Part shown: positions 1 to 55,227 of the stretch, piece after piece
Layout: every line of letters starts with the position of its first letter
Position numbering within the stretch: position 1 is the first letter of the stretch
Source: a bacterium
Lineage (GTDB): Bacteria; Zixibacteria; MSB-5A5; WJJR01
Assembly (NCBI GenBank): GCA_021813505.1
Contig: JAKAKI010000084.1
Coordinates: forward strand, 50,224 to 105,450
DNA: 55,227 nt
Direction of reading: 5' to 3'
Program-made: the position numbers and the translations under genes
The notes under the pieces: generated by a model
Told to the model about the DNA's origin: nothing
The model's database searches: none
Seen by the model: only the letters and a program-made list of their open reading frames with translations

Positions 1-33
1 TTGAATCATGATATTGGACATCATGGTGCCTTG

Positions 34-357
34 TCAGCCGACGGCTTTGCGGCCGCAGGAGCCGGGATTGCAGCCGTGGCTGCAGTTGTTGCCGCGCACG
101 TCCCAGGCTTCCCCATGGGCACGCAACCACTCGATCGATTCGGCGTGCATGTCTTCCAGTGCCGGCAACTCGCAGATCATCTTGTGCATGTCGATCTCGA
201 GCTGGGCGTCATCGGGCATGGGGACCATCTCCATGGTTTTTTCCCACTTCCGGTAGAACGATTTGACATTGTTCAAGTCGCGTGACCGGAGGGCCACGGC
301 GATTTCGCGAACATATTGTATGGCCATCGCATCGATGGCGCTGCAACATCCACCCAT
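34..357 (-). CDS. Small Cys-rich hypothetical protein
   Basis: A 107-residue soluble protein that I do not recognise. The start is an ATG preceded by GGGAG at good spacing. Cysteines sit at the N terminus (GGCC) and in a C-terminal cluster (CSHGCNPGSC), which suggests metal binding or disulphides. The middle is predicted helical and charged, with the segment SFYRKWEKTMEMVP. It has no signal peptide or membrane segment. It lies downstream of the Mla-like ATPase on the same strand but is separated from it by a 250-bp palindromic repeat region, so co-transcription is uncertain. That it is a gene is supported by the RBS and by codon use like that of its neighbours; its function is unknown. Confidence 0.6.
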   Translation of the reverse strand: MGGCCSAIDAMAIQYVREIAVALRSRDLNNVKSFYRKWEKTMEMVPMPDDAQLEIDMHKMICELPALEDMHAESIEWLRAHGEAWDVRGNNCSHGCNPGSCGRKAVG

Positions 358-463
358 GATTCAGTCTCCCATCGCGGATTGCGAACTAACGAATCGGAAT
401 CCGCAGTTGGTCAATATACGCGGAATTGACCGGAGAGTTCAATAAGGGATATGCGCGGAGACG

Positions 464-584
464 CCCTCACCCCCGGCCCCTCTCCCAGAGGGAGAGGGGA
501 GCACGTCCTCGTGGAAAACGAGAGTTGTGCTGATAGGAGAGATTTTCTCCCCTCTCCCTCTGGGAGAGGGGCCGGGGGTGAGGG
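464..584. repeat. Inverted pair of dispersed repeat (family R2)
   Basis: Two near-perfect arms of about 38 bp (CCCTCACCCCCGGCCCC..., with its reverse complement ending at 584) face each other around a 45-bp centre. Each arm is itself partly palindromic (CTCTCCCnnAGGGAGAG). A single arm of the same family recurs at 21143-21180. The pair fills most of the 250-bp gap between the Cys-rich gene and the ABC ATPase; nothing else is seen in that gap. Confidence 0.85.
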
Positions 585-605
585 TTTGCCACATCGGCGA
601 CCCGC

Positions 606-1364
606 CTATGCTTGCGGGAGGGCGCGGACGGAATCCAGGAATGGGGTCAGAAATTCGCAGACGTGGGGGTTGGGGCACTTAAGCATCTCGGCACCACGTC
701 CGTCGAAGACGATCTCGCCATCGTACAGGACAACGAAATGATCGGTGACTTCAAAGGCATCGGCGATTTCGTGGGTCACGACAATGGAGGACACTTTTTT
801 GACATCGCGCAGTTTGAGAATCATCTCGCTGATGGCCTTGGTCGAAATCGGATCGAGACCGGTGGTCGGCTCATCGTAGAGCATGATCAGGGGATCGACC
901 GCCGCCACCGCGCGTCCAATGGCCACGCGCCGTTGCATCCCGCCGGAAAGCGAATCGGGCAAAAGGTCAATCAAGTCCTCGGAGAGATTCATGAAGCGCA
1001 GTGTTTCGCGGACGACCGCCTCGATTTCGGCAAGCGATTTGTCGGTGTGCTCCAGCAGGTAATAGCCGACGTTTTCGCCGACGGTCATCGAATCGAAGAG
1101 TGCGCCGCCCTGGAAGACGAATCCGACCTTGGGGCGAATACGCTGCCACTCTGATTCGGACGCGTCTGTCATATCCTGGCCGTTGACAATCACACGGCCG
1201 GACTCGGGCCGAATCAGCCCGGAGACGAGTTTCAGAATTGTGCTTTTGCCGGAGCCGGAAACGCCGAAGACGACCACGGTCTCCCCCGGATTCACGTGAA
1301 AGCTGACGTTCTTCAGCACCGGGCTGGCGCCGTAGCGAAAGGAGACGTTTTCGAATCGGATCAT
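606..1364 (-). CDS. Mla/MCE-type ABC transporter ATP-binding protein
   Basis: A 252-residue ABC ATPase on the cytoplasmic side of a phospholipid (Mla-type) transporter. Visible motifs are Walker A GVSGSGKST (near residue 35), the signature LSGGMQRRVAIGRA (near 140), Walker B LIMLYDEPTTGLDP (near 160) and the switch His in VVTHEIADAF. Length and the SGGMQRR signature fit the MlaF/Mkl family. The permease gene lies just upstream on the same strand (213 bp away), which is the usual pairing. No MCE substrate-binding (MlaD) gene is visible; it may lie beyond the left edge or elsewhere. The ATG start begins MIRFENVSFRYG, typical of the family. Confidence 0.92.
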   Translation of the reverse strand: MIRFENVSFRYGASPVLKNVSFHVNPGETVVVFGVSGSGKSTILKLVSGLIRPESGRVIVNGQDMTDASESEWQRIRPKVGFVFQGGALFDSMTVGENVGYYLLEHTDKSLAEIEAVVRETLRFMNLSEDLIDLLPDSLSGGMQRRVAIGRAVAAVDPLIMLYDEPTTGLDPISTKAISEMILKLRDVKKVSSIVVTHEIADAFEVTDHFVVLYDGEIVFDGRGAEMLKCPNPHVCEFLTPFLDSVRALPQA

Positions 1365-1454
1365 GGGTCAGCCTAATGAGCAGATGCTACGTTGCCTACG
1401 GCGTTCCCGCGTTGAATGCGGTGCGCAATTCCCGCCAAGTCGCGTATCGGACGA

Positions 1455-1476
1455 GGCCGGACAAGAGTGTCCGGCC
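1455..1476. repeat. Short perfect hairpin between permease and ATPase genes
   Basis: A 9-bp perfect stem (GGCCGGACA / TGTCCGGCC) with a 4-nt AGAG loop, lying in the 213-bp gap between the Mla-like permease and ATPase genes. There is no T-tract, so it does not look like an intrinsic terminator. It resembles a dispersed intergenic palindrome, and an mRNA-stabilising role is possible. The rest of the gap shows nothing recognisable. Confidence 0.6.
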
Positions 1477-1577
1477 CACCGATATCTGGTTCGACCGTAT
1501 CGCGTAATGATGCCTCGTTCTCCCGGCGGCTGTCACCGCGTTTCCCGCAAACATGGCGTTCCGTATGCCAGCCATTG

Positions 1578-2354
1578 TCACATGATGCCCTTCAGAAGAG
1601 GACTGATCAGGCGAGTGAACATGAAATTCACGAACAGGATCGTGATCGAACAGGCGACAACAGAATCGGTAGTGGAGCGGCCGACGCCTTTGGTGCCGCC
1701 CTCGGTGGAGAATCCCATGTGGGTTGAGATCGTGGAGATGACGACCGCGTAGATGAACGGCTTCACGATTCCCACGATGATGTTCCCCAGGGTGAGTTTG
1801 TGAATGACGTTGGTCCAGTAGGCGCTGCCTGAGATGTGGGCAATGTAGATCGCGATGATATACCCCCCCACGATGGCGACAAAATCGCAGACGATCGTCA
1901 AGACAGGGAGCATGACGAAGAGCGCCCAGAAGCGCGGCACCGCGAGCTTGCGGATCGGATCAACCCCGAAGGCGGTCAGGGCATCGATCTGCTCGGATGA
2001 CTTCATCGAGCCGAGTTCGGCGGTGATGCCGGCGGCGACACGAGCGGCAACCATGAGGCCGGTCAGGACGGGACCGAGTTCGCGCACGATCGAAATCATC
2101 ATGACGCGGCCGAGGTAGTTCTTCGAGCCGAAGTCGGCAAGCTCAATCGAGAATTGCAGCGCCAGCCCCTGGCCGGCAAAGGTGCCGGTCAAAACCACGA
2201 GAAACAGCGAGCCGACGCCCAGGTAGTACATCTGCTCGACGGTCTCAACGAAGTAGAAGGGTCGGGTGAAGAGGCGCTTGAACAGCTTGAGGGAGTACTT
2301 GGCCAGCTCCTGCGTATCCCACGCAAAGCGTTTGAGGATGTTCAAGAGAGCCAT
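1578..2354 (-). CDS. MlaE family ABC permease
   Basis: A 258-residue integral membrane protein of the MlaE/YrbE family, the permease that partners the ATPase downstream to move lipids between the outer and inner membranes. The family core is clear: RELGPVLTGLMVAARVAAGI, then AELGSMKSSEQIDAL, where the E-Q/A motif contacts the ATPase. Four to five further hydrophobic helices follow (LFVMLPVLTIVCDFVAIVGG, GIVKPFIYAVVIS). The protein ends with the usual short tail. The ATG is the first in frame. It is transcribed divergently from the riboswitch operon on its right. Confidence 0.93.
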   Translation of the reverse strand: MALLNILKRFAWDTQELAKYSLKLFKRLFTRPFYFVETVEQMYYLGVGSLFLVVLTGTFAGQGLALQFSIELADFGSKNYLGRVMMISIVRELGPVLTGLMVAARVAAGITAELGSMKSSEQIDALTAFGVDPIRKLAVPRFWALFVMLPVLTIVCDFVAIVGGYIIAIYIAHISGSAYWTNVIHKLTLGNIIVGIVKPFIYAVVISTISTHMGFSTEGGTKGVGRSTTDSVVACSITILFVNFMFTRLISPLLKGIM

Positions 2355-2381
2355 CGCGGGGGCAATATAGGGGATTAGAGC

Positions 2382-2426
2382 AATGGGAAGAATGGGAAGT
2401 ATGGGCGGGATGGGAAGAATGGGCGG
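2382..2426. repeat. 9-bp minisatellite, five units
   Basis: Five tandem 9-bp units of the type AATGGGAAG (AATGGGAAG, AATGGGAAG, TATGGGCGG, GATGGGAAG, AATGGGCGG). It lies between the divergent permease gene and the TPP-riboswitch promoter. The 9-bp period recurs in unrelated or related units at five other gene boundaries in this window. Confidence 0.8.
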
Positions 2427-2448
2427 TGCCGACGGGACGCGAAACTGC

Positions 2449-2477
2449 TTGCGCCATGGCCCGGAGATGCGTAATTG
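2449..2477 (+). promoter_or_regulatory. Candidate promoter of the thiamine uptake operon
   Basis: TTGCGC at 2449-2454 and TAATTG at 2472-2477 are separated by 17 bp. Transcription would start near 2484, just before the riboswitch. The -10 box is weak; placement relative to the aptamer is the main support. Confidence 0.4.
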
Positions 2478-2489
2478 TTTGGCGCCTGA

Positions 2490-2571
2490 TTCGTGGGGAT
2501 GGTTCCGACTTCGGGGCCTGAGATCATACCCCTCGAACCTGATCCGGGTAATACCGGCGTAGGGAAACGGA
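2490..2571 (+). promoter_or_regulatory. TPP riboswitch (THI element)
   Basis: The thiamine pyrophosphate aptamer is recognisable base by base. P1 pairs TTCGT (2490-2494) with ACGGA (2567-2571). P2 pairs GGGGAT (2495-2500) with ATACCCC. P3 pairs GGTTCC with GGGGCC and is followed by the invariant CTGAGA (2518-2523). The second arm has AACCTGATC, P5 CCGG/CCGG around GTAATA, then GCGTAGGGAA (P4). These are the conserved pyrimidine- and pyrophosphate-sensor loops of the class. It lies about 100 bp upstream of the TonB-dependent receptor start and is followed by an intrinsic terminator, so TPP should repress by premature termination. Confidence 0.96.
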
Positions 2572-2614
2572 CAGGCGGGGATCCGGGGAGAAAACCGGAG
2601 ACCGAATTGGCGAG

Positions 2615-2643
2615 CCGTTTCCGATCCACCGGGAGCGGTTTTT
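2615..2643 (+). terminator. Riboswitch expression platform: intrinsic terminator
   Basis: CCGTTTCC (2615-2622) pairs fully, with two G-U pairs, with GGGAGCGG (2631-2638), and TTTTT follows (2639-2643). The loop GATCCACC and the stem's 5' side could instead pair with the GGGGATCCGG stretch at 2577-2586 just after the aptamer, giving a plausible antiterminator. That alternative is an inference from complementarity. A TTG at 2642 that could extend the receptor ORF falls inside the U-tract, so it is not the start. Confidence 0.75.
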
Positions 2644-2671
2644 GCGTTTTGAACCCAAGAGGAGTCACGCC

Positions 2672-5158
2672 ATGGAAAGATCTCACAGGAATATCACCGT
2701 TTTGCTCGCGCTCTTGATCGCGCTGACCGCGGCTGGAGCAGCGAAGGCGTCCTCGATCAGCGGCCGGATCGTGGACGCACAGACCGGAAAGCCGGTGGGC
2801 GCGGCGACTGTGCGGGTCGCCGAGAGCCAGATCGGTGTTGCGGCGGGAGAAGACGGGAGCTTCCGGCTCGACAACCTCCCTGGGCGCTGGGTGGAGATCG
2901 TGGTTCACCACGTGGGATACCGGCCCTGGCGGGGTATGCTCGTGCCATTCGACCAGGAACTGACAATCCGTCTCGATCCGGTCGTGTTACGCGGACAGGA
3001 CATTGTCGTGACCGCGACACGGGCCAAGCGGGGGGAATCGCCGGTGGCATTCGAGAATATGAGCAGCGCCCAGATCGAGAAGGCGCGCTATGCGCAGGAC
3101 ATGGCACAGCTTCTGGCGGAGAATCCAGGCGTGTATGCCTACTCGGAGAACGGCAACAATATCGGCAACAGCGCGTTGTCGATTCGCGGTTTCCCGCAAA
3201 GGCGAATCTCGGTTCTGGTCAATGGCGTTCCGTTGAATGATCCGGAGTCGCATGAAGTCTGGTGGGTGGACCTTCCCGACTTCTCCGAAAGTCTGGAGGA
3301 CGCCCAGATTCAGCGCGGCGTGGGGACGACACTGTATGGCGCCAATTCGATGGGCGGAACGATCAATCTGGTGACGAACTACCTCTCCCCTGTCCGCCAG
3401 TTTGCGGTGACATCGGGGTTTGGATCGTATGGGACGCGGAAGCTGTCGGTGGCGCTCAATTCCGGCCTGATCGATGACCGGTATTCGATGTACGGCCGGT
3501 TTTCGCGAATCGTCTCCGATGGCTACCGGATGAATGCGTGGAGCGACCTGTGGTCGTATTTCTTTGCAGCGGCGCGATTCGATGCCAAGTGGACCAATCG
3601 GCTTAACGTATTCGGCGGGCCGGAGCGGGCGCATCTGACCTACTACGGCGCGCCGCGCTGGTATATGAAGGGCGACACGTCGTATTTCGACGCGCAGACG
3701 CCCGATGACGTCGCGTGGTACTACACGCGCCACCGGCCCACGGGAGATCCCGATGTCGACCGCCGGTACAATCCCATGGAGTGGGCGCAGGAGACGGACA
3801 ACTTCAATCAACCGCAATACCAACTGCTCACGGAATTCCGTCCGGATTCGAACTGGATTCTTGAGAACACCGCGTTCTACATCAAAGGCAAAGGGTTCTA
3901 CGACCAGTTGCGCACAGGACAGGATTACGCGAAGTACCACTTGTTTGGCAGCGGCGACGCGGAGATCACGCGGCGGAAGTGGGTGGAGAATGATTTCTGG
4001 GGTCTGGTGCCACGGCTGACGCGCCGTCATGTGGGCGGAACGTTGAGTGTGGGCGGGGAATTCCAGCATCTGCTGGCGAATCATTGGGCGGAAGTGCTGT
4101 CGGTTTCCCCCGCACCGGACTCGGGGTTCACGCCGCAACAACGTTATTACGATTACAAGGGGGCGAAGACGGTCGCATCGGGGTTTGCCCAGGAGGTCTA
4201 CAACATCACACCGCGGCTCACGCTCACCGGAGCGGTCCAGTACTCATTCAAGCAGTACAAGTTGTACAATGACCGGTTCACCAACGCATACGGACAGTTG
4301 GTCAGCCAGAAGACAAACTACAGCATCCTCTCCCCGCGCATCGGTGCAACCTATCAGCCCACAGAAGAGATTTCCGTCTTCGGGAGTGTCAGCTATAACC
4401 GGCAGGAACCGACGAATGACGAGATCTTCACGCCATCGAATTATGACGACAACGCCAACGACTTCTTTGCCCATTACGATTCTGCAACGGGAGTCGGGAC
4501 TGACCCGGTCATGAGGCCGGAGCGGCTGATGGACTATGAGATCGGCGGATCGCTCACGCGCGATCGATGGCAGGTGACGTTGAATCTCTACCACATGCGA
4601 TTCCACGACGAGATTGTCTATGGCGGGAAACTCAATGACAACGGCGAACCGATCCGCGCCAACGCGTCGGCGTCGACACATCAGGGGATCGAAGTTTCGG
4701 CCAGGGCAGATCTCGGAGGCGGATTCAAGGCGAGCGGCAATCTGTCGCTCAATGACAATACGTTCGACGAGTTCATCGAATACGGCTGGGCCAACGACAC
4801 GATCAATCGGGCGGGGAATACGATCGGCGGGTTCCCGAAGTATCTGGCGAATCTGCGCGGCGAATACAGCGATCTTTATTTTGGCATCTCCGCACGCCTC
4901 GCCAGTGTCGGCCGCCAGTATATCGACAACACCGAATCGGCAGATGCGGCGATAGAGCCGCACACCACGATGGACGTTCGCGGGGAGGTGAAACTCGCCC
5001 CGATCACGGGTTGGAGCGGATTGAGCGCATACCTTCAGATCAACAATCTGTTCGACAAGAAGTACGAGACCGGGGGGTATGGCGACGATTACGGGAACCT
5101 GCTGTTTTTCCCAGCAGCGACGCGGAATTTCTATCTGGGGGTCAGGGCGGAGTTTTAG
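2672..5158 (+). CDS. TonB-dependent outer-membrane receptor, thiamine-regulated
   Basis: An 828-residue TonB-dependent receptor. Residues 1-26 form a signal peptide. Residues 28-105 form a carboxypeptidase-regulatory-like domain (SGRIVDAQTGKPVGAATVRV), common in FCB receptors. A TonB-box-like DIVVTATRAKRG then leads into the plug (AQLLAENPGVYAYSENGNN, IRGFPQRRISVLVNGVPLND, GVGTTLYGANSMGGTINLVT). The rest is the beta barrel, ending in a terminal Phe as expected for BAM-inserted proteins. The start is the ATG with AGAGGAG 8 bp upstream. Because the mRNA carries a TPP riboswitch, the likely cargo is thiamine, its phosphate or a precursor moiety; the substrate is inferred from regulation only. 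The symporter gene follows after 42 bp. Confidence 0.93.
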   Translation: MERSHRNITVLLALLIALTAAGAAKASSISGRIVDAQTGKPVGAATVRVAESQIGVAAGEDGSFRLDNLPGRWVEIVVHHVGYRPWRGMLVPFDQELTIRLDPVVLRGQDIVVTATRAKRGESPVAFENMSSAQIEKARYAQDMAQLLAENPGVYAYSENGNNIGNSALSIRGFPQRRISVLVNGVPLNDPESHEVWWVDLPDFSESLEDAQIQRGVGTTLYGANSMGGTINLVTNYLSPVRQFAVTSGFGSYGTRKLSVALNSGLIDDRYSMYGRFSRIVSDGYRMNAWSDLWSYFFAAARFDAKWTNRLNVFGGPERAHLTYYGAPRWYMKGDTSYFDAQTPDDVAWYYTRHRPTGDPDVDRRYNPMEWAQETDNFNQPQYQLLTEFRPDSNWILENTAFYIKGKGFYDQLRTGQDYAKYHLFGSGDAEITRRKWVENDFWGLVPRLTRRHVGGTLSVGGEFQHLLANHWAEVLSVSPAPDSGFTPQQRYYDYKGAKTVASGFAQEVYNITPRLTLTGAVQYSFKQYKLYNDRFTNAYGQLVSQKTNYSILSPRIGATYQPTEEISVFGSVSYNRQEPTNDEIFTPSNYDDNANDFFAHYDSATGVGTDPVMRPERLMDYEIGGSLTRDRWQVTLNLYHMRFHDEIVYGGKLNDNGEPIRANASASTHQGIEVSARADLGGGFKASGNLSLNDNTFDEFIEYGWANDTINRAGNTIGGFPKYLANLRGEYSDLYFGISARLASVGRQYIDNTESADAAIEPHTTMDVRGEVKLAPITGWSGLSAYLQINNLFDKKYETGGYGDDYGNLLFFPAATRNFYLGVRAEF

Positions 5159-5163
5159 AAGAG

Positions 5164-5190
5164 AATAGGACCTATTGGACTTATAGGACC
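5164..5190. repeat. 9-bp minisatellite, three units
   Basis: AATAGGACC, TATTGGACT, TATAGGACC in tandem, filling the 42-bp spacer between the receptor stop and the symporter start. Similar units recur at 53270-53314. It leaves little room for a Shine-Dalgarno sequence before the symporter ATG. Confidence 0.75.
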
Positions 5191-5200
5191 AATAACAAAA

Positions 5201-6598
5201 ATGCTCAAAGAGCTGAACCCGATTGACATCATCATTGTCGCCTTATTCCTGGCGTTTCAGCTCTACTTCGGATCGACAGCGCGCCGGAAACGCAGCGACA
5301 AGCCGACCGCTATCGACTATTTAATCGGCAGCCGGAGATTGACCTTGCCGGCTTTTGTGATGACCCTGGTCTCCACCTGGTACGGGGGCGTACTGGGCGT
5401 CGGAGAATACTCCTACAAGTACGGTATCTCGAATTGGCTGGTGTTCGGGGCGCCCTACTACCTGTGGGCGATTGTGTTCGCGCTCTTCCTGGCACGCCGG
5501 GCGCGCCGGACGCAATTCGTTTCGCTCCCCGACCACCTGGCTCAGGCGTATGGGAGGGCTCCAGCAATCACCGCGGCATCGATTGTGTTCATCATGACGG
5601 TTCCGTCGGCTTATGTGCTGCAGCTCGGCGTGATCATGCAATTCCTGTGGGGCTGGCCGCTTTGGTGGGGAGTCACACTCGGGGCGGCGCTGTCGGTTGG
5701 TTACATTCTGATCGGCGGATTTCGCGCCGACGTGCAAACCAACAAGCTGCAGTTTGTGGCGATGTTCGCCGGCTTTGCGCTGTTTTTGCCGTTTGCATTG
5801 ACGAAGCTTGGCGGGTGGTCGTATCTGACCGGCAATTTACCGGCATCGTACTTCACCTGGCATGGCGGGAATTCCGGCTGGTACATCCTGTCGTGGTATT
5901 TCATTGCGATGGAGACGTTGATCGAACCGTCGTTTTATCAGCGGTGCTACGCGGCGGAATCGGAACAGACGGCGCGGCGGGGGATTCTCTGGTCGATACC
6001 ATTCTGGATTCTCTTCGACTTCTTGACCACGAGCGCCGGGCTTTATGCCCGCGCCGCGGCGCCAAATCTGCCCGACGCGCAGATGTCGTACCCGGCGCTG
6101 GCGTTCCAGATACTTCCCCCGGGCGTGATGGGGCTGTTTTTCATCGGTATGCTGGCCACGGTGATGTCGACAATCAATTCGTTCACGTTCCTGTCGGCGA
6201 TCGCCATGGCACGCGATATTGTGTGCCGTTTGCGGCCGGCGTCGGATCACGCGGTGATCACGGCGACACGCTGGGGGCTGGGCGCATCGATGCTGGTATC
6301 GATCGTGCTGGCGCTGTGCGAACAGTCGGTGATTGCACTGTGGCGCGATTTGGGATCAATTGGCACGCCGGCGTTGCTGCTGCCGGTGCTGACCACATTT
6401 CTCAAGAAGCCGCTCACATCATCGGGGAAAATCGCAATGTGGTGGATCGCGTTGCCGGGGGCGGTGTCGGCGGCGTGGGTCGTGTGGCACGCTGCCTGCG
6501 GGAGTTATCCCCTCGGGTTGGAGCCGATATTCCCGGGGTTGATAACTTCAGGGGTGATTGGCGCGGTGTTGTGGACGAAGTGGACGAAGTGGACTTAG
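5201..6598 (+). CDS. Sodium:solute symporter (SSS) family transporter, putative thiamine uptake
   Basis: A 465-residue inner-membrane protein with about 13 hydrophobic helices, of the SSS/SLC5 family. It shows DYLIGSRRLTLPAFVMTL near the N terminus, the family GGFRADVQTNKLQF region (near residue 170) and LFFIGMLATVMSTINSF (near 320). It is the second gene after the TPP riboswitch and directly follows the receptor, so it is a good candidate for the inner-membrane step of thiamine or thiamine-precursor uptake. Comparative genomics has proposed SSS-type thiamine transporters (ThiV); I cannot test orthology here. The C terminus reads LWTKWTKWT because the reading frame runs into a 9-bp minisatellite that supplies the stop codon. 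No clear RBS precedes the ATG. Confidence 0.88.
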   Translation: MLKELNPIDIIIVALFLAFQLYFGSTARRKRSDKPTAIDYLIGSRRLTLPAFVMTLVSTWYGGVLGVGEYSYKYGISNWLVFGAPYYLWAIVFALFLARRARRTQFVSLPDHLAQAYGRAPAITAASIVFIMTVPSAYVLQLGVIMQFLWGWPLWWGVTLGAALSVGYILIGGFRADVQTNKLQFVAMFAGFALFLPFALTKLGGWSYLTGNLPASYFTWHGGNSGWYILSWYFIAMETLIEPSFYQRCYAAESEQTARRGILWSIPFWILFDFLTTSAGLYARAAAPNLPDAQMSYPALAFQILPPGVMGLFFIGMLATVMSTINSFTFLSAIAMARDIVCRLRPASDHAVITATRWGLGASMLVSIVLALCEQSVIALWRDLGSIGTPALLLPVLTTFLKKPLTSSGKIAMWWIALPGAVSAAWVVWHAACGSYPLGLEPIFPGLITSGVIGAVLWTKWTKWT

Positions 6599-6615
6599 TG
6601 GACGAAGTGGATCGA
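6571..6615. repeat. 9-bp minisatellite overlapping the symporter 3' end
   Basis: Five tandem units of GTGGACGAA/GTGGACTTA type. The first three units are translated as the symporter's WTK repeats and the TTAG junction provides its stop. The array separates the symporter from the convergent PP-loop gene, whose stop begins at 6617. Related arrays lie at 43271-43324 and 54345-54389. Confidence 0.85.
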
Positions 6616-6616
6616 C

Positions 6617-7645
6617 TTACACCCGAAGGGATTCGACCCATTCGGGGGTGCCGGGCTCGAGGCGCAGGGTGCGGGAGTCCTTTGCCTGGCGCAGGGTGAC
6701 TTCGACGGAAGGTTCGGTCCGGAGATCGCAGTAGCGGGCGGTGATGGCGGCGGCCTTTTCGAGATCGTCCGGCGTGGGGGCGCCGCGGACGATGGTCACG
6801 GGTGAGCCGGTATCCATGACCTCGAGGAGCCAGTCGGCGGGCTCGGCGTAGGCTTCGAGTTTGTTGTTGTCGCTTTCGCTGCGTCCCACGATCACTTTGG
6901 TTTCCGGAGTCAGACGGAAGTGGCGTCCAACCTGCAAGAGATTCAGATCGATGAAGTTAATATGCGGTGTGTGTTGCAACAAGTCGCGCAGTTTGCGTGA
7001 GTATTCGGGATCGGTCAGCAGGCACCCTGACGCAGGGCTTGGGTAGTTTTCCAGGCCGAATTCTTTGGCGAGTTCCATCTGGCGATGGCGTCCTCGTCCG
7101 CAGATCGCTTCGAGCTTTTCCCGGTCGATGCGGCCATCGAGTTCCGCGATGGTCGGCGGAAGAAGCTTGGCCGACAACGGCCGCAGGAGCCGTCCCTTAA
7201 GGCCCGCTTCCCGTTCGGTGAGATGCAGTTTGGGACGCATCTGTGAAAACGGGCGCTGGCCGAGGACCTCGCCGGTGATCACGGCATCGGCGCCGACCAT
7301 ATCCATGTAGTCCTTCGCCTCGCGCAACATTAGGATACGGCAATCGACACACGGGTTCATGTTCTTGCCGTAACCGTACGTTGGATTCTGCACGATTTTC
7401 ACGAACTTCTCGGCGAGATGCACGAGCTTGACATCGAAGCCGAATTGCTTGGCCGCGGGATAGGGATTCGACGAACAGGAGGAGCGGTCGGACAGATCGC
7501 AGCCGAAGTGGGTCATAAAGGTGATCGCGGTCACCTGGACGTTTTGCCGCAACATCAGAAGCACCGACAGTGACGAATCGAGCCCACCTGAGAACAGCGA
7601 GATGACATGGGCTTTCGGCGCGGGTGATGTGTTGGTCGGGACCAT
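6617..7645 (-). CDS. PP-loop (ThiI/MnmA-like) protein with C-terminal NFACT-R-like domain
   Basis: A predicted tRNA-thiolation type enzyme of about 342 residues. The PP-loop ATP pyrophosphatase motif LFSGGLDSS lies near residue 17 and a CVDC pair follows at about residue 100 (NPCVDCRILML), with GEVLGQRPFSQ typical of the family. The C-terminal third (KVIVGRSESDNNKLEAYA, then WLLEVMDTGSP) resembles the NFACT-R domain, a combination known for ThiI-like PP-loop proteins. There is no THUMP or rhodanese domain, so it is not a canonical ThiI. The reading frame stays open upstream into a MITE-like repeat, so the ATG at 7645 (MVPTNTSP) is preferred; no strong RBS is visible and the start is uncertain. 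It is convergent with the symporter. Confidence 0.82.
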   Translation of the reverse strand: MVPTNTSPAPKAHVISLFSGGLDSSLSVLLMLRQNVQVTAITFMTHFGCDLSDRSSCSSNPYPAAKQFGFDVKLVHLAEKFVKIVQNPTYGYGKNMNPCVDCRILMLREAKDYMDMVGADAVITGEVLGQRPFSQMRPKLHLTEREAGLKGRLLRPLSAKLLPPTIAELDGRIDREKLEAICGRGRHRQMELAKEFGLENYPSPASGCLLTDPEYSRKLRDLLQHTPHINFIDLNLLQVGRHFRLTPETKVIVGRSESDNNKLEAYAEPADWLLEVMDTGSPVTIVRGAPTPDDLEKAAAITARYCDLRTEPSVEVTLRQAKDSRTLRLEPGTPEWVESLRV

Positions 7646-7734
7646 ACGGCCAGTGGTACGGGGGGGGACGGGGGGTGTTTGACCGGTGCAGTAGGATGCC
7701 CTTTCAGGGCTCATTGATATCTGGAGGTTCGAAC

Positions 7735-7983
7735 CCTGGCCTTCGGCGCCTGTTGAAAAACTCGTCCCCGAGATCGCGGCAGTTGTGTAAGGGGGAGGTT
7801 GCTTCGTCGCTCCCTCCGCCTTCGGCGGAGACGCTCCTCGCAACGACAACTGTGCCTTTGTATTGCCAACGACCAGTGTGGTGTCGTTGCGAGGCGCGGC
7901 TCTTTGCGCCGAAGCAACCTCCCCCTTACACAACTGCCGCCACCATTCGGAGGCTTCTTCAGCACGCCCCTTCGGCCAGGACT
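7735..7983. mobile_element. MITE-like palindromic element (family R4), copy 1
   Basis: A roughly 250-bp self-complementary element. The inner arms GCGGCAGTTGTGTAAGGGGG... and its reverse complement ...CCCCCTTACACAACTGCCGC span about 30 bp each, and outer arms carry CCTGTTGAAAAA versus TTCTTCAGCACG. A copy in the opposite orientation at 45322-45568 is nearly identical over some 210 bp. No transposase is encoded. It fills most of the 390-bp gap between the PP-loop gene and nuoN. Confidence 0.8.
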
Positions 7984-8035
7984 AACCTGGCACGCCCCTT
8001 CGGAGCTTGCAGTATCACAATCAGTGAATACGAGT

Positions 8036-9466
8036 CTACAGGAGCCAGAATAGGGATTCGGAGGCGATCTTCAGGAACGGCTGCGGATAGATGCCCAACA
8101 GCAGTGTGAGGATTGAGGCCAGAATGAGGACGGCACCGAAGCCGGCAATGCCGCCGCGTGGGACAGGAAGCGGAATCGACTCGTCGGCGGGCCACATCCA
8201 CATCGCCACCACCACCCGCAGGTAATAGTACACCGACACGGCCGAGAACATCACGGCCCAGATGACCAGCCCGAGATTGCCGGCTTTGAGAGCTTCGGAG
8301 AAGACCGCGAATTTCCCGGCAAACCCGACCGTGGGCGGAATTCCGGTGAGCGCGAACATGAAGATTGTGAGCGCTGCCGCAATTCCCGGGCGGCGGCGAC
8401 CCAGCCCGGCAACTGTCTCGAGTGTCGCGGCGCGTTCTTTCGTTTCCAGCGCGCACACGACCGCGAAAGCGCCGACTGTCATCGCGGCATAACCCATCAG
8501 GTAGAATCCGACAGCCCCGGCAGCCGCCGAACCCTTGGCGCAAAGGCCAACGAGGACATATCCGATGTGCGCGATGCCCGAGTAGGCCAGCAGGCGCTTA
8601 AGATCCCGCTGGCGCAACGCCCACAGATTGCCCACGAACATCGACAGCCACGCCACCACCCAGAAGACGGTTTCCATGGGTAGATCAACCAGCGCTGTGA
8701 GCGTCAGACGCAATAGCAAGCCAACGGCGGCAGCCTTGGGAGCGGCAGCGAAGAAGGCGACGGTCGGCGTCGGAGCGCCGGTGTAAACATCGGGCGCCCA
8801 GGAGTGGAACGGCACAGCGGCGATTTTGAAGAGGAATCCCACCAGAAGCAGCACGCCACCGATCCACATCAACGGATCCAACTGCGCGCCGCGCGATACC
8901 GCGTTCCCGATGCCCTCGAAGGTGAATGCCCCGGTGGCGCCATAGACAAGCGCGATACCAAACAGCAGGAAACCAGACGCGAAAGCGCCCGTGAGGAAAT
9001 ACTTGGCGCCCGCTTCGACCGCTGTGTCGGACTGGGTACGCCCGGCCGCCATCGCATAGAGCGGCAGAGAAAGGATTTCCAGACCGAGAAATACCACGAT
9101 CAGGTTGGCGCCGATGACCAGAAGATCCATACCGATGACAGAGACCAAGAGCAGACTAAAGAACTCGGCACCAAAGACGCCGCGCGCCTCGCCATGCCAG
9201 GAGCTGGCGGCAGCCATCGTTGCCAGAAGCGCGCCGAGATAGATGATCAGGCGGAAGAAATGGCCAAAGCGGTCGGCCTGGACCATGCCGGAGAACCCGA
9301 CTTCGACGCGGTCGTACTGGCCGATCACCATCGCACCGGCCGCGATAATGATCAATGCTGTGAGATAGCCCAGGTTCTGGCGGCCGCTGGTCGTGATCTC
9401 CCACACCATGACCAGCAAAACGCCGGCGGTCAGGATGATCTCGGGGGCAATCGAGGCAAAGTTCAT
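8036..9466 (-). CDS. nuoN: NADH-quinone oxidoreductase subunit N
   Basis: A 476-residue antiporter-like subunit of the complex I membrane arm that couples quinone reduction to proton translocation. It has about 14 hydrophobic helices. The conserved core includes FKIAAVPFHSWAPDVYTGAP (near residue 220), with the functional Lys and His, and LLAYSGIAHIGYVL (near 300). Length fits the family. Its ATG overlaps the nuoM stop by 4 bp (ATGA), indicating translational coupling. It is the last gene of nuoJKLMN; repeats follow. Confidence 0.97.
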   Translation of the reverse strand: MNFASIAPEIILTAGVLLVMVWEITTSGRQNLGYLTALIIIAAGAMVIGQYDRVEVGFSGMVQADRFGHFFRLIIYLGALLATMAAASSWHGEARGVFGAEFFSLLLVSVIGMDLLVIGANLIVVFLGLEILSLPLYAMAAGRTQSDTAVEAGAKYFLTGAFASGFLLFGIALVYGATGAFTFEGIGNAVSRGAQLDPLMWIGGVLLLVGFLFKIAAVPFHSWAPDVYTGAPTPTVAFFAAAPKAAAVGLLLRLTLTALVDLPMETVFWVVAWLSMFVGNLWALRQRDLKRLLAYSGIAHIGYVLVGLCAKGSAAAGAVGFYLMGYAAMTVGAFAVVCALETKERAATLETVAGLGRRRPGIAAALTIFMFALTGIPPTVGFAGKFAVFSEALKAGNLGLVIWAVMFSAVSVYYYLRVVVAMWMWPADESIPLPVPRGGIAGFGAVLILASILTLLLGIYPQPFLKIASESLFWLL

Positions 9467-11082
9467 TCGAAGCCTCCGACCATGGCAACACCATCGCGGC
9501 TTGGAGTTTCATTCTCTGGGGGCGGAACGAGAGTCGAGTCCGGGCGCGGCGGTGTGGCTTTGCGCGCCGCGGCCGGCGCGGGCTCGTTCTGAGGGGCCGT
9601 TTGAATCATCTGCTGCGAGCGGGCCTTCGCGAGCCAGGTCTGCAGGTCGGGGCCGATCCGGTCAAGGAAGGGTTTCGGATAGACACCGATCCAGATGATC
9701 AAGATCAGTAGCGGGATCAGAGTTGCCAGCTCACGTTTGGACAGATCACGAATGGTCTCGTTGACGGTGTGGACAATGGGGCCGAAGAAGACGCGGCGCA
9801 CCAGCCAGAGCATGTACCCCGCCGCCAGAATGATCGCCAGCGCGCTGATGCCCGCGAGCCACGGCCGGGTATAGAACGCGCCCAGGAGAATCAGGAATTC
9901 GCCGACGAACCCGTTGGTGCCAGGCAGGCCGATGGACGAGAGCGCGACGATCAGAAACGCGATGGAGAAGACCGGAACGACGGCGAAGATTCCGCCGTAG
10001 TCGGCGATCTTGCGCGTGTGACGGCGCTCGTAGATCATGCCCACGAGCAGAAACAGCGCGCCGGTGGAGATTCCGTGATTGACTTGCTGCAACAGTGATC
10101 CGGTTGCCCCGACGATATTGAGCGCCATCATTCCCAGAATTACGAATCCCAGATGCGAGACCGACGAATACGCCACGAGGCTCTTAATGTCATCCTGAAT
10201 CAGCGTCATGATGGCGCCGTAGACGATGCCGATCACCGCGAGAATCCACAGCGTGTCGGCGAAATACTCGAAACCGAGCGGGAATAACGGGACGGCGAAG
10301 CGCAGGAAACCGTAGGTCCCCAGTTTCAGCAATACCCCCGCCAACATCACTGAACCGGCCGCGGGTGCCTGGACATGCGCATCGGGCAGCCAGGTGTGGA
10401 ACGGGAACATCGGGACTTTGATGGCGAACGCCAGCGCGAACGCGGCGAAAAGCCAGGGCTGCGCGGCAGTGGGAATTGTCAGGCCGTACCAATCGAAGAG
10501 ATTGAATGTGCCACCAGTCGCGCCGCCGCTGTATTGGTAAGTCCAGATGATCGCGACCAGCATCAGAAGCGAGCCGGCCATCGTGTAGAGGACGAACTTG
10601 ACGGTCGCGTAGATGCGCCGCTCCCCACCCCAGATCCCGATCAGGAAATACATCGGAATCAGCATCGCCTCCCAGAAGACATAGAAGAGGAAGACATCGG
10701 TGGCGACGAACGCTCCGATGACCCCGGTCTCCAGGAACAGAAGCGAGGCATAGTATCCCTTGAGCCCCGTCTGGATCGACGAGTATGAGGAGACGACCGA
10801 AATGATCGTCAGCAGCGTCGTAAGCAAAACGAGTAGCAGGGAAATGCCGTCGACCCCGACACGGTAGCCGATACCGTAACGTGTGATCCAATCGACGCTC
10901 TCGGTGAATTGAAATCCGTTGCCGGGGACAAAACCAAACCAGAGCCAGAGGGAGGCAATAAACTGGATGGCGGAGGCGACAGTCGCCAGCGAACGCACCT
11001 GCTTCAGGCGGCCGTTGGGCCAGACCAGCAGGAGCACGCCGATCAACGCTGGAAAGAATATGAGGAAACTGAGTATTCCCAT
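9463..11082 (-). CDS. nuoM: NADH-quinone oxidoreductase subunit M
   Basis: A 539-residue antiporter-like subunit of complex I. Family marks are GVDGISLLLVLLTTLL (near residue 75), FWEAMLIPMYFLIGIWGG with the conserved Glu (near 135), KVPMFPFHTWLPDAHVQAP (near 220) and SLVAYSSVSHLGFVILGM (near 305). A hydrophilic C-terminal tail of about 50 residues, rich in Ala and Pro, extends beyond the last helix and is longer than usual. Its start lies 5 bp after the nuoL stop and its stop overlaps the nuoN start. Confidence 0.97.
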   Translation of the reverse strand: MGILSFLIFFPALIGVLLLVWPNGRLKQVRSLATVASAIQFIASLWLWFGFVPGNGFQFTESVDWITRYGIGYRVGVDGISLLLVLLTTLLTIISVVSSYSSIQTGLKGYYASLLFLETGVIGAFVATDVFLFYVFWEAMLIPMYFLIGIWGGERRIYATVKFVLYTMAGSLLMLVAIIWTYQYSGGATGGTFNLFDWYGLTIPTAAQPWLFAAFALAFAIKVPMFPFHTWLPDAHVQAPAAGSVMLAGVLLKLGTYGFLRFAVPLFPLGFEYFADTLWILAVIGIVYGAIMTLIQDDIKSLVAYSSVSHLGFVILGMMALNIVGATGSLLQQVNHGISTGALFLLVGMIYERRHTRKIADYGGIFAVVPVFSIAFLIVALSSIGLPGTNGFVGEFLILLGAFYTRPWLAGISALAIILAAGYMLWLVRRVFFGPIVHTVNETIRDLSKRELATLIPLLILIIWIGVYPKPFLDRIGPDLQTWLAKARSQQMIQTAPQNEPAPAAARKATPPRPDSTLVPPPENETPSRDGVAMVGGFE

Positions 11083-11087
11083 CGCGT

Positions 11088-13022
11088 TCAGCCCGAAACC
11101 CTCATGAACATGTAAACCACCCAGCCAAGGGCAACCACACAGCCGATGGCGAAGGTCACCGCGCCGAGACGGAATCGGCCCGTCGAGGTGCTGACGCCAA
11201 CCGCGGCCAGCGATTGCGCAAGGCGCGCGATGCCATTGGCGGCGCCGTCAACGACCTCGAGATCGAAGCGGCGGTAGACAAACCGTGACGCGCCGATCAA
11301 CGGACGGACGATGACTGCGTCGTAGATTTCATCCACCCAGTATTTGTTGAGCAGGAGATTGTAAATCCCGGTGAAGCGCACGCGAATTCGCTCGGGAGCT
11401 TCGGGCGATTTCACATACCATTTGTACGCCCACCCGATTCCGATCAGGCCGACCGCGATAGACACCGCCATCAGGCCATATTCCAAACCGAGCGAATGCC
11501 CGGCCTCGCGTGCGGGCAGAATCTTTTCGGCGTGCTCGAAAACCGGGGCGAGGAAATGCTCAAACCAGGAGCCGCCGCCGAGGATTTTGGGCCAGCCAAT
11601 CCAGCCACCGATCACGGATAGAACACCGAGCACCATGAGCGGACGCGCCATCGAGGCGGGCGATTCATGCGGATGGACGTCGCCGGAATAGCGCTTCTCG
11701 CCGTGAAATGCGAGGAAGACCAGACGGAACATGTAGAAGGCGGTCAGCAGGGCCGTGATCGTGGCCACGAGCCAGAGCAGCCAACTGCCGATTGGCGATG
11801 AGAACGACTGCCAGAGAATTTCATCCTTGGAGACAAACCCGGCCAGCGGCGGCACACCGGCGATCGCGAGCGCCGCAATCAGGAATGTCCAATACGTGAC
11901 CGGCATCGCGTGCTTGAGCCCGCCCATCCGGCGCAGGTCCTGTTCATTGGACATGGCGTGAATCACGCTGCCGGCACCGAGGAAGAGAAGCGCCTTGAAG
12001 AAGGCGTGGGTCATGAGGTGGAATATCCCGGCCGCGAAGGCACCGACGCCGAGCGCGAGGAACATGTAACCCAATTGACTGATCGTCGAGTATGCGAGGA
12101 CCTTCTTGATGTCGTTCTGCACGAGGGCCATGCTGGCGGCGAAAATCGCGGTGGCGCCGCCGATAATCGCGACGACCAAGAGCGTGACCGGTGCGAGCGA
12201 AAAGAGCACCGAGCAGCGTGCGACCATGTAGACGCCGGCGGTGACCATGGTGGCGGCGTGAATCAACGCCGAGACCGGGGTCGGACCCTCCATGGCGTCG
12301 GGGAGCCAGACATAGAGCGGAATCTGCGCCGATTTCCCGGTGGCGCCCATGAACAGCAGCAGGCCGATCGCGGTGAGCAGTCCCCCGCTCGCGGCCGCGA
12401 TTCCCGGAGCGCGTTCGAAAACCTCGGAGAACGTGACCGTTCCGAAATTCCAGAAGATGAGAAAGATCGCCAGCGAGAAACCGAGATCGCCGATGCGGTT
12501 GACAACGAAGGCTTTCATCCCGGCGGCCGCCGCTGACGGACGCCGGAACCAGAATCCGATCAAGAGGTACGAGCAGAGACCGACGCCCTCCCAGCCGATG
12601 TACATGACCAGGAAATTGTCGGCCAGCACCAAAGTCAGCATGAAGAAGACGAACAGATTCAAGAATGAGAAATAGCGCGGCTGGTCGGGATCGTGGCCCA
12701 TGTACCCGACCGAGTACACATGAATCAGGAAGCCGACACCGGAGACGACCAGGATCATTACGGCCGAGAGCGGGTCGAGCATGAAGCTGAACGGCACGTG
12801 GAAATTCCCGACGGTGATCCAATCGAAGGGCGCGGTGATGAAGCGGCGTTCGGGAATCGACAGAAGCGCACTGAAGGCGCCGACCGAAACCAGAAACGAA
12901 ATCAGTACGGTCGCGCACCCAATGAGTCCGGCGGTATTCTTCCCCCAGCGGCGTCCAAAGAAGCCATTGAGCAGGAAACCCAGAAGGGGCCAGAGAGGAA
13001 TGGTCCAAACTAAAGAGAGCAT
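11088..13022 (-). CDS. nuoL: NADH-quinone oxidoreductase subunit L
   Basis: A 644-residue subunit, the distal antiporter-like unit of complex I. Conserved stretches are YIGWEGVGLCSYLLIGFW with the key Glu (near residue 145), SAQIPLYVWLPDAMEGPTPV (near 230), SALIHAATMVTAGVYMV and VLAYSTISQLGYMFLALG. The C-terminal lateral helix region (after residue 480) is present. I chose ATG 13022 because MLSLVWTIPLWPLLGF matches family N termini; a GTG at 13040 would add six residues. Neither has a clear RBS. Upstream, a 390-bp repeat region separates it from nuoK. Confidence 0.96.
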   Translation of the reverse strand: MLSLVWTIPLWPLLGFLLNGFFGRRWGKNTAGLIGCATVLISFLVSVGAFSALLSIPERRFITAPFDWITVGNFHVPFSFMLDPLSAVMILVVSGVGFLIHVYSVGYMGHDPDQPRYFSFLNLFVFFMLTLVLADNFLVMYIGWEGVGLCSYLLIGFWFRRPSAAAAGMKAFVVNRIGDLGFSLAIFLIFWNFGTVTFSEVFERAPGIAAASGGLLTAIGLLLFMGATGKSAQIPLYVWLPDAMEGPTPVSALIHAATMVTAGVYMVARCSVLFSLAPVTLLVVAIIGGATAIFAASMALVQNDIKKVLAYSTISQLGYMFLALGVGAFAAGIFHLMTHAFFKALLFLGAGSVIHAMSNEQDLRRMGGLKHAMPVTYWTFLIAALAIAGVPPLAGFVSKDEILWQSFSSPIGSWLLWLVATITALLTAFYMFRLVFLAFHGEKRYSGDVHPHESPASMARPLMVLGVLSVIGGWIGWPKILGGGSWFEHFLAPVFEHAEKILPAREAGHSLGLEYGLMAVSIAVGLIGIGWAYKWYVKSPEAPERIRVRFTGIYNLLLNKYWVDEIYDAVIVRPLIGASRFVYRRFDLEVVDGAANGIARLAQSLAAVGVSTSTGRFRLGAVTFAIGCVVALGWVVYMFMRVSG

Positions 13023-13106
13023 AGGTATCAGCGCTGGCACTCAATTGGAGGTGCGAACTCTATCTCGTTGTCGTTCCGTCTGCGCTTCCCGCTGACATTC
13101 CGGTAC

Positions 13107-13196
13107 CGCCCCCCCATGTCATTCCGAGCGCAGCGAGGAATCGACTGCGGTTGTTCCCCCGATAACGGGGCGAACAGCAGATCCTTCGTCGCTTCG
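13107..13196. repeat. Dispersed repeat leading into the tandem array
   Basis: This sequence has the form TCATTCCGAGCGCAGCGAGG... through CAGCAGATCCTTCGTCGC. Its right half recurs at about 39946-39982 near the LiaF-like gene, there followed by a single ACTCAGGATGAC unit instead of an array. It has no coding content. Confidence 0.6.
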
Positions 13197-13385
13197 CTCC
13201 TCAGGATGACAGAGGAAGGAGTGCTCCTCGTGATGACAGGTGGGAAAGGGCTCCTCTGCGTGACAGTGGGATGAGTACTCCTCAGGATGTCAGGGAGAGG
13301 CGTACTCCTAAGGATGTCAGGGCGAGGCGTACTCCTCAGGATGACAGGGCGAGGCGTGCTCCTCTGAATGACCGGGGAGGAATTG
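13197..13385. repeat. 27-bp tandem array, seven units, between nuoK and nuoL
   Basis: Seven head-to-tail units of exactly 27 bp, each starting CTCCT and containing GGATGACAG or a close variant (for example CTCCTCAGGATGACAG at 13197, then at 13224, 13251, 13278, 13305, 13332 and 13359). Unit-to-unit divergence is moderate and concentrated in the last 10 bp. There are no spacers, so it is not a CRISPR array. It sits inside what should be one nuoJKLMN transcript. Confidence 0.85.
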
Positions 13386-13430
13386 CCCTTCAGGCAGGCA
13401 TTGGGAACGGGTTTCATGCGCTAATCCGGA

Positions 13431-13745
13431 TTACCCTTTCAGGATGTTCAGGCGATCGACGTCGACTGAGCCTTTGAGTCGGAAGACCGCGACCAGGATC
13501 GCCAGGCCAACCGCGGCTTCTGCGGCGGCGACTGTCAGCACAAAGAACACCATCACCTGCCCGCCGAGATCACCGTGCACGCGGGCAAAGACCACCAGCA
13601 GGAGATTGGCGGCGTTGAGCATCAGCTCGATGCTCATGAGAATCACGATCGCATTGCGCGCCGTCAGCACCCCGATCACTCCGAGGCTGAAAAGGATGCC
13701 GGACAGGATGATGTAGTTACCCAACGGGACGGGAAGCGCGTTCAT
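13431..13745 (-). CDS. nuoK: NADH-quinone oxidoreductase subunit K
   Basis: A 104-residue subunit with three transmembrane helices, the MrpC-like unit of complex I. The conserved Glu of helix 2 is in [18 protein letters not shown] and the second in [18 protein letters not shown]. Length is typical (about 100). The ATG overlaps the nuoJ stop by 4 bp. It is followed by 390 bp of repeats before nuoL. Confidence 0.97.
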
Positions 13746-14284
13746 GCCTCTCCCTCACTCCCCGCCGGTGGTGCGGCATCGACCTCATTCGACGATTTGC
13801 GGCGCGCCACGACCACGGCCGCCAGCACCGCGGCGACGAGCAACAGCGAAGTCAGTTCAAACGGGAACATGTACTCGCCAAACAAGGCGATGCCAATGGA
13901 GCGCACGCTGCCGAAACCATCGGGGACGGTTGCGGCCATCACACGGCCGCCGCCGATCAGCGAAATCAACTCCGCCAGGAATGCCGCTCCGGCCAGAGTG
14001 CCGAGCAGGCGCAGCCAGGGAAGCTGGTCGCGGCCGAATTCGTCTTTGCGCAAGTTCAACAGCATCACAATGAACAGGAACAAGACCATGATGGCGCCGG
14101 CGTAGACGATGATCTGGAGCGCGGCGATGAACTCGGCCGAGAGCTGGAGAAAGAGCACGGCCAGAGCGATGAGCGTGACGATCAAGTGCAGAACGGAGAG
14201 CACGGCATTCTTGAGGATCACCACGCGGATCGCGGCGATGATCGCCACAATTGCCGCCACCCAGAAGATGAATTGATCCGCCAT
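13742..14284 (-). CDS. nuoJ: NADH-quinone oxidoreductase subunit J
   Basis: A 180-residue membrane subunit with five hydrophobic helices. The hallmark [20 protein letters not shown] (near residue 55) contains the pi-bulge helix-3 motif. The C terminus is short and acidic. It is the first nuo gene in the window; nuoA-I are not upstream, where the gap of about 340 bp holds a repeat and then the secreted-protein operon. The nuo genes are therefore split into at least two loci in this genome, assuming a complete complex I. Confidence 0.96.
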
Positions 14285-14449
14285 CGGCTAAGAGAATCTC
14301 TTCACAAAAATGGACGCGACTGCGCCTCATGCGCAGTCGAAGCGGCAAGTATCGCGCCGGTAAAGGGGGCAGTCAACCACGAAATCGGGGGCGAGTGTCA
14401 AATCAGAGGGCAGGAAGTTAATGGGGAATAGGGACTTGGCAGGGACATC

Positions 14450-14548
14450 GGTGGCCCACCAGGAGCCTTCGCCGAAGGCGAAGGCGCGGATGGTGGGGGG
14501 CGGCAGGAATGCCGCGGAGAATGGTCCTCTTCCGCGAAGAACCCCACC
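14450..14548. repeat. Dispersed repeat R3, copy at left end of the propeller operons
   Basis: Begins GGTGGCCCACCAGGAGCC, contains CTTCGCCGAAGGCGAAGG and a GGTGGGGGGCGGCAGG block, and ends near CGAAGAACCCCACC. It is almost identical over about 100 bp to 17828-17927, and a more divergent copy lies at 21220-21363. It occupies the gap between nuoJ and the last propeller gene; nothing else is seen there. Confidence 0.85.
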
Positions 14549-14625
14549 AAGCATGCCCTCTCGCCAAGGGCCATCTCTTCCGTAGGGACCATGGGCAGGA
14601 TGCCCATGCCAATTATCAGGAGGTG

Positions 14626-16212
14626 TTACTTCAACAAGACGAGCTTCTTCACTACGGGATCGTGATTGCCGGTCAGTCGGGCGAAGTACATTCCGGAGGG
14701 AACAGTGCGGCCTCCCTCGTCCCGGCCATCCCAACGGAGGGAAGTCCTTGCGCCGCTCGCCATGTGGAGATCGTAATTTCGAATTCGCTGGCCGAGCACG
14801 TTGAAGATCGTCAGCGAGACCCTGCCGGAATCACGCGTGATTTCGAATCCTACTGAAGTGGTGAAAGGATTGGGAGTGGCGGTGAGCAGTGGTAACCTCC
14901 CGGCTCCCGAGGAATCCGGCCTATCAAAGACCCAATCGGAGGCGCCCCAGATATAAAGACCGGAGTCGGCGATATAGAACATGTCCCGCCGTGACGCGGA
15001 AAGGATCGGGCCAGTCCTCAAATCGGCTCCCGGCTTGCCCGGGATCGTGCGAATCAGGCTCCCATCAGATAGCGATCGTAATTCCCAACCGCGATTACGA
15101 AGCGGCATTATGAGACTTGGGTTCCCAGTCCTGTCTAAATCATAGGCGACAATACCGGTGTATCTCGTATACGGCTCGGTGTATACCGGCACCCCCCACT
15201 GATACCTCCCAGAATCGGAGACGCACCCGAAAATCGGCGGGCGGTGGAAGGTCGGCCAATACCAGAACGCCGATCCCGTCAGCCAAAAGATCCGGCCTCC
15301 GCTATTGGGATTGAGCGATAGATAATCGACAGCTGTCAGTATCCATGGTGGTTTGGTTAAGTCATGCTCATAGGCGTATGGGAGCGGAATTTGCCACCGA
15401 ACATTCCACTGTTCGTCGATGAGCGACAATGATTGATAATACCAATTGAGCCCGGTGTGGGGAGTGTTGTCCAGAGTTGAATGGGATTCGTGAAGAATGA
15501 GGGCACTTCCCCCTGGACTGTCTGAATAGCCGGATACAATCCTCACCGAGCTGATGCCGCCGGCCAGTCTCTTGATAGGTTCGCCAGTGGTCAAATCGCA
15601 GACACTCCAATAGCACCGACCGCCTGTCGTCAGATAATCACGCAGCCCGCCCTTAAAGACCGCAGTTAAGTGATTCGATAAAGTGTGTCCCCAGAGGCAC
15701 ATTTCGGAGGGGAACAAATCCAGAACGAATACCAGAGTGTCGAAACCGGTTCTCGAGTCAAAACGCCGTACCGAATCACGTACGATGTAGAAGTAATCCA
15801 CGCGCCCGTCGCCGGCGAGATCAGTGGCTCCCCATCCGCGCCCCCACGCAGGGAGAACCCGAGGGCCATCGATCCAAGATGCTTTTCCCGGATCGAAGAC
15901 GCCAACGCGGCTGGGCGAACCCGCGAACAGAATTCCAAAATCCCAAGTTCCATTCCGTTCGAGATCTACTGGAAACCAATCAAGGACCGAGTCACCCAAG
16001 TCCAAGCGTGTGAATCCTTCAGGCGTGTAGACGATCTTGGGGATCAGTTGGCGAAAACCGCTGGAGCGTCTTGACCCGGCGGCGGCAGATTGTGTCTCTT
16101 GCCACTCGGCCGCCAACGGACTATTGTTCGCGGCTCCGCGACTCCCGTCAGGACATGTGAGCGCCATGATCCCGATGATCAACATCGACAGTTTCTGCAA
16201 TGGTCGACGCAT
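14626..16212 (-). CDS. Secreted propeller-like protein with Por/T9SS C-terminal sorting domain (unit 2, gene B)
   Basis: A 528-residue exported protein: signal peptide at residues 1-27, then a long region of short beta repeats with WFPVDLERNGTWDFGI, GATDLAGDGRVDYFY and AYDLDRTGNPSLIMP motifs, which look like FG-GAP/VCBS blades with Asp-rich calcium loops. The block DMFYIADSGLYIWG is shared with all four paralogues. The last about 85 residues are a sorting domain: TATPNPFTTSVGFEI, FNVLGQRIRNYDL, GMYFARLTGN and the terminal KKLVLLK. It starts 12 bp after the stop of the preceding paralogue, so the two are one operon. Binding partner or ligand is unknown. Confidence 0.88.
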   Translation of the reverse strand: MRRPLQKLSMLIIGIMALTCPDGSRGAANNSPLAAEWQETQSAAAGSRRSSGFRQLIPKIVYTPEGFTRLDLGDSVLDWFPVDLERNGTWDFGILFAGSPSRVGVFDPGKASWIDGPRVLPAWGRGWGATDLAGDGRVDYFYIVRDSVRRFDSRTGFDTLVFVLDLFPSEMCLWGHTLSNHLTAVFKGGLRDYLTTGGRCYWSVCDLTTGEPIKRLAGGISSVRIVSGYSDSPGGSALILHESHSTLDNTPHTGLNWYYQSLSLIDEQWNVRWQIPLPYAYEHDLTKPPWILTAVDYLSLNPNSGGRIFWLTGSAFWYWPTFHRPPIFGCVSDSGRYQWGVPVYTEPYTRYTGIVAYDLDRTGNPSLIMPLRNRGWELRSLSDGSLIRTIPGKPGADLRTGPILSASRRDMFYIADSGLYIWGASDWVFDRPDSSGAGRLPLLTATPNPFTTSVGFEITRDSGRVSLTIFNVLGQRIRNYDLHMASGARTSLRWDGRDEGGRTVPSGMYFARLTGNHDPVVKKLVLLK

Positions 16213-16224
16213 GATTCACCTCAT

Positions 16225-17742
16225 TCACTTCAGCAGCACGAGCTTCTTCACTACCGAAGCATGATTGCCGGTCAACCGGGCGAAGTAAATGCCTGTCGGG
16301 ACAGATTGGCCGTAATCGTCGATCCCGTTCCATTCGATCGAGGTCGTGTTCGTCATGCTGTGGAGATCACAGGTGCGCACTGCCTGGCCGAGGATGTTGA
16401 GGATTTCCAGGGCTGCGGGATCGGTCGCGGTTGTCCAAGTCAGCCGTACGCTGCTGTTGAAGGGATTGGGATACGCAGTGAGGGTCGGCGACTTGGGTAC
16501 GCCTATCATGTTGGACTGATTGTCGCTTACGGCGGTGGGCATGCCCCAGATGTAGAGGCTGGAATCGGCGATGTAGAAGAGATCGCGGTGGCTCGTAAGT
16601 GGACCATTCTTTAGGTTCACGGGCGGCAGCCCCAGGACTGTGTCGAGGATGTCAGTGGACCATGCACACCTGATCTCCCAGCCGGACCCATCGCGGAACG
16701 GCAAGATGGCTTCTTCATTGCCATCCCCAGTGATGTCAAGGCCCGCAATCGAAGTGTATGGCGATTGCGCCCGGCTAATCCAAGATGCGGCAGCGATCGT
16801 ATGCCACCACACAGGCGTTGCCCCACCTGATACATTGTGCCCACCCGTCAGCAAAGGCAATCCTACACCCGAAGAATCCGAAGCATTCGTGATCCACATG
16901 ATCGCGTTGTTGACCCCATCGGCGGCGATGAGCAAACCCGTCTGTTCCAGTCCCCAGATTGAGGCGGGGAAGAATGTTCCTTGCTCGAATTCATAGGACG
17001 GCAACACGAGTGCTGCTTGTGAGCTCCATGATTCGTCGATCAAATGAAGCTGCTGACAAAAGTCAAACATCAGGGACCCAGGATGAAATCCATTGCGTAC
17101 TTCCAGCCAAGATTGATACAATGCAACCGAGGGCTTACCAGATGCAGTGATCCGCCCAAGCAGAACCGGAGCCACCGGTCCACCGCGCACTTCGCGAAGT
17201 TTGACCCCGGAGTGAATCTGGTAGACATTCCATGAATAAGAAATGGCTACAGGGAATGATGCTTCGTCTGCCTGCAGCAGGGCAATGAGACCAGTCCCAC
17301 TGGAATCAGTTCCCCAGGCAAACGCTCGCAGCGGATTGTAGGCGACGGACCACAGTGTTGAATCGGCTTCAGTTTTGGTATCGAACCAGTGGATTGATTG
17401 GGCCGATAAATAGATGTACTCGACGTAGCTGTCGGAATTCCAATCGCCAACGCCCCAGTTCTGGCCTGTAATACCCAGCTCGCGTGGACCGTCGAGCCAG
17501 GTCTGCGTCGTGGGGCTAAAGACGCCGATACGGGTCGGCGTGCCGCCACAGGTAATCGCCAGTTCCCAAAGGCAGTCATGATTTATGTCGACCGGAAACC
17601 AGGCAATAACAGAATGGCCGAGAGGAAGGCGCGTGAAATCGTATGAAAGCGGATGCGAGTATGAAGTTTGAGCGAACGATACCACCCCGCAAAGTGCGGC
17701 AGTGAAGAGAACGGATTTGGCGTACCGAGAAAGCATGGCCAC
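16225..17742 (-). CDS. Secreted propeller-like protein with Por/T9SS C-terminal sorting domain (unit 2, gene A)
   Basis: A 505-residue paralogue of its neighbours. The N terminus MAMLSRYAKSVLFTAAL is a signal peptide resembling that of the 19560-21050 gene. Then come LPLGHSVIAWFPVDINHD, LDGPRELGITGQNWGVGDW and GLDITGDGNEEAILPFRDG blade-like repeats and the shared DLFYIADSSLYIWG. The sorting domain has TAYPNPFNSSVRLTW, LEILNILGQAVRTCDLH and KKLVLLK. GGGAGGTGG lies just upstream of the ATG and a promoter is at 17779-17808. The last third is very similar to the 19560-21050 gene, more so than the rest. It is the first gene of the left two-gene unit. Confidence 0.9.
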   Translation of the reverse strand: MAMLSRYAKSVLFTAALCGVVSFAQTSYSHPLSYDFTRLPLGHSVIAWFPVDINHDCLWELAITCGGTPTRIGVFSPTTQTWLDGPRELGITGQNWGVGDWNSDSYVEYIYLSAQSIHWFDTKTEADSTLWSVAYNPLRAFAWGTDSSGTGLIALLQADEASFPVAISYSWNVYQIHSGVKLREVRGGPVAPVLLGRITASGKPSVALYQSWLEVRNGFHPGSLMFDFCQQLHLIDESWSSQAALVLPSYEFEQGTFFPASIWGLEQTGLLIAADGVNNAIMWITNASDSSGVGLPLLTGGHNVSGGATPVWWHTIAAASWISRAQSPYTSIAGLDITGDGNEEAILPFRDGSGWEIRCAWSTDILDTVLGLPPVNLKNGPLTSHRDLFYIADSSLYIWGMPTAVSDNQSNMIGVPKSPTLTAYPNPFNSSVRLTWTTATDPAALEILNILGQAVRTCDLHSMTNTTSIEWNGIDDYGQSVPTGIYFARLTGNHASVVKKLVLLK

Positions 17743-17778
17743 CTCCCAGTCCTTGCGGGGATTGGAACGTCAGCAAGT

Positions 17779-17808
17779 TCAATATGCCATGTAGTCGAAT
17801 CTTGTCAA
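17779..17808 (-). promoter_or_regulatory. Promoter of propeller operon, unit 2
   Basis: On the minus strand TTGACA (17808-17803), an 18-bp spacer, then TATTGA (17784-17779), about 37 bp before the ATG. The same two boxes and the same 18-bp spacer occur upstream of unit 1 (21087-21116), and the leader keeps CTGGGAGGTG before both starts. Confidence 0.75.
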
Positions 17809-17827
17809 TGGCTTTTTCCAAGGTACT

Positions 17828-17966
17828 GGTGGCCCACCAGGAGCCTTCGCCGAAGGCGAAGGCGCGGATGGTGGGGGGCGGCAGGGATGCCGCGGAGAAT
17901 GGTCCTCTTCCGCGAAGAACCCCACTGCCGTCCGGTCCGCTTCGAGGACTGGACTCCTGGTGGGGC
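17828..17966. repeat. Dispersed repeat R3, copy between the two propeller operons
   Basis: Starts GGTGGCCCACCAGGAGCC and ends with the inverse GGACTCCTGGTGGGG, so the element is bounded by inverted ends. The first 100 bp are nearly identical to 14450-14548. It fills the 265-bp gap between units apart from the promoter. Confidence 0.85.
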
Positions 17967-18007
17967 AGCAAAGCACCCGCAGGATGCCGATGATACCAGG
18001 AAACAGG

Positions 18008-19546
18008 TTACTTCAGCAGGATGAGCTTCTTCACTACCGGGGAGTGATGCCCAGTCAGGCGGGCAAAATATACGCCGGAGGAAACCTGGCGGCCTTGCTC
18101 ATTGGTGCCGTTCCATTCGACGGATGTGCCATCGGTGGCCTGCAGATCATACTTGCGGACGCACTGGCCAAGGATGTTGAAGATAGAGAGCGTTGTGGGT
18201 CCCTGATCAGGCGCTATGGACAATCGCACGGACCCGCTGAATGGGTTGGAGGATCCGATTAACAGGTTCGAGAGCCCTGATCCCGAAGAATTGTCACCAA
18301 TACCACCCCAACGAGAGGGGCCAAAAACGTTTAGAGCCGAATCCTTGAAGAAGAACAACTCACGCTTCCCGGCTGAGAACAGAGGGCCATTGCTCAATTC
18401 AACCTGCGGATATCCACGGATCGTGTCAATAACGATTCCATCTTGAAGTCTTCTCACTTCCCAGCCACGTCCTCCCCAGAGGGGGAGTGCGATTTCCTCT
18501 GTGCCATCGTCATCCCGATCCCACGCCGCCATGGATGAGTATGGAAAGGCGCTGTATGGCGAAGGAGAAGAACTTGGACTGGGCAAATTCTTGCTCCATC
18601 GAGGCCCGCCGCCAATCGCGAAGGCCCCAATGTAATCAGGAAGCACCACACCGAATCCACCCATGGAGGTAACACCCCAGACAATCGCACCGCGCTCGGA
18701 ACCCCGACCTCCAACATAGCCAAACGCCGCCAAGCCCCACGGTGCCCTTGGGAGATCGCCACCAAAATAATCGTATTGTGGTAACTCACACGTCGAGATC
18801 GTAGACCAATGCAGATTCACAAGGCGGATGCGCTGCTCGAAGTGACCCCGCGATGTGCCTCCCCCACCACTGTATTGTTGTCCGTAGCATTGGTACAGGG
18901 CGACCAACGGTCCCGGTATTTCGGGACTGCCAGCGAGGAAGACCGGCGAACCCGCCCCTCCGGGAATGGAGAGGACGGGAGTTGGAGACCGTAGATCGTA
19001 AACCCGCCAAACGGATCCGCTTGTGATCTGGCTGCCAGAACTCGTATTCAGCGACTGCAAAAGCCCAACGAGTGGGTTGCCGCTCGAGTCCGCGCCCCAA
19101 AGCAACACGCGTGCGGGATCGAATGGCACATTCCACAGCGTTGAATCAGCCGAAGTGCGAGTATCGAAACTGTGCAGGGCCCGTCCGGCCGCATAAATGT
19201 ACTCCAAAGAACCGTCAACCTCCCGACCGCGCACACTCCATGGGGCGCCGGACACGGGCAATTCGCGCGGACCGTCCAACCATCGGCCTTCAGCAGGATC
19301 AACAACACCCACTCTTGTAGGTGTTCCTCCAATCGATACCGCGAGTTTCCAAATCCCTGAACCCTCGGTTTCAAATGGAAACCAACCATTTACGGGGACG
19401 CCGAGAGGGAGCTTGGCAAGTCCTTGCTCGCCAGAGCTCGAATGGTGCGCTGCGAAACTCCATGATGATTCTCGCATTGGCGGAAGAAGGCTCGTTAACA
19501 CGATAACGGCAAGACTCACTATTAAGCGTATTCGTTTCTTTCGCAT
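18008..19546 (-). CDS. Secreted propeller-like protein with Por/T9SS C-terminal sorting domain (unit 1, gene B)
   Basis: A 512-residue exported paralogue, signal peptide at residues 1-30. Blade-like repeats include LPLGVPVNGWFPFETEGSG, LDGPRELPVSGAPWSVRG and MAAWDRDDDGTEEIALPLW, the last a clear Asp-rich calcium loop. The shared block is altered to RELFFFKDSALNVFG. The sorting domain shows SNPFSGSVRLSI, LSIFNILGQCVRKYDLQ and KKLILLK. It has a Gly/Ser-rich insertion near residue 225 (QQYSGGGGTSRG) lacking in the others. It begins 13 bp after the stop of the 19560-21050 gene, making a two-gene operon that mirrors unit 2. Confidence 0.88.
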   Translation of the reverse strand: MRKKRIRLIVSLAVIVLTSLLPPMRESSWSFAAHHSSSGEQGLAKLPLGVPVNGWFPFETEGSGIWKLAVSIGGTPTRVGVVDPAEGRWLDGPRELPVSGAPWSVRGREVDGSLEYIYAAGRALHSFDTRTSADSTLWNVPFDPARVLLWGADSSGNPLVGLLQSLNTSSGSQITSGSVWRVYDLRSPTPVLSIPGGAGSPVFLAGSPEIPGPLVALYQCYGQQYSGGGGTSRGHFEQRIRLVNLHWSTISTCELPQYDYFGGDLPRAPWGLAAFGYVGGRGSERGAIVWGVTSMGGFGVVLPDYIGAFAIGGGPRWSKNLPSPSSSPSPYSAFPYSSMAAWDRDDDGTEEIALPLWGGRGWEVRRLQDGIVIDTIRGYPQVELSNGPLFSAGKRELFFFKDSALNVFGPSRWGGIGDNSSGSGLSNLLIGSSNPFSGSVRLSIAPDQGPTTLSIFNILGQCVRKYDLQATDGTSVEWNGTNEQGRQVSSGVYFARLTGHHSPVVKKLILLK

Positions 19547-19559
19547 GGCCGCGCCCGCT

Positions 19560-21050
19560 CTACTTCAGTAATACGAGTTTCTTCGCTGGCAGTTGGCTGG
19601 AACCTGGAAAACAGACGAAGTACATCCCTGACGGCACAGGGCGACCCTGACTGTCCCTACCGTCCCATTGGATAGAGGTCGTGCGCTCCGCGTTGATCTC
19701 ATAAGTCCGCACACACTGGCCGAGAATATTGAGAATTTCCAAGGTTGAAGCTCCTCCGGCGTTGGACCAGCCTAGGAGAACAGTGCTGTTGAAGGGATTG
19801 GGGTACGCAGTGAGAGTCGGTGACTTGGGTACGGCCGTCGTGTTGGACTGATTGTCGCTTACGGAGGTTGGCATGCCCCAGATGTAAAGGCTGGAGTCGG
19901 CGATGTAGAAGAGATCCTGATGATCCGCGGTCAGGATGTGGCCGGTTTGCAGGTCGGCTTTGGGCATGCCGGGAAGGGTGTCCGTTATAGCGCCGGTCGA
20001 CATGGTTCGTACCTCCCAGCCTGCACCTGACAAAAGCGGCAGATAGAGCGCCGGGTGGCCGTCTTCGTGAAGGTCGAAAACGGCGAAATTCATGTAATAC
20101 GGAGTGGGAAAGGAGCGGCTCCAAACCGCTGCAGCCGTGTTGACATTCTGTGAGGAGATGCGACACGGGCGAAGACCACGGTCTGTCAACAGATCAACCA
20201 CAAGCCGTGGACCGGTTGGATCGACGGCGACGTGCCGGAGCAGCGCGGGATCGGGCGGGGATCCGGCACTGCCGTATTGGGCACCGAGCTGCAAGATCGG
20301 AGTGCGGTTCCAGTCTGAGTCCACAAGGAAGATTGCGTCGGTATAGAAGGCTTGCACGAAGAAATACTGGTCCACGGTCATATGATGCTCATGGAGGACC
20401 ATCCGATTGTCCATGCCGGCCGTGACTCCGGAAACGCGCCGGGCGGGTGTCACGCCGGCGGGAAACTGATGCTGCTGCTCGCCGGTGAACAAATCGAAGA
20501 CGTGCATGGTCCATGCGTAAGAATCATAAATGTGCGGATAGTCCGGATAAGTGGAATCCTCGGAATGGAAATGCACGGTTTCGTTCAGTCCCACCAGAAA
20601 CCGGCCATCGGATGATTCCCCCCAGAACGTCGCGTTGAGCGGCCAGAATGGCGCAACCCAGAGCATGCTGTCCGGGCTGATCCCCTCTCGATGCAGAAAG
20701 ATCGTATCCGCCTTCAGGTAGGGGTATGCAATGGATCCGTTGTCGAGATAATCGCCGGCGCCCCAGTTTGTGCCGGTCACGGGAAGTTCGTGCGGGCCAT
20801 CGAGCCAGGTCAGAGTTGACGGGCTGAAGATGCCGGCCTGCGCTGGAGGGCCATTGAAGGTAATCGCCAGCTCCCAGAGATTATCATTGTTGATATCGGT
20901 GGGGTACCACGCGGACACCGCATGGCCAAATGGTACGGCAATGAATGCCGACGACGCCGAAGCGGCGGCCGCTGCGCAGGCGGTGATGGCCACCAGGCAG
21001 AATGCGGCGCCGATTCCCAGAAATCTGGCGTACCGAGAGTTCATTTTCAC
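19560..21050 (-). CDS. Secreted propeller-like protein with Por/T9SS C-terminal sorting domain (unit 1, gene A)
   Basis: A 496-residue exported protein with an Ala-rich signal peptide (MKMNSRYARFLGIGAAF). It has VPFGHAVSAWYPTDINNDN, LDGPHELPVTGTNWGAGDY and AVFDLHEDGHPALYLPLLSG blade-like repeats, then DLFYIADSSLYIWG. The sorting domain reads TAYPNPFNSTVLLGW, LEILNILGQCVRTYEIN and ends KKLVLLK. A linker SVSDNQSN is shared with the 16225-17742 gene, and the DNA there is about 90% identical by eye over roughly 120 bp. A promoter lies at 21087-21116 and GGGAGGTG is the RBS. Surface display or secretion through a type IX system is inferred from the C-terminal domain. Confidence 0.9.
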   Translation of the reverse strand: MKMNSRYARFLGIGAAFCLVAITACAAAAASASSAFIAVPFGHAVSAWYPTDINNDNLWELAITFNGPPAQAGIFSPSTLTWLDGPHELPVTGTNWGAGDYLDNGSIAYPYLKADTIFLHREGISPDSMLWVAPFWPLNATFWGESSDGRFLVGLNETVHFHSEDSTYPDYPHIYDSYAWTMHVFDLFTGEQQHQFPAGVTPARRVSGVTAGMDNRMVLHEHHMTVDQYFFVQAFYTDAIFLVDSDWNRTPILQLGAQYGSAGSPPDPALLRHVAVDPTGPRLVVDLLTDRGLRPCRISSQNVNTAAAVWSRSFPTPYYMNFAVFDLHEDGHPALYLPLLSGAGWEVRTMSTGAITDTLPGMPKADLQTGHILTADHQDLFYIADSSLYIWGMPTSVSDNQSNTTAVPKSPTLTAYPNPFNSTVLLGWSNAGGASTLEILNILGQCVRTYEINAERTTSIQWDGRDSQGRPVPSGMYFVCFPGSSQLPAKKLVLLK

Positions 21051-21086
21051 CTCCCAGTCAGTGCGGGGGAATGCACGCTGACACGT

Positions 21087-21116
21087 TCAATATGGCAGAG
21101 AGTTGGAAGTTGTCAA
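21087..21116 (-). promoter_or_regulatory. Promoter of propeller operon, unit 1
   Basis: Minus strand TTGACA (21116-21111), an 18-bp spacer, and TATTGA (21092-21087), about 37 bp before the ATG. It has the same architecture as 17779-17808, while the spacer sequences differ, so the boxes look conserved by selection. Confidence 0.75.
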
Positions 21117-21142
21117 GGGGGTTTAAATGGGGGCGAAAAGCG

Positions 21143-21180
21143 CCCTCACCTCCGGCCCCTCTCCCGGAGGGAGAGGGGAG
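21143..21180. repeat. Dispersed repeat R2, single arm
   Basis: CCCTCACCTCCGGCCCCTC... with CCCGGAGGGAGAGGGGAG, matching one arm of the inverted pair at 464-584. Confidence 0.75.
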
Positions 21181-21219
21181 AAGATTCGTGTTTCGCAGGC
21201 ATCGACTTGCCAGCCCGTT

Positions 21220-21363
21220 GGTGGCTCACCAGGAGCGGCTTCGCCGGAGGCGAGGACGCGGATGTTGGGGCGCGGCAGGCCCTCCGACGCGAACAAGCCC
21301 TCCCGGGAAGAACCCCACCATCCGTCCTGTCCGCTTTGCGGACTGGACTCCTGGTGGGCCACC
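21220..21363. repeat. Dispersed repeat R3, right-hand copy
   Basis: GGTGGCTCACCAGGAG at the left and GGACTCCTGGTGGGCCACC at the right form inverted ends of a 144-bp element. It is divergent from, but alignable with, the copies at 14450 and 17828. Together the three copies bracket both propeller operons. The rest of the gap to 21545 holds GC-rich sequence with a CACGGGC/GCCCGTG hairpin near 21522-21540. Confidence 0.75.
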
Positions 21364-21545
21364 GGTCCGTCGTCGATGTGGCGCGACCGCCCTCGGCCGC
21401 GTTTGGAGCGGGAGTGCTGACTTTGGGTTGGCTTGCCGCGAAGAGATTCGATGCTTCGCATCGAACGCAGGCGAGGGCGCCTGCGCCACATGTCCTCGCC
21501 TCGAGCCATCACCAAAGTGAGGGCCACGGGCGTTCTGCCCGTGCG

Positions 21546-23135
21546 TCAGGCGTTGGGGTGGTATTCGCCCCAGACACCTCGGAAAACGTCGGAGATTTCG
21601 CCTAGGGTGCAGAGTGATTCGACACAGGTAATGATCTGCGGCATGAGCGGATCGGTGCCTTCGGCGCGGCGCTTCAGTTCGGTGAGCGATTCTTGCACGG
21701 CCGATTGATTGCGTTTGGATTTGGCGGCGGCGAGACGGGATATCTGTTGCGCTTCCAGTTTGGGGTCGGGGCGGGCGATGTTGTCCGGCGGCTGCTCGTT
21801 GGATTTGACGTAACGATTGACGCCAACGATGCTCCTCTCCCCGTTTTCGACCTGACGCTGGTGGTCCCACGCCGATTGTTCGATCTGGCGGTTGTAGAAA
21901 CCTTTCTCGATGGCGGCGATTGCGCCGCCGAGTTTGTCAATTTGCCCGATCAGATCAATCGCCTTGGTTTCGAGCGCATCGGTGAGCGTTTCCAAATAGA
22001 ACGAACCGCCCAATGGATCGGCGCTATTGGTGACGCCGGATTCGTGGGCGATCACTTGTTGCGTACGCAACGCCAGTTCGGCGGAATCGGCAGTGGGGAG
22101 CGCGAGCGCCTCATCGTATGCATTGGTGTGCAGCGATTGGGTTCCGCCGAGCACGGCGGCGAGCGCCTGGATCGTGACGCGTGGGACATTGACCAGCGGC
22201 TGTTGCGCGGTCAAGGTCGAGCCGGCGGTCTGGGTGTGAAAACGGAAACGCATCGACGCGGGGTCCTTCGCAGCGAACCGGTCCTTCATGATGCGTGCCC
22301 ACATGCGCCGTGCCGCGCGGAACTTGGCGACCTCTTCGAAGAAATCGTTATGCGCATTGAGGAAGAACGACAGCCGTGGGGCGAATTCATCGACAGTGAG
22401 TCCGGCGCTCAGGGCGTTTTCGACATAGGCGATGCCATTGGCGAGAGTGAATGCGATCTCCTGCGCGGCGGTGGAGCCGGCCTCGCGTATATGGTAACCA
22501 GAGATGGAAATCGGATTCCACTTGGGGAGAGTCTCTTTGCAGAAGCGGAACGAGTCGGCAACCAAGCGCATCGAGGGTTGTGGCGGGTAGATGTAGGTGC
22601 CGCGAGCGACGTACTCTTTGAGAATGTCATTCTGCGTCGTCCCGCTGAGATTCGCCAGGCTGACATCCTGTTTCTTCGCAACGGCGACGAGGAGCGCGAG
22701 AAGAATTGCCGCCGTAGCGTTGATGGTCATTGAAACGGAGACCTGATCGAGGGGAATCCCCTGCATCAGGAGTTCCATGTCCCAGAGGCCATCGATGGCG
22801 ACACCGGTCTTGCCGACCTCGCCGGCCGCCATGTGATGATCGGAATCGTAGCCGATTTGAGTCGGCAGATCGAATGCCACCGACAAGCCGGTTTGTCCCT
22901 GCGAAAGCAGATAACGATAGCGCTTGTTGGATTCCTCAGCCGTAGCGAACCCGGCGTATTGACGCATGGTCCACAGTCGCTTGGTGTACATGCCGTCGTA
23001 GACGCCGCGGGTAAACGGGAATTCGCCGGGGTGGCCGAGGTCGCGTTCGAATTGGACCGAGCGGGGCCAGCGATCATAGACCGGCCAGATCGGGATGCCG
23101 GAGGTCGTTTCGGGCGGTTTGGGGGGATCGGGCAT
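21546..23135 (-). CDS. Methylmalonyl-CoA mutase large-subunit-type protein, catalytic domain only
   Basis: A 529-residue TIM-barrel subunit of an adenosylcobalamin-dependent acyl-CoA mutase, most likely methylmalonyl-CoA mutase (succinyl-CoA to methylmalonyl-CoA). Landmarks are [20 protein letters not shown] near residue 75, [13 protein letters not shown] near 105, [16 protein letters not shown] near 150, [18 protein letters not shown] near 180, [20 protein letters not shown] near 230 and [19 protein letters not shown] near 340. The separate B12-binding DxHxxG domain is absent, as in two-subunit (archaeal-type) mutases, so a small subunit must be encoded elsewhere. The ATG at 23135 has AAAGGAA upstream; a longer frame begins at 23165. 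Confidence 0.95.
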
Positions 23136-23170
23136 GGGGTTCCTTTTATGATTCGCCAGGGACAATTCGG

Positions 23171-23308
23171 AGGGAGGGCGAGGCTCCTGCCGAGCCTCTC
23201 ACCTGAACCTGAGATGCAGCCGGGGCAGAGGGGATTCCAGTGAAATCTGATTGGCCTTCGATTGGAGGTTCCCCGCGAAGAGGCTCGGCAGGAGCCTCGC
23301 CCTCCCTC
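23171..23308. repeat. REP pair (family R1) left of the RAYT gene
   Basis: AGGGAGGGCGAGGCTCCTGC... (23171-23197) and its inverse ...GGAGCCTCGCCCTCCCT (23281-23308) face each other around about 80 bp, a BIME-like arrangement. It lies just downstream of the transposase gene. Confidence 0.9.
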
Positions 23309-23348
23309 AGGCGCGCCCGGTTGAAGACTGCGGACTTGACGATTCGAG

Positions 23349-23777
23349 TTACCATCTAAATTCGTGAATCTCTCCCTGAAACGGCCATTCATCCGGGCGC
23401 GAGACAAGCTGATGACGCACTGGGTTATTTCGCACGTATTCCCATTTCATCAAATAAGAGTTCGCGGATCGCAATCGGGTATCCCAAAAGTCTGTTTGCC
23501 ACCGATGTTCGGGCTGATTGTGGCGCTTGCTGAATTGAGACTTCCAAAATCTAATCCAATTGTCCAGTTGAATACCTGTGGCTCCCGGTGCAGCGAATAG
23601 ATGGATATGGTCAGGCATCATGATATACTTGCCGACAAGCCACGCCGTGGATTCCGTCCACAGTTTCCGCAAGAGTTCATGAACCGCTTCATCAGCCAGC
23701 CAAACCTGTCGGGACTTGGTGCACACAGTGACAAAAACAATCGTTGGACCATCGGAAGTCAGTCGAACGCCATGCAC
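23349..23777 (-). CDS. REP-associated tyrosine transposase (RAYT, Y1_Tnp/IS200-like)
   Basis: A 142-residue single-strand transposase of the HUH family. The HUH motif is MPDHIHLFAAP, preceded by TIVFVTVCTKSRQ and followed by LDNWIRFWKSQFSKRH, and the C-terminal WEYVRNNPVRHQLV carries the probable catalytic Tyr and the NPVR signature. Length and architecture fit RAYTs rather than full IS200 elements. The frame stays open far upstream through REP repeats, so the start is uncertain: GTG 23777 sits at the domain boundary, but upstream CTG codons are possible. Copies of repeat family R1 flank it on both sides, exactly the arrangement by which RAYTs are recognised. It is expected to nick and move REP sequences. 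Confidence 0.8.
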   Translation of the reverse strand: MHGVRLTSDGPTIVFVTVCTKSRQVWLADEAVHELLRKLWTESTAWLVGKYIMMPDHIHLFAAPGATGIQLDNWIRFWKSQFSKRHNQPEHRWQTDFWDTRLRSANSYLMKWEYVRNNPVRHQLVSRPDEWPFQGEIHEFRW

Positions 23778-23862
23778 AGGGTGTTTGCGACCTGAAGGGA
23801 TATCGTCGCTTCTGCTCGCCTCTTTGGCCGCCAGACTCTGATTTTTTTGCGAAAGGGGGTCC

Positions 23863-24146
23863 CGGGAGGGCGAGGCTCCGGCCGAGCCTCCTGCGTTAAC
23901 CGGAGATGCAGCCGACGGAGCGGGAACTCTCGTGAAATCCTTTTGGCCGGCAATTGAAGCATTCCCGCGAAGAGGCTCGGCGGGAGCCTCGCCCTCCCTC
24001 GATGCCTGTCCGCAATTCAAGGACTGATCATGACCTGGCGCGTGGGCCTGAATTGTGGCATCTGCATGTGAAATTCGAGAATGTTCTGACTTAGCGATAG
24101 GTGAAGTCGTCCCGCGAAGAGGCTCGGCGGGAGCCTCGCCCTCCCT
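23863..24146. repeat. REP cluster (family R1) right of the RAYT gene
   Basis: One inverted pair (GGGAGGGCGAGGCTCCGGCC at 23865, inverse at 23973-24000) plus a further half element at 24119-24146. Outside the palindromes the spacers share CGCGAAGAGGCTCGG. Further R1 copies in the window are at 26771-26879, 33844-33871, 48344-48432 and 50391-50461. Confidence 0.9.
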
Positions 24147-24205
24147 CGCGGACTGTCCGCAATTCAAGAGCTGATCATCGGTGCATTGTACTCCCATGGT
24201 TAGAG

Positions 24206-24736
24206 TCACAGCGACACCTTCGCCTTGGCTTCCTCGAAGACTCGCGAGAGCTTGTTCAGGTAGTAGACGAGCAGGCCGATGGGCGCCAGGGCGGGGATGA
24301 GAATGCCTGTCCAATTGATAATTGCGTGGGCCTCGCGGGCGCTCGCCACCATGCTGTACTCGGCAAAAAGCCAGACGACATCGAGGCAAAGCAGCACGGT
24401 GAGCAGCATTTCTTTGATCACTGCATAGACCGGAAGGCGCATTACCATCGGCCAGCCTTTGACTTCCTTCTTCTGCGGGAAGTCGTACAAACCCGGGAAG
24501 AGCGTGAGGATCAGAATCCCCAGTCCCAGGACCGTCCCCACAAAGGGGATTGTCCAGAGTTGAAATCCTGTCTTGGGTGCAAAACGGTCTGCCTGGCCGG
24601 TGGAATCGAAGTGGACGGCGATCTGGTCCGGAAGGGTGCTGAAGGTCTGCACTGGGATCCACCAGAGGAACAGCAACAGCACAACATGGACGATCAGGAG
24701 CCATCGGCTGACTCCACGTTCTTCCATGAATTTCAT
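24206..24736 (-). CDS. DUF1648 domain membrane protein
   Basis: A 176-residue protein with four hydrophobic helices (about residues 11-30, 60-82, 105-125, 140-160). The stretch LPDQIAVHFDSTGQADRF (near residue 34) is the hallmark of DUF1648, found in membrane proteins of unknown function including SdpI-type immunity proteins. It lacks the second SdpI half, so an immunity role is not supported. It begins with an ATG preceded by AGGAGGGCGGC. It is flanked by REP repeats on one side and leuD on the other and appears to be a single-gene unit. Confidence 0.82.
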   Translation of the reverse strand: MKFMEERGVSRWLLIVHVVLLLFLWWIPVQTFSTLPDQIAVHFDSTGQADRFAPKTGFQLWTIPFVGTVLGLGILILTLFPGLYDFPQKKEVKGWPMVMRLPVYAVIKEMLLTVLLCLDVVWLFAEYSMVASAREAHAIINWTGILIPALAPIGLLVYYLNKLSRVFEEAKAKVSL

Positions 24737-24781
24737 GCCGCCCTCCTGTTAGGACTGTGATGCTTCGTGACCTGCGAGAAG

Positions 24782-24801
24782 GTGGGCAGAGCCCACCCTA
24801 C
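24782..24801. repeat. Short hairpin GGTGGGC/GCCCACC (family R7)
   Basis: Inverted repeat GGTGGGCAGAGCCCACC, also present at 33750-33768 and 43700-43717. It lies in the short gap between leuD and the DUF1648 gene. Confidence 0.6.
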
Positions 24802-24828
24802 CCCTTTCGCTATTCGCGCGGACCACCA

Positions 24829-25344
24829 TCACAGATTGATGTCGCCATGTTTCTTGATGTGCTCGATCAGACCGCCGTCGCGCAGAATCTCGGTCATGAT
24901 CGGCGGCAGCGGTTCGAAGCGGCGTTCGATGTCGCTGGCTTGATCTTTGAGCACGCCCCCCTCCAGGTCGATGGTCAGCGTGTCTCCATCCTTGATTCCC
25001 GTGGTGTCCACCTCGATCGCGGCGAGGCCGATATTGATCGCATTGCGGAAGAAGATTCGCGCGAACGATTTGGCGAGGACCGCCCGGGCTCCCGAGAGTT
25101 TGATGATGACCGGCGCCTGTTCGCGTGACGAGCCCATGCCGAAGTTCTCACCGGCGACAACGAAGTCGCCCGGTTTGACATTCGGGGCATAGTCGGTGCG
25201 GGCATCTTCCAACGTATGGCCCACCAGTTCGGGCATATTCGACAGAAGGTGGACATACCGTCCGGGGAAGATCAGGTCGGTGGAGACATTATCGCCGAAA
25301 ATCCAGGCGCGGCCCGGCGTGTTGGCGGAATCAGCGGGGGTCAT
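24829..25344 (-). CDS. leuD: 3-isopropylmalate dehydratase small subunit
   Basis: A 171-residue swivel-domain subunit of isopropylmalate isomerase (leucine biosynthesis, 2- to 3-isopropylmalate). Family marks are WIFGDNVSTDLIFPGRY near residue 15, GDFVVAGENFGMGSSREQAP near 55 and SFARIFFRNAINIGL near 90. The short length and the YVHLLSN region fit the archaeal-type LeuD, matching the LeuC type here. The ATG at 25344 overlaps the leuC stop (ATGA) and AGAGGTGG precedes it, so it is translationally coupled. A homoaconitase small subunit is the main alternative. Confidence 0.94.
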   Translation of the reverse strand: MTPADSANTPGRAWIFGDNVSTDLIFPGRYVHLLSNMPELVGHTLEDARTDYAPNVKPGDFVVAGENFGMGSSREQAPVIIKLSGARAVLAKSFARIFFRNAINIGLAAIEVDTTGIKDGDTLTIDLEGGVLKDQASDIERRFEPLPPIMTEILRDGGLIEHIKKHGDINL

Positions 25345-26603
25345 CGAACCACCTCTCTTGGGTCGGTAATTACGCCGGCCAGCGCCGAGGCGGCGCAAGT
25401 GGCCGGGGAGCCGAGGTAGATAAACGCTTCGGGATTGCCCATGCGGCCCTTGAAATTGCGATTCATCGTGGAAAGACAGTTTTCACCCGAACCGAGAATG
25501 CCGGTCTGCACGCCGGGGCAGGCACCGCAGCCGGGGGAATTGACCAGTCCGCCGGCTTCGACAATGGCGGTCCACAAGCCTTCTTTCATCCCCTGCAGGT
25601 AGACCTGCCGCGATGCCGGAGTGGCGACCAGACGAGTGCCTTTGGCAATCTTGTTTCCTTTGAGCACTCCGGCGGCCACTCGGAAGTCTTCGATCCGTCC
25701 GTTGGTGCAGGTTCCGAGATAGATCTGATGAATGCGCACATTGCGGACCTTGGGATCGGTCACACCAACGACCAGATCCACATTATGCGGCAGGGCAATT
25801 TGCGGCTCGAGCGCGGAGGCATCGACCTTCATTTCGAAATTGCAGGGCGCATCCAGATCGCCGCTTAACGGCGTGAAATCTTTGCCTCGCCCCTGCCGGG
25901 TCAGATACTCGAGGGTGCGGGCATCGGAGGGACACAGGCCGCATTTGGCGCCGGCTTCGACCGCCATGTTGGGGAGTGTGGATCGCTCCGGAACCGGCCA
26001 TTCAGCGATGGTCGAACCGACGAATTCCATCGAGCGATAAGTGGCGCCACCCGCACCGATGCGGCCGATGATGTGCAGCATGACATCTTTGGAATAGACC
26101 CCATGGGGGGTGCGGCCATTGATCACGAACCGCATCGTATCGGGGACACGCAGCCAGGTGCGCGACAGATACATGGCGATGGCGACGTCCGTGGAACCCA
26201 TGCCGGTGGCAAGCGCCCCGAGGACACCGCCCATGCAAGTGTGCGAGTCACCACCGATGATGATCTCGCCGGGACGCACGTACTTTTCCATCATCACCTG
26301 ATGGCAGATGCCTTCGCCGACGTCGACCAGCTCCACGCCCCACTCCGACGCGAACTCGCGGATGGTTTTGTGCTCGTTGGCGCTGGCAACGGTCGAGCTC
26401 GGCGAAGCATGGTCGATGAAGAAGCGGACTTTGTCGGGATGTTTGAATCCCTTGAAACCGAGACTGCGCAGTTGTGAAATTGCCAGCGGCCCGGAAAGGT
26501 CATGGGCGAAGACTTGATCGACCGGGGTCATCACGAGCTGGCCCGGCCGAACGTCATGGCCCACCTTGTTGGCGAGAATTTTCTCCACGAGTGTCATGGG
26601 CAT
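25341..26603 (-). CDS. leuC: 3-isopropylmalate dehydratase large subunit
   Basis: A 420-residue aconitase-superfamily catalytic subunit with a [4Fe-4S] cluster. Visible landmarks are GGDSHTCMGGVLGALATGMG near residue 130, YLGTCTNGRIEDFRVAA near 300 and SPGCGACPG near 360, supplying the three cluster cysteines. Length fits the 420-residue archaeal/HacA-type LeuC rather than the 466-residue enterobacterial form. ATG 26603 follows AAGGAGG at 10 bp; a second ATG two codons later is possible. It forms an operon with leuD. leuA and leuB are not in the window. Confidence 0.95.
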   Translation of the reverse strand: MPMTLVEKILANKVGHDVRPGQLVMTPVDQVFAHDLSGPLAISQLRSLGFKGFKHPDKVRFFIDHASPSSTVASANEHKTIREFASEWGVELVDVGEGICHQVMMEKYVRPGEIIIGGDSHTCMGGVLGALATGMGSTDVAIAMYLSRTWLRVPDTMRFVINGRTPHGVYSKDVMLHIIGRIGAGGATYRSMEFVGSTIAEWPVPERSTLPNMAVEAGAKCGLCPSDARTLEYLTRQGRGKDFTPLSGDLDAPCNFEMKVDASALEPQIALPHNVDLVVGVTDPKVRNVRIHQIYLGTCTNGRIEDFRVAAGVLKGNKIAKGTRLVATPASRQVYLQGMKEGLWTAIVEAGGLVNSPGCGACPGVQTGILGSGENCLSTMNRNFKGRMGNPEAFIYLGSPATCAASALAGVITDPREVVR

Positions 26604-26706
26604 CAGAAGAAGTCCTCCTTGGTGATCTAGGGCGCTGCTCGCCATAGATGCCAGTGAGTATACCACATACGTGGTGGCGGGGTCAAAGGCTAGCGCGAGA
26701 GGAGTC

Positions 26707-26756
26707 AGGACGAAGGACAAAGGACTACGGACCAAGGACAAAGGACTAGGGATCAG
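26707..26756. repeat. 7-bp tandem repeat upstream of leuC
   Basis: Imperfect 7-bp units AGGACGA, AGGACAA, AGGACTA, CGGACCA, AGGACAA, AGGACTA, GGGATCA. It lies in the probable promoter-upstream region of leuCD, about 100 bp from the start codon. Confidence 0.65.
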
Positions 26757-26770
26757 GGAGCATGATTGGC

Positions 26771-26879
26771 AAGGGAGGGCGAGGCTCCTGCCGAGCCTTG
26801 TTTCCGCGCGCTGGCTCGCGGCATGACGCGAATGTATCTCCGGGCGGAAGCGTGGCTCGGCGGGAGCCTCGCCCTCCCA
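26771..26879. repeat. REP pair (family R1)
   Basis: AAGGGAGGGCGAGGCTCCTG at 26771 and its inverse ending CCTCGCCCTCCC at 26879, around about 55 bp that include a CGCGCGCTGGCTCGCG palindrome. It lies between leuC and the small membrane protein gene. Confidence 0.9.
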
Positions 26880-26900
26880 CCTTCGATTGGGTAATGGCAG

Positions 26901-27350
26901 CTATATCGCGGCGAGCATGGCGGCCAAGCGGTGTTGCAGCGCTGCGAGCAAGCGGTACGCGAAGAACTCCGCGACGGAGGCGTAGATGCCCGCCAGTGTC
27001 GTGATGATGGCGAGACCAGGGATGAACCATGCCGCAAGTCTTGGTGTCGGTGATGTAATGTGAAGCGTCAACAGAAAGGCCGCGAGAATCAGCACTGAAT
27101 AGGCGCGAGGCAGCACAAGTCGACGCAAAGTCGCGGCCTCGGCGCGAATTCCCTCGGGGACAGCCGGGTTGGTGGAGAGCTGTATGATCTTCCCCGTCGT
27201 GATCCAGACGCACAGGAAGATCAACAGCTGGGCGGCAATTAATCCCAGAGAGGAGAACATCCCGAGAAGAGCCGCATCCGTGATTGCGCACACGAAAACG
27301 CCGGCGAGCACGAGCCATTTCAGCGGGGCCAGGATTCTGAGGACGATCAC
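26901..27350 (-). CDS. Small integral membrane protein, unknown
   Basis: About 149 residues with four strongly hydrophobic helices (LKWLVLAGVFVCAITDAAL, LIAAQLLIFLCVWITTG, AYSVLILAAFLLTLHI, LAAWFIPGLAIITTLAGIYA). I do not recognise a family. GTG 27350 lies 7 bp after the stop of the preceding gene, suggesting coupled translation; the frame continues upstream but only as the shadow of that gene. A pair with the secreted protein upstream is likely. Confidence 0.6.
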   Translation of the reverse strand: MIVLRILAPLKWLVLAGVFVCAITDAALLGMFSSLGLIAAQLLIFLCVWITTGKIIQLSTNPAVPEGIRAEAATLRRLVLPRAYSVLILAAFLLTLHITSPTPRLAAWFIPGLAIITTLAGIYASVAEFFAYRLLAALQHRLAAMLAAI

Positions 27351-27357
27351 GAGATGG

Positions 27358-27897
27358 TCATTTCGCTTTGGCCTTCGGCTTGGGCGCCTGTGCCTGATAC
27401 GTGAGAGCGCTGAACATGACCGGGGGCAATGAGCCGAGGGCACGTCCGATCTGGGCGTTGAAAGCGTTGTCCCCCAACCGCCCGATGCGGATGGTCCATT
27501 GTTTCCACTCGCCGTTGAAATCCAGTGCCCATTCGCCGGCGTCGAATTTCATTCGTCCAGTCACTTCGGGGTAACGAGACTCGATCCAGTGGAATGGCAG
27601 GGCAGTATCGCCTGGCGTGATGCCGATCGATCCATGCCCACGCGATACGACGACAGTGTCGTCCTCATTAATCAGAACACGCCTGACGGAAAGCACCCGG
27701 CCACCGGAGTCAGCGGAAATGGCGACGGTGTCGCTGAAGTTGGTCATCATGAAGCGGCCGTGGCCGATCCAGACCCGGGTGGAATTGCCCGCGAAGAATC
27801 CGGCGGGATCGGTGTGGAAGATGCCGAGTGAGTCCTGGGCAAATGCGGAAGCACAGGCGCTGAGGCACAGCAGGATTGACAGAGTCAGACGGCGCAT
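27358..27897 (-). CDS. Secreted protein of unknown function
   Basis: A 179-residue exported protein with signal peptide MRRLTLSILLCLSACASAFA. A lipoprotein reading is possible because of the LSAC stretch, but no canonical lipobox follows. The mature part is beta-rich (FAGNSTRVWIGHGRFMM, GRMKFDAGEWALDFNGEW) and ends in a Lys/Pro/Ala tail (APKPKAKAK). No family is recognised. ATG 27897 gives a clean signal peptide; upstream ATGs at 27933 and 27954 would lengthen it. Divergent from nusB across about 320 bp that contain no other gene. Confidence 0.65.
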   Translation of the reverse strand: MRRLTLSILLCLSACASAFAQDSLGIFHTDPAGFFAGNSTRVWIGHGRFMMTNFSDTVAISADSGGRVLSVRRVLINEDDTVVVSRGHGSIGITPGDTALPFHWIESRYPEVTGRMKFDAGEWALDFNGEWKQWTIRIGRLGDNAFNAQIGRALGSLPPVMFSALTYQAQAPKPKAKAK

Positions 27898-28218
27898 ACC
27901 CGCAAGTCCCTTCCCATTCACGATTCTCAACATTGTCCTACCGCTCATCGCCATGGTTGGTTCCCTCTCGGTCCATCGAGGCGGCCTGTTCCCCGGGCCT
28001 CCCAGCCCGGAGGTGAATGCAGTTCGCCAGCGACGTTGTCAATGGAATTTCATTCGGACGGCTCTGTGTTGTGCGCTGGCGCCATCCGGCCATTCTTGCC
28101 GCCACAGTGCAATCGAGCCGGGCGGGAAAAGCGCTGGCTGCGGGGTGTCGAAGTTGCTAAATTAGTTGGTTTGGTGCGAACCGGGTTGAAGAGTTCGGAC
28201 CAGGGAGCCAGGGGAAAC

Positions 28219-28671
28219 GTGAGCCGCAGACGACAGGGACGTGAACTCGCACTGGGATGCTTGTATGCGCACTTCTCGACCGGTGAACCGGTGGAGACGG
28301 TGTTTCAGGGACAGGCGAGCCGGATGAGCTGTGACGCCGAGACCGAGTCATACGCCAAGCGGCTGTTCCTGACGGCGGTGACCGAGGGCGAGGCAATTGA
28401 CCGGGCGATCCGTGAAGGATCGGAAAACTGGGACTTTTCCCGAATCGGCAACGTGGAGAAAAATCTCCTCAGGCTCTCCATCGCGGAACTATGGTTTTTC
28501 CCGGAGACGCCGGGCAAAGTGATTATCAACGAGGCTGTGGAACTGGCGCGGGATTATGTCGGCGAGGAGTCGTGTGCATTCATCAACGCGCTGCTCGACC
28601 GAGTGTATAAACAGGGCGCTGGACGGGTTTCACCGAGCCCCGGGGCAGCACTGCCGGAGCAGCAGGAATAA
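28219..28671 (+). CDS. nusB: Transcription antitermination factor NusB
   Basis: A 150-residue all-helical RNA-binding protein that with NusE/S10 binds boxA of rRNA leaders. Family pattern: SRRRQGRELALGCLYAHFST at the N terminus (RxxAxxxLYxxx), NVEKNLLRLSIAELWFF near residue 78 and KVIINEAVELARDYVGEESC, FINALLDRVYK toward the end. GTG 28219 follows AGGGGAAAC; the open frame upstream to 28036 has no homology to the family and is discarded. It is followed after 42 bp by the DUF2723 gene. Confidence 0.93.
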   Translation: MSRRRQGRELALGCLYAHFSTGEPVETVFQGQASRMSCDAETESYAKRLFLTAVTEGEAIDRAIREGSENWDFSRIGNVEKNLLRLSIAELWFFPETPGKVIINEAVELARDYVGEESCAFINALLDRVYKQGAGRVSPSPGAALPEQQE

Positions 28672-28713
28672 TCCGTCTGGGTCGGGCGGGCCAATGAAGC
28701 GGAGTCACGAACG

Positions 28714-31359
28714 ATGAATGTAGCGGGAAGGCTGAAAACACAGTTTGATCGATTGTTTCCCGACCGGATTCTGGCGGCGTTGGGCGGGGTCGTCTTGCTC
28801 TTCACGCTGTTTATCTATGTCCGGACCGTGGCGCCCACAGTCTCGTTTTGGGACTGCGGCGAATTCGTGACCTGCGCGCATATTCTGGGGATTCCGCATC
28901 CCCCGGGCACACCGCTCTGGGTCCTGATGGCGCACTGGTTCTCTTTCCTGCCATTATCCTCCGACCCGTCGGTGCGCATCAACCTGTTCTCGAGCGTCTC
29001 GTGCGCCTTCGCAAACGCGGTCGCGTTTTTTGTCCTGGCGCGGCTGATCACGTTTTGGTTTTCGTCCAAGTATCCAAACCCGGGTCTGGGCTGGCCGGAA
29101 AAGCTGGCGATCTACGGTGGCGCGCTGTCGGGGTCGCTATTTTTCGCGTTTTCGAGTACATACTGGTCGAGTGCGGTGGAGACCGAAGTTTACGGCATCT
29201 CGATGTATCTGATGATGACGCTGATCTGGCTGTCGCTGGTGTGGGCATATCATCGGGACGAGCCAGGGAGCGACCGCTTTCTGGTGCTGATCGGGTACCT
29301 AGCGCTCTTATCGCAGGGCATTCACCCGACGGTGTTCATCGTCATGCCTGCCATCTTCGTGTTGGTCGTGGCGCTGTCGCCAAGGCATCTGAAAGACATC
29401 CGCTTCTGGGTGAGCTGTATCATCATGTTCCTGGTGACTAGCGGGCTACTGCCGTTTTTATGGGCGGTGAGTATCTGGCTGGCGCTGGCCGGGATGATGA
29501 TCATTTTCCGGCAGCCGACGCTTTTTGGAATTGTCTGGACGAGCGTGATATTCGGCGCGGGCATTGTCGGCTGGCTGGCCAAGAGCGAGCCATGGCCGAT
29601 CTACTTTGCGGCGCTGATCTGGGCCATCGGGATTCTGCACTTGATCCGCGAGAATTCGGCGTGGGTGCTGGCATTTGCGCTCGGGCTGGTGAGCCTGATG
29701 GGGTTTTCGGTTCACATGTATCTCCCGATACGTGCGCGGTTCGACCCGGCCATCAACGAGAACAATCCCGACGACTGGACGAGGTTTCTCAACTGTGTCG
29801 AGCGCAAGCAGTACGGCAATGAATCGATGTTCCAACGAGCGCTGCACCGGCGGGCGGAGTGGTCGAGCCAGTTCGGGACCCATGAACGAATGGGGTACTG
29901 GGGATTCTTCCAGAAGCAATACGGGTTCAACGAGAAATTCTTCCTGCCGCTTTTCCTCCTGGGACTGCTGGGCCTGTATCAATTGACGCGTGCACGGGGG
30001 GCATTCGGATTCTTCTTGATCATCATTCTGCTGGTCAGTTCGGTGGGCCTGATCTGGTACATGAATTTCGCCGACGGCAGCAAATACAATGCGGCCACAC
30101 AGGATGCGTATCTGGAGGTCCGCGACCGTGACTATTTCTTCACGCCGGCGTTTATCGTTTTCGGCATGGCGATCGGACTGGGCGGAGCGGCGCTGGTGCG
30201 CTGGTTCTCTGGAGGGTCCGCCAAGTGGGCGGCCGTTGGCGCGGCCATCATCGCGCTGATGCCACTCAAAGCGCTGCAGGCGAATTACTACACCAACGAC
30301 CGTTCCAAGGACTACATCCCGTACGATTACGCTTACAACATCTTGGTTTCCGCCGATTCCAACGCCGTCCTGTTCACCAATGGCGACAACGACACCTTCC
30401 CTGTCTGGTGCCTGCAGGAGGTGTATGGTATCCGCAAGGACGTGCGCGTCGCCAACCTCAGCCTTTTGAACACACAGTGGTATATCAAGCAATTGAAGAA
30501 TGCGATGGGTGTTCCGATCGGCCTGTCGAATGCCGAGATCGACCGGTTGTACCACTACCGGACACCCGATGGCAAGACTAAACGCATTCAGGACCAGATG
30601 ATCGACAACATCCTGTCGACCAACGACTGGAAGGTTCCGGTCAATTTTGCGGTGACGGTGTCGGCATCGAATCGCGTTTACAACGACAAGCCGCTGGAAC
30701 GCCATCTGATGATGACCGGGCTGTCGTATCGGCTGGTGAAAGAGGACGCCGAGGCGATGGTCGAGCCGGAACTGTGTTACGACCGCTTCATGAATGTATT
30801 CAAGTTCCGGGGTATCAACGATTCTACCGTGAACAAAGATGAGAACACCAGCCGCCTGGTGGCGAACTACGCCTCGGGGTTCATCATCACCGCAGACACA
30901 CTGCGCCGCCGTGGGGATAAGGTCCGCGCGGTGGAACTGGTCAACCGGGCGATTGAGCTTTTGCCCAATGAGCAGGATGCCTACATCTACCTCGCGCAGA
31001 TGTATGCCGAGAACAAGGACGTCGCGGGCCTGGATTCGGTGCTGGCGCGGGTGCGCCGTTCGCATGCGGATAGGCGGCCGATCGAATCGAATATCGGTTA
31101 TTCGTATGCCCGCGCCGGAGACACGGCGCGCGCGTTCAGCACGCTGAAGGCCGTACTCGATTTCGATCCGAAGTACGAGACGGCATACAAGACGCTCTTA
31201 CGGATGTACTATGACAGCGGCCGGGTGGATTCGCTTAAGAATCTCATGCAGACATGGATCGCGAATAATCCCAGTGATCAGCAGAGCAAGGAATTCTGGG
31301 GCAAGATCACGTCGATGCCCACCACCGACACGGCTAAAGCGAAAGCCAAAACACCGTAG
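28714..31359 (+). CDS. DUF2723 (TMEM260-like) membrane protein with TPR C terminus
   Basis: An 881-residue polytopic protein. The N-terminal about 500 residues hold 10-12 helices with the DUF2723 signature SFWDCGEFVTCAHILGIPHP and PGTPLWVLMAHWFSFLP near residue 45, an Asp-Glu pair after the first helix as in GT-C glycosyltransferases. The family includes human TMEM260, described as a protein O-mannosyltransferase. A periplasmic region follows (FTNGDNDTFPVWCLQEVYGI near residue 555), then TPR-like helices from about 725 (AVELVNRAIELLPNEQDAYI). The C terminus is an Ala/Lys tail (TAKAKAKTP). The genes around it encode glycosyltransferases. A role in glycosylating exported proteins is inference. 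Confidence 0.87.
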   Translation: MNVAGRLKTQFDRLFPDRILAALGGVVLLFTLFIYVRTVAPTVSFWDCGEFVTCAHILGIPHPPGTPLWVLMAHWFSFLPLSSDPSVRINLFSSVSCAFANAVAFFVLARLITFWFSSKYPNPGLGWPEKLAIYGGALSGSLFFAFSSTYWSSAVETEVYGISMYLMMTLIWLSLVWAYHRDEPGSDRFLVLIGYLALLSQGIHPTVFIVMPAIFVLVVALSPRHLKDIRFWVSCIIMFLVTSGLLPFLWAVSIWLALAGMMIIFRQPTLFGIVWTSVIFGAGIVGWLAKSEPWPIYFAALIWAIGILHLIRENSAWVLAFALGLVSLMGFSVHMYLPIRARFDPAINENNPDDWTRFLNCVERKQYGNESMFQRALHRRAEWSSQFGTHERMGYWGFFQKQYGFNEKFFLPLFLLGLLGLYQLTRARGAFGFFLIIILLVSSVGLIWYMNFADGSKYNAATQDAYLEVRDRDYFFTPAFIVFGMAIGLGGAALVRWFSGGSAKWAAVGAAIIALMPLKALQANYYTNDRSKDYIPYDYAYNILVSADSNAVLFTNGDNDTFPVWCLQEVYGIRKDVRVANLSLLNTQWYIKQLKNAMGVPIGLSNAEIDRLYHYRTPDGKTKRIQDQMIDNILSTNDWKVPVNFAVTVSASNRVYNDKPLERHLMMTGLSYRLVKEDAEAMVEPELCYDRFMNVFKFRGINDSTVNKDENTSRLVANYASGFIITADTLRRRGDKVRAVELVNRAIELLPNEQDAYIYLAQMYAENKDVAGLDSVLARVRRSHADRRPIESNIGYSYARAGDTARAFSTLKAVLDFDPKYETAYKTLLRMYYDSGRVDSLKNLMQTWIANNPSDQQSKEFWGKITSMPTTDTAKAKAKTP

Positions 31360-31524
31360 GGACGGGATAACTTCGTGGACGGCGGCCGTTCTGATGGCAA
31401 CCGCCCTCCGGCGCAACGCACGATGAATTCGGAACGGCGCAATTTGGAAGGACCACGATTTTAACATTCGGCTGGGACGCAGCGCGCAAATGGCGCGATC
31501 ACCCAGTGACCACGGACAATCACT

Positions 31525-32700
31525 GTGCCCCGGCGTATTCTCGCGATTAACTGGCAGGACCTGAAGAACCCGCAAGGGGGCGGGGCCGAGGTCCATTTGC
31601 ACGAGATCATCTCGCGCCTCGGGCAATGGGGGCACGAGGTCACATTGCTCTGTTGCGGATTCGATGGCGCCCCCGCCGAAGAGCGGTACGATCATATCCG
31701 GGTCGTACGGCGCGGGAAGCGCGCCGACTTCAATCTGGTCGCTCCGTTTGCGGCGCGCGAGTTGATGAAGCGGGAACAGTTCGACATCGTCATTGAAGAC
31801 ATCAACAAGATTCCGATTTATACACCGCTGTTTTCCTCCCCGCCGATTCTGGCGGTGGTGCCCCACCTGTTCGCGACGACCGTGTTCCACGAGATCAACT
31901 TCCTGCTGGCCAGTTACATCTATTTCATGGAATTCCCGGTCAAGTGGTTCTATCGGAACACACCGTTCATGGTGATCAGCGAGAGCACGAAGGGCGATCT
32001 GATGGCACGGGGTATTCCCCGGAACATGATCCGGGTGGTGCACTGCGGGATCGATCACGCGGTTTATTGCCCCGATGCACGTTTCGAGAAGACTTCGGAG
32101 CCAACGATCACGTATGTCGGGCGGCTGAAGCGCTACAAATCGGTCGACCACATCTTCGCCGCGCTCCCCCTCATCCTGAAGGATTTCCCCAATGTGCGTC
32201 TCGAAGTGATCGGGACCGGGGATGACGACGGACGCTTGCGCCAGAGGGCGGATGAGCTTGGGGTGGCAGACCGCGTGACATTCGCGGGATTTGTCCCGGT
32301 GGCGCAGAAAGTGGAAACACTTCGCCGGTCGTGGGTGGTGGTGTGTCCATCGCTCAAGGAAGGCTGGGGGCTGACCAATATCGAAGCGAACGCCTGCGGA
32401 GCACCGGTGGTGTGTGCCAATGTCCCAGGGCTGCGGGATTCGGCCATCGACGGCGAGACCGGACTTTTGTATCCATACGGCGACACCAAGGCGCTGGCGG
32501 AGCGGCTGGGCAGAGTTCTCGGTGATGCCGGATTGCGAAAGCACCTGGTGGACGGCGGGTTGCGCTGGGCAGACCGGTTCCATTGGGATCAGGCGGCCCG
32601 GCAGACCGAAGAGATCATCGATCAGGTGGCATCCGGCGAGCGGCAGATTGACCGGCAAACGCCGGCGCCGGTGGCGGCCAGAGGTCTCCATGCGTCGTAA
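31525..32700 (+). CDS. Glycosyltransferase family 4 protein
   Basis: A 391-residue GT-B fold enzyme, probably retaining and nucleotide-sugar dependent, at the cytoplasmic membrane face. N-terminal acceptor half: DLKNPQGGGAEVHLHEII near residue 12. C-terminal donor half: TYVGRLKRYKSVDHIFAALP near 195, VTFAGFVPVAQK near 255 and SLKEGWGLTNIEANACGAPV near 275, carrying the EX7E-type catalytic pattern. It starts at GTG 31525 (MPRRILAINWQD); no strong RBS. The next gene starts inside its last codons (11-bp overlap). Sugar and acceptor are unknown. Confidence 0.9.
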   Translation: MPRRILAINWQDLKNPQGGGAEVHLHEIISRLGQWGHEVTLLCCGFDGAPAEERYDHIRVVRRGKRADFNLVAPFAARELMKREQFDIVIEDINKIPIYTPLFSSPPILAVVPHLFATTVFHEINFLLASYIYFMEFPVKWFYRNTPFMVISESTKGDLMARGIPRNMIRVVHCGIDHAVYCPDARFEKTSEPTITYVGRLKRYKSVDHIFAALPLILKDFPNVRLEVIGTGDDDGRLRQRADELGVADRVTFAGFVPVAQKVETLRRSWVVVCPSLKEGWGLTNIEANACGAPVVCANVPGLRDSAIDGETGLLYPYGDTKALAERLGRVLGDAGLRKHLVDGGLRWADRFHWDQAARQTEEIIDQVASGERQIDRQTPAPVAARGLHAS

Positions 32701-33730
32701 GGCGATCATCGGCGGCATCATCAGCCTGGTGTTCATGTACCTGGCGCTACGCAAGGTCGATTATTCCGATCTTTGGACGACGCTTCAGGGGGCGCGCTGG
32801 TCGTATCTGATTCCCAACATCGTGCTGGTGGTCGGTGTCATGTTCATTCGGGCATGGCGCTGGCAGTTGATTCTGCGCCCGATTGCGCGCATCCCATTTG
32901 CGCGCGTGTACTCCTCCACGATGATCGGCTTTATGGCCAACAACGTGCTCCCGGCGCGATTGGGTGAAATCGCCCGCGCGGTGTCGCTGGGATTGAAGAC
33001 CGGGATTTCGCGATCGGCCACGCTGGCGACGATTATCGTGGAGCGCATCTACGATTCCTTCGTCCTTTTGGCGTTCCTGTGGCTGGTGTTTGCCTTTTCG
33101 CAATTGTCGACACACACGGAAGTGGCACGGATTCGGTACCTGGGATGGATCTTCCTGTGCGTCAATGTCGCGCTCGTTTTGATCCTGATCCTTCTGCAGT
33201 TCCGCAATGCGTCGGTCGTGCGGTTTGTGGAGCGGGTGACGCGCAAGATGTCGCCGCGGGTCCAGGCGGTGTCGCGAGAGATCACTGAGAAGTTCGCGCG
33301 CGGACTGCGAGTGCACCATAACTGGCCAACCACCGTCGGCGTGGCGGTGTCCTCGCTGGTCATCTGGATCATCATGGGTTTTTCCAACTACTTCGTCTTC
33401 CTGGCGCTGGGGTTTCATCTGCCGTGGGAGGCCTCGTTCGTGGTGCTGGTGGTCGTGTCGCTCATGATCTCGATCCCGTCGACGGCGGGTTTTGTGGGTG
33501 TGTACCATTGGGCCACGCAAATCTCCCTGCAGGTGTACGGCCTTTCACCCAGTGAGGCGGTGGCGGTGGCGATTGTCCTGCATGCCGCCCAGTATATTCC
33601 GATCACCGTCCTGGGATTCTATCACCTTCGCCGCGAGCATTTGCGGTTGCGGACGGTGGATGGCAGCCAGCCGGTGCCGGAAAAGCCGGTGGAGGCCGGG
33701 GCAAGAGAGCCTGTGGAGAGGCAGCAATAG
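32690..33730 (+). CDS. Lysylphosphatidylglycerol synthase TM-region/UPF0104 family flippase-like protein
   Basis: A 346-residue integral membrane protein with about eight helices, of the LPG_synthase_TM (UPF0104/AglD-like) family. Family marks are LRPIARIPFARVYSSTMIGF near residue 60, NNVLPARLGEIARA near 85 and TLATIIVERIYDSFVLL near 110, and IPSTAGFVGVYHWA near 265. ATG 32690 lies within the end of the GT4 gene with AGAGG upstream, so the two are coupled. Members often accompany glycosyltransferases in lipid-linked glycan pathways, which fits here. The frame is open upstream to 32414, but that part shadows the GT4 gene. Confidence 0.87.
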   Translation: MRRKAIIGGIISLVFMYLALRKVDYSDLWTTLQGARWSYLIPNIVLVVGVMFIRAWRWQLILRPIARIPFARVYSSTMIGFMANNVLPARLGEIARAVSLGLKTGISRSATLATIIVERIYDSFVLLAFLWLVFAFSQLSTHTEVARIRYLGWIFLCVNVALVLILILLQFRNASVVRFVERVTRKMSPRVQAVSREITEKFARGLRVHHNWPTTVGVAVSSLVIWIIMGFSNYFVFLALGFHLPWEASFVVLVVVSLMISIPSTAGFVGVYHWATQISLQVYGLSPSEAVAVAIVLHAAQYIPITVLGFYHLRREHLRLRTVDGSQPVPEKPVEAGAREPVERQQ

Positions 33731-33746
33731 CAACCCTACCGCGCAG

Positions 33747-33871
33747 ACCGGTGGGCAAAGCCCACCCTTGTCCGTACTGCCCGGGATCGATGGGGCAATC
33801 AACGCGCCCCAGGGTCCGGGGATAAATGACTGTTCTTGGCGGCAAGGCTCGGCGGGAGCCTCGCCCTCCCT
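33747..33871. repeat. R7 hairpin plus R1 half element
   Basis: GGTGGGCAAAGCCCACC at 33750 and a single R1 arm at 33844-33871 (AAGGCTCGGCGGGAGCC then TCGCCCTCCC). They fill the 184-bp gap before the GT39 gene. Confidence 0.8.
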
Positions 33872-33914
33872 CCGGTTTCGCTTATAGAATTCAACAAGGA
33901 TTCGGTCGCACGCA

Positions 33915-36194
33915 ATGGCAGACGAGATAACCCGGCAGGATGCATGTCGCGAGTTTGAGCGGCCGGCCGGCGAGCGTCCCGACGACCGGCTGAGCCGGTG
34001 GCTGGGTTCACGGGCGGTGTGGTACGTTTTCGGAGTGGCGCTCGTCGTGCGCCTCATCTTCTTCGTCGTTGTCAAGCAGCCAACCGTTCAATTCGATGCC
34101 AGCCGTTATGTCGGCGCGGGGCTGGCGTTTCCGCTGGCGCTCACCAATCCGAGTCTGCTGTCGGATTCGGCCGCGCGATCCGAAATTCGATTCGACCTTC
34201 TATTCAATGATTTGATCGCCGATGAACGGGCCAATTGGTGGGCGTCGAACCCGCCGACGTTCGAGAAGTCGCTCGATGATATCTTTTTCGCAGGCCCGGT
34301 GTATCCCGCGTTTCTGGGCGCGGTGTTCCGGCTGATTCCCCGCTACGACTTCTGGTTTGTGCGAATTCTGCAGGCGATCATCGACAGCCTGACGGCGGTA
34401 TTGATATGGCGGATCGCGCGGCGTCTGGTCTCCCCTGCCGCCGGTTGGTGGGCCGCGGGAATTTGGGCGGTGTATGGCGCGGCGATCTTCAAATGCGGCG
34501 AGCTCAACACGGAGACCGCGGCGATTGCGCTGGCCACTTTTTTGGTCTGGGCGTTGATCCGGGCGTACGATGATCCGCGGCGCGGGCGTCTCTGGCTCGT
34601 TGGTGTCCTGGGGGCGGTGCTCGTATTGACCAAGGCGTCGACCGCGCTGCTTTTCCCGGTGCTCCTCTGCGCCTGGTTCTGGGTGAAGCGCAGGCATTTC
34701 AGACAGGCTCTCGCACACACCGCAATCATGGGCATCGCATTCGCGTTGGTAATGGCGCCATGGCTGCTGGCGGTGTGGCTGCGTTACCAAACGTGGTCGC
34801 TGCGCGATCCGGCGTACGCCGGCGCGAACCTGCGCTCCTCGAATATTCTGGAGTCGGAAGGGTACGACCTGCATTTGACGCCGCCGGATTTCTGGACCTA
34901 TCCGGTGTGGCGCGGCATCCGAAATCACCCTCTCGATTACGCCAAATTGTATCTGCGAAAATTCTACCGGATGTGGGGGCGCGCGTCCGATGAGTACCGT
35001 CTGGGGTTTCCGTTTGGTTTGACCGGCGAGCAATGGGTGCATCGGATTGTGGTCGTCCTGGCGCTGTTCGGCTTGTTGTTGTGGCCGGTGCGCGCTGGTC
35101 CGGTGGCGCTGATCCCGCTTGCGCTTATCGCGTACTTTGCCGGACTGCACATGGTGATGCATGTGGTGTCGCGGTACAACTTGGTGGCGATGCCATTGGT
35201 GGCGATTGGGGCGGCGCTGGGTGGGGAGTGGCTGCTCTCGGCGGGGGGGAAGAAAATAGGACCTATCAAGAGGGCGGCGGTGGCGGCGGCAGTCATGGCA
35301 GCAGTGTGCGCGGGGATTGCGGTCTTGCGGCCAACGGCGTGGCTGGCCGTGGGTTCGCTGTTTTCCTGGGAGAGTGCGACATGGGCGTTTTGGATCAGCG
35401 GGTCGTTGCTCATCATCGGCGGCGTGTTCGTGTTCGCCTGGCTGTCTGGTCAGCGCGGAATATTGTATCGTGCGATCATCGCAGCCGCTCTAACGGTCTT
35501 CCTGCTGGTGTTTTGGACACAAGCAATACCCCGTGAGGGACATGCCGACTGGAGTGTCCGGCTTGACCGGCCGGGAAAGGTCGCCCGCCAGACGATCGCG
35601 TTTCCGGATTGGCTCGTACGCGATTCGATTGAGGCGGCATTCGCTGAGATCGACATGGTCGTCGATGCCCGCAAGAACTGCACGGTCACGATATCTGTTG
35701 GGAACCTCACCCAACGCATACCGGCCGACAGCTTGATCGACGTGCAATATTTCTACAAGAAGCCTTCGTACTCTGTCTTCTCGAAGGCCTATGGCGACCG
35801 GCTTTGCGACATTCGCCAATGGGTGGTTCTTCCTCTGGACGATGCCATCATCGACTCGATTCTGGCACACCGAGAGATCACGGTTTCTCTCTCGGTTGAG
35901 CCATACGGCGCGTCCCCTGGCGGGGTGACGCTGTATGGGGATCTTCCGGTACGCGACTACAAGCATTGGATCGGCCCGAGTTTCACGCTGGGCTCGATTG
36001 AACGGTATTACGAGGGGGATGATCCGCGAATCTGGGCCGAGGAGCCGCTGGATTTTAAGACAGCCGCCAGTGAGATTGTGATCGACGGCACCACGCACAA
36101 GGACGATCTTTCCGATCGCTGGGGCCGTCAGATCGGCCAGTACCGCATGGTCATCAGTATTGTCAAACCCTGCGGGGTTTTCGTGAATTTCTGA
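33915..36194 (+). CDS. GT39/ArnT-like glycosyltransferase, polytopic
   Basis: A 759-residue GT-C type enzyme that would transfer a sugar from a polyprenyl-phosphate carrier on the periplasmic side. Helix 1 (VWYVFGVALVVRLIFFVVV) is followed by the loop with QFDASRYVGAGLAF, positioning the catalytic Asp. Then FAGPVYPAFLGAVFRLIP and RILQAIIDSLTAVLIWRIAR follow, as in the PMT_2 domain, and 10-12 further helices to about residue 540. The last about 200 residues form a soluble, beta-rich periplasmic domain (WSVRLDRPGKVARQTIAFPD) that most ArnT proteins lack. ATG 33915 gives MADEITRQDAC. Substrate unknown. Confidence 0.85.
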   Translation: MADEITRQDACREFERPAGERPDDRLSRWLGSRAVWYVFGVALVVRLIFFVVVKQPTVQFDASRYVGAGLAFPLALTNPSLLSDSAARSEIRFDLLFNDLIADERANWWASNPPTFEKSLDDIFFAGPVYPAFLGAVFRLIPRYDFWFVRILQAIIDSLTAVLIWRIARRLVSPAAGWWAAGIWAVYGAAIFKCGELNTETAAIALATFLVWALIRAYDDPRRGRLWLVGVLGAVLVLTKASTALLFPVLLCAWFWVKRRHFRQALAHTAIMGIAFALVMAPWLLAVWLRYQTWSLRDPAYAGANLRSSNILESEGYDLHLTPPDFWTYPVWRGIRNHPLDYAKLYLRKFYRMWGRASDEYRLGFPFGLTGEQWVHRIVVVLALFGLLLWPVRAGPVALIPLALIAYFAGLHMVMHVVSRYNLVAMPLVAIGAALGGEWLLSAGGKKIGPIKRAAVAAAVMAAVCAGIAVLRPTAWLAVGSLFSWESATWAFWISGSLLIIGGVFVFAWLSGQRGILYRAIIAAALTVFLLVFWTQAIPREGHADWSVRLDRPGKVARQTIAFPDWLVRDSIEAAFAEIDMVVDARKNCTVTISVGNLTQRIPADSLIDVQYFYKKPSYSVFSKAYGDRLCDIRQWVVLPLDDAIIDSILAHREITVSLSVEPYGASPGGVTLYGDLPVRDYKHWIGPSFTLGSIERYYEGDDPRIWAEEPLDFKTAASEIVIDGTTHKDDLSDRWGRQIGQYRMVISIVKPCGVFVNF

Positions 36195-36217
36195 TTCGAC
36201 AAAGGATGGACCTGACG

Positions 36218-37234
36218 ATGAACAAGCTGAGAATCGGTGTGATCGGGGCGGGGTACTGGGGACCGAATTTGATCCGGAATTTTCTCTTGGCGCCCAACGC
36301 GTCGGTGGATGCGGTGGCCGATGCGCAGGAGTCGCGGCGGAAGTTCATCGCGGACCGGTATCCCACGATCCGGCTGTACTCCGACGCCAAGGAGATGATC
36401 GCCGATGATCAGATCGATGCCGTGGTCATTGCCACGCCAGTCAACACGCATCACCCGCTGGCCAAGGCCGCTCTGACGGCGGGGAAGCATGTGCTACTGG
36501 AAAAGCCGATGTGTGCATCGAGCGCCGAATGCGATGATCTGATCGCGACAGCGAAGCAGCGCGGGCTGACTTTGATGGTCGATCACACTTTTCTGTACAA
36601 CGGGGCGGTGCGGAAGATTCGCGATCTGGTCCAGTCAGGGGAGATCGGCGACGTTCTATACTTTGATTCGGTGCGCGTGAATCTCGGGCTGTTTCAGCAC
36701 GACGTCAACGTGCTGTGGGATCTGGCGCCGCATGATTTATCGATTATGGATGCGATCATGGGACCGAATGCGACATCGGTCTCGGCGGTCGGCCAGTCAC
36801 ATTTCAACCGGCCGCAAGCCAATATCGCCTACATGACGGTTTCATTCGGCGGATCGGCGCTGGCGCATTTTCATGTCAACTGGCTGGCGCCCGTCAAAGT
36901 GCGCATGACATTGATCGGCGGTTCGAAGCAGATGATTGTCTATGATGACACAGAACCCTCGGAAAAAATCAAGATTTACGACAAGGGTGTAACGATTACC
37001 TCGAACAATGTGGAAGAGATCCACAAGACTCTCGTGCAATACCGGACCGGCGACATGCGCGCGCCTCGCCTCGACGGAACCGAGGCGCTCTATCTGGTGG
37101 CGAAGGAGTTTGTCGAGTCGATTCGCGACGAGCGGCCTCCGCTCACGGATGCCGCATCGGGACGCCGCGTGGTGGCGATCCTCGAAGCGGCCGATCAGTC
37201 GATGAAGCTGGGCGGGCAGCCGGTGAAGTTGTGA
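36218..37234 (+). CDS. Gfo/Idh/MocA family NAD(P)-dependent oxidoreductase
   Basis: A 338-residue Rossmann-fold sugar dehydrogenase. The nucleotide-binding motif is IGVIGAGYWGPNLIRNF at the N terminus. The family EKP motif is in GKHVLLEKPMCASSAECDDL near residue 90, and DLAPHDLSIMDAIMG near 170 has the catalytic His region. Such enzymes oxidise or dehydrate NDP-sugars or sugar residues for surface polysaccharides, which fits the preceding glycosyltransferases. ATG 36218 has AAAGGA about 11 bp upstream; an ATG at 36206 overlaps that RBS and is less likely. Confidence 0.92.
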   Translation: MNKLRIGVIGAGYWGPNLIRNFLLAPNASVDAVADAQESRRKFIADRYPTIRLYSDAKEMIADDQIDAVVIATPVNTHHPLAKAALTAGKHVLLEKPMCASSAECDDLIATAKQRGLTLMVDHTFLYNGAVRKIRDLVQSGEIGDVLYFDSVRVNLGLFQHDVNVLWDLAPHDLSIMDAIMGPNATSVSAVGQSHFNRPQANIAYMTVSFGGSALAHFHVNWLAPVKVRMTLIGGSKQMIVYDDTEPSEKIKIYDKGVTITSNNVEEIHKTLVQYRTGDMRAPRLDGTEALYLVAKEFVESIRDERPPLTDAASGRRVVAILEAADQSMKLGGQPVKL

Positions 37235-37239
37235 GTAAC

Positions 37240-37326
37240 TGGTAGCACGGGCATCCTGCCCGTGCTGTTTCATGGACGGTCGGAATCCATGAGGGAGGGG
37301 CCCACGGGCGGGACGCCCGTGGTACC
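37240..37326. repeat. Paired hairpin repeat (family R9)
   Basis: GCACGGGCATCCTGCCCGTGC (a hairpin) followed by GGAATCC and CCCACGGGCGGGACGCCCGTGG. Single relatives occur near 21522-21540, 40008-40031 and 50314-50335. It lies between the oxidoreductase and dnaB; the rest of that gap is featureless. Confidence 0.75.
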
Positions 37327-37449
37327 TGCACCTGCAACGCGTTTTCCACACAGTCCACATTGCATCAACAATCTTCTCCACACTGACACAAAGCGATTGA
37401 AACAACCATGCTCACCTGCGTTTAATGCGGGAAGGAACTGCTATTACCC

Positions 37450-38907
37450 ATGGCGAACGACTCCGCAGCCCAGAACGATCGCGCGTATGAGACGCGAGTG
37501 CCGCCGCAGGCGCTTGATGTCGAAGTTGCCGTGCTTGGGGCGATGATGCTCGACCCGGATGCGGTCGGGCATGTGATCGAAGTTCTGGACGCGGAGGATT
37601 TCTACAAGCCGGCCCACGGCAAGATCTATGCAGCGATGCTGGCGCTGTTTGACCGCAACGAGCCGGTGGACATGGCAACGGTCGCCAGCGAACTGGAGAA
37701 ATCGGGCGAACTGCAGAAGTGCGGCGGCCCGAACGGCCTGATCGACATCGCCGACTCGGTCTTCACCGCAGCGAACGCCACCGCACACGCCCGTATTATC
37801 AAGGACAAGGCGGTTCTGCGCCAGCTCATCACCGAGGCCAGCCGGATCGCGCAGGAGTGCCACACCGCGCCGGGAGACGTGGGCGAACTTCTTGACGACA
37901 CAGAAGGCCGGATCTTCGCGATCTCCGAGAAGCGGTGGCGGCAAGACTTCGTGTCGCTGGCGGAAATCCTTCCAAAGACATTCGAATCGATCGAAGAATA
38001 CAACCGGCGGGGCGGCGGGATTACCGGGCTGCCGACCGGGTTCGACGAGCTCGACCAGTTGACCGCCGGACTGCATCCGTCCGATCTGGTCATCCTGGCC
38101 GGGCGGCCGTCGATGGGCAAGACGGCGCTGGCACTCAACATCATGGAGAATCTCGCGATTGATCATCACAAGCCTTGCGCGATCTTCTCTCTGGAAATGT
38201 CCAAAGAGCAGCTTGCACAGCGCATGCTGTGTTCGCGGGCCAAGATCAACGCGCATTCGATGCGCACGGGGCGGCTGCGGGCGTCGGAGTATTCGGCGTT
38301 GTCGATTGCGGTCGGGCCGTTGTCCGAGGCGCCGGTTTTCATCGACGATTCCGCGGCGATTGGGATTCTGGAATTGCGCGCCAAGGCGCGGCGGCTCAAG
38401 GCACAGCACAACATTCAACTGATCGTGCTGGATTACATGCAGATGATGCACGGCCCGCGCAATGTCGAAAACCGGCAGCAGGAAATCGCGATGATCTCGC
38501 GGTCGTTGAAATCGCTGGCCAAGGAGCTTGAGCTGCCGGTGCTGGCGCTGTCGCAGTTGTCACGGCAGGTGGAGCAGCGCGGCGGGGAGCGGCGTCCGCA
38601 GTTGTCCGACCTGCGTGAATCCGGCGCCATCGAACAGGATGCCGACGTGGTGATGTTCGTCTACCGCGCCGAGCGCTATGATATTACGACCGACAAAGCG
38701 GGGAATCCGCTCAACAATGTCGCCGAGGTGATTGTGGGCAAGCAGCGTAACGGCCCCACCGGCACGGCGCGGCTCGCCTTCCTCAAAGACTACGCCCGTT
38801 TCGAGAATCTGTCGCGTGATGTTGGCATCGGTGTCGGTCAGGCCGAGGGGCCGGGACCCTACCCCGATGAGTACCCCTCCGGCGGGGCAGATGACACGCC
38901 GTTCTGA
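37450..38907 (+). CDS. dnaB: Replicative DNA helicase DnaB
   Basis: A 485-residue hexameric 5'-3' helicase of the replisome. The N-terminal primase-interaction domain starts RVPPQALDVEVAVLGAMMLD, and the RecA-like domain has the family GITGLPTGFDELDQLTAGLH near residue 190, Walker A ILAGRPSMGKTALALN near 215, Walker B LIVLDYMQMM near 335, ALSQLSRQVEQRGGERRPQL near 370 and the arginine finger region LRESGAIEQDADVVMFV. No intein is present. The C terminus is a short acidic, Gly/Pro-rich tail. It stands alone between repeat regions; genes of the replication origin are not visible. Confidence 0.97.
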   Translation: MANDSAAQNDRAYETRVPPQALDVEVAVLGAMMLDPDAVGHVIEVLDAEDFYKPAHGKIYAAMLALFDRNEPVDMATVASELEKSGELQKCGGPNGLIDIADSVFTAANATAHARIIKDKAVLRQLITEASRIAQECHTAPGDVGELLDDTEGRIFAISEKRWRQDFVSLAEILPKTFESIEEYNRRGGGITGLPTGFDELDQLTAGLHPSDLVILAGRPSMGKTALALNIMENLAIDHHKPCAIFSLEMSKEQLAQRMLCSRAKINAHSMRTGRLRASEYSALSIAVGPLSEAPVFIDDSAAIGILELRAKARRLKAQHNIQLIVLDYMQMMHGPRNVENRQQEIAMISRSLKSLAKELELPVLALSQLSRQVEQRGGERRPQLSDLRESGAIEQDADVVMFVYRAERYDITTDKAGNPLNNVAEVIVGKQRNGPTGTARLAFLKDYARFENLSRDVGIGVGQAEGPGPYPDEYPSGGADDTPF

Positions 38908-38940
38908 TAACCAAGTCACAATGTGAGAGTGTGACGCAGG

Positions 38941-39113
38941 CGCGCCCCTATGTGGGCGCCTGATTCACCGTGCGCGCGGGCACACATGGGCGGCCAACAT
39001 AGGGCCGCCCCTACGCGCGTGCGGGCACGCACGCGCGGCCACACGCGCGCGGGCACGCACGCGCGGCCACACGCGTGCGGTCACATGGGCGGCCACACAG
39101 GGCCGCCCCTACT
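38941..39113. repeat. R5 repeat with expanded alternating CG/CA core
   Basis: Outer palindromes GGGCGGCC(N)AACATAGGGCCGCCCC and GGGCGGCCACACAGGGCCGC enclose two perfect-looking 28-bp tandem units (39019-39046 and 39047-39074) built on GGGCACGCACGCGCGGCC. The core is almost purely alternating purine/pyrimidine, so it has Z-DNA-forming character. Relatives: 46791-46948 and 52088-52126. It fills the gap between dnaB and the LiaF-like gene. Confidence 0.85.
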
Positions 39114-39148
39114 GGCGTGCGAATCGGGCTACTTGGAGTGTGAGCCGG

Positions 39149-39841
39149 CTAACGGCTGATTTCGATTCCGCCGAAGATGGCGACGGCGCGGATGTGAAGC
39201 TGCGAACCTGGCTTCAGTTTGTCGCTGGCCACAGTCGCGGTTTTGTCCTCGACCCCGCCGAGAATCGCGGTGCCGTCGACGACGACCTGCCAGTTCTCCG
39301 GCACACGGATTTCGATTCCGCCGAACATGGCTTTCATCGAGAGCGAGACATCGCCGGGAGCGAGGGCGGCCTGACGGAGATCGAGTTCGACACCGCCGAA
39401 GGCGACGTTGATTGTCCCGCCGGTGAATTGCTGTGTTGTGAGGGCCTGCTCCACACCGCCAAACATGATCCATTGGTCCATGGAATCGGCGTCGGAGATC
39501 TTATCGACGGGCGGCCGGGAATGGCGCAGAAGCACCCACACGCCGAGCAGAATCAGCATGGCGCTGGCCATCAGGCCGAATCCGCGGGAGTCCATCACGT
39601 CGAGCTCGACCGCCTGTAAGAAGATGCCCAGGAAGATCAGGAACAGCGCCGACACGGAAGACTGGAAGCGGCGGTTGGCCCAATGCCACAAACCCAGGAC
39701 GATGAGAATGCACGGCCACCAGGTCCCCACGAAGTCCCAGAAGTGGAGCACGCGCATTTGCGAAAGCAGGAGCAATAGTCCAATGAGGACGAGGATCGAA
39801 CCAAATACGAACCGGCTGCCACCGCCACTTACCTTGGCCAT
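39149..39841 (-). CDS. LiaF-like membrane protein
   Basis: A 230-residue protein with four N-terminal hydrophobic helices (FVFGSILVLIGLLLLLS, LHFWDFVGTWWPCILIVLGL, SALFLIFLGIFLQAVE, GLMASAMLILLGVWVLL), then a soluble beta domain from about residue 125 with the LiaF-type repeats IMFGGVEQ, VAFGGVELDLRQA, AMFGGIEIRVPENW, AILGGVEDKT and AIFGGIEIS. This is the architecture of LiaF-family membrane proteins that sense envelope stress in Firmicutes and are widespread in other phyla. No LiaRS genes are adjacent. GGAGG precedes the ATG. Confidence 0.85.
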   Translation of the reverse strand: MAKVSGGGSRFVFGSILVLIGLLLLLSQMRVLHFWDFVGTWWPCILIVLGLWHWANRRFQSSVSALFLIFLGIFLQAVELDVMDSRGFGLMASAMLILLGVWVLLRHSRPPVDKISDADSMDQWIMFGGVEQALTTQQFTGGTINVAFGGVELDLRQAALAPGDVSLSMKAMFGGIEIRVPENWQVVVDGTAILGGVEDKTATVASDKLKPGSQLHIRAVAIFGGIEISR

Positions 39842-40066
39842 CGCGCACCTCCACGTTCCGGCAGGGATATTGATGAAGGTTCAGGTCGCATCATTCGGGA
39901 TTTGATACGGAGGGATGGGCCGAAGGTTGCGGGCCGGATGGGGCGGACAGCAGATCCTTCGTCGCCTTGCGACTCAGGATGACATTTTGCTCATTCTTCG
40001 CCAAAGGGCACGGGCTGGAAGCCCATGCCGTCAGAGGCCACCCGTATCGACAGCCTGTTTGAGTGG

Positions 40067-40198
40067 GTGCCACGGACAAGGAGGACCGAGCGGTTTCTTG
40101 CTCGGGCCTCCTTGCCCGAGACTTTCTTGACCGGCCAGAATGCCACGGACAAGCGGGTTCTCCAAAAAGCCGGAGAACCAGCTTGTTCGTGGCACCCA
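40067..40198. repeat. Long inverted repeat GGGTGCCACGGACAAG (family R6)
   Basis: GGGTGCCACGGACAAG at 40067 and CTTGTTCGTGGCACCC at 40183-40198 are inverted ends of a 132-bp element, with a second internal inverted pair (GAGCGGTTTCTTGCTCG and GGTTCTCCAAAAAGCCGGAGAACC). No ORF is credible inside. The preceding part of the gap (39842-40066) has the CAGCAGATCCTTCGTCGC repeat and an R9-type hairpin. Confidence 0.8.
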
Positions 40199-40211
40199 TT
40201 AGCAGAGGGAA

Positions 40212-41204
40212 TCACTTCGGGCAGAATGCCGGGTAGTAGTCGTTGCCGCCCGAGGAGACTTTGGTGACGTTCTTGCCTTCGGCGTCCATGAGATAGATGT
40301 AGCCATCGTTGGAGGCAAAAGTCAGCCATTTGGAATCAGGCGACCAGCTCACCGGCGCGCGGTGGGGTGTGATTGTTGCCGTCTTTTCGAATATGCGTTT
40401 CTTGGAGAGCGTCTGCGGATCAATGATGTAAATGCCATTGTCGCTGTCTTCGCTGTTCACGCAGGCGATCGATTTGCCATCCGGCGACCATTCGGGAAAC
40501 ATGAGATTGGTGAGTGCGCCGGCGGCTTTGCCGAGTTCATCTTCGGAGCGCACAATACCGGTGCCGGGTTCGATCACAATCCCCATGGGCTTCATGTCGC
40601 TGACGTAGACGAAAGCGACTTTCGAGCGATCGGGTGACCAGGTCGGTTGGATTCCCTGGGATTCGCGCGGGGCGGCGCCCTTGCGCGTCAACGCGTGAAC
40701 TTCTTTGGCGTCAAATGTGCGCCATTCGATCTGATAATCGGGTTTCTCGGCGTCGACCTGATTGGCGTTCAAGTCGTGCACGTACAAAACGTACTTGCCG
40801 TCTCTGGACCATTCGGGTGTGTGGGACCCATGATTGTTTGTAACCCAAAACCAGGCATTGACCCGGGCGGAATCAATATGCTTGAGGAAAAGATCAAACA
40901 ACGGGTGCTTGCCCCCTCCGGCGTCGGGGAGCGAGTAGCTGTAATCGCCCTTGCGCGCAAAGGTGATGCGTTTGCCATCGGGATGCCAGGCGAGCCGGCC
41001 GGTCACGTTGTCAAAGGCGACCAATTGCTTCTCGGTGCTGCCATTGGCATCCAGAATCCAGACGTTCATATTGCGGACGAACGCGATCTTGGTGGGCAGT
41101 TTGACCGGCTTGGTCCCGAACATACCCTGGGCGGAAACCCCAGACGCCAACGCCAAGCTGATACCGACTGAGAAAACCAGACACTTAACACTGACTTGCC
41201 GCAT
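40212..41204 (-). CDS. Exported TolB-like PD40 beta-propeller protein
   Basis: A 330-residue exported protein, signal peptide at residues 1-25 (ending SGVSAQG). It has at least five PD40/WD40-like blades, recognisable by LAWHPDGKRITFAR, TPEWSRDGKYVLYV, PTWSPDRSKVAFVYV, PEWSPDGKSIACVN and VSWSPDSKWLTFASNDG, as in the TolB C-terminal propeller. It lacks the TolB N-terminal domain and no tol/pal genes are near. Probably a periplasmic binding or scaffolding protein. ATG preceded by AGGACGGAG. Confidence 0.85.
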   Translation of the reverse strand: MRQVSVKCLVFSVGISLALASGVSAQGMFGTKPVKLPTKIAFVRNMNVWILDANGSTEKQLVAFDNVTGRLAWHPDGKRITFARKGDYSYSLPDAGGGKHPLFDLFLKHIDSARVNAWFWVTNNHGSHTPEWSRDGKYVLYVHDLNANQVDAEKPDYQIEWRTFDAKEVHALTRKGAAPRESQGIQPTWSPDRSKVAFVYVSDMKPMGIVIEPGTGIVRSEDELGKAAGALTNLMFPEWSPDGKSIACVNSEDSDNGIYIIDPQTLSKKRIFEKTATITPHRAPVSWSPDSKWLTFASNDGYIYLMDAEGKNVTKVSSGGNDYYPAFCPK

Positions 41205-41592
41205 GTACTCCGTCCTTTCGTGCGTCTACCCCACTGGGCCTTTATACATCCGTCGGAACTCTCCGGCCCGTGGCGGGATGACATATTAACATGATCGACC
41301 GCCCATTGCAAATCCTGTGGGGTGGGCAACCGCGCCCCAGGGATTCCAAGGGAGCACCCGGTTGGCGCCGTTTGATTTGCAGAGCGGAAGGCGGACCGCA
41401 GAGGGTTCCGTCTGGGTCCCGGCATCGACCGGATGGGCTGAGACGGTGAGCACAGACGGCCCTACGGACCGTTGCAAATTGCGACGGGACATGCAAAAAG
41501 GCCAGTAATTCATCCTGTTATGGGTTTTCATCTCCGCGGCACATGATCGTATCGGATTGACCTGCCGACCCTTAGGAAGAGAGCCGTCGATC

Positions 41593-41608
41593 CGGCCCAT
41601 GCTTTGCA
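41593..41608 (+). promoter_or_regulatory. Sigma-54-like promoter of first pilin gene
   Basis: CGGCCCATGCTTTGCA matches the TGGCACRNNNNTTGCW consensus at all but two defined positions, with GG and GC exactly 10 bp apart. Start codon 66 bp downstream of its end. Pilin genes are commonly RpoN-dependent. The 370-bp gap upstream (41205-41592) shows no gene. Confidence 0.65.
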
Positions 41609-41673
41609 ATAAACCCTGCAGGGTGATCGCGAGGACACGGCTTGATCAGGGCATTATCAGGAGGCGGACAGTC

Positions 41674-42171
41674 ATGAGAGCAACGGGGCACGATTCAATA
41701 GGCCGCGGAAGCGGAGGACGTCTGTTGTCGGGCCATCGGAATCGCGGCCGCGCCGCCGGCTTCACGTTGATCGAACTGATGGTCGTGGTGGTCATTATCG
41801 GAATCCTCGCCGCCCTGGCCATTCCGCGCTTCATGGCGGCCGCGGTGCGCGCCAAGCAGGCGGAAGCCAAGCAGATTCTCAAACAGATCTATGTTCAGGA
41901 ACACGCCTATCGGCAGTATTACGAGCGGTATTGCATCCCGCCCGGCCCGGCCGACAAGAACAATCCCACGGCCTTTGCGCCGCTGGTGATCGAAATCATG
42001 AGCAGTGCGCGGTATACCTACACGATTACAACTGCCGATGGCGGCATCGTGACTTTTACCGCCCAAGCGACCGTTCCGAATCCCGGTCTGGACGACGATC
42101 CGGCGCCTGACACCTGGACGATCGACCAGAGTGGTACTCTGGTCGCCGTCAGTAACGACGTCACAGACTGA
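41674..42171 (+). CDS. Type IV pilin-like protein (prepilin-type N-terminal methylation site)
   Basis: A 165-residue prepilin with cleavage after Gly29 (RAAG/FTLIELMVVVVIIGI), Glu5 of the mature protein present, and the hydrophobic assembly helix. The mature globular part is small, about 135 residues in all, and includes KQAEAKQILKQIYVQEHAYR then a C-terminal beta part with PNPGLDDDPAPDTWTID. The 29-residue leader is long for type IVa pilins. GAGG precedes ATG 41674. It is paralogous to the next gene, sharing the QILKQIY and PGLDDD motifs. Could be a major pilin or a type II secretion pseudopilin; no assembly genes are adjacent. Confidence 0.88.
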   Translation: MRATGHDSIGRGSGGRLLSGHRNRGRAAGFTLIELMVVVVIIGILAALAIPRFMAAAVRAKQAEAKQILKQIYVQEHAYRQYYERYCIPPGPADKNNPTAFAPLVIEIMSSARYTYTITTADGGIVTFTAQATVPNPGLDDDPAPDTWTIDQSGTLVAVSNDVTD

Positions 42172-42650
42172 TCGTTCTTTCGGAAAATTCGCCGTTAAGT
42201 TTTCCGGCGTGGGTGGTCTCATCTGCGCCACCGGATACGACTGTCTCAGAGGGCAGCCAGCGGACCAGGGGCCCGCATCCCCCCTTCCTTCGACGCCCAA
42301 TCAGTGTGTACGCGACTCCGCAGTCATCCCCTCGCTCGGGTCATTCGCTCTCAACTGTCGTTCCTTGGCCCGCCGGCCAAGTCGTACCCCAAATCGGGTC
42401 GCCTCAACGGGCCTCGAAGGCACACCTCATTGGCGAAAAACCAACCCCCAGAGACGTGCGGTCTACAGGCAAGAGATCATGACGTTTCAGTGCAAAATGC
42501 AAAGGCCAAGGCAGAATCCGAGAGAAGCCCGGCAGTTTGGTTGGCGCAGAACGCGAGTGTTGGCGCGGGTCCATAGTTCGCCCAAGTCGAAGCGGTTTGA
42601 TTTCAGCGGCTTAGCGCTTTCCTGGAATGAGGGACTTCCGGCGGCGGGGG

Positions 42651-42666
42651 CGGCACATCATTTGCC
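42651..42666 (+). promoter_or_regulatory. Sigma-54-like promoter of second pilin gene
   Basis: CGGCACATCATTTGCC matches TGGCACRNNNNTTGCW at all but the two outermost positions, with GG and GC at the right spacing. It is 93 bp before the ATG. The rest of the 587-bp gap after the first pilin holds a 7-bp stem without T-tract at 42181-42206 and no convincing gene. Confidence 0.65.
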
Positions 42667-42758
42667 AGTACAGGAGATGGCACGAGCAGTTGGGGGGTGC
42701 CGAGAGAGGGAAGCAGAGACGAGAACAGAAACCAATCTCTAGAAGAAGGAGGATCGAG

Positions 42759-43193
42759 ATGCTGTCCAAGTTCCATCGCACCAACAAGGGTTTCACCCTG
42801 ATCGAATTGATGATCGTGGTGGTCATCATCGGCATCTTGGCTGCCTTGGCGATTCCGCGTTTCATGGCCGCCAGCACCAAGTCCAAACAGAGTGAAGCCA
42901 AGCAGCTCCTCAAGCAGATCTATGTGATGGAGCAGGCTTATCGGCAGGAATTCGACGTGTATTGGGGCAACGGTATTTCCGCGGACAGAAACAACCCGGA
43001 CAACTTCGCGCGGATCGGTGTCCAGATCATGACAGCGGCGCGGTATACGTATTCGCTCGTGGCCGCGGCCAACACCTTCACTTGCACCGCCAACGTCGCG
43101 AACCCTGGCTTGGACGACGATGCGACACCGGACACCTGGACCATCAACGAGGCCGGTACGCTGCTGTGCACGTCTGACGACGCAACAACCTAA
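42759..43193 (+). CDS. Type IV pilin-like protein (prepilin-type N-terminal methylation site)
   Basis: A 144-residue prepilin with a short positively charged leader MLSKFHRTNKG, cleaved before FTLIELMIVVVIIGILA. Mature residues include KQSEAKQLLKQIYVMEQAYR and a C-terminal PGLDDDATPDTWTINEAG, closely similar to the preceding pilin, so the pair arose by duplication. AGAAGGAGG gives a strong RBS. It has its own sigma-54-like promoter and a strong terminator, so it is a monocistronic unit and probably the highly expressed major pilin. Confidence 0.92.
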   Translation: MLSKFHRTNKGFTLIELMIVVVIIGILAALAIPRFMAASTKSKQSEAKQLLKQIYVMEQAYRQEFDVYWGNGISADRNNPDNFARIGVQIMTAARYTYSLVAAANTFTCTANVANPGLDDDATPDTWTINEAGTLLCTSDDATT

Positions 43194-43220
43194 GACATCT
43201 GGCTTGACTTAAGCAGTGCG

Positions 43221-43262
43221 GACGGCGTCCCGCTCACGGAGCGGGGCGCCGTCTCGGTTTTT
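43221..43262 (+). terminator. Intrinsic terminator of the pilin gene
   Basis: GACGGCGTCCCGCTC (43221-43235) pairs along all 15 bp, with one G-U pair, with GAGCGGGGCGCCGTC (43239-43253). TCGGTTTTT follows. Strong Rho-independent terminator 27 bp after the stop codon. Confidence 0.92.
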
Positions 43263-43270
43263 GGGTGGGA

Positions 43271-43324
43271 GTGGACTGAGTGGACGAAGTGGACTTAGTG
43301 GACTTAGTGGACGAAGTGGACCGG
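43271..43324. repeat. 9-bp minisatellite, six units
   Basis: GTGGACTGA, GTGGACGAA, GTGGACTTA, GTGGACTTA, GTGGACGAA, GTGGACCGG in exact 9-bp register, ending 2 bp before the stop of the convergent DUF6504 gene. Confidence 0.85.
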
Positions 43325-43325
43325 G

Positions 43326-43625
43326 CTAGGCACTGTCGGGATCGAGGCGCTGATAAAGGAACCATTCTGAATTGCCGGAGGGGGTGGCGCGGTCGAGGTA
43401 GAGTTCGAACAGCTCGCCTGAGCTGGTGCGTACGCGGTAGTAGTTCCGGTGGCGGCGGGTTCGCCAGTCGCGCTGAGAGGCACCTGGCGGGAAGCCCCAA
43501 TCGAACCAGGAGAGGATGATTTCCGTGACCTGATACTCTGTCCCCTTCCAGATGAATGACACCGGCTGTTTGATCTCACCATCGGTGGTAACACGGATTT
43601 GTTCGCTGATGAATTGCGGGGGCAT
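43326..43625 (-). CDS. DUF6504 family protein
   Basis: A 99-residue soluble protein. The pattern VSFIWKGTEYQVTEIILSWF near residue 22, then RRHRNYYRVRTSSGELFELY and a final WFLYQRLD, is typical of the small DUF6504 family of unknown function, which is often found near DNA repair or translation genes. Near-normal length. ATG 43625. It is followed by a minisatellite and faces the pilin gene. Confidence 0.75.
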   Translation of the reverse strand: MPPQFISEQIRVTTDGEIKQPVSFIWKGTEYQVTEIILSWFDWGFPPGASQRDWRTRRHRNYYRVRTSSGELFELYLDRATPSGNSEWFLYQRLDPDSA

Positions 43626-43696
43626 AAGTGCACCGTATCTCGATCAGGAAGGAAGATACCGAATTCCGCGCCGACTGTGCAATCGGCGCCCACAGG

Positions 43697-43719
43697 AGGT
43701 GGGCAGAGCCCACCCTATC
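43697..43719. repeat. Short hairpin (family R7)
   Basis: GGTGGGCAGAGCCCACC, identical to the hairpin at 24782-24801. It lies just after the der stop. Confidence 0.6.
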
Positions 43720-43730
43720 ATGAGGATTCG

Positions 43731-45071
43731 TCAGCCGTGTTCGGAGTCTTTGGGGCGGAGGATGATGCGGAGGGGCACGCCCTCGAAGGTGAAATGATCG
43801 CGCAGCCGGTTCGTGATGAACCGGATGTATGTCTCGCCGACCAGCTGGGGATAATTGCTGAAGAAGACAAAGACCGGCGGGATGCCCTCGGCCTGCGTGA
43901 CAAAGTTGATACTGACGAACTTCCCTTTGGCGGCCGGTGGCGGCTTGTACTTGATGTCCTCCAGGACGGTGCGCCGTAGTTCATTTGTCGAAATGCGCCG
44001 TTTACGCTGAGCCTCGACGTTGGCCGCCACGGTGAGAACCTTGGCGGCGCGCTGCCCGGTCAGAGCGGAAATGAAGACCACCGGCACCCAGGCGAAGGTC
44101 TTGGCGGCCTCGTGCAGGTCGTTCACGTATGTCCCCGACGTATTGGTGTCTTTCTCGATGAGATCCCACTTGTTGACGGCGAAGACCAGCCCCTTCCCTG
44201 CCTCAGCGGCCGACTCGGCGATCTTGAAGTCCTGGACCGAGAGTTCCTGCGAGGCGTCGAGCAGCACGCAGACCACATCGGCACGGTTGATTGCGCCGAC
44301 AGTGCGCAGGGCGGTGTAGTATTCGATTTGTTCTTTGACGCGCGCCGGTTTGCGAAGCCCGGCGGTGTCGATCAGGGTGAATGGCTGGCCCTCGAATTCG
44401 AGGCGTGTGTCGATGGCATCACGCGTGGTCCCGGGGATCGGCGATACGATCATGCGCGGCTCGCCCAACAGTTGGTTGATCAGGGATGACTTGCCCACAT
44501 TGGGGCGGCCCACAATCGCCAGATGCAGCGACTCGGTTTCCTCGGCTTGGACCGGAGGAATTTTCGCGACCAGACGGTCGAGCAAATCACCAATCAGGCG
44601 GCCGCCGCGCGCGGAGATGCCAATCGGATCAGGAATTCCGAGCCCGAGGAAGTCATACAAGTTGGGTTCGTCGGCCGTCTCATCAATTTTGTTCACTGCC
44701 AGCACGACCGGGGTGGGTGTGTCGGTTCCGGGGATTTTCGATTTGCGAATCAGCCCGGCGATGGCGGCATCCTCTGGATGAATCCCCGTTTGAGCATCGA
44801 CCAGAAACAGCACGAGATCGGACTGCTCGATGGCCAGTTCCGATTGCAGCGTGATGTGCCGCTGCATCTCCTCGTCGGATTGGAAGATCAACCCTCCGGT
44901 ATCGATCAAGATAAACGAGTGCCCGGACCATTCGGCGGTGGCATCGTGGCGATCACGGGTGACCCCGCTGGTGGGGTCAACGACCGCCTGGCGCCGTTTC
45001 AGAATGCGGTTAAACAGCGTGGATTTGCCCACGTTGGGGCGACCGACAATGGAGACGATGGGGAGTCGCAT
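43731..45071 (-). CDS. der: Ribosome biogenesis GTPase Der (EngA)
   Basis: A 446-residue tandem-GTPase that acts in 50S subunit assembly. G domain 1: GRPNVGKSTLFNRI at residue 10, DTGGL near 57, NKID near 125. G domain 2: GRPNVGKSSLINQLL near 187, IPGTTRDAIDTRL near 210, DTAGLR near 235 and NKWDLIEK near 300. The C-terminal KH-like domain contains PVFVFFSNYPQLVGETYIRF and the conserved NRLRDHFTFEGVPLRII. Length is normal. It starts at ATG 45071; the terminal residues are PKDSEHG. Confidence 0.97.
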   Translation of the reverse strand: MRLPIVSIVGRPNVGKSTLFNRILKRRQAVVDPTSGVTRDRHDATAEWSGHSFILIDTGGLIFQSDEEMQRHITLQSELAIEQSDLVLFLVDAQTGIHPEDAAIAGLIRKSKIPGTDTPTPVVLAVNKIDETADEPNLYDFLGLGIPDPIGISARGGRLIGDLLDRLVAKIPPVQAEETESLHLAIVGRPNVGKSSLINQLLGEPRMIVSPIPGTTRDAIDTRLEFEGQPFTLIDTAGLRKPARVKEQIEYYTALRTVGAINRADVVCVLLDASQELSVQDFKIAESAAEAGKGLVFAVNKWDLIEKDTNTSGTYVNDLHEAAKTFAWVPVVFISALTGQRAAKVLTVAANVEAQRKRRISTNELRRTVLEDIKYKPPPAAKGKFVSINFVTQAEGIPPVFVFFSNYPQLVGETYIRFITNRLRDHFTFEGVPLRIILRPKDSEHG

Positions 45072-45221
45072 GTGTGCGGGACATGGTACGGAATAACGGG
45101 GGTGGAGTCACGGGGAGAATGCAGCGAGGAATGAGGGACGTCGGGGCGCCCGTGAGTCACCGGCGACCAGATCGTATCACCAGGACGGCGCTGGTGCCCC
45201 ATCCGAAGGATGGGCGTAAAC

Positions 45222-45314
45222 GTAAGGCCTGCTCCGGATCGAATTCACTGTGAAGTCTGTCAGGGGAATCCCTCCGCTTATCATCGTTCTTGAAACCGCC
45301 AGAGCAGGCCTTAC
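45222..45314. repeat. 13-bp inverted repeat GTAAGGCCTGCTC
   Basis: GTAAGGCCTGCTC (45222-45234) and GAGCAGGCCTTAC (45302-45314) as perfect inverted ends of a 93-bp non-coding element, directly next to the MITE-like element. Confidence 0.7.
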
Positions 45315-45321
45315 AACTTCC

Positions 45322-45568
45322 CCACCCTGTCGGGTGTGTTGAAGAAGTCCCCTGAAAAGCGGCGGCAGTTGCGTAAGGGGGAGGTTGCTTCGGCGCAAAG
45401 AGCCGCGCCTCGCAACGACATCACACTGGTCGTTGGCAATACAAAGGCACAATTGTCGTTGCGAGGAGCGTCTCCGCCGAAGGCGGAGGGAGCGACGAAG
45501 CAACCTCCCCCTTACACAACTGCCGCGATCTCGGGGACAAGATTTTCAACAGGCCCTGTCGGGTGGGG
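45322..45568. mobile_element. MITE-like palindromic element (family R4), copy 2
   Basis: The reverse-orientation copy of the element at 7735-7983. Ends CCCTGTCGGGTGTGTTG and CAACAGGCCCTGTCGGG. The inner 30-bp arms read GCGGCAGTTGCGTAAGGG and CTTACACAACTGCCGC. Only a few differences from copy 1 across the central 210 bp, suggesting recent mobility or conversion. It sits at the junction between der and the phage-like module. Confidence 0.8.
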
Positions 45569-45618
45569 CACCAACCGACCGAACCGAATGGCTGTCCTTC
45601 GCGTTCATTGTGAGATGG

Positions 45619-46680
45619 TCACCAGGTGAGGAGCCATTGAGAGGAATCCGGGACGGTGAGCTTGCGATGGAGGATCGCACCGGAGGCGAAGCGGATGGTG
45701 AATTCGTATTGGGTATTGTTGGGGGTCAGCGTGGAAGTGGGAAACAGATCGAGGAACCAGTAGCCGGTGGAATCGGTGGCGGTGGTCATTTCGTAGGGGG
45801 AAATCACGAGGTTGCCGAAGCGGAGCGGAGTTTGGGCGATGCGTGCCTGGATGGTTGCACCAGAGAGCGTGTCGCCTCGGAGATTGCGCACCCAGCCATA
45901 AACACGGCACACGCTCGCGGTTGCCGGCGTGCCGGGATCATACTGAGCCGCCCACAGCGTATCCGATACGCCGTTCATTCCGACAACCAATGTCTCCGGC
46001 TGTGGTGCAAACAGCAAACCGGTCTGGTAACCGTACGCGTGGTAAGTCGAGGTTTCGAGAGTGAAGATAATGCGGCCGTTGGCATCGGTTGTTCCTCCGG
46101 CCGCGGTGGCGGTTTCGGTGGAGTTTCGCACGCGGACAAACACCCCTTGCAACGCGGTCGTGTCGGACCCATTGGGCCGCATGACGAAGAGTGTGCAGGG
46201 GATTGCGCCATTGCCGAGTCCGATGGCGGACAAATCGGCCTTGTAATCGTCAGCGGTGACATCTCTTGCGAGGTTGGAGTCGTGGACCGTGGCTGGAGTG
46301 AACAGACCACCGGGTACGACCTGGTAAGAGAAATTGGTGATGGGCGTGCGTCCGTTGATCCGAGCGCGCACCAGAACCTGATAGTCCCCCACCGATCCCG
46401 CGTTCGAGGCTTTGTGCACGAAAACGTATTGCCCGGTGCGATATCCCCCGGCGGTGGTCACGAGCGAATCGAACTTGATTCCTTTGTGCGACCAGATCAC
46501 CGCAATCGTATCGGCGTCGGCGGCATTGCCAAGTGTGTCATTCACCGAGAAGGACATACGCACCGAGTCATTTGGGCCATCGCCGGCGAGGAGGGGGGCG
46601 ACTGAGGCATGGGCACTACCACGGAGGAGGAGTAGCAGCGGTAGGATTGCGAGCGTAACGAGTCGATGCGGCGTGTTCAT
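45619..46680 (-). CDS. Exported protein with Ig-like/carboxypeptidase-regulatory-like domains
   Basis: A 353-residue protein with signal peptide MNTPHRLVTLAILPLLLLLR and cleavage near HASVA. The middle has Ig-like beta segments (TAGGYRTGQYVFVHKAS, DYQVLVRARINGRTPIT) and VRNSTETATAAGGTTDANG, and the C-terminal about 110 residues read CRVYGWVRNLRGDTLSGATI ... TATDSTGYWFLDLFP, a carboxypeptidase-regulatory-like fold of the kind seen in phage fibre and surface proteins. No known enzyme motif. The ATG follows GGAGAATGTCCC; the longer frame to 46935 runs through repeats. It lies downstream of the phage-type genes on the same strand. Attachment or decoration function is inference. Confidence 0.65.
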   Translation of the reverse strand: MNTPHRLVTLAILPLLLLLRGSAHASVAPLLAGDGPNDSVRMSFSVNDTLGNAADADTIAVIWSHKGIKFDSLVTTAGGYRTGQYVFVHKASNAGSVGDYQVLVRARINGRTPITNFSYQVVPGGLFTPATVHDSNLARDVTADDYKADLSAIGLGNGAIPCTLFVMRPNGSDTTALQGVFVRVRNSTETATAAGGTTDANGRIIFTLETSTYHAYGYQTGLLFAPQPETLVVGMNGVSDTLWAAQYDPGTPATASVCRVYGWVRNLRGDTLSGATIQARIAQTPLRFGNLVISPYEMTTATDSTGYWFLDLFPTSTLTPNNTQYEFTIRFASGAILHRKLTVPDSSQWLLTW

Positions 46681-46790
46681 GGGACATTCTCCATGGATCG
46701 AGTGATTTTGTAGGGCGGGTGATTCGCAGGACTGTGTTCGTTCATAACAACTGGCCGAATGTGAAGCACCCGCCCTAGTCTGCCTGACGT

Positions 46791-46948
46791 AGGGGCGCCC
46801 CTGTGAGGGCGCCCGCGTGTTTCGGCGCGGGAACATCCGGGCGGCTAACATAGGGCCGCCCCTACCTGTCTGACGCGGAGCGCCCCTGTGTGGGCGCCCG
46901 TTTGTTTCGGCGCGGGAACATCCGGGCGGCCACACAGGGCCGCCCCTA
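46791..46948. repeat. Tandem duplication of repeat R5
   Basis: Two consecutive copies of about 78 bp, each GCGCCCCTGTGnGGGCGCCCG, then TTTCGGCGCGGGAACATCCG, then GGGCGGC...AGGGCCGCCCC. The last bases overlap the 3' end of the DNRLRE-like gene. It separates two signal-peptide genes. Confidence 0.85.
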
Positions 46949-48316
46949 CTTCAATGGATCGGGATTATCGATCCAGGCGCGGCGGGGCGGACGAATCGGT
47001 GGCAGCGTGATCCAGACCAGGAGGGAGCCGGCCTGGGCGCCGTAGGTCATGGCGGTGCGGTCGACCCACGCACTGGACGTGTTTGTATTCGGACCGAGGT
47101 CCCAAAGCGCAAATCCATGGCGAGTGGACGCGGAGTCCAGCCATCGCTGAAACATCTGAGCCAATCCGGAACCCGACCAGGAATACCACGTGTTGACGGT
47201 GCTCACGTATCGCGACTGGCGGCGGATGACGTCACTCGCCAACCAATGGCCGGAATTCCAATCCACGCCGGGCGCGGCGGAATCCCAGGAGGGGAAGTGT
47301 CCCTGGGCGAAGGCAGCTTGGCTCAACATCTCCCCTACCGCGATGGTATCATTGGGGGCGGTGAAAGTGTTCTTCAGATAGAGCCAGAGCCTGGCCGAAT
47401 CGATTGTGCTGCCGGCAGGGATGGCATCGGGACCGAACAGCGCGGAGTCTTGCGGAAAGATCATTCCGACTTGTTTCTGAAGCGGCGACGCCGCGCCGGT
47501 GCCCACATTCAAGTAAGAGGTACTTGAAATAAGTGTGTCCGGATCATCGGCGGTGATCCAGCCATCATGCACACGGTTCGAGTCGAGCCGTACTTTGACC
47601 CAGTCCCAGTTGGAGATCCAGAGTTCCAGCGCCATCGCTTTGCCGGTGTTGTAGAATGGCCAGATATTGGCGATGGCAAAGAAGTCCGCGTCGGCACCGT
47701 CTTCGTTCGACGCCAAAAGCATGATGCCGTTGGAAACGCTGTCGGTGCCGGCCACGACGCCGGCAATCCACGGTGTGACGTCGATGTGATACCGTGTCAG
47801 CGGGACGGGCGAAGCGATGGTTGCGAATGGGACTGCGTTGTAGTCGGCGGCGCCGGTCGCTCCCGGAGTCTGCCACATGATTGAGTCCGGGCAGGAGTAG
47901 ACGGTCGCACCCTTGCGGTTGCGCCACGACGAGCGGCAGTAGTATGACCAACTGTCATCGTACGCGCCATAGACGCCACGCCCGTTAGCGTGCCGTTTGA
48001 TGAAATGGCAATTCAGGCTGCCGGGCCCGCCGGAGATTCCGGTAATGACAAATGACAGCTTGGCGGAGTCGAGCCGGCAGTGATTGAAAACCGACTTGAA
48101 CTTCAGCGTGTCTTTGATCGTGACCAGGATGTGCCCGCGAACACCGAAAATGTCGCCACAATAGATGGTTGGGTCATTCCACGCCGTGGAATTGTTCGAG
48201 CTGATCTGGCCGGCGGCGATCAGATTATCGGTGGAGTCATTCAAGACGATCAGACGCCCTGCAAATGTTGGCGTGGCGAGAGACAATGCGATGACCAAGG
48301 GAAGGACTAGTCTCAT
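46946..48316 (-). CDS. Exported DNRLRE-like domain protein
   Basis: A 456-residue exported protein with signal peptide MRLVLPLVIALSLATPTFAG. It has two similar beta-rich modules, about residues 20-240 and 250-440. Each carries the DNRLRE-like sequence of an extended coil then STxDSARLxLY-type strands (LDSAKLSFVITGISG, TIDSARLWLYLKNTF), then YHIDVTPWIAGVVAGTDSVS or LAQMFQRWLDSASTRHGFAL, and a blade ending MALELWISN or GSLLVWITLPP. Such modules occur in extracellular and phage-tail-associated proteins. ATG 48316 precedes the signal peptide. The gene lies between a repeat and a REP pair, downstream of the capsid-type genes. Confidence 0.75.
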   Translation of the reverse strand: MRLVLPLVIALSLATPTFAGRLIVLNDSTDNLIAAGQISSNNSTAWNDPTIYCGDIFGVRGHILVTIKDTLKFKSVFNHCRLDSAKLSFVITGISGGPGSLNCHFIKRHANGRGVYGAYDDSWSYYCRSSWRNRKGATVYSCPDSIMWQTPGATGAADYNAVPFATIASPVPLTRYHIDVTPWIAGVVAGTDSVSNGIMLLASNEDGADADFFAIANIWPFYNTGKAMALELWISNWDWVKVRLDSNRVHDGWITADDPDTLISSTSYLNVGTGAASPLQKQVGMIFPQDSALFGPDAIPAGSTIDSARLWLYLKNTFTAPNDTIAVGEMLSQAAFAQGHFPSWDSAAPGVDWNSGHWLASDVIRRQSRYVSTVNTWYSWSGSGLAQMFQRWLDSASTRHGFALWDLGPNTNTSSAWVDRTAMTYGAQAGSLLVWITLPPIRPPRRAWIDNPDPLK

Positions 48317-48343
48317 ATGGGATCCAAGATGAAGTGAGGGATT

Positions 48344-48432
48344 GGGAGGGCGAGGCTCCTGCCGAGCCATCTTTCCGCGCGGTTAGCAGGTTAGCGCGCA
48401 AAAAGAGGCTCGGCGGGAGCCTCGCCCTCCCC
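48344..48432. repeat. REP pair (family R1)
   Basis: GGGAGGGCGAGGCTCCTGCC at 48344 and the inverse ending CTCGCCCTCCC at 48431, around a 40-bp centre with a GCGCGGTTAGC palindrome. It lies inside the phage-like gene series, between the DNRLRE-like gene and a small gene. Confidence 0.9.
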
Positions 48433-48446
48433 CGTCGCGGATCGAG

Positions 48447-48833
48447 TCAGTCAGGACATCGACGAGAGTCTAAGTCCTCGTCGGAGGCAGCATCTGGATT
48501 GCGCACGACAACACCGAAATCGGAGAGTTCTTCGCGTCGCATTTCGTGGATCATGGCCCAGAAGGTCTTTTCGGCATCGGCGGCGGAGCGGAGTTTGTTT
48601 TTGAATTCCAGGAGACGGACAATGTCGGCGAGCTTGACATTGAGGGCGGCGGAGTCGACTTCGCGCCAGCAGCGCTCGAGAAGATCCTCGACCATGGCCA
48701 GATCGCCACGCGAATCCCTGGCGGTGCTATCCGGCGAAGTGGCTGCCTTTGGCTCAGTTGATATCGGGATGACGGCGGCCGCAGTGACGTCCGGCCCGGC
48801 ATCATCCTCATCGAAATCAAATCGCAGGGGCAT
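48447..48833 (-). CDS. Small helical protein of unknown function in phage-like module
   Basis: A 128-residue soluble protein, N terminus acidic (MPLRFDFDEDDAGP), central helical region with VEDLLERCWREVDSAALNVK, ADIVRLLEFKNKLRSAADAE and a charged tail ending SRRCPD. I recognise no family, although the size and helical content would suit a small terminase subunit or chaperone. ATG 48833 overlaps the stop of a 48-residue ORF upstream. No RBS stronger than GGATTC is visible. Confidence 0.5.
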   Translation of the reverse strand: MPLRFDFDEDDAGPDVTAAAVIPISTEPKAATSPDSTARDSRGDLAMVEDLLERCWREVDSAALNVKLADIVRLLEFKNKLRSAADAEKTFWAMIHEMRREELSDFGVVVRNPDAASDEDLDSRRCPD

Positions 48834-48963
48834 CCGTGAATCCAGGACGCGATTGATCTCTCGGCAGAGTTTGATCCAGGCGGCGAAAACTGCACCCCGC
48901 AGACCACGCCGGACCTAGCGCCCTCATGCGTGCGGCGATCGATGACTGCGCAAATGACATCAT
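48817..48963 (-). CDS. Possible 48-residue ORF bridging two phage-like genes
   Basis: Starts MMSFAQSSIAARMRALGPAW immediately after the stop of the upstream gene (1 bp apart) and ends overlapping the next gene by 17 bp, the tight packing typical of phage operons. It is rich in Arg and Ala and no family is recognised. Translation would be by reinitiation. It may be an artefact. Confidence 0.35.
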   Translation of the reverse strand: MMSFAQSSIAARMRALGPAWSAGCSFRRLDQTLPRDQSRPGFTDAPAI

Positions 48964-48964
48964 A

Positions 48965-49345
48965 TCAGGAACCTGCCTCTGTGATCCACAAATCGACCAA
49001 CCCGTCTTCCTCCGAGGCGCTGGACTTGGCCAGCCGGCACGCGGAGCTGCCGGGCTGGCCAACGAGGACGACTCCGATAGCGTTTCGGGGAATGATGATC
49101 ACCACCGGATGATCGATGGCCGCCGGGAGGTGGTTCCCGCGATGGTCGGTCATACCGGCGTATGAGAGTTCCTGCGCCTGCCCGCCGAGGCTGAAGCGAT
49201 AAAACACAACGCGAGTTTCGGCCGCATCGACCTCCGTACCGATGGCGTCGATGGTTTGTGTTTGCAGGTCGCCGGTGATCGAGAGACCGGGCACATACCA
49301 GGCACGGCGGGAGGTGAGTTGGGAATAAGTGGACGGATAAGACAT
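48965..49345 (-). CDS. Hypothetical protein of phage-like module
   Basis: A 126-residue soluble protein with beta-rich sequence (YVPGLSITGDLQTQTIDAIG, AETRVVFYRFSLGGQAQELS, HPVVIIIPRNAIGVVLVGQP). AAGG lies upstream of the ATG. No family recognised; the position after the connector-like gene suits a head-completion or tail-related protein, but this is only positional inference. Confidence 0.55.
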   Translation of the reverse strand: MSYPSTYSQLTSRRAWYVPGLSITGDLQTQTIDAIGTEVDAAETRVVFYRFSLGGQAQELSYAGMTDHRGNHLPAAIDHPVVIIIPRNAIGVVLVGQPGSSACRLAKSSASEEDGLVDLWITEAGS

Positions 49346-49380
49346 AAGGGGCCTTCAGGATCTATTGGGGTTGCGCTTCT

Positions 49381-50205
49381 TCAGGTCCGTTTCGCGGACT
49401 GCAACGGCGCGATGGGCGCCGCGAAACGCGTGAGATGGTCACGGCCGGTGCGTTCGTAGCAGGCGGCAAGTTCGAGCCACACTTGCGCGGCGGCACGGCC
49501 GGCCGAGCCGGCGGCTCCCGATTCGGTGAGGCTGGCTGCGGCGCGAATACGGCAGACAGCGGCGACGGCCCAGTGCGTCTCCCCAATGATGATGGCATTC
49601 CCCGGTTCGTCGGCATAACGGGGATCAATCATGGCGAGAACCGACTCGGACGATTCCGCGATGGCGCGTTCGATCACGCCGTCCGGAACCGCGCCGAGAG
49701 GAACACGGTAATCGACGAGGACCGTCTGCCCGTCGGCAATTGCGCCGCCGGATTTGCGGGTGATGGTTCCGGCAGTGGGATCGACCGTGAAATCATCGCC
49801 GAGAGTATACACATGGAAGAAGCGATACCAGATTTCCACGGTCTGGCCGTTTGCGATGGCACCGGTTGTGAGCCGGCGCAACCGTCCACCCGGGCAATCG
49901 ACGATGTAGTCCTCATTCTCGACATACACAACGGTCAGTGAACCGTCGGAGGCGACCAGCGCCGTGCCGGGCACGAGTTGCGCGTGTGAGAGCGCCACCC
50001 AGTCGGCCGCCAGCGCCCGGCTCTCACGGAACGGAGCTGCGGAGCGATCTGACTTGACGCTCACGGAGGAGAGGGTGATGCCGCCGTGAGGCAGGGCCGC
50101 TGCCTGAGTACCGGAAAGGGTGATGGCGATTCCGTCCACGGTAATTTCGCCGAGACGCAGATCGCTCAGATGAGCGCGCACGAGTTCAGGTGAAGTGAAA
50201 GGCAT
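49381..50205 (-). CDS. Connector-like phage protein with inserted Ig-like repeats
   Basis: A 274-residue protein. The N-terminal MPFTSPELVRAHLSDLRLGE looks like the start of gp6-type head-tail connectors. Residues about 95-170 hold two copies of a DYxVDxxxGxIxRxxxGxIxDGQTVxVxY module (VENEDYIVDCPGGRLRRLTT and TLGDDFTVDPTAGTITRKSG, each followed by ANGQTV or ADGQTV). The C-terminal half is helical (DGVIERAIAESSESVLAMID, GETHWAVAAVCRIRAAASL) as in connector proteins. The combination suggests a connector with an inserted or N-terminal surface module. Function remains provisional. Confidence 0.55.
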   Translation of the reverse strand: MPFTSPELVRAHLSDLRLGEITVDGIAITLSGTQAAALPHGGITLSSVSVKSDRSAAPFRESRALAADWVALSHAQLVPGTALVASDGSLTVVYVENEDYIVDCPGGRLRRLTTGAIANGQTVEIWYRFFHVYTLGDDFTVDPTAGTITRKSGGAIADGQTVLVDYRVPLGAVPDGVIERAIAESSESVLAMIDPRYADEPGNAIIIGETHWAVAAVCRIRAAASLTESGAAGSAGRAAAQVWLELAACYERTGRDHLTRFAAPIAPLQSAKRT

Positions 50206-50390
50206 GGGTATGAGCGAATGTTAGCGGTGGACGGTTGGAAGCGTTTTGTGCGACTGCGAACGTGAGTCGGCCCACCAAATAGGGCGTATGCAATACGCCC
50301 CAGAATTGGTAGCACGGGCTTCCAGCCCGTGCCGCATGGGCAGGATGGGCGTGTTAAAGTAGTCGGTCATTCGGTTTTACTGCCGAGTTG

Positions 50391-50461
50391 CGGGAGGGCG
50401 AGGCTCCTGCCGAGCCATATCCTCGCGCGGAGGCATGGCTCAGCAGGAGCCTCGCCCTCCC
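50391..50461. repeat. REP pair (family R1)
   Basis: CGGGAGGGCGAGGCTCCTGC at 50391 with its inverse ending CCTCGCCCTCCC at 50461, around a short CCTCGCGCGGAGG palindrome. The adjacent 50206-50390 and 50462-50583 sequence holds a R9-type hairpin (GCACGGGCTTCCAGCCCGTGC) and the CGGGCCCGACGTGCGGCCCG palindrome. No gene there. Confidence 0.9.
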
Positions 50462-50583
50462 ACAGCCACACCGCACATGGAGAATCGTCGTCCGGCTTTT
50501 TCAACACGCCCAGGATGCCCATGCCACCATCTTCGCACACGCCGGAGTCAACCGCAGGAGCGGGCCCGACGTGCGGCCCGCTC

Positions 50584-52014
50584 CTACGCCCGGAGAGGGA
50601 TGAGGGTTGTGAGGTTGGGGACTGCGGTGATTTGTGATCCAATGGGCGGCGTGGTGAACGCTCCAATGACGGCGGCGCGGATCCAGTATCGATTGGTGTT
50701 ATTGACCAGCGTCTTCTGCCAGTCGGCGGGCATGGCGCCGCCATCACTGAAAAGCCGAATGCCGGCGTTGGCGGCATCGAAGTGGTATCCGCCCGAGACC
50801 GGGACAAAGACTATCCATTCGGCACCGTTCCAGTACGACCAGGCAACAACTCCCCCGCTGCCGACGGTGGAGAGAAGAATCCGGAGGAATGTGAACCGGT
50901 CATCGGCACCGAAGTACACGCTATCGTCGATGTGTGCGACCAGCGCCCCAGAGGCTGAATGGAAGAGATCGGCACCAGTGGCACTGGCAGCCTGTGAAGT
51001 GCGGTCGGCAAATGCGACACCGGCGTCTGCATCGAGGCAGAATACCGTGGCCAGCGTCGCGCACTGCGACAGCACGCCGGCCGGTGGAGTAAACTGGCCG
51101 CCGCTGCGATGCGACTCGAGTAGCTGATTCTGCGACGTGCCGATGGGCTGCAGAAACTGGGCATGCGGGGCATTGCTGACGTAGCTCAAGGATGGTGACG
51201 CCGCAGGATTGGTGCTGACTGTTTGCAGCGCGCCCCAGGTGGCGCCGTCGAATTCCTTGAGAAACAGCGCACCATCGGCGGCAAACAGGACACCGAGCAT
51301 CCCGTCCGGCGCCACGGCCACGGCAAGATCACGGCCGAGACCGGTACCGGTGTACAGTGTCTCCGCAGAATTCCATAGGGCGGAATCCAGGGAGATGCTC
51401 CGGTTCTTCAGTGATGTCCCACCGGCAGTGAACAGGCAGTGAAGGTACCCGGCCCGGGTGGCGAGTTTGGCATAGGGATCGGTTGTCGTGCCCGACAAGT
51501 CGGTGCCGGCATCGGCGGATCCCGCACCGAATGTCAACCCGCCGTCGGTGGATTTCTTGACGCGAATCGTGATGACACCGGCGTCATCGCGAGTCCATGC
51601 AATCCAAATTCGGTCATACGCATCGATTTGAGGGGACGGATTGCGATTTGCCGACGTGCTGGAGTCGTAAACGGTGACCGGGGTCTGCGTGGCCCAGGTG
51701 CCACTCGCGAAAGTCAGTGTTACGCAGATCAGAGCGCCGGTGGCCACTTGGGTGTACGCGATGTAGAGATTCCCCTGCCCATCCATCACGGCGGCCGCGG
51801 AATCATCGGATGCGTCGGAGATGATGTTCGCCGGGGCTGACCATGAGGTGTAGGGCGAGTCAGAGCAGGACCAGGCGATGATCGATGGCGTACGAGCGTA
51901 CACTGCGATCAGACGTCCCGCGAACGGACCGGACGGGATCCGAAACAGATGGTCCTGCGTGGGCAGTCCAGCCGGGGAGGCCGCAGTAGTGGTCGAGATC
52001 AGACGGTGGATCAT
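50584..52014 (-). CDS. Sialidase-fold-like propeller protein of phage-like module
   Basis: A 476-residue protein without signal peptide. From residue 20 to about 320 it has blade-like repeats with Asp-box-like sequences (SADAGTDLSGTTTDPYAKL, VKKSTDGGLTFGAGSADA, AVAVAPDGMLGVLFAADG), typical of BNR/sialidase-fold propellers. The C-terminal about 130 residues (STVGSGGVVAWSYWNGAEW, FSDGGAMPADWQKTLVNN, RYWIRAAVIGAFTTPPIGS) resemble receptor-binding or virion-surface modules. I propose a virion-surface protein. ATG 52014 gives MIHRLISTTTAASPA; an upstream frame to 52107 is non-homologous. Confidence 0.6.
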   Translation of the reverse strand: MIHRLISTTTAASPAGLPTQDHLFRIPSGPFAGRLIAVYARTPSIIAWSCSDSPYTSWSAPANIISDASDDSAAAVMDGQGNLYIAYTQVATGALICVTLTFASGTWATQTPVTVYDSSTSANRNPSPQIDAYDRIWIAWTRDDAGVITIRVKKSTDGGLTFGAGSADAGTDLSGTTTDPYAKLATRAGYLHCLFTAGGTSLKNRSISLDSALWNSAETLYTGTGLGRDLAVAVAPDGMLGVLFAADGALFLKEFDGATWGALQTVSTNPAASPSLSYVSNAPHAQFLQPIGTSQNQLLESHRSGGQFTPPAGVLSQCATLATVFCLDADAGVAFADRTSQAASATGADLFHSASGALVAHIDDSVYFGADDRFTFLRILLSTVGSGGVVAWSYWNGAEWIVFVPVSGGYHFDAANAGIRLFSDGGAMPADWQKTLVNNTNRYWIRAAVIGAFTTPPIGSQITAVPNLTTLIPLRA

Positions 52015-52087
52015 GGAGTGGTTGCCGATATTTCGGGATGCAAGGCAGGGGCGGCCCGATGTTGTGGCCGCCCGGTCTTCGCGTGAC

Positions 52088-52126
52088 GGTGAGACAGAGG
52101 CGCCCACACTGCGGCGCCCCTACGGG
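52088..52126. repeat. Partial R5 repeat
   Basis: GAGGCGCCCACACTGCGGCGCCCC, a degraded half of the R5 palindrome, in the gap between the major capsid gene and the propeller gene. Confidence 0.6.
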
Positions 52127-52141
52127 CCAGATATTCCTCTG

Positions 52142-53248
52142 TTACACCCAGACGCTGTCGAGGATTTTCACCGCGTCGGGGATGACCTTGGCGTAGGCGA
52201 CCGATTCGGAGATCACGGCCTCCTCGAACTTCTGCTCGATGATCTTGTCGTACTCGACCGTCAGCGGCTGCGTGATGACTTCCTCCGCGGCGAACCGTTT
52301 GTCGAATCCGATCATGCGGTCGGCGGCGACTTCATCGGAGCGCACAAGCATCGAGCCCAGCGGGCTGACCAGTTCGCCGGTTGACTGGAAACGAAAACCG
52401 GCCATGGGATCTTTGAACTCGGACATGGTCAGGATCGTCTTGATCTTGTCCTTGGCACAGATCAGCGTGTTCATCTCGAACGGATGGAGTTCCGCCCAGA
52501 AGGCCACGAGGTCGGCGTACGCCAGCGTGCCTGAGGCTGCGGTGTTGATCACGCCGGCGGCATTCTCGTTGCCATCGCCGTTGATCAGCACATCGACGAG
52601 CATGCCGAGTTTGTCGACCTGCATGCGGTACCCGATGTACCAGAGAAGCACCTTGAACTGGGTCGTGGTGCGGTGGCGCAGCGCCTTGTACGACGCCTTG
52701 AGCGCCAGGCCGTAGTCCGGGACGTCGATCGAGTTGGTGCGCTCCGTGACGAGCACGGCGGGCACATTGGCGCCATCGCCGATGGGGCGCAGCGACCAGC
52801 GCTTGTCGGAGATCGTGGCGTCGACGTCGAAGGGCGTGTAACGGTTCCCCGCCACGCGCGAGGTCGAGCCCACCAGGCCGGCGAGTTCGGGACGCATGGC
52901 CTGGCCGCGGCGGATTTCCCGCAGCATGAATTCGGGCAGAAGCGCAGGCGCGCCGCGATAGAACAGTTCCACGGTGAGCGGGCTGGCGCCGCCAACGCGA
53001 ATGCCGCGCGCCGCGAGCTGGCGTTCGAATGCATCGAGGGGCGACTCGGGCGCCGACGGGTCGTAGTCGTCGGTTTCGAGCAGTTCGGACAGGGTGAGAC
53101 CACGGGATTCGGCTTCGAGGTAAGTGTCGCGGGTGATGGTGATGTCGCGGGCGCGGGCCAGATCGACGGGGCCGGTCAGGCGGGGTTCCTCGGCGGCCTT
53201 GGTGAGCAGCACGGGGGATGTTTCAGTGAAAAGTTTGTCGAGGTCCAT
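52142..53248 (-). CDS. Phage major capsid protein (HK97-fold type, putative)
   Basis: A 368-residue protein that I read as a viral coat protein. The N-terminal about 100 residues are helical and charged (LARARDITITRDTYLEAESR), possibly a scaffold-like region. The core has VLVTERTNSIDVPDYGLALK and ASYKALRHRTTTQFKVLLW, MQVDKLGMLVDVLINGDGNE, then LICAKDKIKTILTMSEFKD and a C-terminal LTVEYDKIIEQKFEEAVISE, matching the order of E-loop, spine and A/P domain signatures in capsid proteins of tailed phages. The upstream gene is a decoration-like protein and further upstream is the protease. AGAAGGG precedes ATG 53248. Confidence 0.75.
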   Translation of the reverse strand: MDLDKLFTETSPVLLTKAAEEPRLTGPVDLARARDITITRDTYLEAESRGLTLSELLETDDYDPSAPESPLDAFERQLAARGIRVGGASPLTVELFYRGAPALLPEFMLREIRRGQAMRPELAGLVGSTSRVAGNRYTPFDVDATISDKRWSLRPIGDGANVPAVLVTERTNSIDVPDYGLALKASYKALRHRTTTQFKVLLWYIGYRMQVDKLGMLVDVLINGDGNENAAGVINTAASGTLAYADLVAFWAELHPFEMNTLICAKDKIKTILTMSEFKDPMAGFRFQSTGELVSPLGSMLVRSDEVAADRMIGFDKRFAAEEVITQPLTVEYDKIIEQKFEEAVISESVAYAKVIPDAVKILDSVWV

Positions 53249-53269
53249 TTGAGGCCCTTCTGAAAGAGA

Positions 53270-53314
53270 GTGGACGGATAGGACGGATGGGACTTATAGG
53301 ACCTATGGGTCCTA
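53270..53314. repeat. 9-bp minisatellite, five units
   Basis: GTGGACGGA, TAGGACGGA, TGGGACTTA, TAGGACCTA, TGGGTCCTA in register. It lies between the capsid and decoration genes, leaving the capsid gene RBS intact. Confidence 0.8.
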
Positions 53315-53322
53315 TGAAAAAA

Positions 53323-53745
53323 CTAGTTCAAGAGCAGGGTGCAGTCGGTGGTGCCGTTGACGGCGAGGACGGTGCCGCGAGCGATGTTGGCGCCGACGGG
53401 ATCGTTGCCGGCGAGAGCGGGTGCCTGCTTCACGGTGCCATTGGCGCCGCAGACGACGCGGTTGCCGACGACGGGATTGGTGGTGGTGATCGGAAGCGTG
53501 CAAACGCCGCCGATTTGGACAGTGGCGAGGCGATTGCCATTGTCCGCGTCGCTCAGTGTCAGACCGATCAGTTTGCCGAGCAGAATTGCATTGTCGGTGC
53601 CGGGACCGACTTCGTGGGAGGCGGTCAGGGTCACCGATTTGCCGAGGTGGATGTCGGTCAGGTCGTCGATGCCCGCGGTCTGATGGATCTTGAATGTGGC
53701 GAAGACCTCGGCCACCGATTCCAGGTTGTGGTCACGTACGGTCAT
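53323..53745 (-). CDS. Capsid decoration/stabilisation-like protein (DUF2190-like)
   Basis: A 140-residue beta-rich protein. Sequence such as KSVTLTASHEVGPGTDNAIL, GKLIGLTLSDADNGNRLATV and GNRVVCGANGTVKQAP is reminiscent of DUF2190/trimeric decoration proteins that bind HK97-fold capsids. It lies directly upstream of the capsid gene with a strong RBS (TTTGGAGGACAC), the usual order of decoration then coat in tailed phages. The assignment is tentative. Confidence 0.6.
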   Translation of the reverse strand: MTVRDHNLESVAEVFATFKIHQTAGIDDLTDIHLGKSVTLTASHEVGPGTDNAILLGKLIGLTLSDADNGNRLATVQIGGVCTLPITTTNPVVGNRVVCGANGTVKQAPALAGNDPVGANIARGTVLAVNGTTDCTLLLN

Positions 53746-53787
53746 GTGTCCTCCAAATGGGAGTGAGAACGGATTGTCAGCTGGATT

Positions 53788-54072
53788 TCAGGTTCTGAAT
53801 TCGTCGTGCGTGTTCCGGCTGCGTGCGGCATTGGGCGCCGATTCGGGATGGCGGGCGCGCGAGGCAAACGCAAGATCAAGGCGCCGGTCGACCTGGTCGG
53901 CCAGTCGGAACAACGCGGCCGCATCATCTCCCGCACTTTGAATGTGCATTTCGACCGATTCGGAGTCCGTCGTCTCCGGGTTCAAGCGCGCAAGGGCGGT
54001 CCAGCGGCGGCGGATGCGAGTGCAGAGTGCGGCCTTGGCAATCTGCCAATTGTCCGTGTTCTGATCAGTCAT
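53788..54072 (-). CDS. Hypothetical small protein of phage-like module
   Basis: A 94-residue charged, mostly helical protein, MTDQNTDNWQIAKAALCTRI ... RLADQVDRRLDLAFASRARH. No membrane segment and no recognised family. Its ATG overlaps the end of the next upstream gene by 8 bp, as in a compact operon. Confidence 0.5.
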   Translation of the reverse strand: MTDQNTDNWQIAKAALCTRIRRRWTALARLNPETTDSESVEMHIQSAGDDAAALFRLADQVDRRLDLAFASRARHPESAPNAARSRNTHDEFRT

Positions 54073-54337
54073 GGGATTGCCTCAGGATGGTTTCAATACG
54101 GCCCAGGTGCGATTGCACTTCTTCACGCAGCGATTGCAGATCGTCGCGATGCGCCACATCGGTCTTGATGATGGTTTCGATTTCGATGAGCCGCCGGTCG
54201 ATCTGCTCCACGGTCGCGCGGTCGGCCTTTTCATTCACGGTCAGGCGGATACCGTAGACGGTGCTGTAGTAGGCAGTCAAGGCGGCGGTCAGCGCGGCGA
54301 GGATGCTGCCGATGGTGCGGAGCGAGAATTTGGGCAT
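54065..54337 (-). CDS. Small coiled-coil membrane protein of phage-like module
   Basis: About 90 residues: one hydrophobic segment near residues 10-28 (IGSILAALTAALTAYYSTVY) followed by a coiled coil (VNEKADRATVEQIDRRLIEI, LQSLREEVQSHLGRIETIL). The layout is that of DUF-type phage inner-membrane or holin-associated proteins. ATG 54337 gives MPKFSLRT; the frame also opens 14 codons earlier, where an adjoining minisatellite would add STKSTKSTPSTK. Confidence 0.6.
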   Translation of the reverse strand: MPKFSLRTIGSILAALTAALTAYYSTVYGIRLTVNEKADRATVEQIDRRLIEIETIIKTDVAHRDDLQSLREEVQSHLGRIETILRQSHD

Positions 54338-54344
54338 GGTTTTC

Positions 54345-54389
54345 GTGGACGGAGTGGACTTAGTGGACTTAGTGGACAAAGTGGACGAA
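54345..54389. repeat. 9-bp minisatellite, five units
   Basis: GTGGACGGA, GTGGACTTA, GTGGACTTA, GTGGACAAA, GTGGACGAA. It lies between the protease gene stop and the coiled-coil protein start and could be translated as an STK-rich N terminus. Confidence 0.85.
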
Positions 54390-54393
54390 GAAC

Positions 54394-55227
54394 TCAGGCA
54401 CGGGTGCGGCCTAGGCCGCAGAGATAGGGCAGGCAGTGGATGGGCTGGCTGGTGCGGCGGACCCTGTGCACTGGTGAGTTGCAGGCGCGCCAGATGCCGT
54501 GGCGGTTGAAGACGAGATCACCGACGCGAAATGAGGATCGTGACACGGCGACAAGTTCATCGCAAATCGCGGGGTCCTGCGGATCGCGGCGGGCGATGAT
54601 GTAGCGGTTTGTGCCATCCGAATTGGATTGGCGGTCGAGGACAATGCCGAAGACGACGCCGGACGGGATCCCGGGCGATAGTTTGCTGAACACCGGCTCA
54701 TTGCCCAGACGCGTGCCGGGGTTTGCACCACGGTAGACCAGCGAGGTTTCGAGAATGCGGACGATGTCGCGGTATTCGTAGTGGGCAGTGGCCGCGACGC
54801 CGGATTCGTTGGTGTATTCGTGTCCCGGAACATGCTCGCAACTGCGGATATCACGCGAACAGATCGAACATTGGGGACGGCGGAACTCGAAGCCGATCGA
54901 TCCTTCCTTCACCACGCCGCCATCGATGTCCGACGCGAGCCTGTCCCCCATCGGTCCGCGCATCCAGTAAAACCAGGTCTGCACCCATTGGCGTTCGCCG
55001 TCGGCGACACACCGGGCGGCGAAATTCCGCGCGACCGGCAGACGGGAATGGTCGTGCCCGATCAGAACGGGTGAATCGATCAGCAGTTCGCAGACGCGCG
55101 CGTGTTCCTCGCGGGGGAACCGTCCGCCGTGATCGTTCACCTCATCGGAGACGATGCGCAGCGAACGGACGTACACGTCGTTCGCGTTGAGCGGTTGGGG
55201 CGGATGGATGTGATCGTTGATGAGGGC
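54394..55227 (-). CDS. Prohead protease-like protein, 5' end beyond window
   Basis: At least 277 residues, continuing past the right edge: the frame upstream of the first GTG remains open and reads ALINDHIHPPQPLNANDVYV. LIDSPVLIGHDHSRLPVARN carries the His of HK97-type prohead proteases, and GGVVKEGSIGFEFRRPQCSI the catalytic Ser in SIGF. A Cys4-like insert follows (CSICSRDIRSCEH, then GHEY), which may bind metal and is not in the HK97 enzyme. The next part, FSKLSPGIPSGVVFGIVLDR onwards, is unassigned. It heads the phage-type gene series; portal and terminase genes should lie to the right. Confidence 0.68.
   Translation of the reverse strand, partial: ALINDHIHPPQPLNANDVYVRSLRIVSDEVNDHGGRFPREEHARVCELLIDSPVLIGHDHSRLPVARNFAARCVADGERQWVQTWFYWMRGPMGDRLASDIDGGVVKEGSIGFEFRRPQCSICSRDIRSCEHVPGHEYTNESGVAATAHYEYRDIVRILETSLVYRGANPGTRLGNEPVFSKLSPGIPSGVVFGIVLDRQSNSDGTNRYIIARRDPQDPAICDELVAVSRSSFRVGDLVFNRHGIWRACNSPVHRVRRTSQPIHCLPYLCGLGRTRA

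Follow-up and report, generated by a model that had tools for sequence, protein, structure and literature searches.

Tandem paralogues with T9SS-type sorting domains beside the nuo operon in a Zixiibacteriota genome: gene conversion and copy-number differences between sister species

The window, a stretch of 55,227 nucleotides from a 3.9-Mb genome of Candidatus Zixiibacteriota (G000), contains four homologous genes in tandem whose products all end in a T9SS type A sorting domain, and the same genome encodes parts of the T9SS machinery. Two of the four genes share a gene-conversion tract, and in the sister species a single gene takes the place of the four. We consider it probable that the genes form a lineage-specific family of T9SS-exported propellers, in which tandem paralogues turn over by duplication, deletion and conversion. 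The family is new at the family level. The array illustrates clearly how T9SS-type surface proteins in a phylum that has received little study undergo gene conversion and turn over in copy number.

Gene arrangement, sorting domain and predicted fold

Four long open reading frames (ORFs) on the minus strand occupy positions 14626-21050 of the window. Listed in the direction of transcription, these are A1 (19560..21050, 496 aa) and B1 (18008..19546, 512 aa), which form unit 1, followed by A2 (16225..17742, 505 aa) and B2 (14626..16212, 528 aa), which form unit 2. We calculated gap sizes from these coordinates: 13 bp between A1 and B1, 12 bp between A2 and B2, and 265 bp between B1 and A2. The original prediction of four ORFs at these positions, spaced by 12-13 bp within each unit, was thereby confirmed. 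The listed GTG starts of A1 and A2 were replaced by internal ATGs at 21044 and 17736, respectively, which are preceded by GGGAGGTG and are the likely true starts, 6 bases inside the GTGs. All four proteins are mutually homologous, with 29-40% identity over their full length (E about 1e-60 or lower, far above chance). Read by eye, each N-terminus consists of a basic and then a hydrophobic stretch.

The two units had been predicted to share a TTGACA-N18-TATTGA promoter and a leader, and both sequences were indeed present on the minus strand upstream of A1 (21051..21116) and of A2 (17743..17808). The promoter-like element can alternatively be read as TTGACA-N16-CATATT. The common leader ends in GACTGGGAGGTG, and this arrangement is also seen upstream of the single orthologue in the sister species. 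A promoter scan returned 4 sites against 3.2 expected and is unconvincing by itself. The promoter candidate gains weight, however, from the sister-species orthologue, where the hexamers are retained but the spacer is different. Transcription of each bicistronic unit probably starts at a promoter of its own.

Matches to Pfam and NCBIfam families were confined to the last ~80 residues, where FlgD_ig and the T9SS type A sorting domain were found. The profile TIGR04183 for this sorting domain scored 28.7 bits in A1, 33.8 bits in A2, 27.9 bits in B1 and 26.3 bits in B2. All four proteins thus exceeded the curated NCBIfam cut-off of 23 bits, in agreement with the Por-type sorting domain that had been predicted for them, while PF18962 exceeded its Pfam cut-off in A2 only. 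None of the four reached the Pfam cut-off for FG-GAP/VCBS repeats; B2 alone gave a match (E 0.95, 10.6 versus 26.9 bits). About 50 further places in the genome resemble only the C-terminal domain.

The genome encodes homologues of SprA/Sov (2124 aa) and PorU (1329 aa; 610 bits versus a cut-off of 420), as well as members of the PorV family, which makes T9SS export plausible. Across Zixiibacteriota, the curated cut-off was passed for SprA in 55 of the 58 genomes and for PorU in 52 of the 58. The PorP and GldM profiles had no matches in the genome, but control sequences were equally silent. Sorting of the four proteins by a T9SS is a well-founded reading of these profile matches, and the proteins would accordingly be located at the surface. 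They resemble T9SS type A cargo (TIGR04183/PF18962) in their sorting domain and in the SprA, PorU and PorV homologues of their genome. In contrast to such cargo, however, their passenger domain matched no Pfam or NCBIfam family, and their phylum is Zixiibacteriota, not Bacteroidota. The data support T9SS export in Zixiibacteriota; our literature search found no paper that joins Zixibacteria with type IX secretion. Elsewhere in the genome (G000:C42:14392-20496), a PorU-like sortase adjoins a PorV-family ORF, which is likely a T9SS attachment locus of Zixiibacteriota.

AlphaFold2 models, built from a five-sequence alignment only, were all-beta for both full-length A2 (pLDDT 53.5, pTM 0.51) and the blade region of B1 (pLDDT 64.6, pTM 0.64). 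When the two models were compared with the PDB by Foldseek, nearly all matches were beta-propellers, although with low TM-scores of at most about 0.4. PorZ (5m11, E 4.8e-7) and the clathrin terminal domain led these matches, which also included WDR5, BT1954 and BtuG2. A profile search of the PDB gave a plausible match for the C-terminal domain only; the best match of the blade region, YesW, was not significant (E 0.087). Our best guess for the common fold of the four proteins is a beta-propeller. Hence, the claim that the genes encode secreted propeller proteins, for which structure prediction had been proposed as a check, held for the T9SS-type sorting and for the propeller-like matches of two models, with low to moderate confidence in the fold at these pLDDT values and TM-scores.

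PorZ of Porphyromonas gingivalis is a component of secretion that consists of two seven-bladed propellers (PMC5121618). It was the best Foldseek match of the A2 model, and combines a beta-propeller with a T9SS C-terminal domain, as the four proteins would. Judged by length, however, the four proteins have one domain of ~380 residues rather than two propellers, and the PorZ profile NF052228 gave them only 9.6-19 bits against a cut-off of 260, in the C-terminal domain only. In Bacteroides, cobalamin is captured as a small ligand at the surface by the propeller lipoproteins BtuG2 and BT1954. The four proteins would resemble them as surface propellers, but carry a T9SS sorting domain instead of being lipoproteins, and the aligned identity is only ~10%.

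In the explanation that we favour, each protein would start with a signal peptide, continue with a propeller-like domain of ~380 residues and end, after a short linker, in a sorting domain of T9SS type A. Sec would take it across the inner membrane and SprA/Sov across the outer one. The PorU-like sortase would then process it, and it would remain at the cell surface, where binding of an extracellular ligand is the most likely role of the propeller.

Kinship within the array and gene conversion

The original prediction interpreted the array as a duplicated unit, A-B and A-B. A true duplication of a two-gene operon, with A and B products that act together as a heteromeric pair, would account for the order A-B-A-B, for the 12-13 bp spacing, and for the promoter, leader and signal peptide that only A1 and A2 have in common. 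The first blade points in the same direction, with 50% identity between A1 and A2 versus 30-31% between A1 and either B gene, and a tree of the linker and C-terminal domain weakly grouped B1 with B2 (86/89). The blade region argues against it. Over the blade region, identity was highest for A2-B1 (38%), followed by A1-A2 (33%), A2-B2 (30%) and B1-B2 (30%). The blades of B1 are thus nearest to those of A2, and B1 and B2 are no nearer to each other than other pairs. In the central blades, A2-B1 (35%) exceeded both A1-A2 (26%, P(diff<=0)=0.006) and B1-B2 (27%, P=0.018); these P values from a block bootstrap are indicative, because the comparisons were picked after a first view of the identities.

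The phylogeny that had been called for, A with A and B with B, was not recovered in the blade tree. Approximately unbiased (AU) tests on this tree did not reject a group of A1, A2 and the orthologue (p 0.29), and nearly rejected a group of B1 and B2 (p 0.066). The pairing is thus not refuted by these tests. The resemblance between A1 and A2 is located in the promoter, the leader, the signal peptide, the first blade and a tract of ~131 bp. This segment-wise pattern would fit recombination among the paralogues, with segments that differ in history. Two bicistronic units with like promoters therefore remain of the predicted duplication, but the A/A and B/B kinship is not supported in the blades.

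The tract shared by A1 (19784..19916) and A2 (16452..16584), both on the minus strand, is 131-133 bp long and 92% identical. Its score in the scan for gene conversion was 67.5, compared with 8.2 on average in permutations (p=0.0002), and the two genes agree far less elsewhere. Within the tract, A1 is only 80% identical to its own orthologue in the sister species but 92% identical to A2, which implies that the exchange took place after the two species had separated. The tract codes for precisely the DLFYIADSSLYIWG...VSDNQSN block, and for QDLFYIADSSLYIWGMPTSVSDNQSN...TAYPNPFN, on which the first A/A reading relied. The linker SVSDNQSN had been attributed to both A genes; VSDNQSN is exact in both, but the full string reads SVSDNQSN in A1 and AVSDNQSN in A2, inside the conversion tract. 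Similarly, the sequence block reported for all four proteins is present, although in B1 only in a weak form (ELFFFKDSALNVFG). Shorter similar stretches link the 3' ends of A2, B2 and B1. Judged from the sequences, the conserved A/A end is the product of recent gene conversion and no proof of a unit duplication. The array shows that conversion is able to mimic the duplication of a two-gene unit. With part of the A/A signal ascribed to conversion and with single genes in related genomes (see below), we consider the duplicated heteromeric operon unlikely. There is no good evidence for a two-protein system of A and B, and nothing specific in its support.

Conversion, loss or chimerism between sister species, and near-identical direct repeats around A2-B2 would also suit a reservoir resembling antigenic variation, in which four copies swap segments and so change the protein shown at the surface, for instance as a defence against phages or grazers. 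Gene conversion has been discussed for variable surface proteins of P. gingivalis, several of which have a T9SS C-terminal domain and which vary by domain rearrangement and gene conversion (PMC5266723). Their passenger is unrelated, however, and alleles are exchanged between strains, whereas here ends are exchanged within a tandem array. Moreover, the strong tract is part of the shared end and not of the central blades, the promoter of each unit argues against silent cassettes, and the orthologues are under purifying selection. We regard such a reservoir as highly improbable. Quite unlikely, too, is a modular display array of tandem T9SS surface propellers, in which conversion would keep promoter, signal peptide and sorting ends interchangeable, whereas the blade cassettes would diverge, with gains and losses between sister species; if true, each species would display its own set of surface receptors. 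In the explanation of a family with turnover, conversion would homogenise the regulatory and export ends, and the blades would drift apart.

We found 22 genomic matches to a dispersed GC-rich repeat; three of these surround the array, all on the minus strand. The copies between B1 and A2 (17828..17925, match to 17971) and beyond B2 (14450..14547) agree at 99% over 98 bp, and flank A2-B2 in direct orientation. The copy upstream of A1 (21219..21358) is more diverged (80%). We rejected the 99% identity of the 98-bp repeats as a date of the duplication, as the genes are ~40% or less identical in protein; this difference implies that the repeats were copied or homogenised later. The direct repeats around A2-B2 could serve recombination.

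Two further repeat-containing regions were observed in the window. The ORF at 23349-24704 has repeats in its middle part, no match in Pfam, and a C-terminal MPDHIHLF, which we take to be typical of REP-associated (Y1) transposases. Between nuoL and nuoK, at 13196-13381, there are ~7 copies of a 27-bp tandem repeat, in a region that differs from the sister species.

Distribution, selection and history of the locus

The blade region was found in 4 of the 132 Zixiibacteriota genomes searched and was absent from the other 128. G000 has four copies, G001 (the sister species, and second species of the genus) has two, and G004 (another genus) and G007 have one each. A search with NuoL gave a genome of Candidatus Zixiibacteriota (JACRMA01) as the nearest relative, at 97% identity. 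Peptide patterns from the blade alignment detected no relatives in GTDB contigs or viral contigs. The two-gene arrangement was found in none of the other genomes: G001 (in two places), G004 and G007 all have single genes. In contrast to the predicted paired system, of which our literature search found no description, the pair is thus confined to G000 among these 132 genomes.

The locus in G001 has one gene instead of four, between nuoJ and methylmalonyl-CoA mutase. Its flanks are collinear with those in G000, with nuo genes on one side and methylmalonyl-CoA mutase and aconitase on the other, at ~88-92% DNA identity. The blades of this gene are 83% identical to A1 at the amino acid level, which identifies it as the A1 orthologue. 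Its C-terminal domain, however, is 69% identical to A2 versus 54% to A1. Hence, the gene is either a chimera of A1 and A2, or the end of A1 has been replaced. The single family gene of G004 also adjoins nuoJ. The second member in G001 is distant, lies at another locus (L052:3529-5088) and was not found in G000; we take it as a further sign of turnover. The G007 copy is likewise a distant member that lies elsewhere (L054).

The blade tree separates A1 from its orthologue by ~0.19 substitutions per site, whereas the distances between the paralogues are far >1. On these distances we rejected an origin of the array later than the divergence of the two sister species. As the four paralogues are, under any reasonable clock, much older than this split, loss in G001 is likelier than a fresh gain in G000. 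The sequences thus suggest that the duplication is older and that copies were subsequently lost from the sister species. The genes would form a birth-and-death family at a fixed site beside the nuo operon, with copies gained and lost by tandem recombination.

We calculated substitution rates between A1 and its orthologue. This pair had a dN of 0.136 and a dS of 0.80 (ratio 0.17), compared to a dN of 0.009-0.053 and a dS of 0.26-0.57 in neighbouring genes. By these estimates the A1 protein is fast-evolving, yet purifying selection acts on it. Exchange among diverged copies would agree with the high dS towards the 3' side of A1. The proposal of blade divergence towards different ligands was not borne out; A1 and its orthologue, the sole orthologous pair, evolve under purifying selection (dN/dS ~0.17), and ligand-driven diversification of the blades is therefore no more than a possibility.

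The patchy presence in 4 of the 132 genomes could also indicate that the copies arrived by horizontal transfer or on a mobile element (prophage or repeat-associated) rather than by local duplication. In line with this, the GC content over B1-A2-B2 is slightly lower, at ~0.55-0.57 versus ~0.60 in the flanks, and the distant G007 member (L054:4220-9678) adjoins phage structural genes. However, the position next to nuo genes is common to A1 and the genes of G001 and G004, which implies that at least the copy at the A1 position was probably inherited vertically. Furthermore, viral contigs contained no relative, and no integrase or transposase was seen within the array. We consider transfer very unlikely as the origin of the array, and favour local turnover.

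Phage structural genes were also observed at 48965-55176, encoding a major head protein (phrog_3922, E 2e-57), a head decoration protein and a tail protein. The right end of the window is the end of the contig, and the phage genes there are a prophage or a remnant of one. The phage genes in G007 (L054) are homologous to them, and the position of the family gene directly beside those in G007 may reflect chance or transport by phages.
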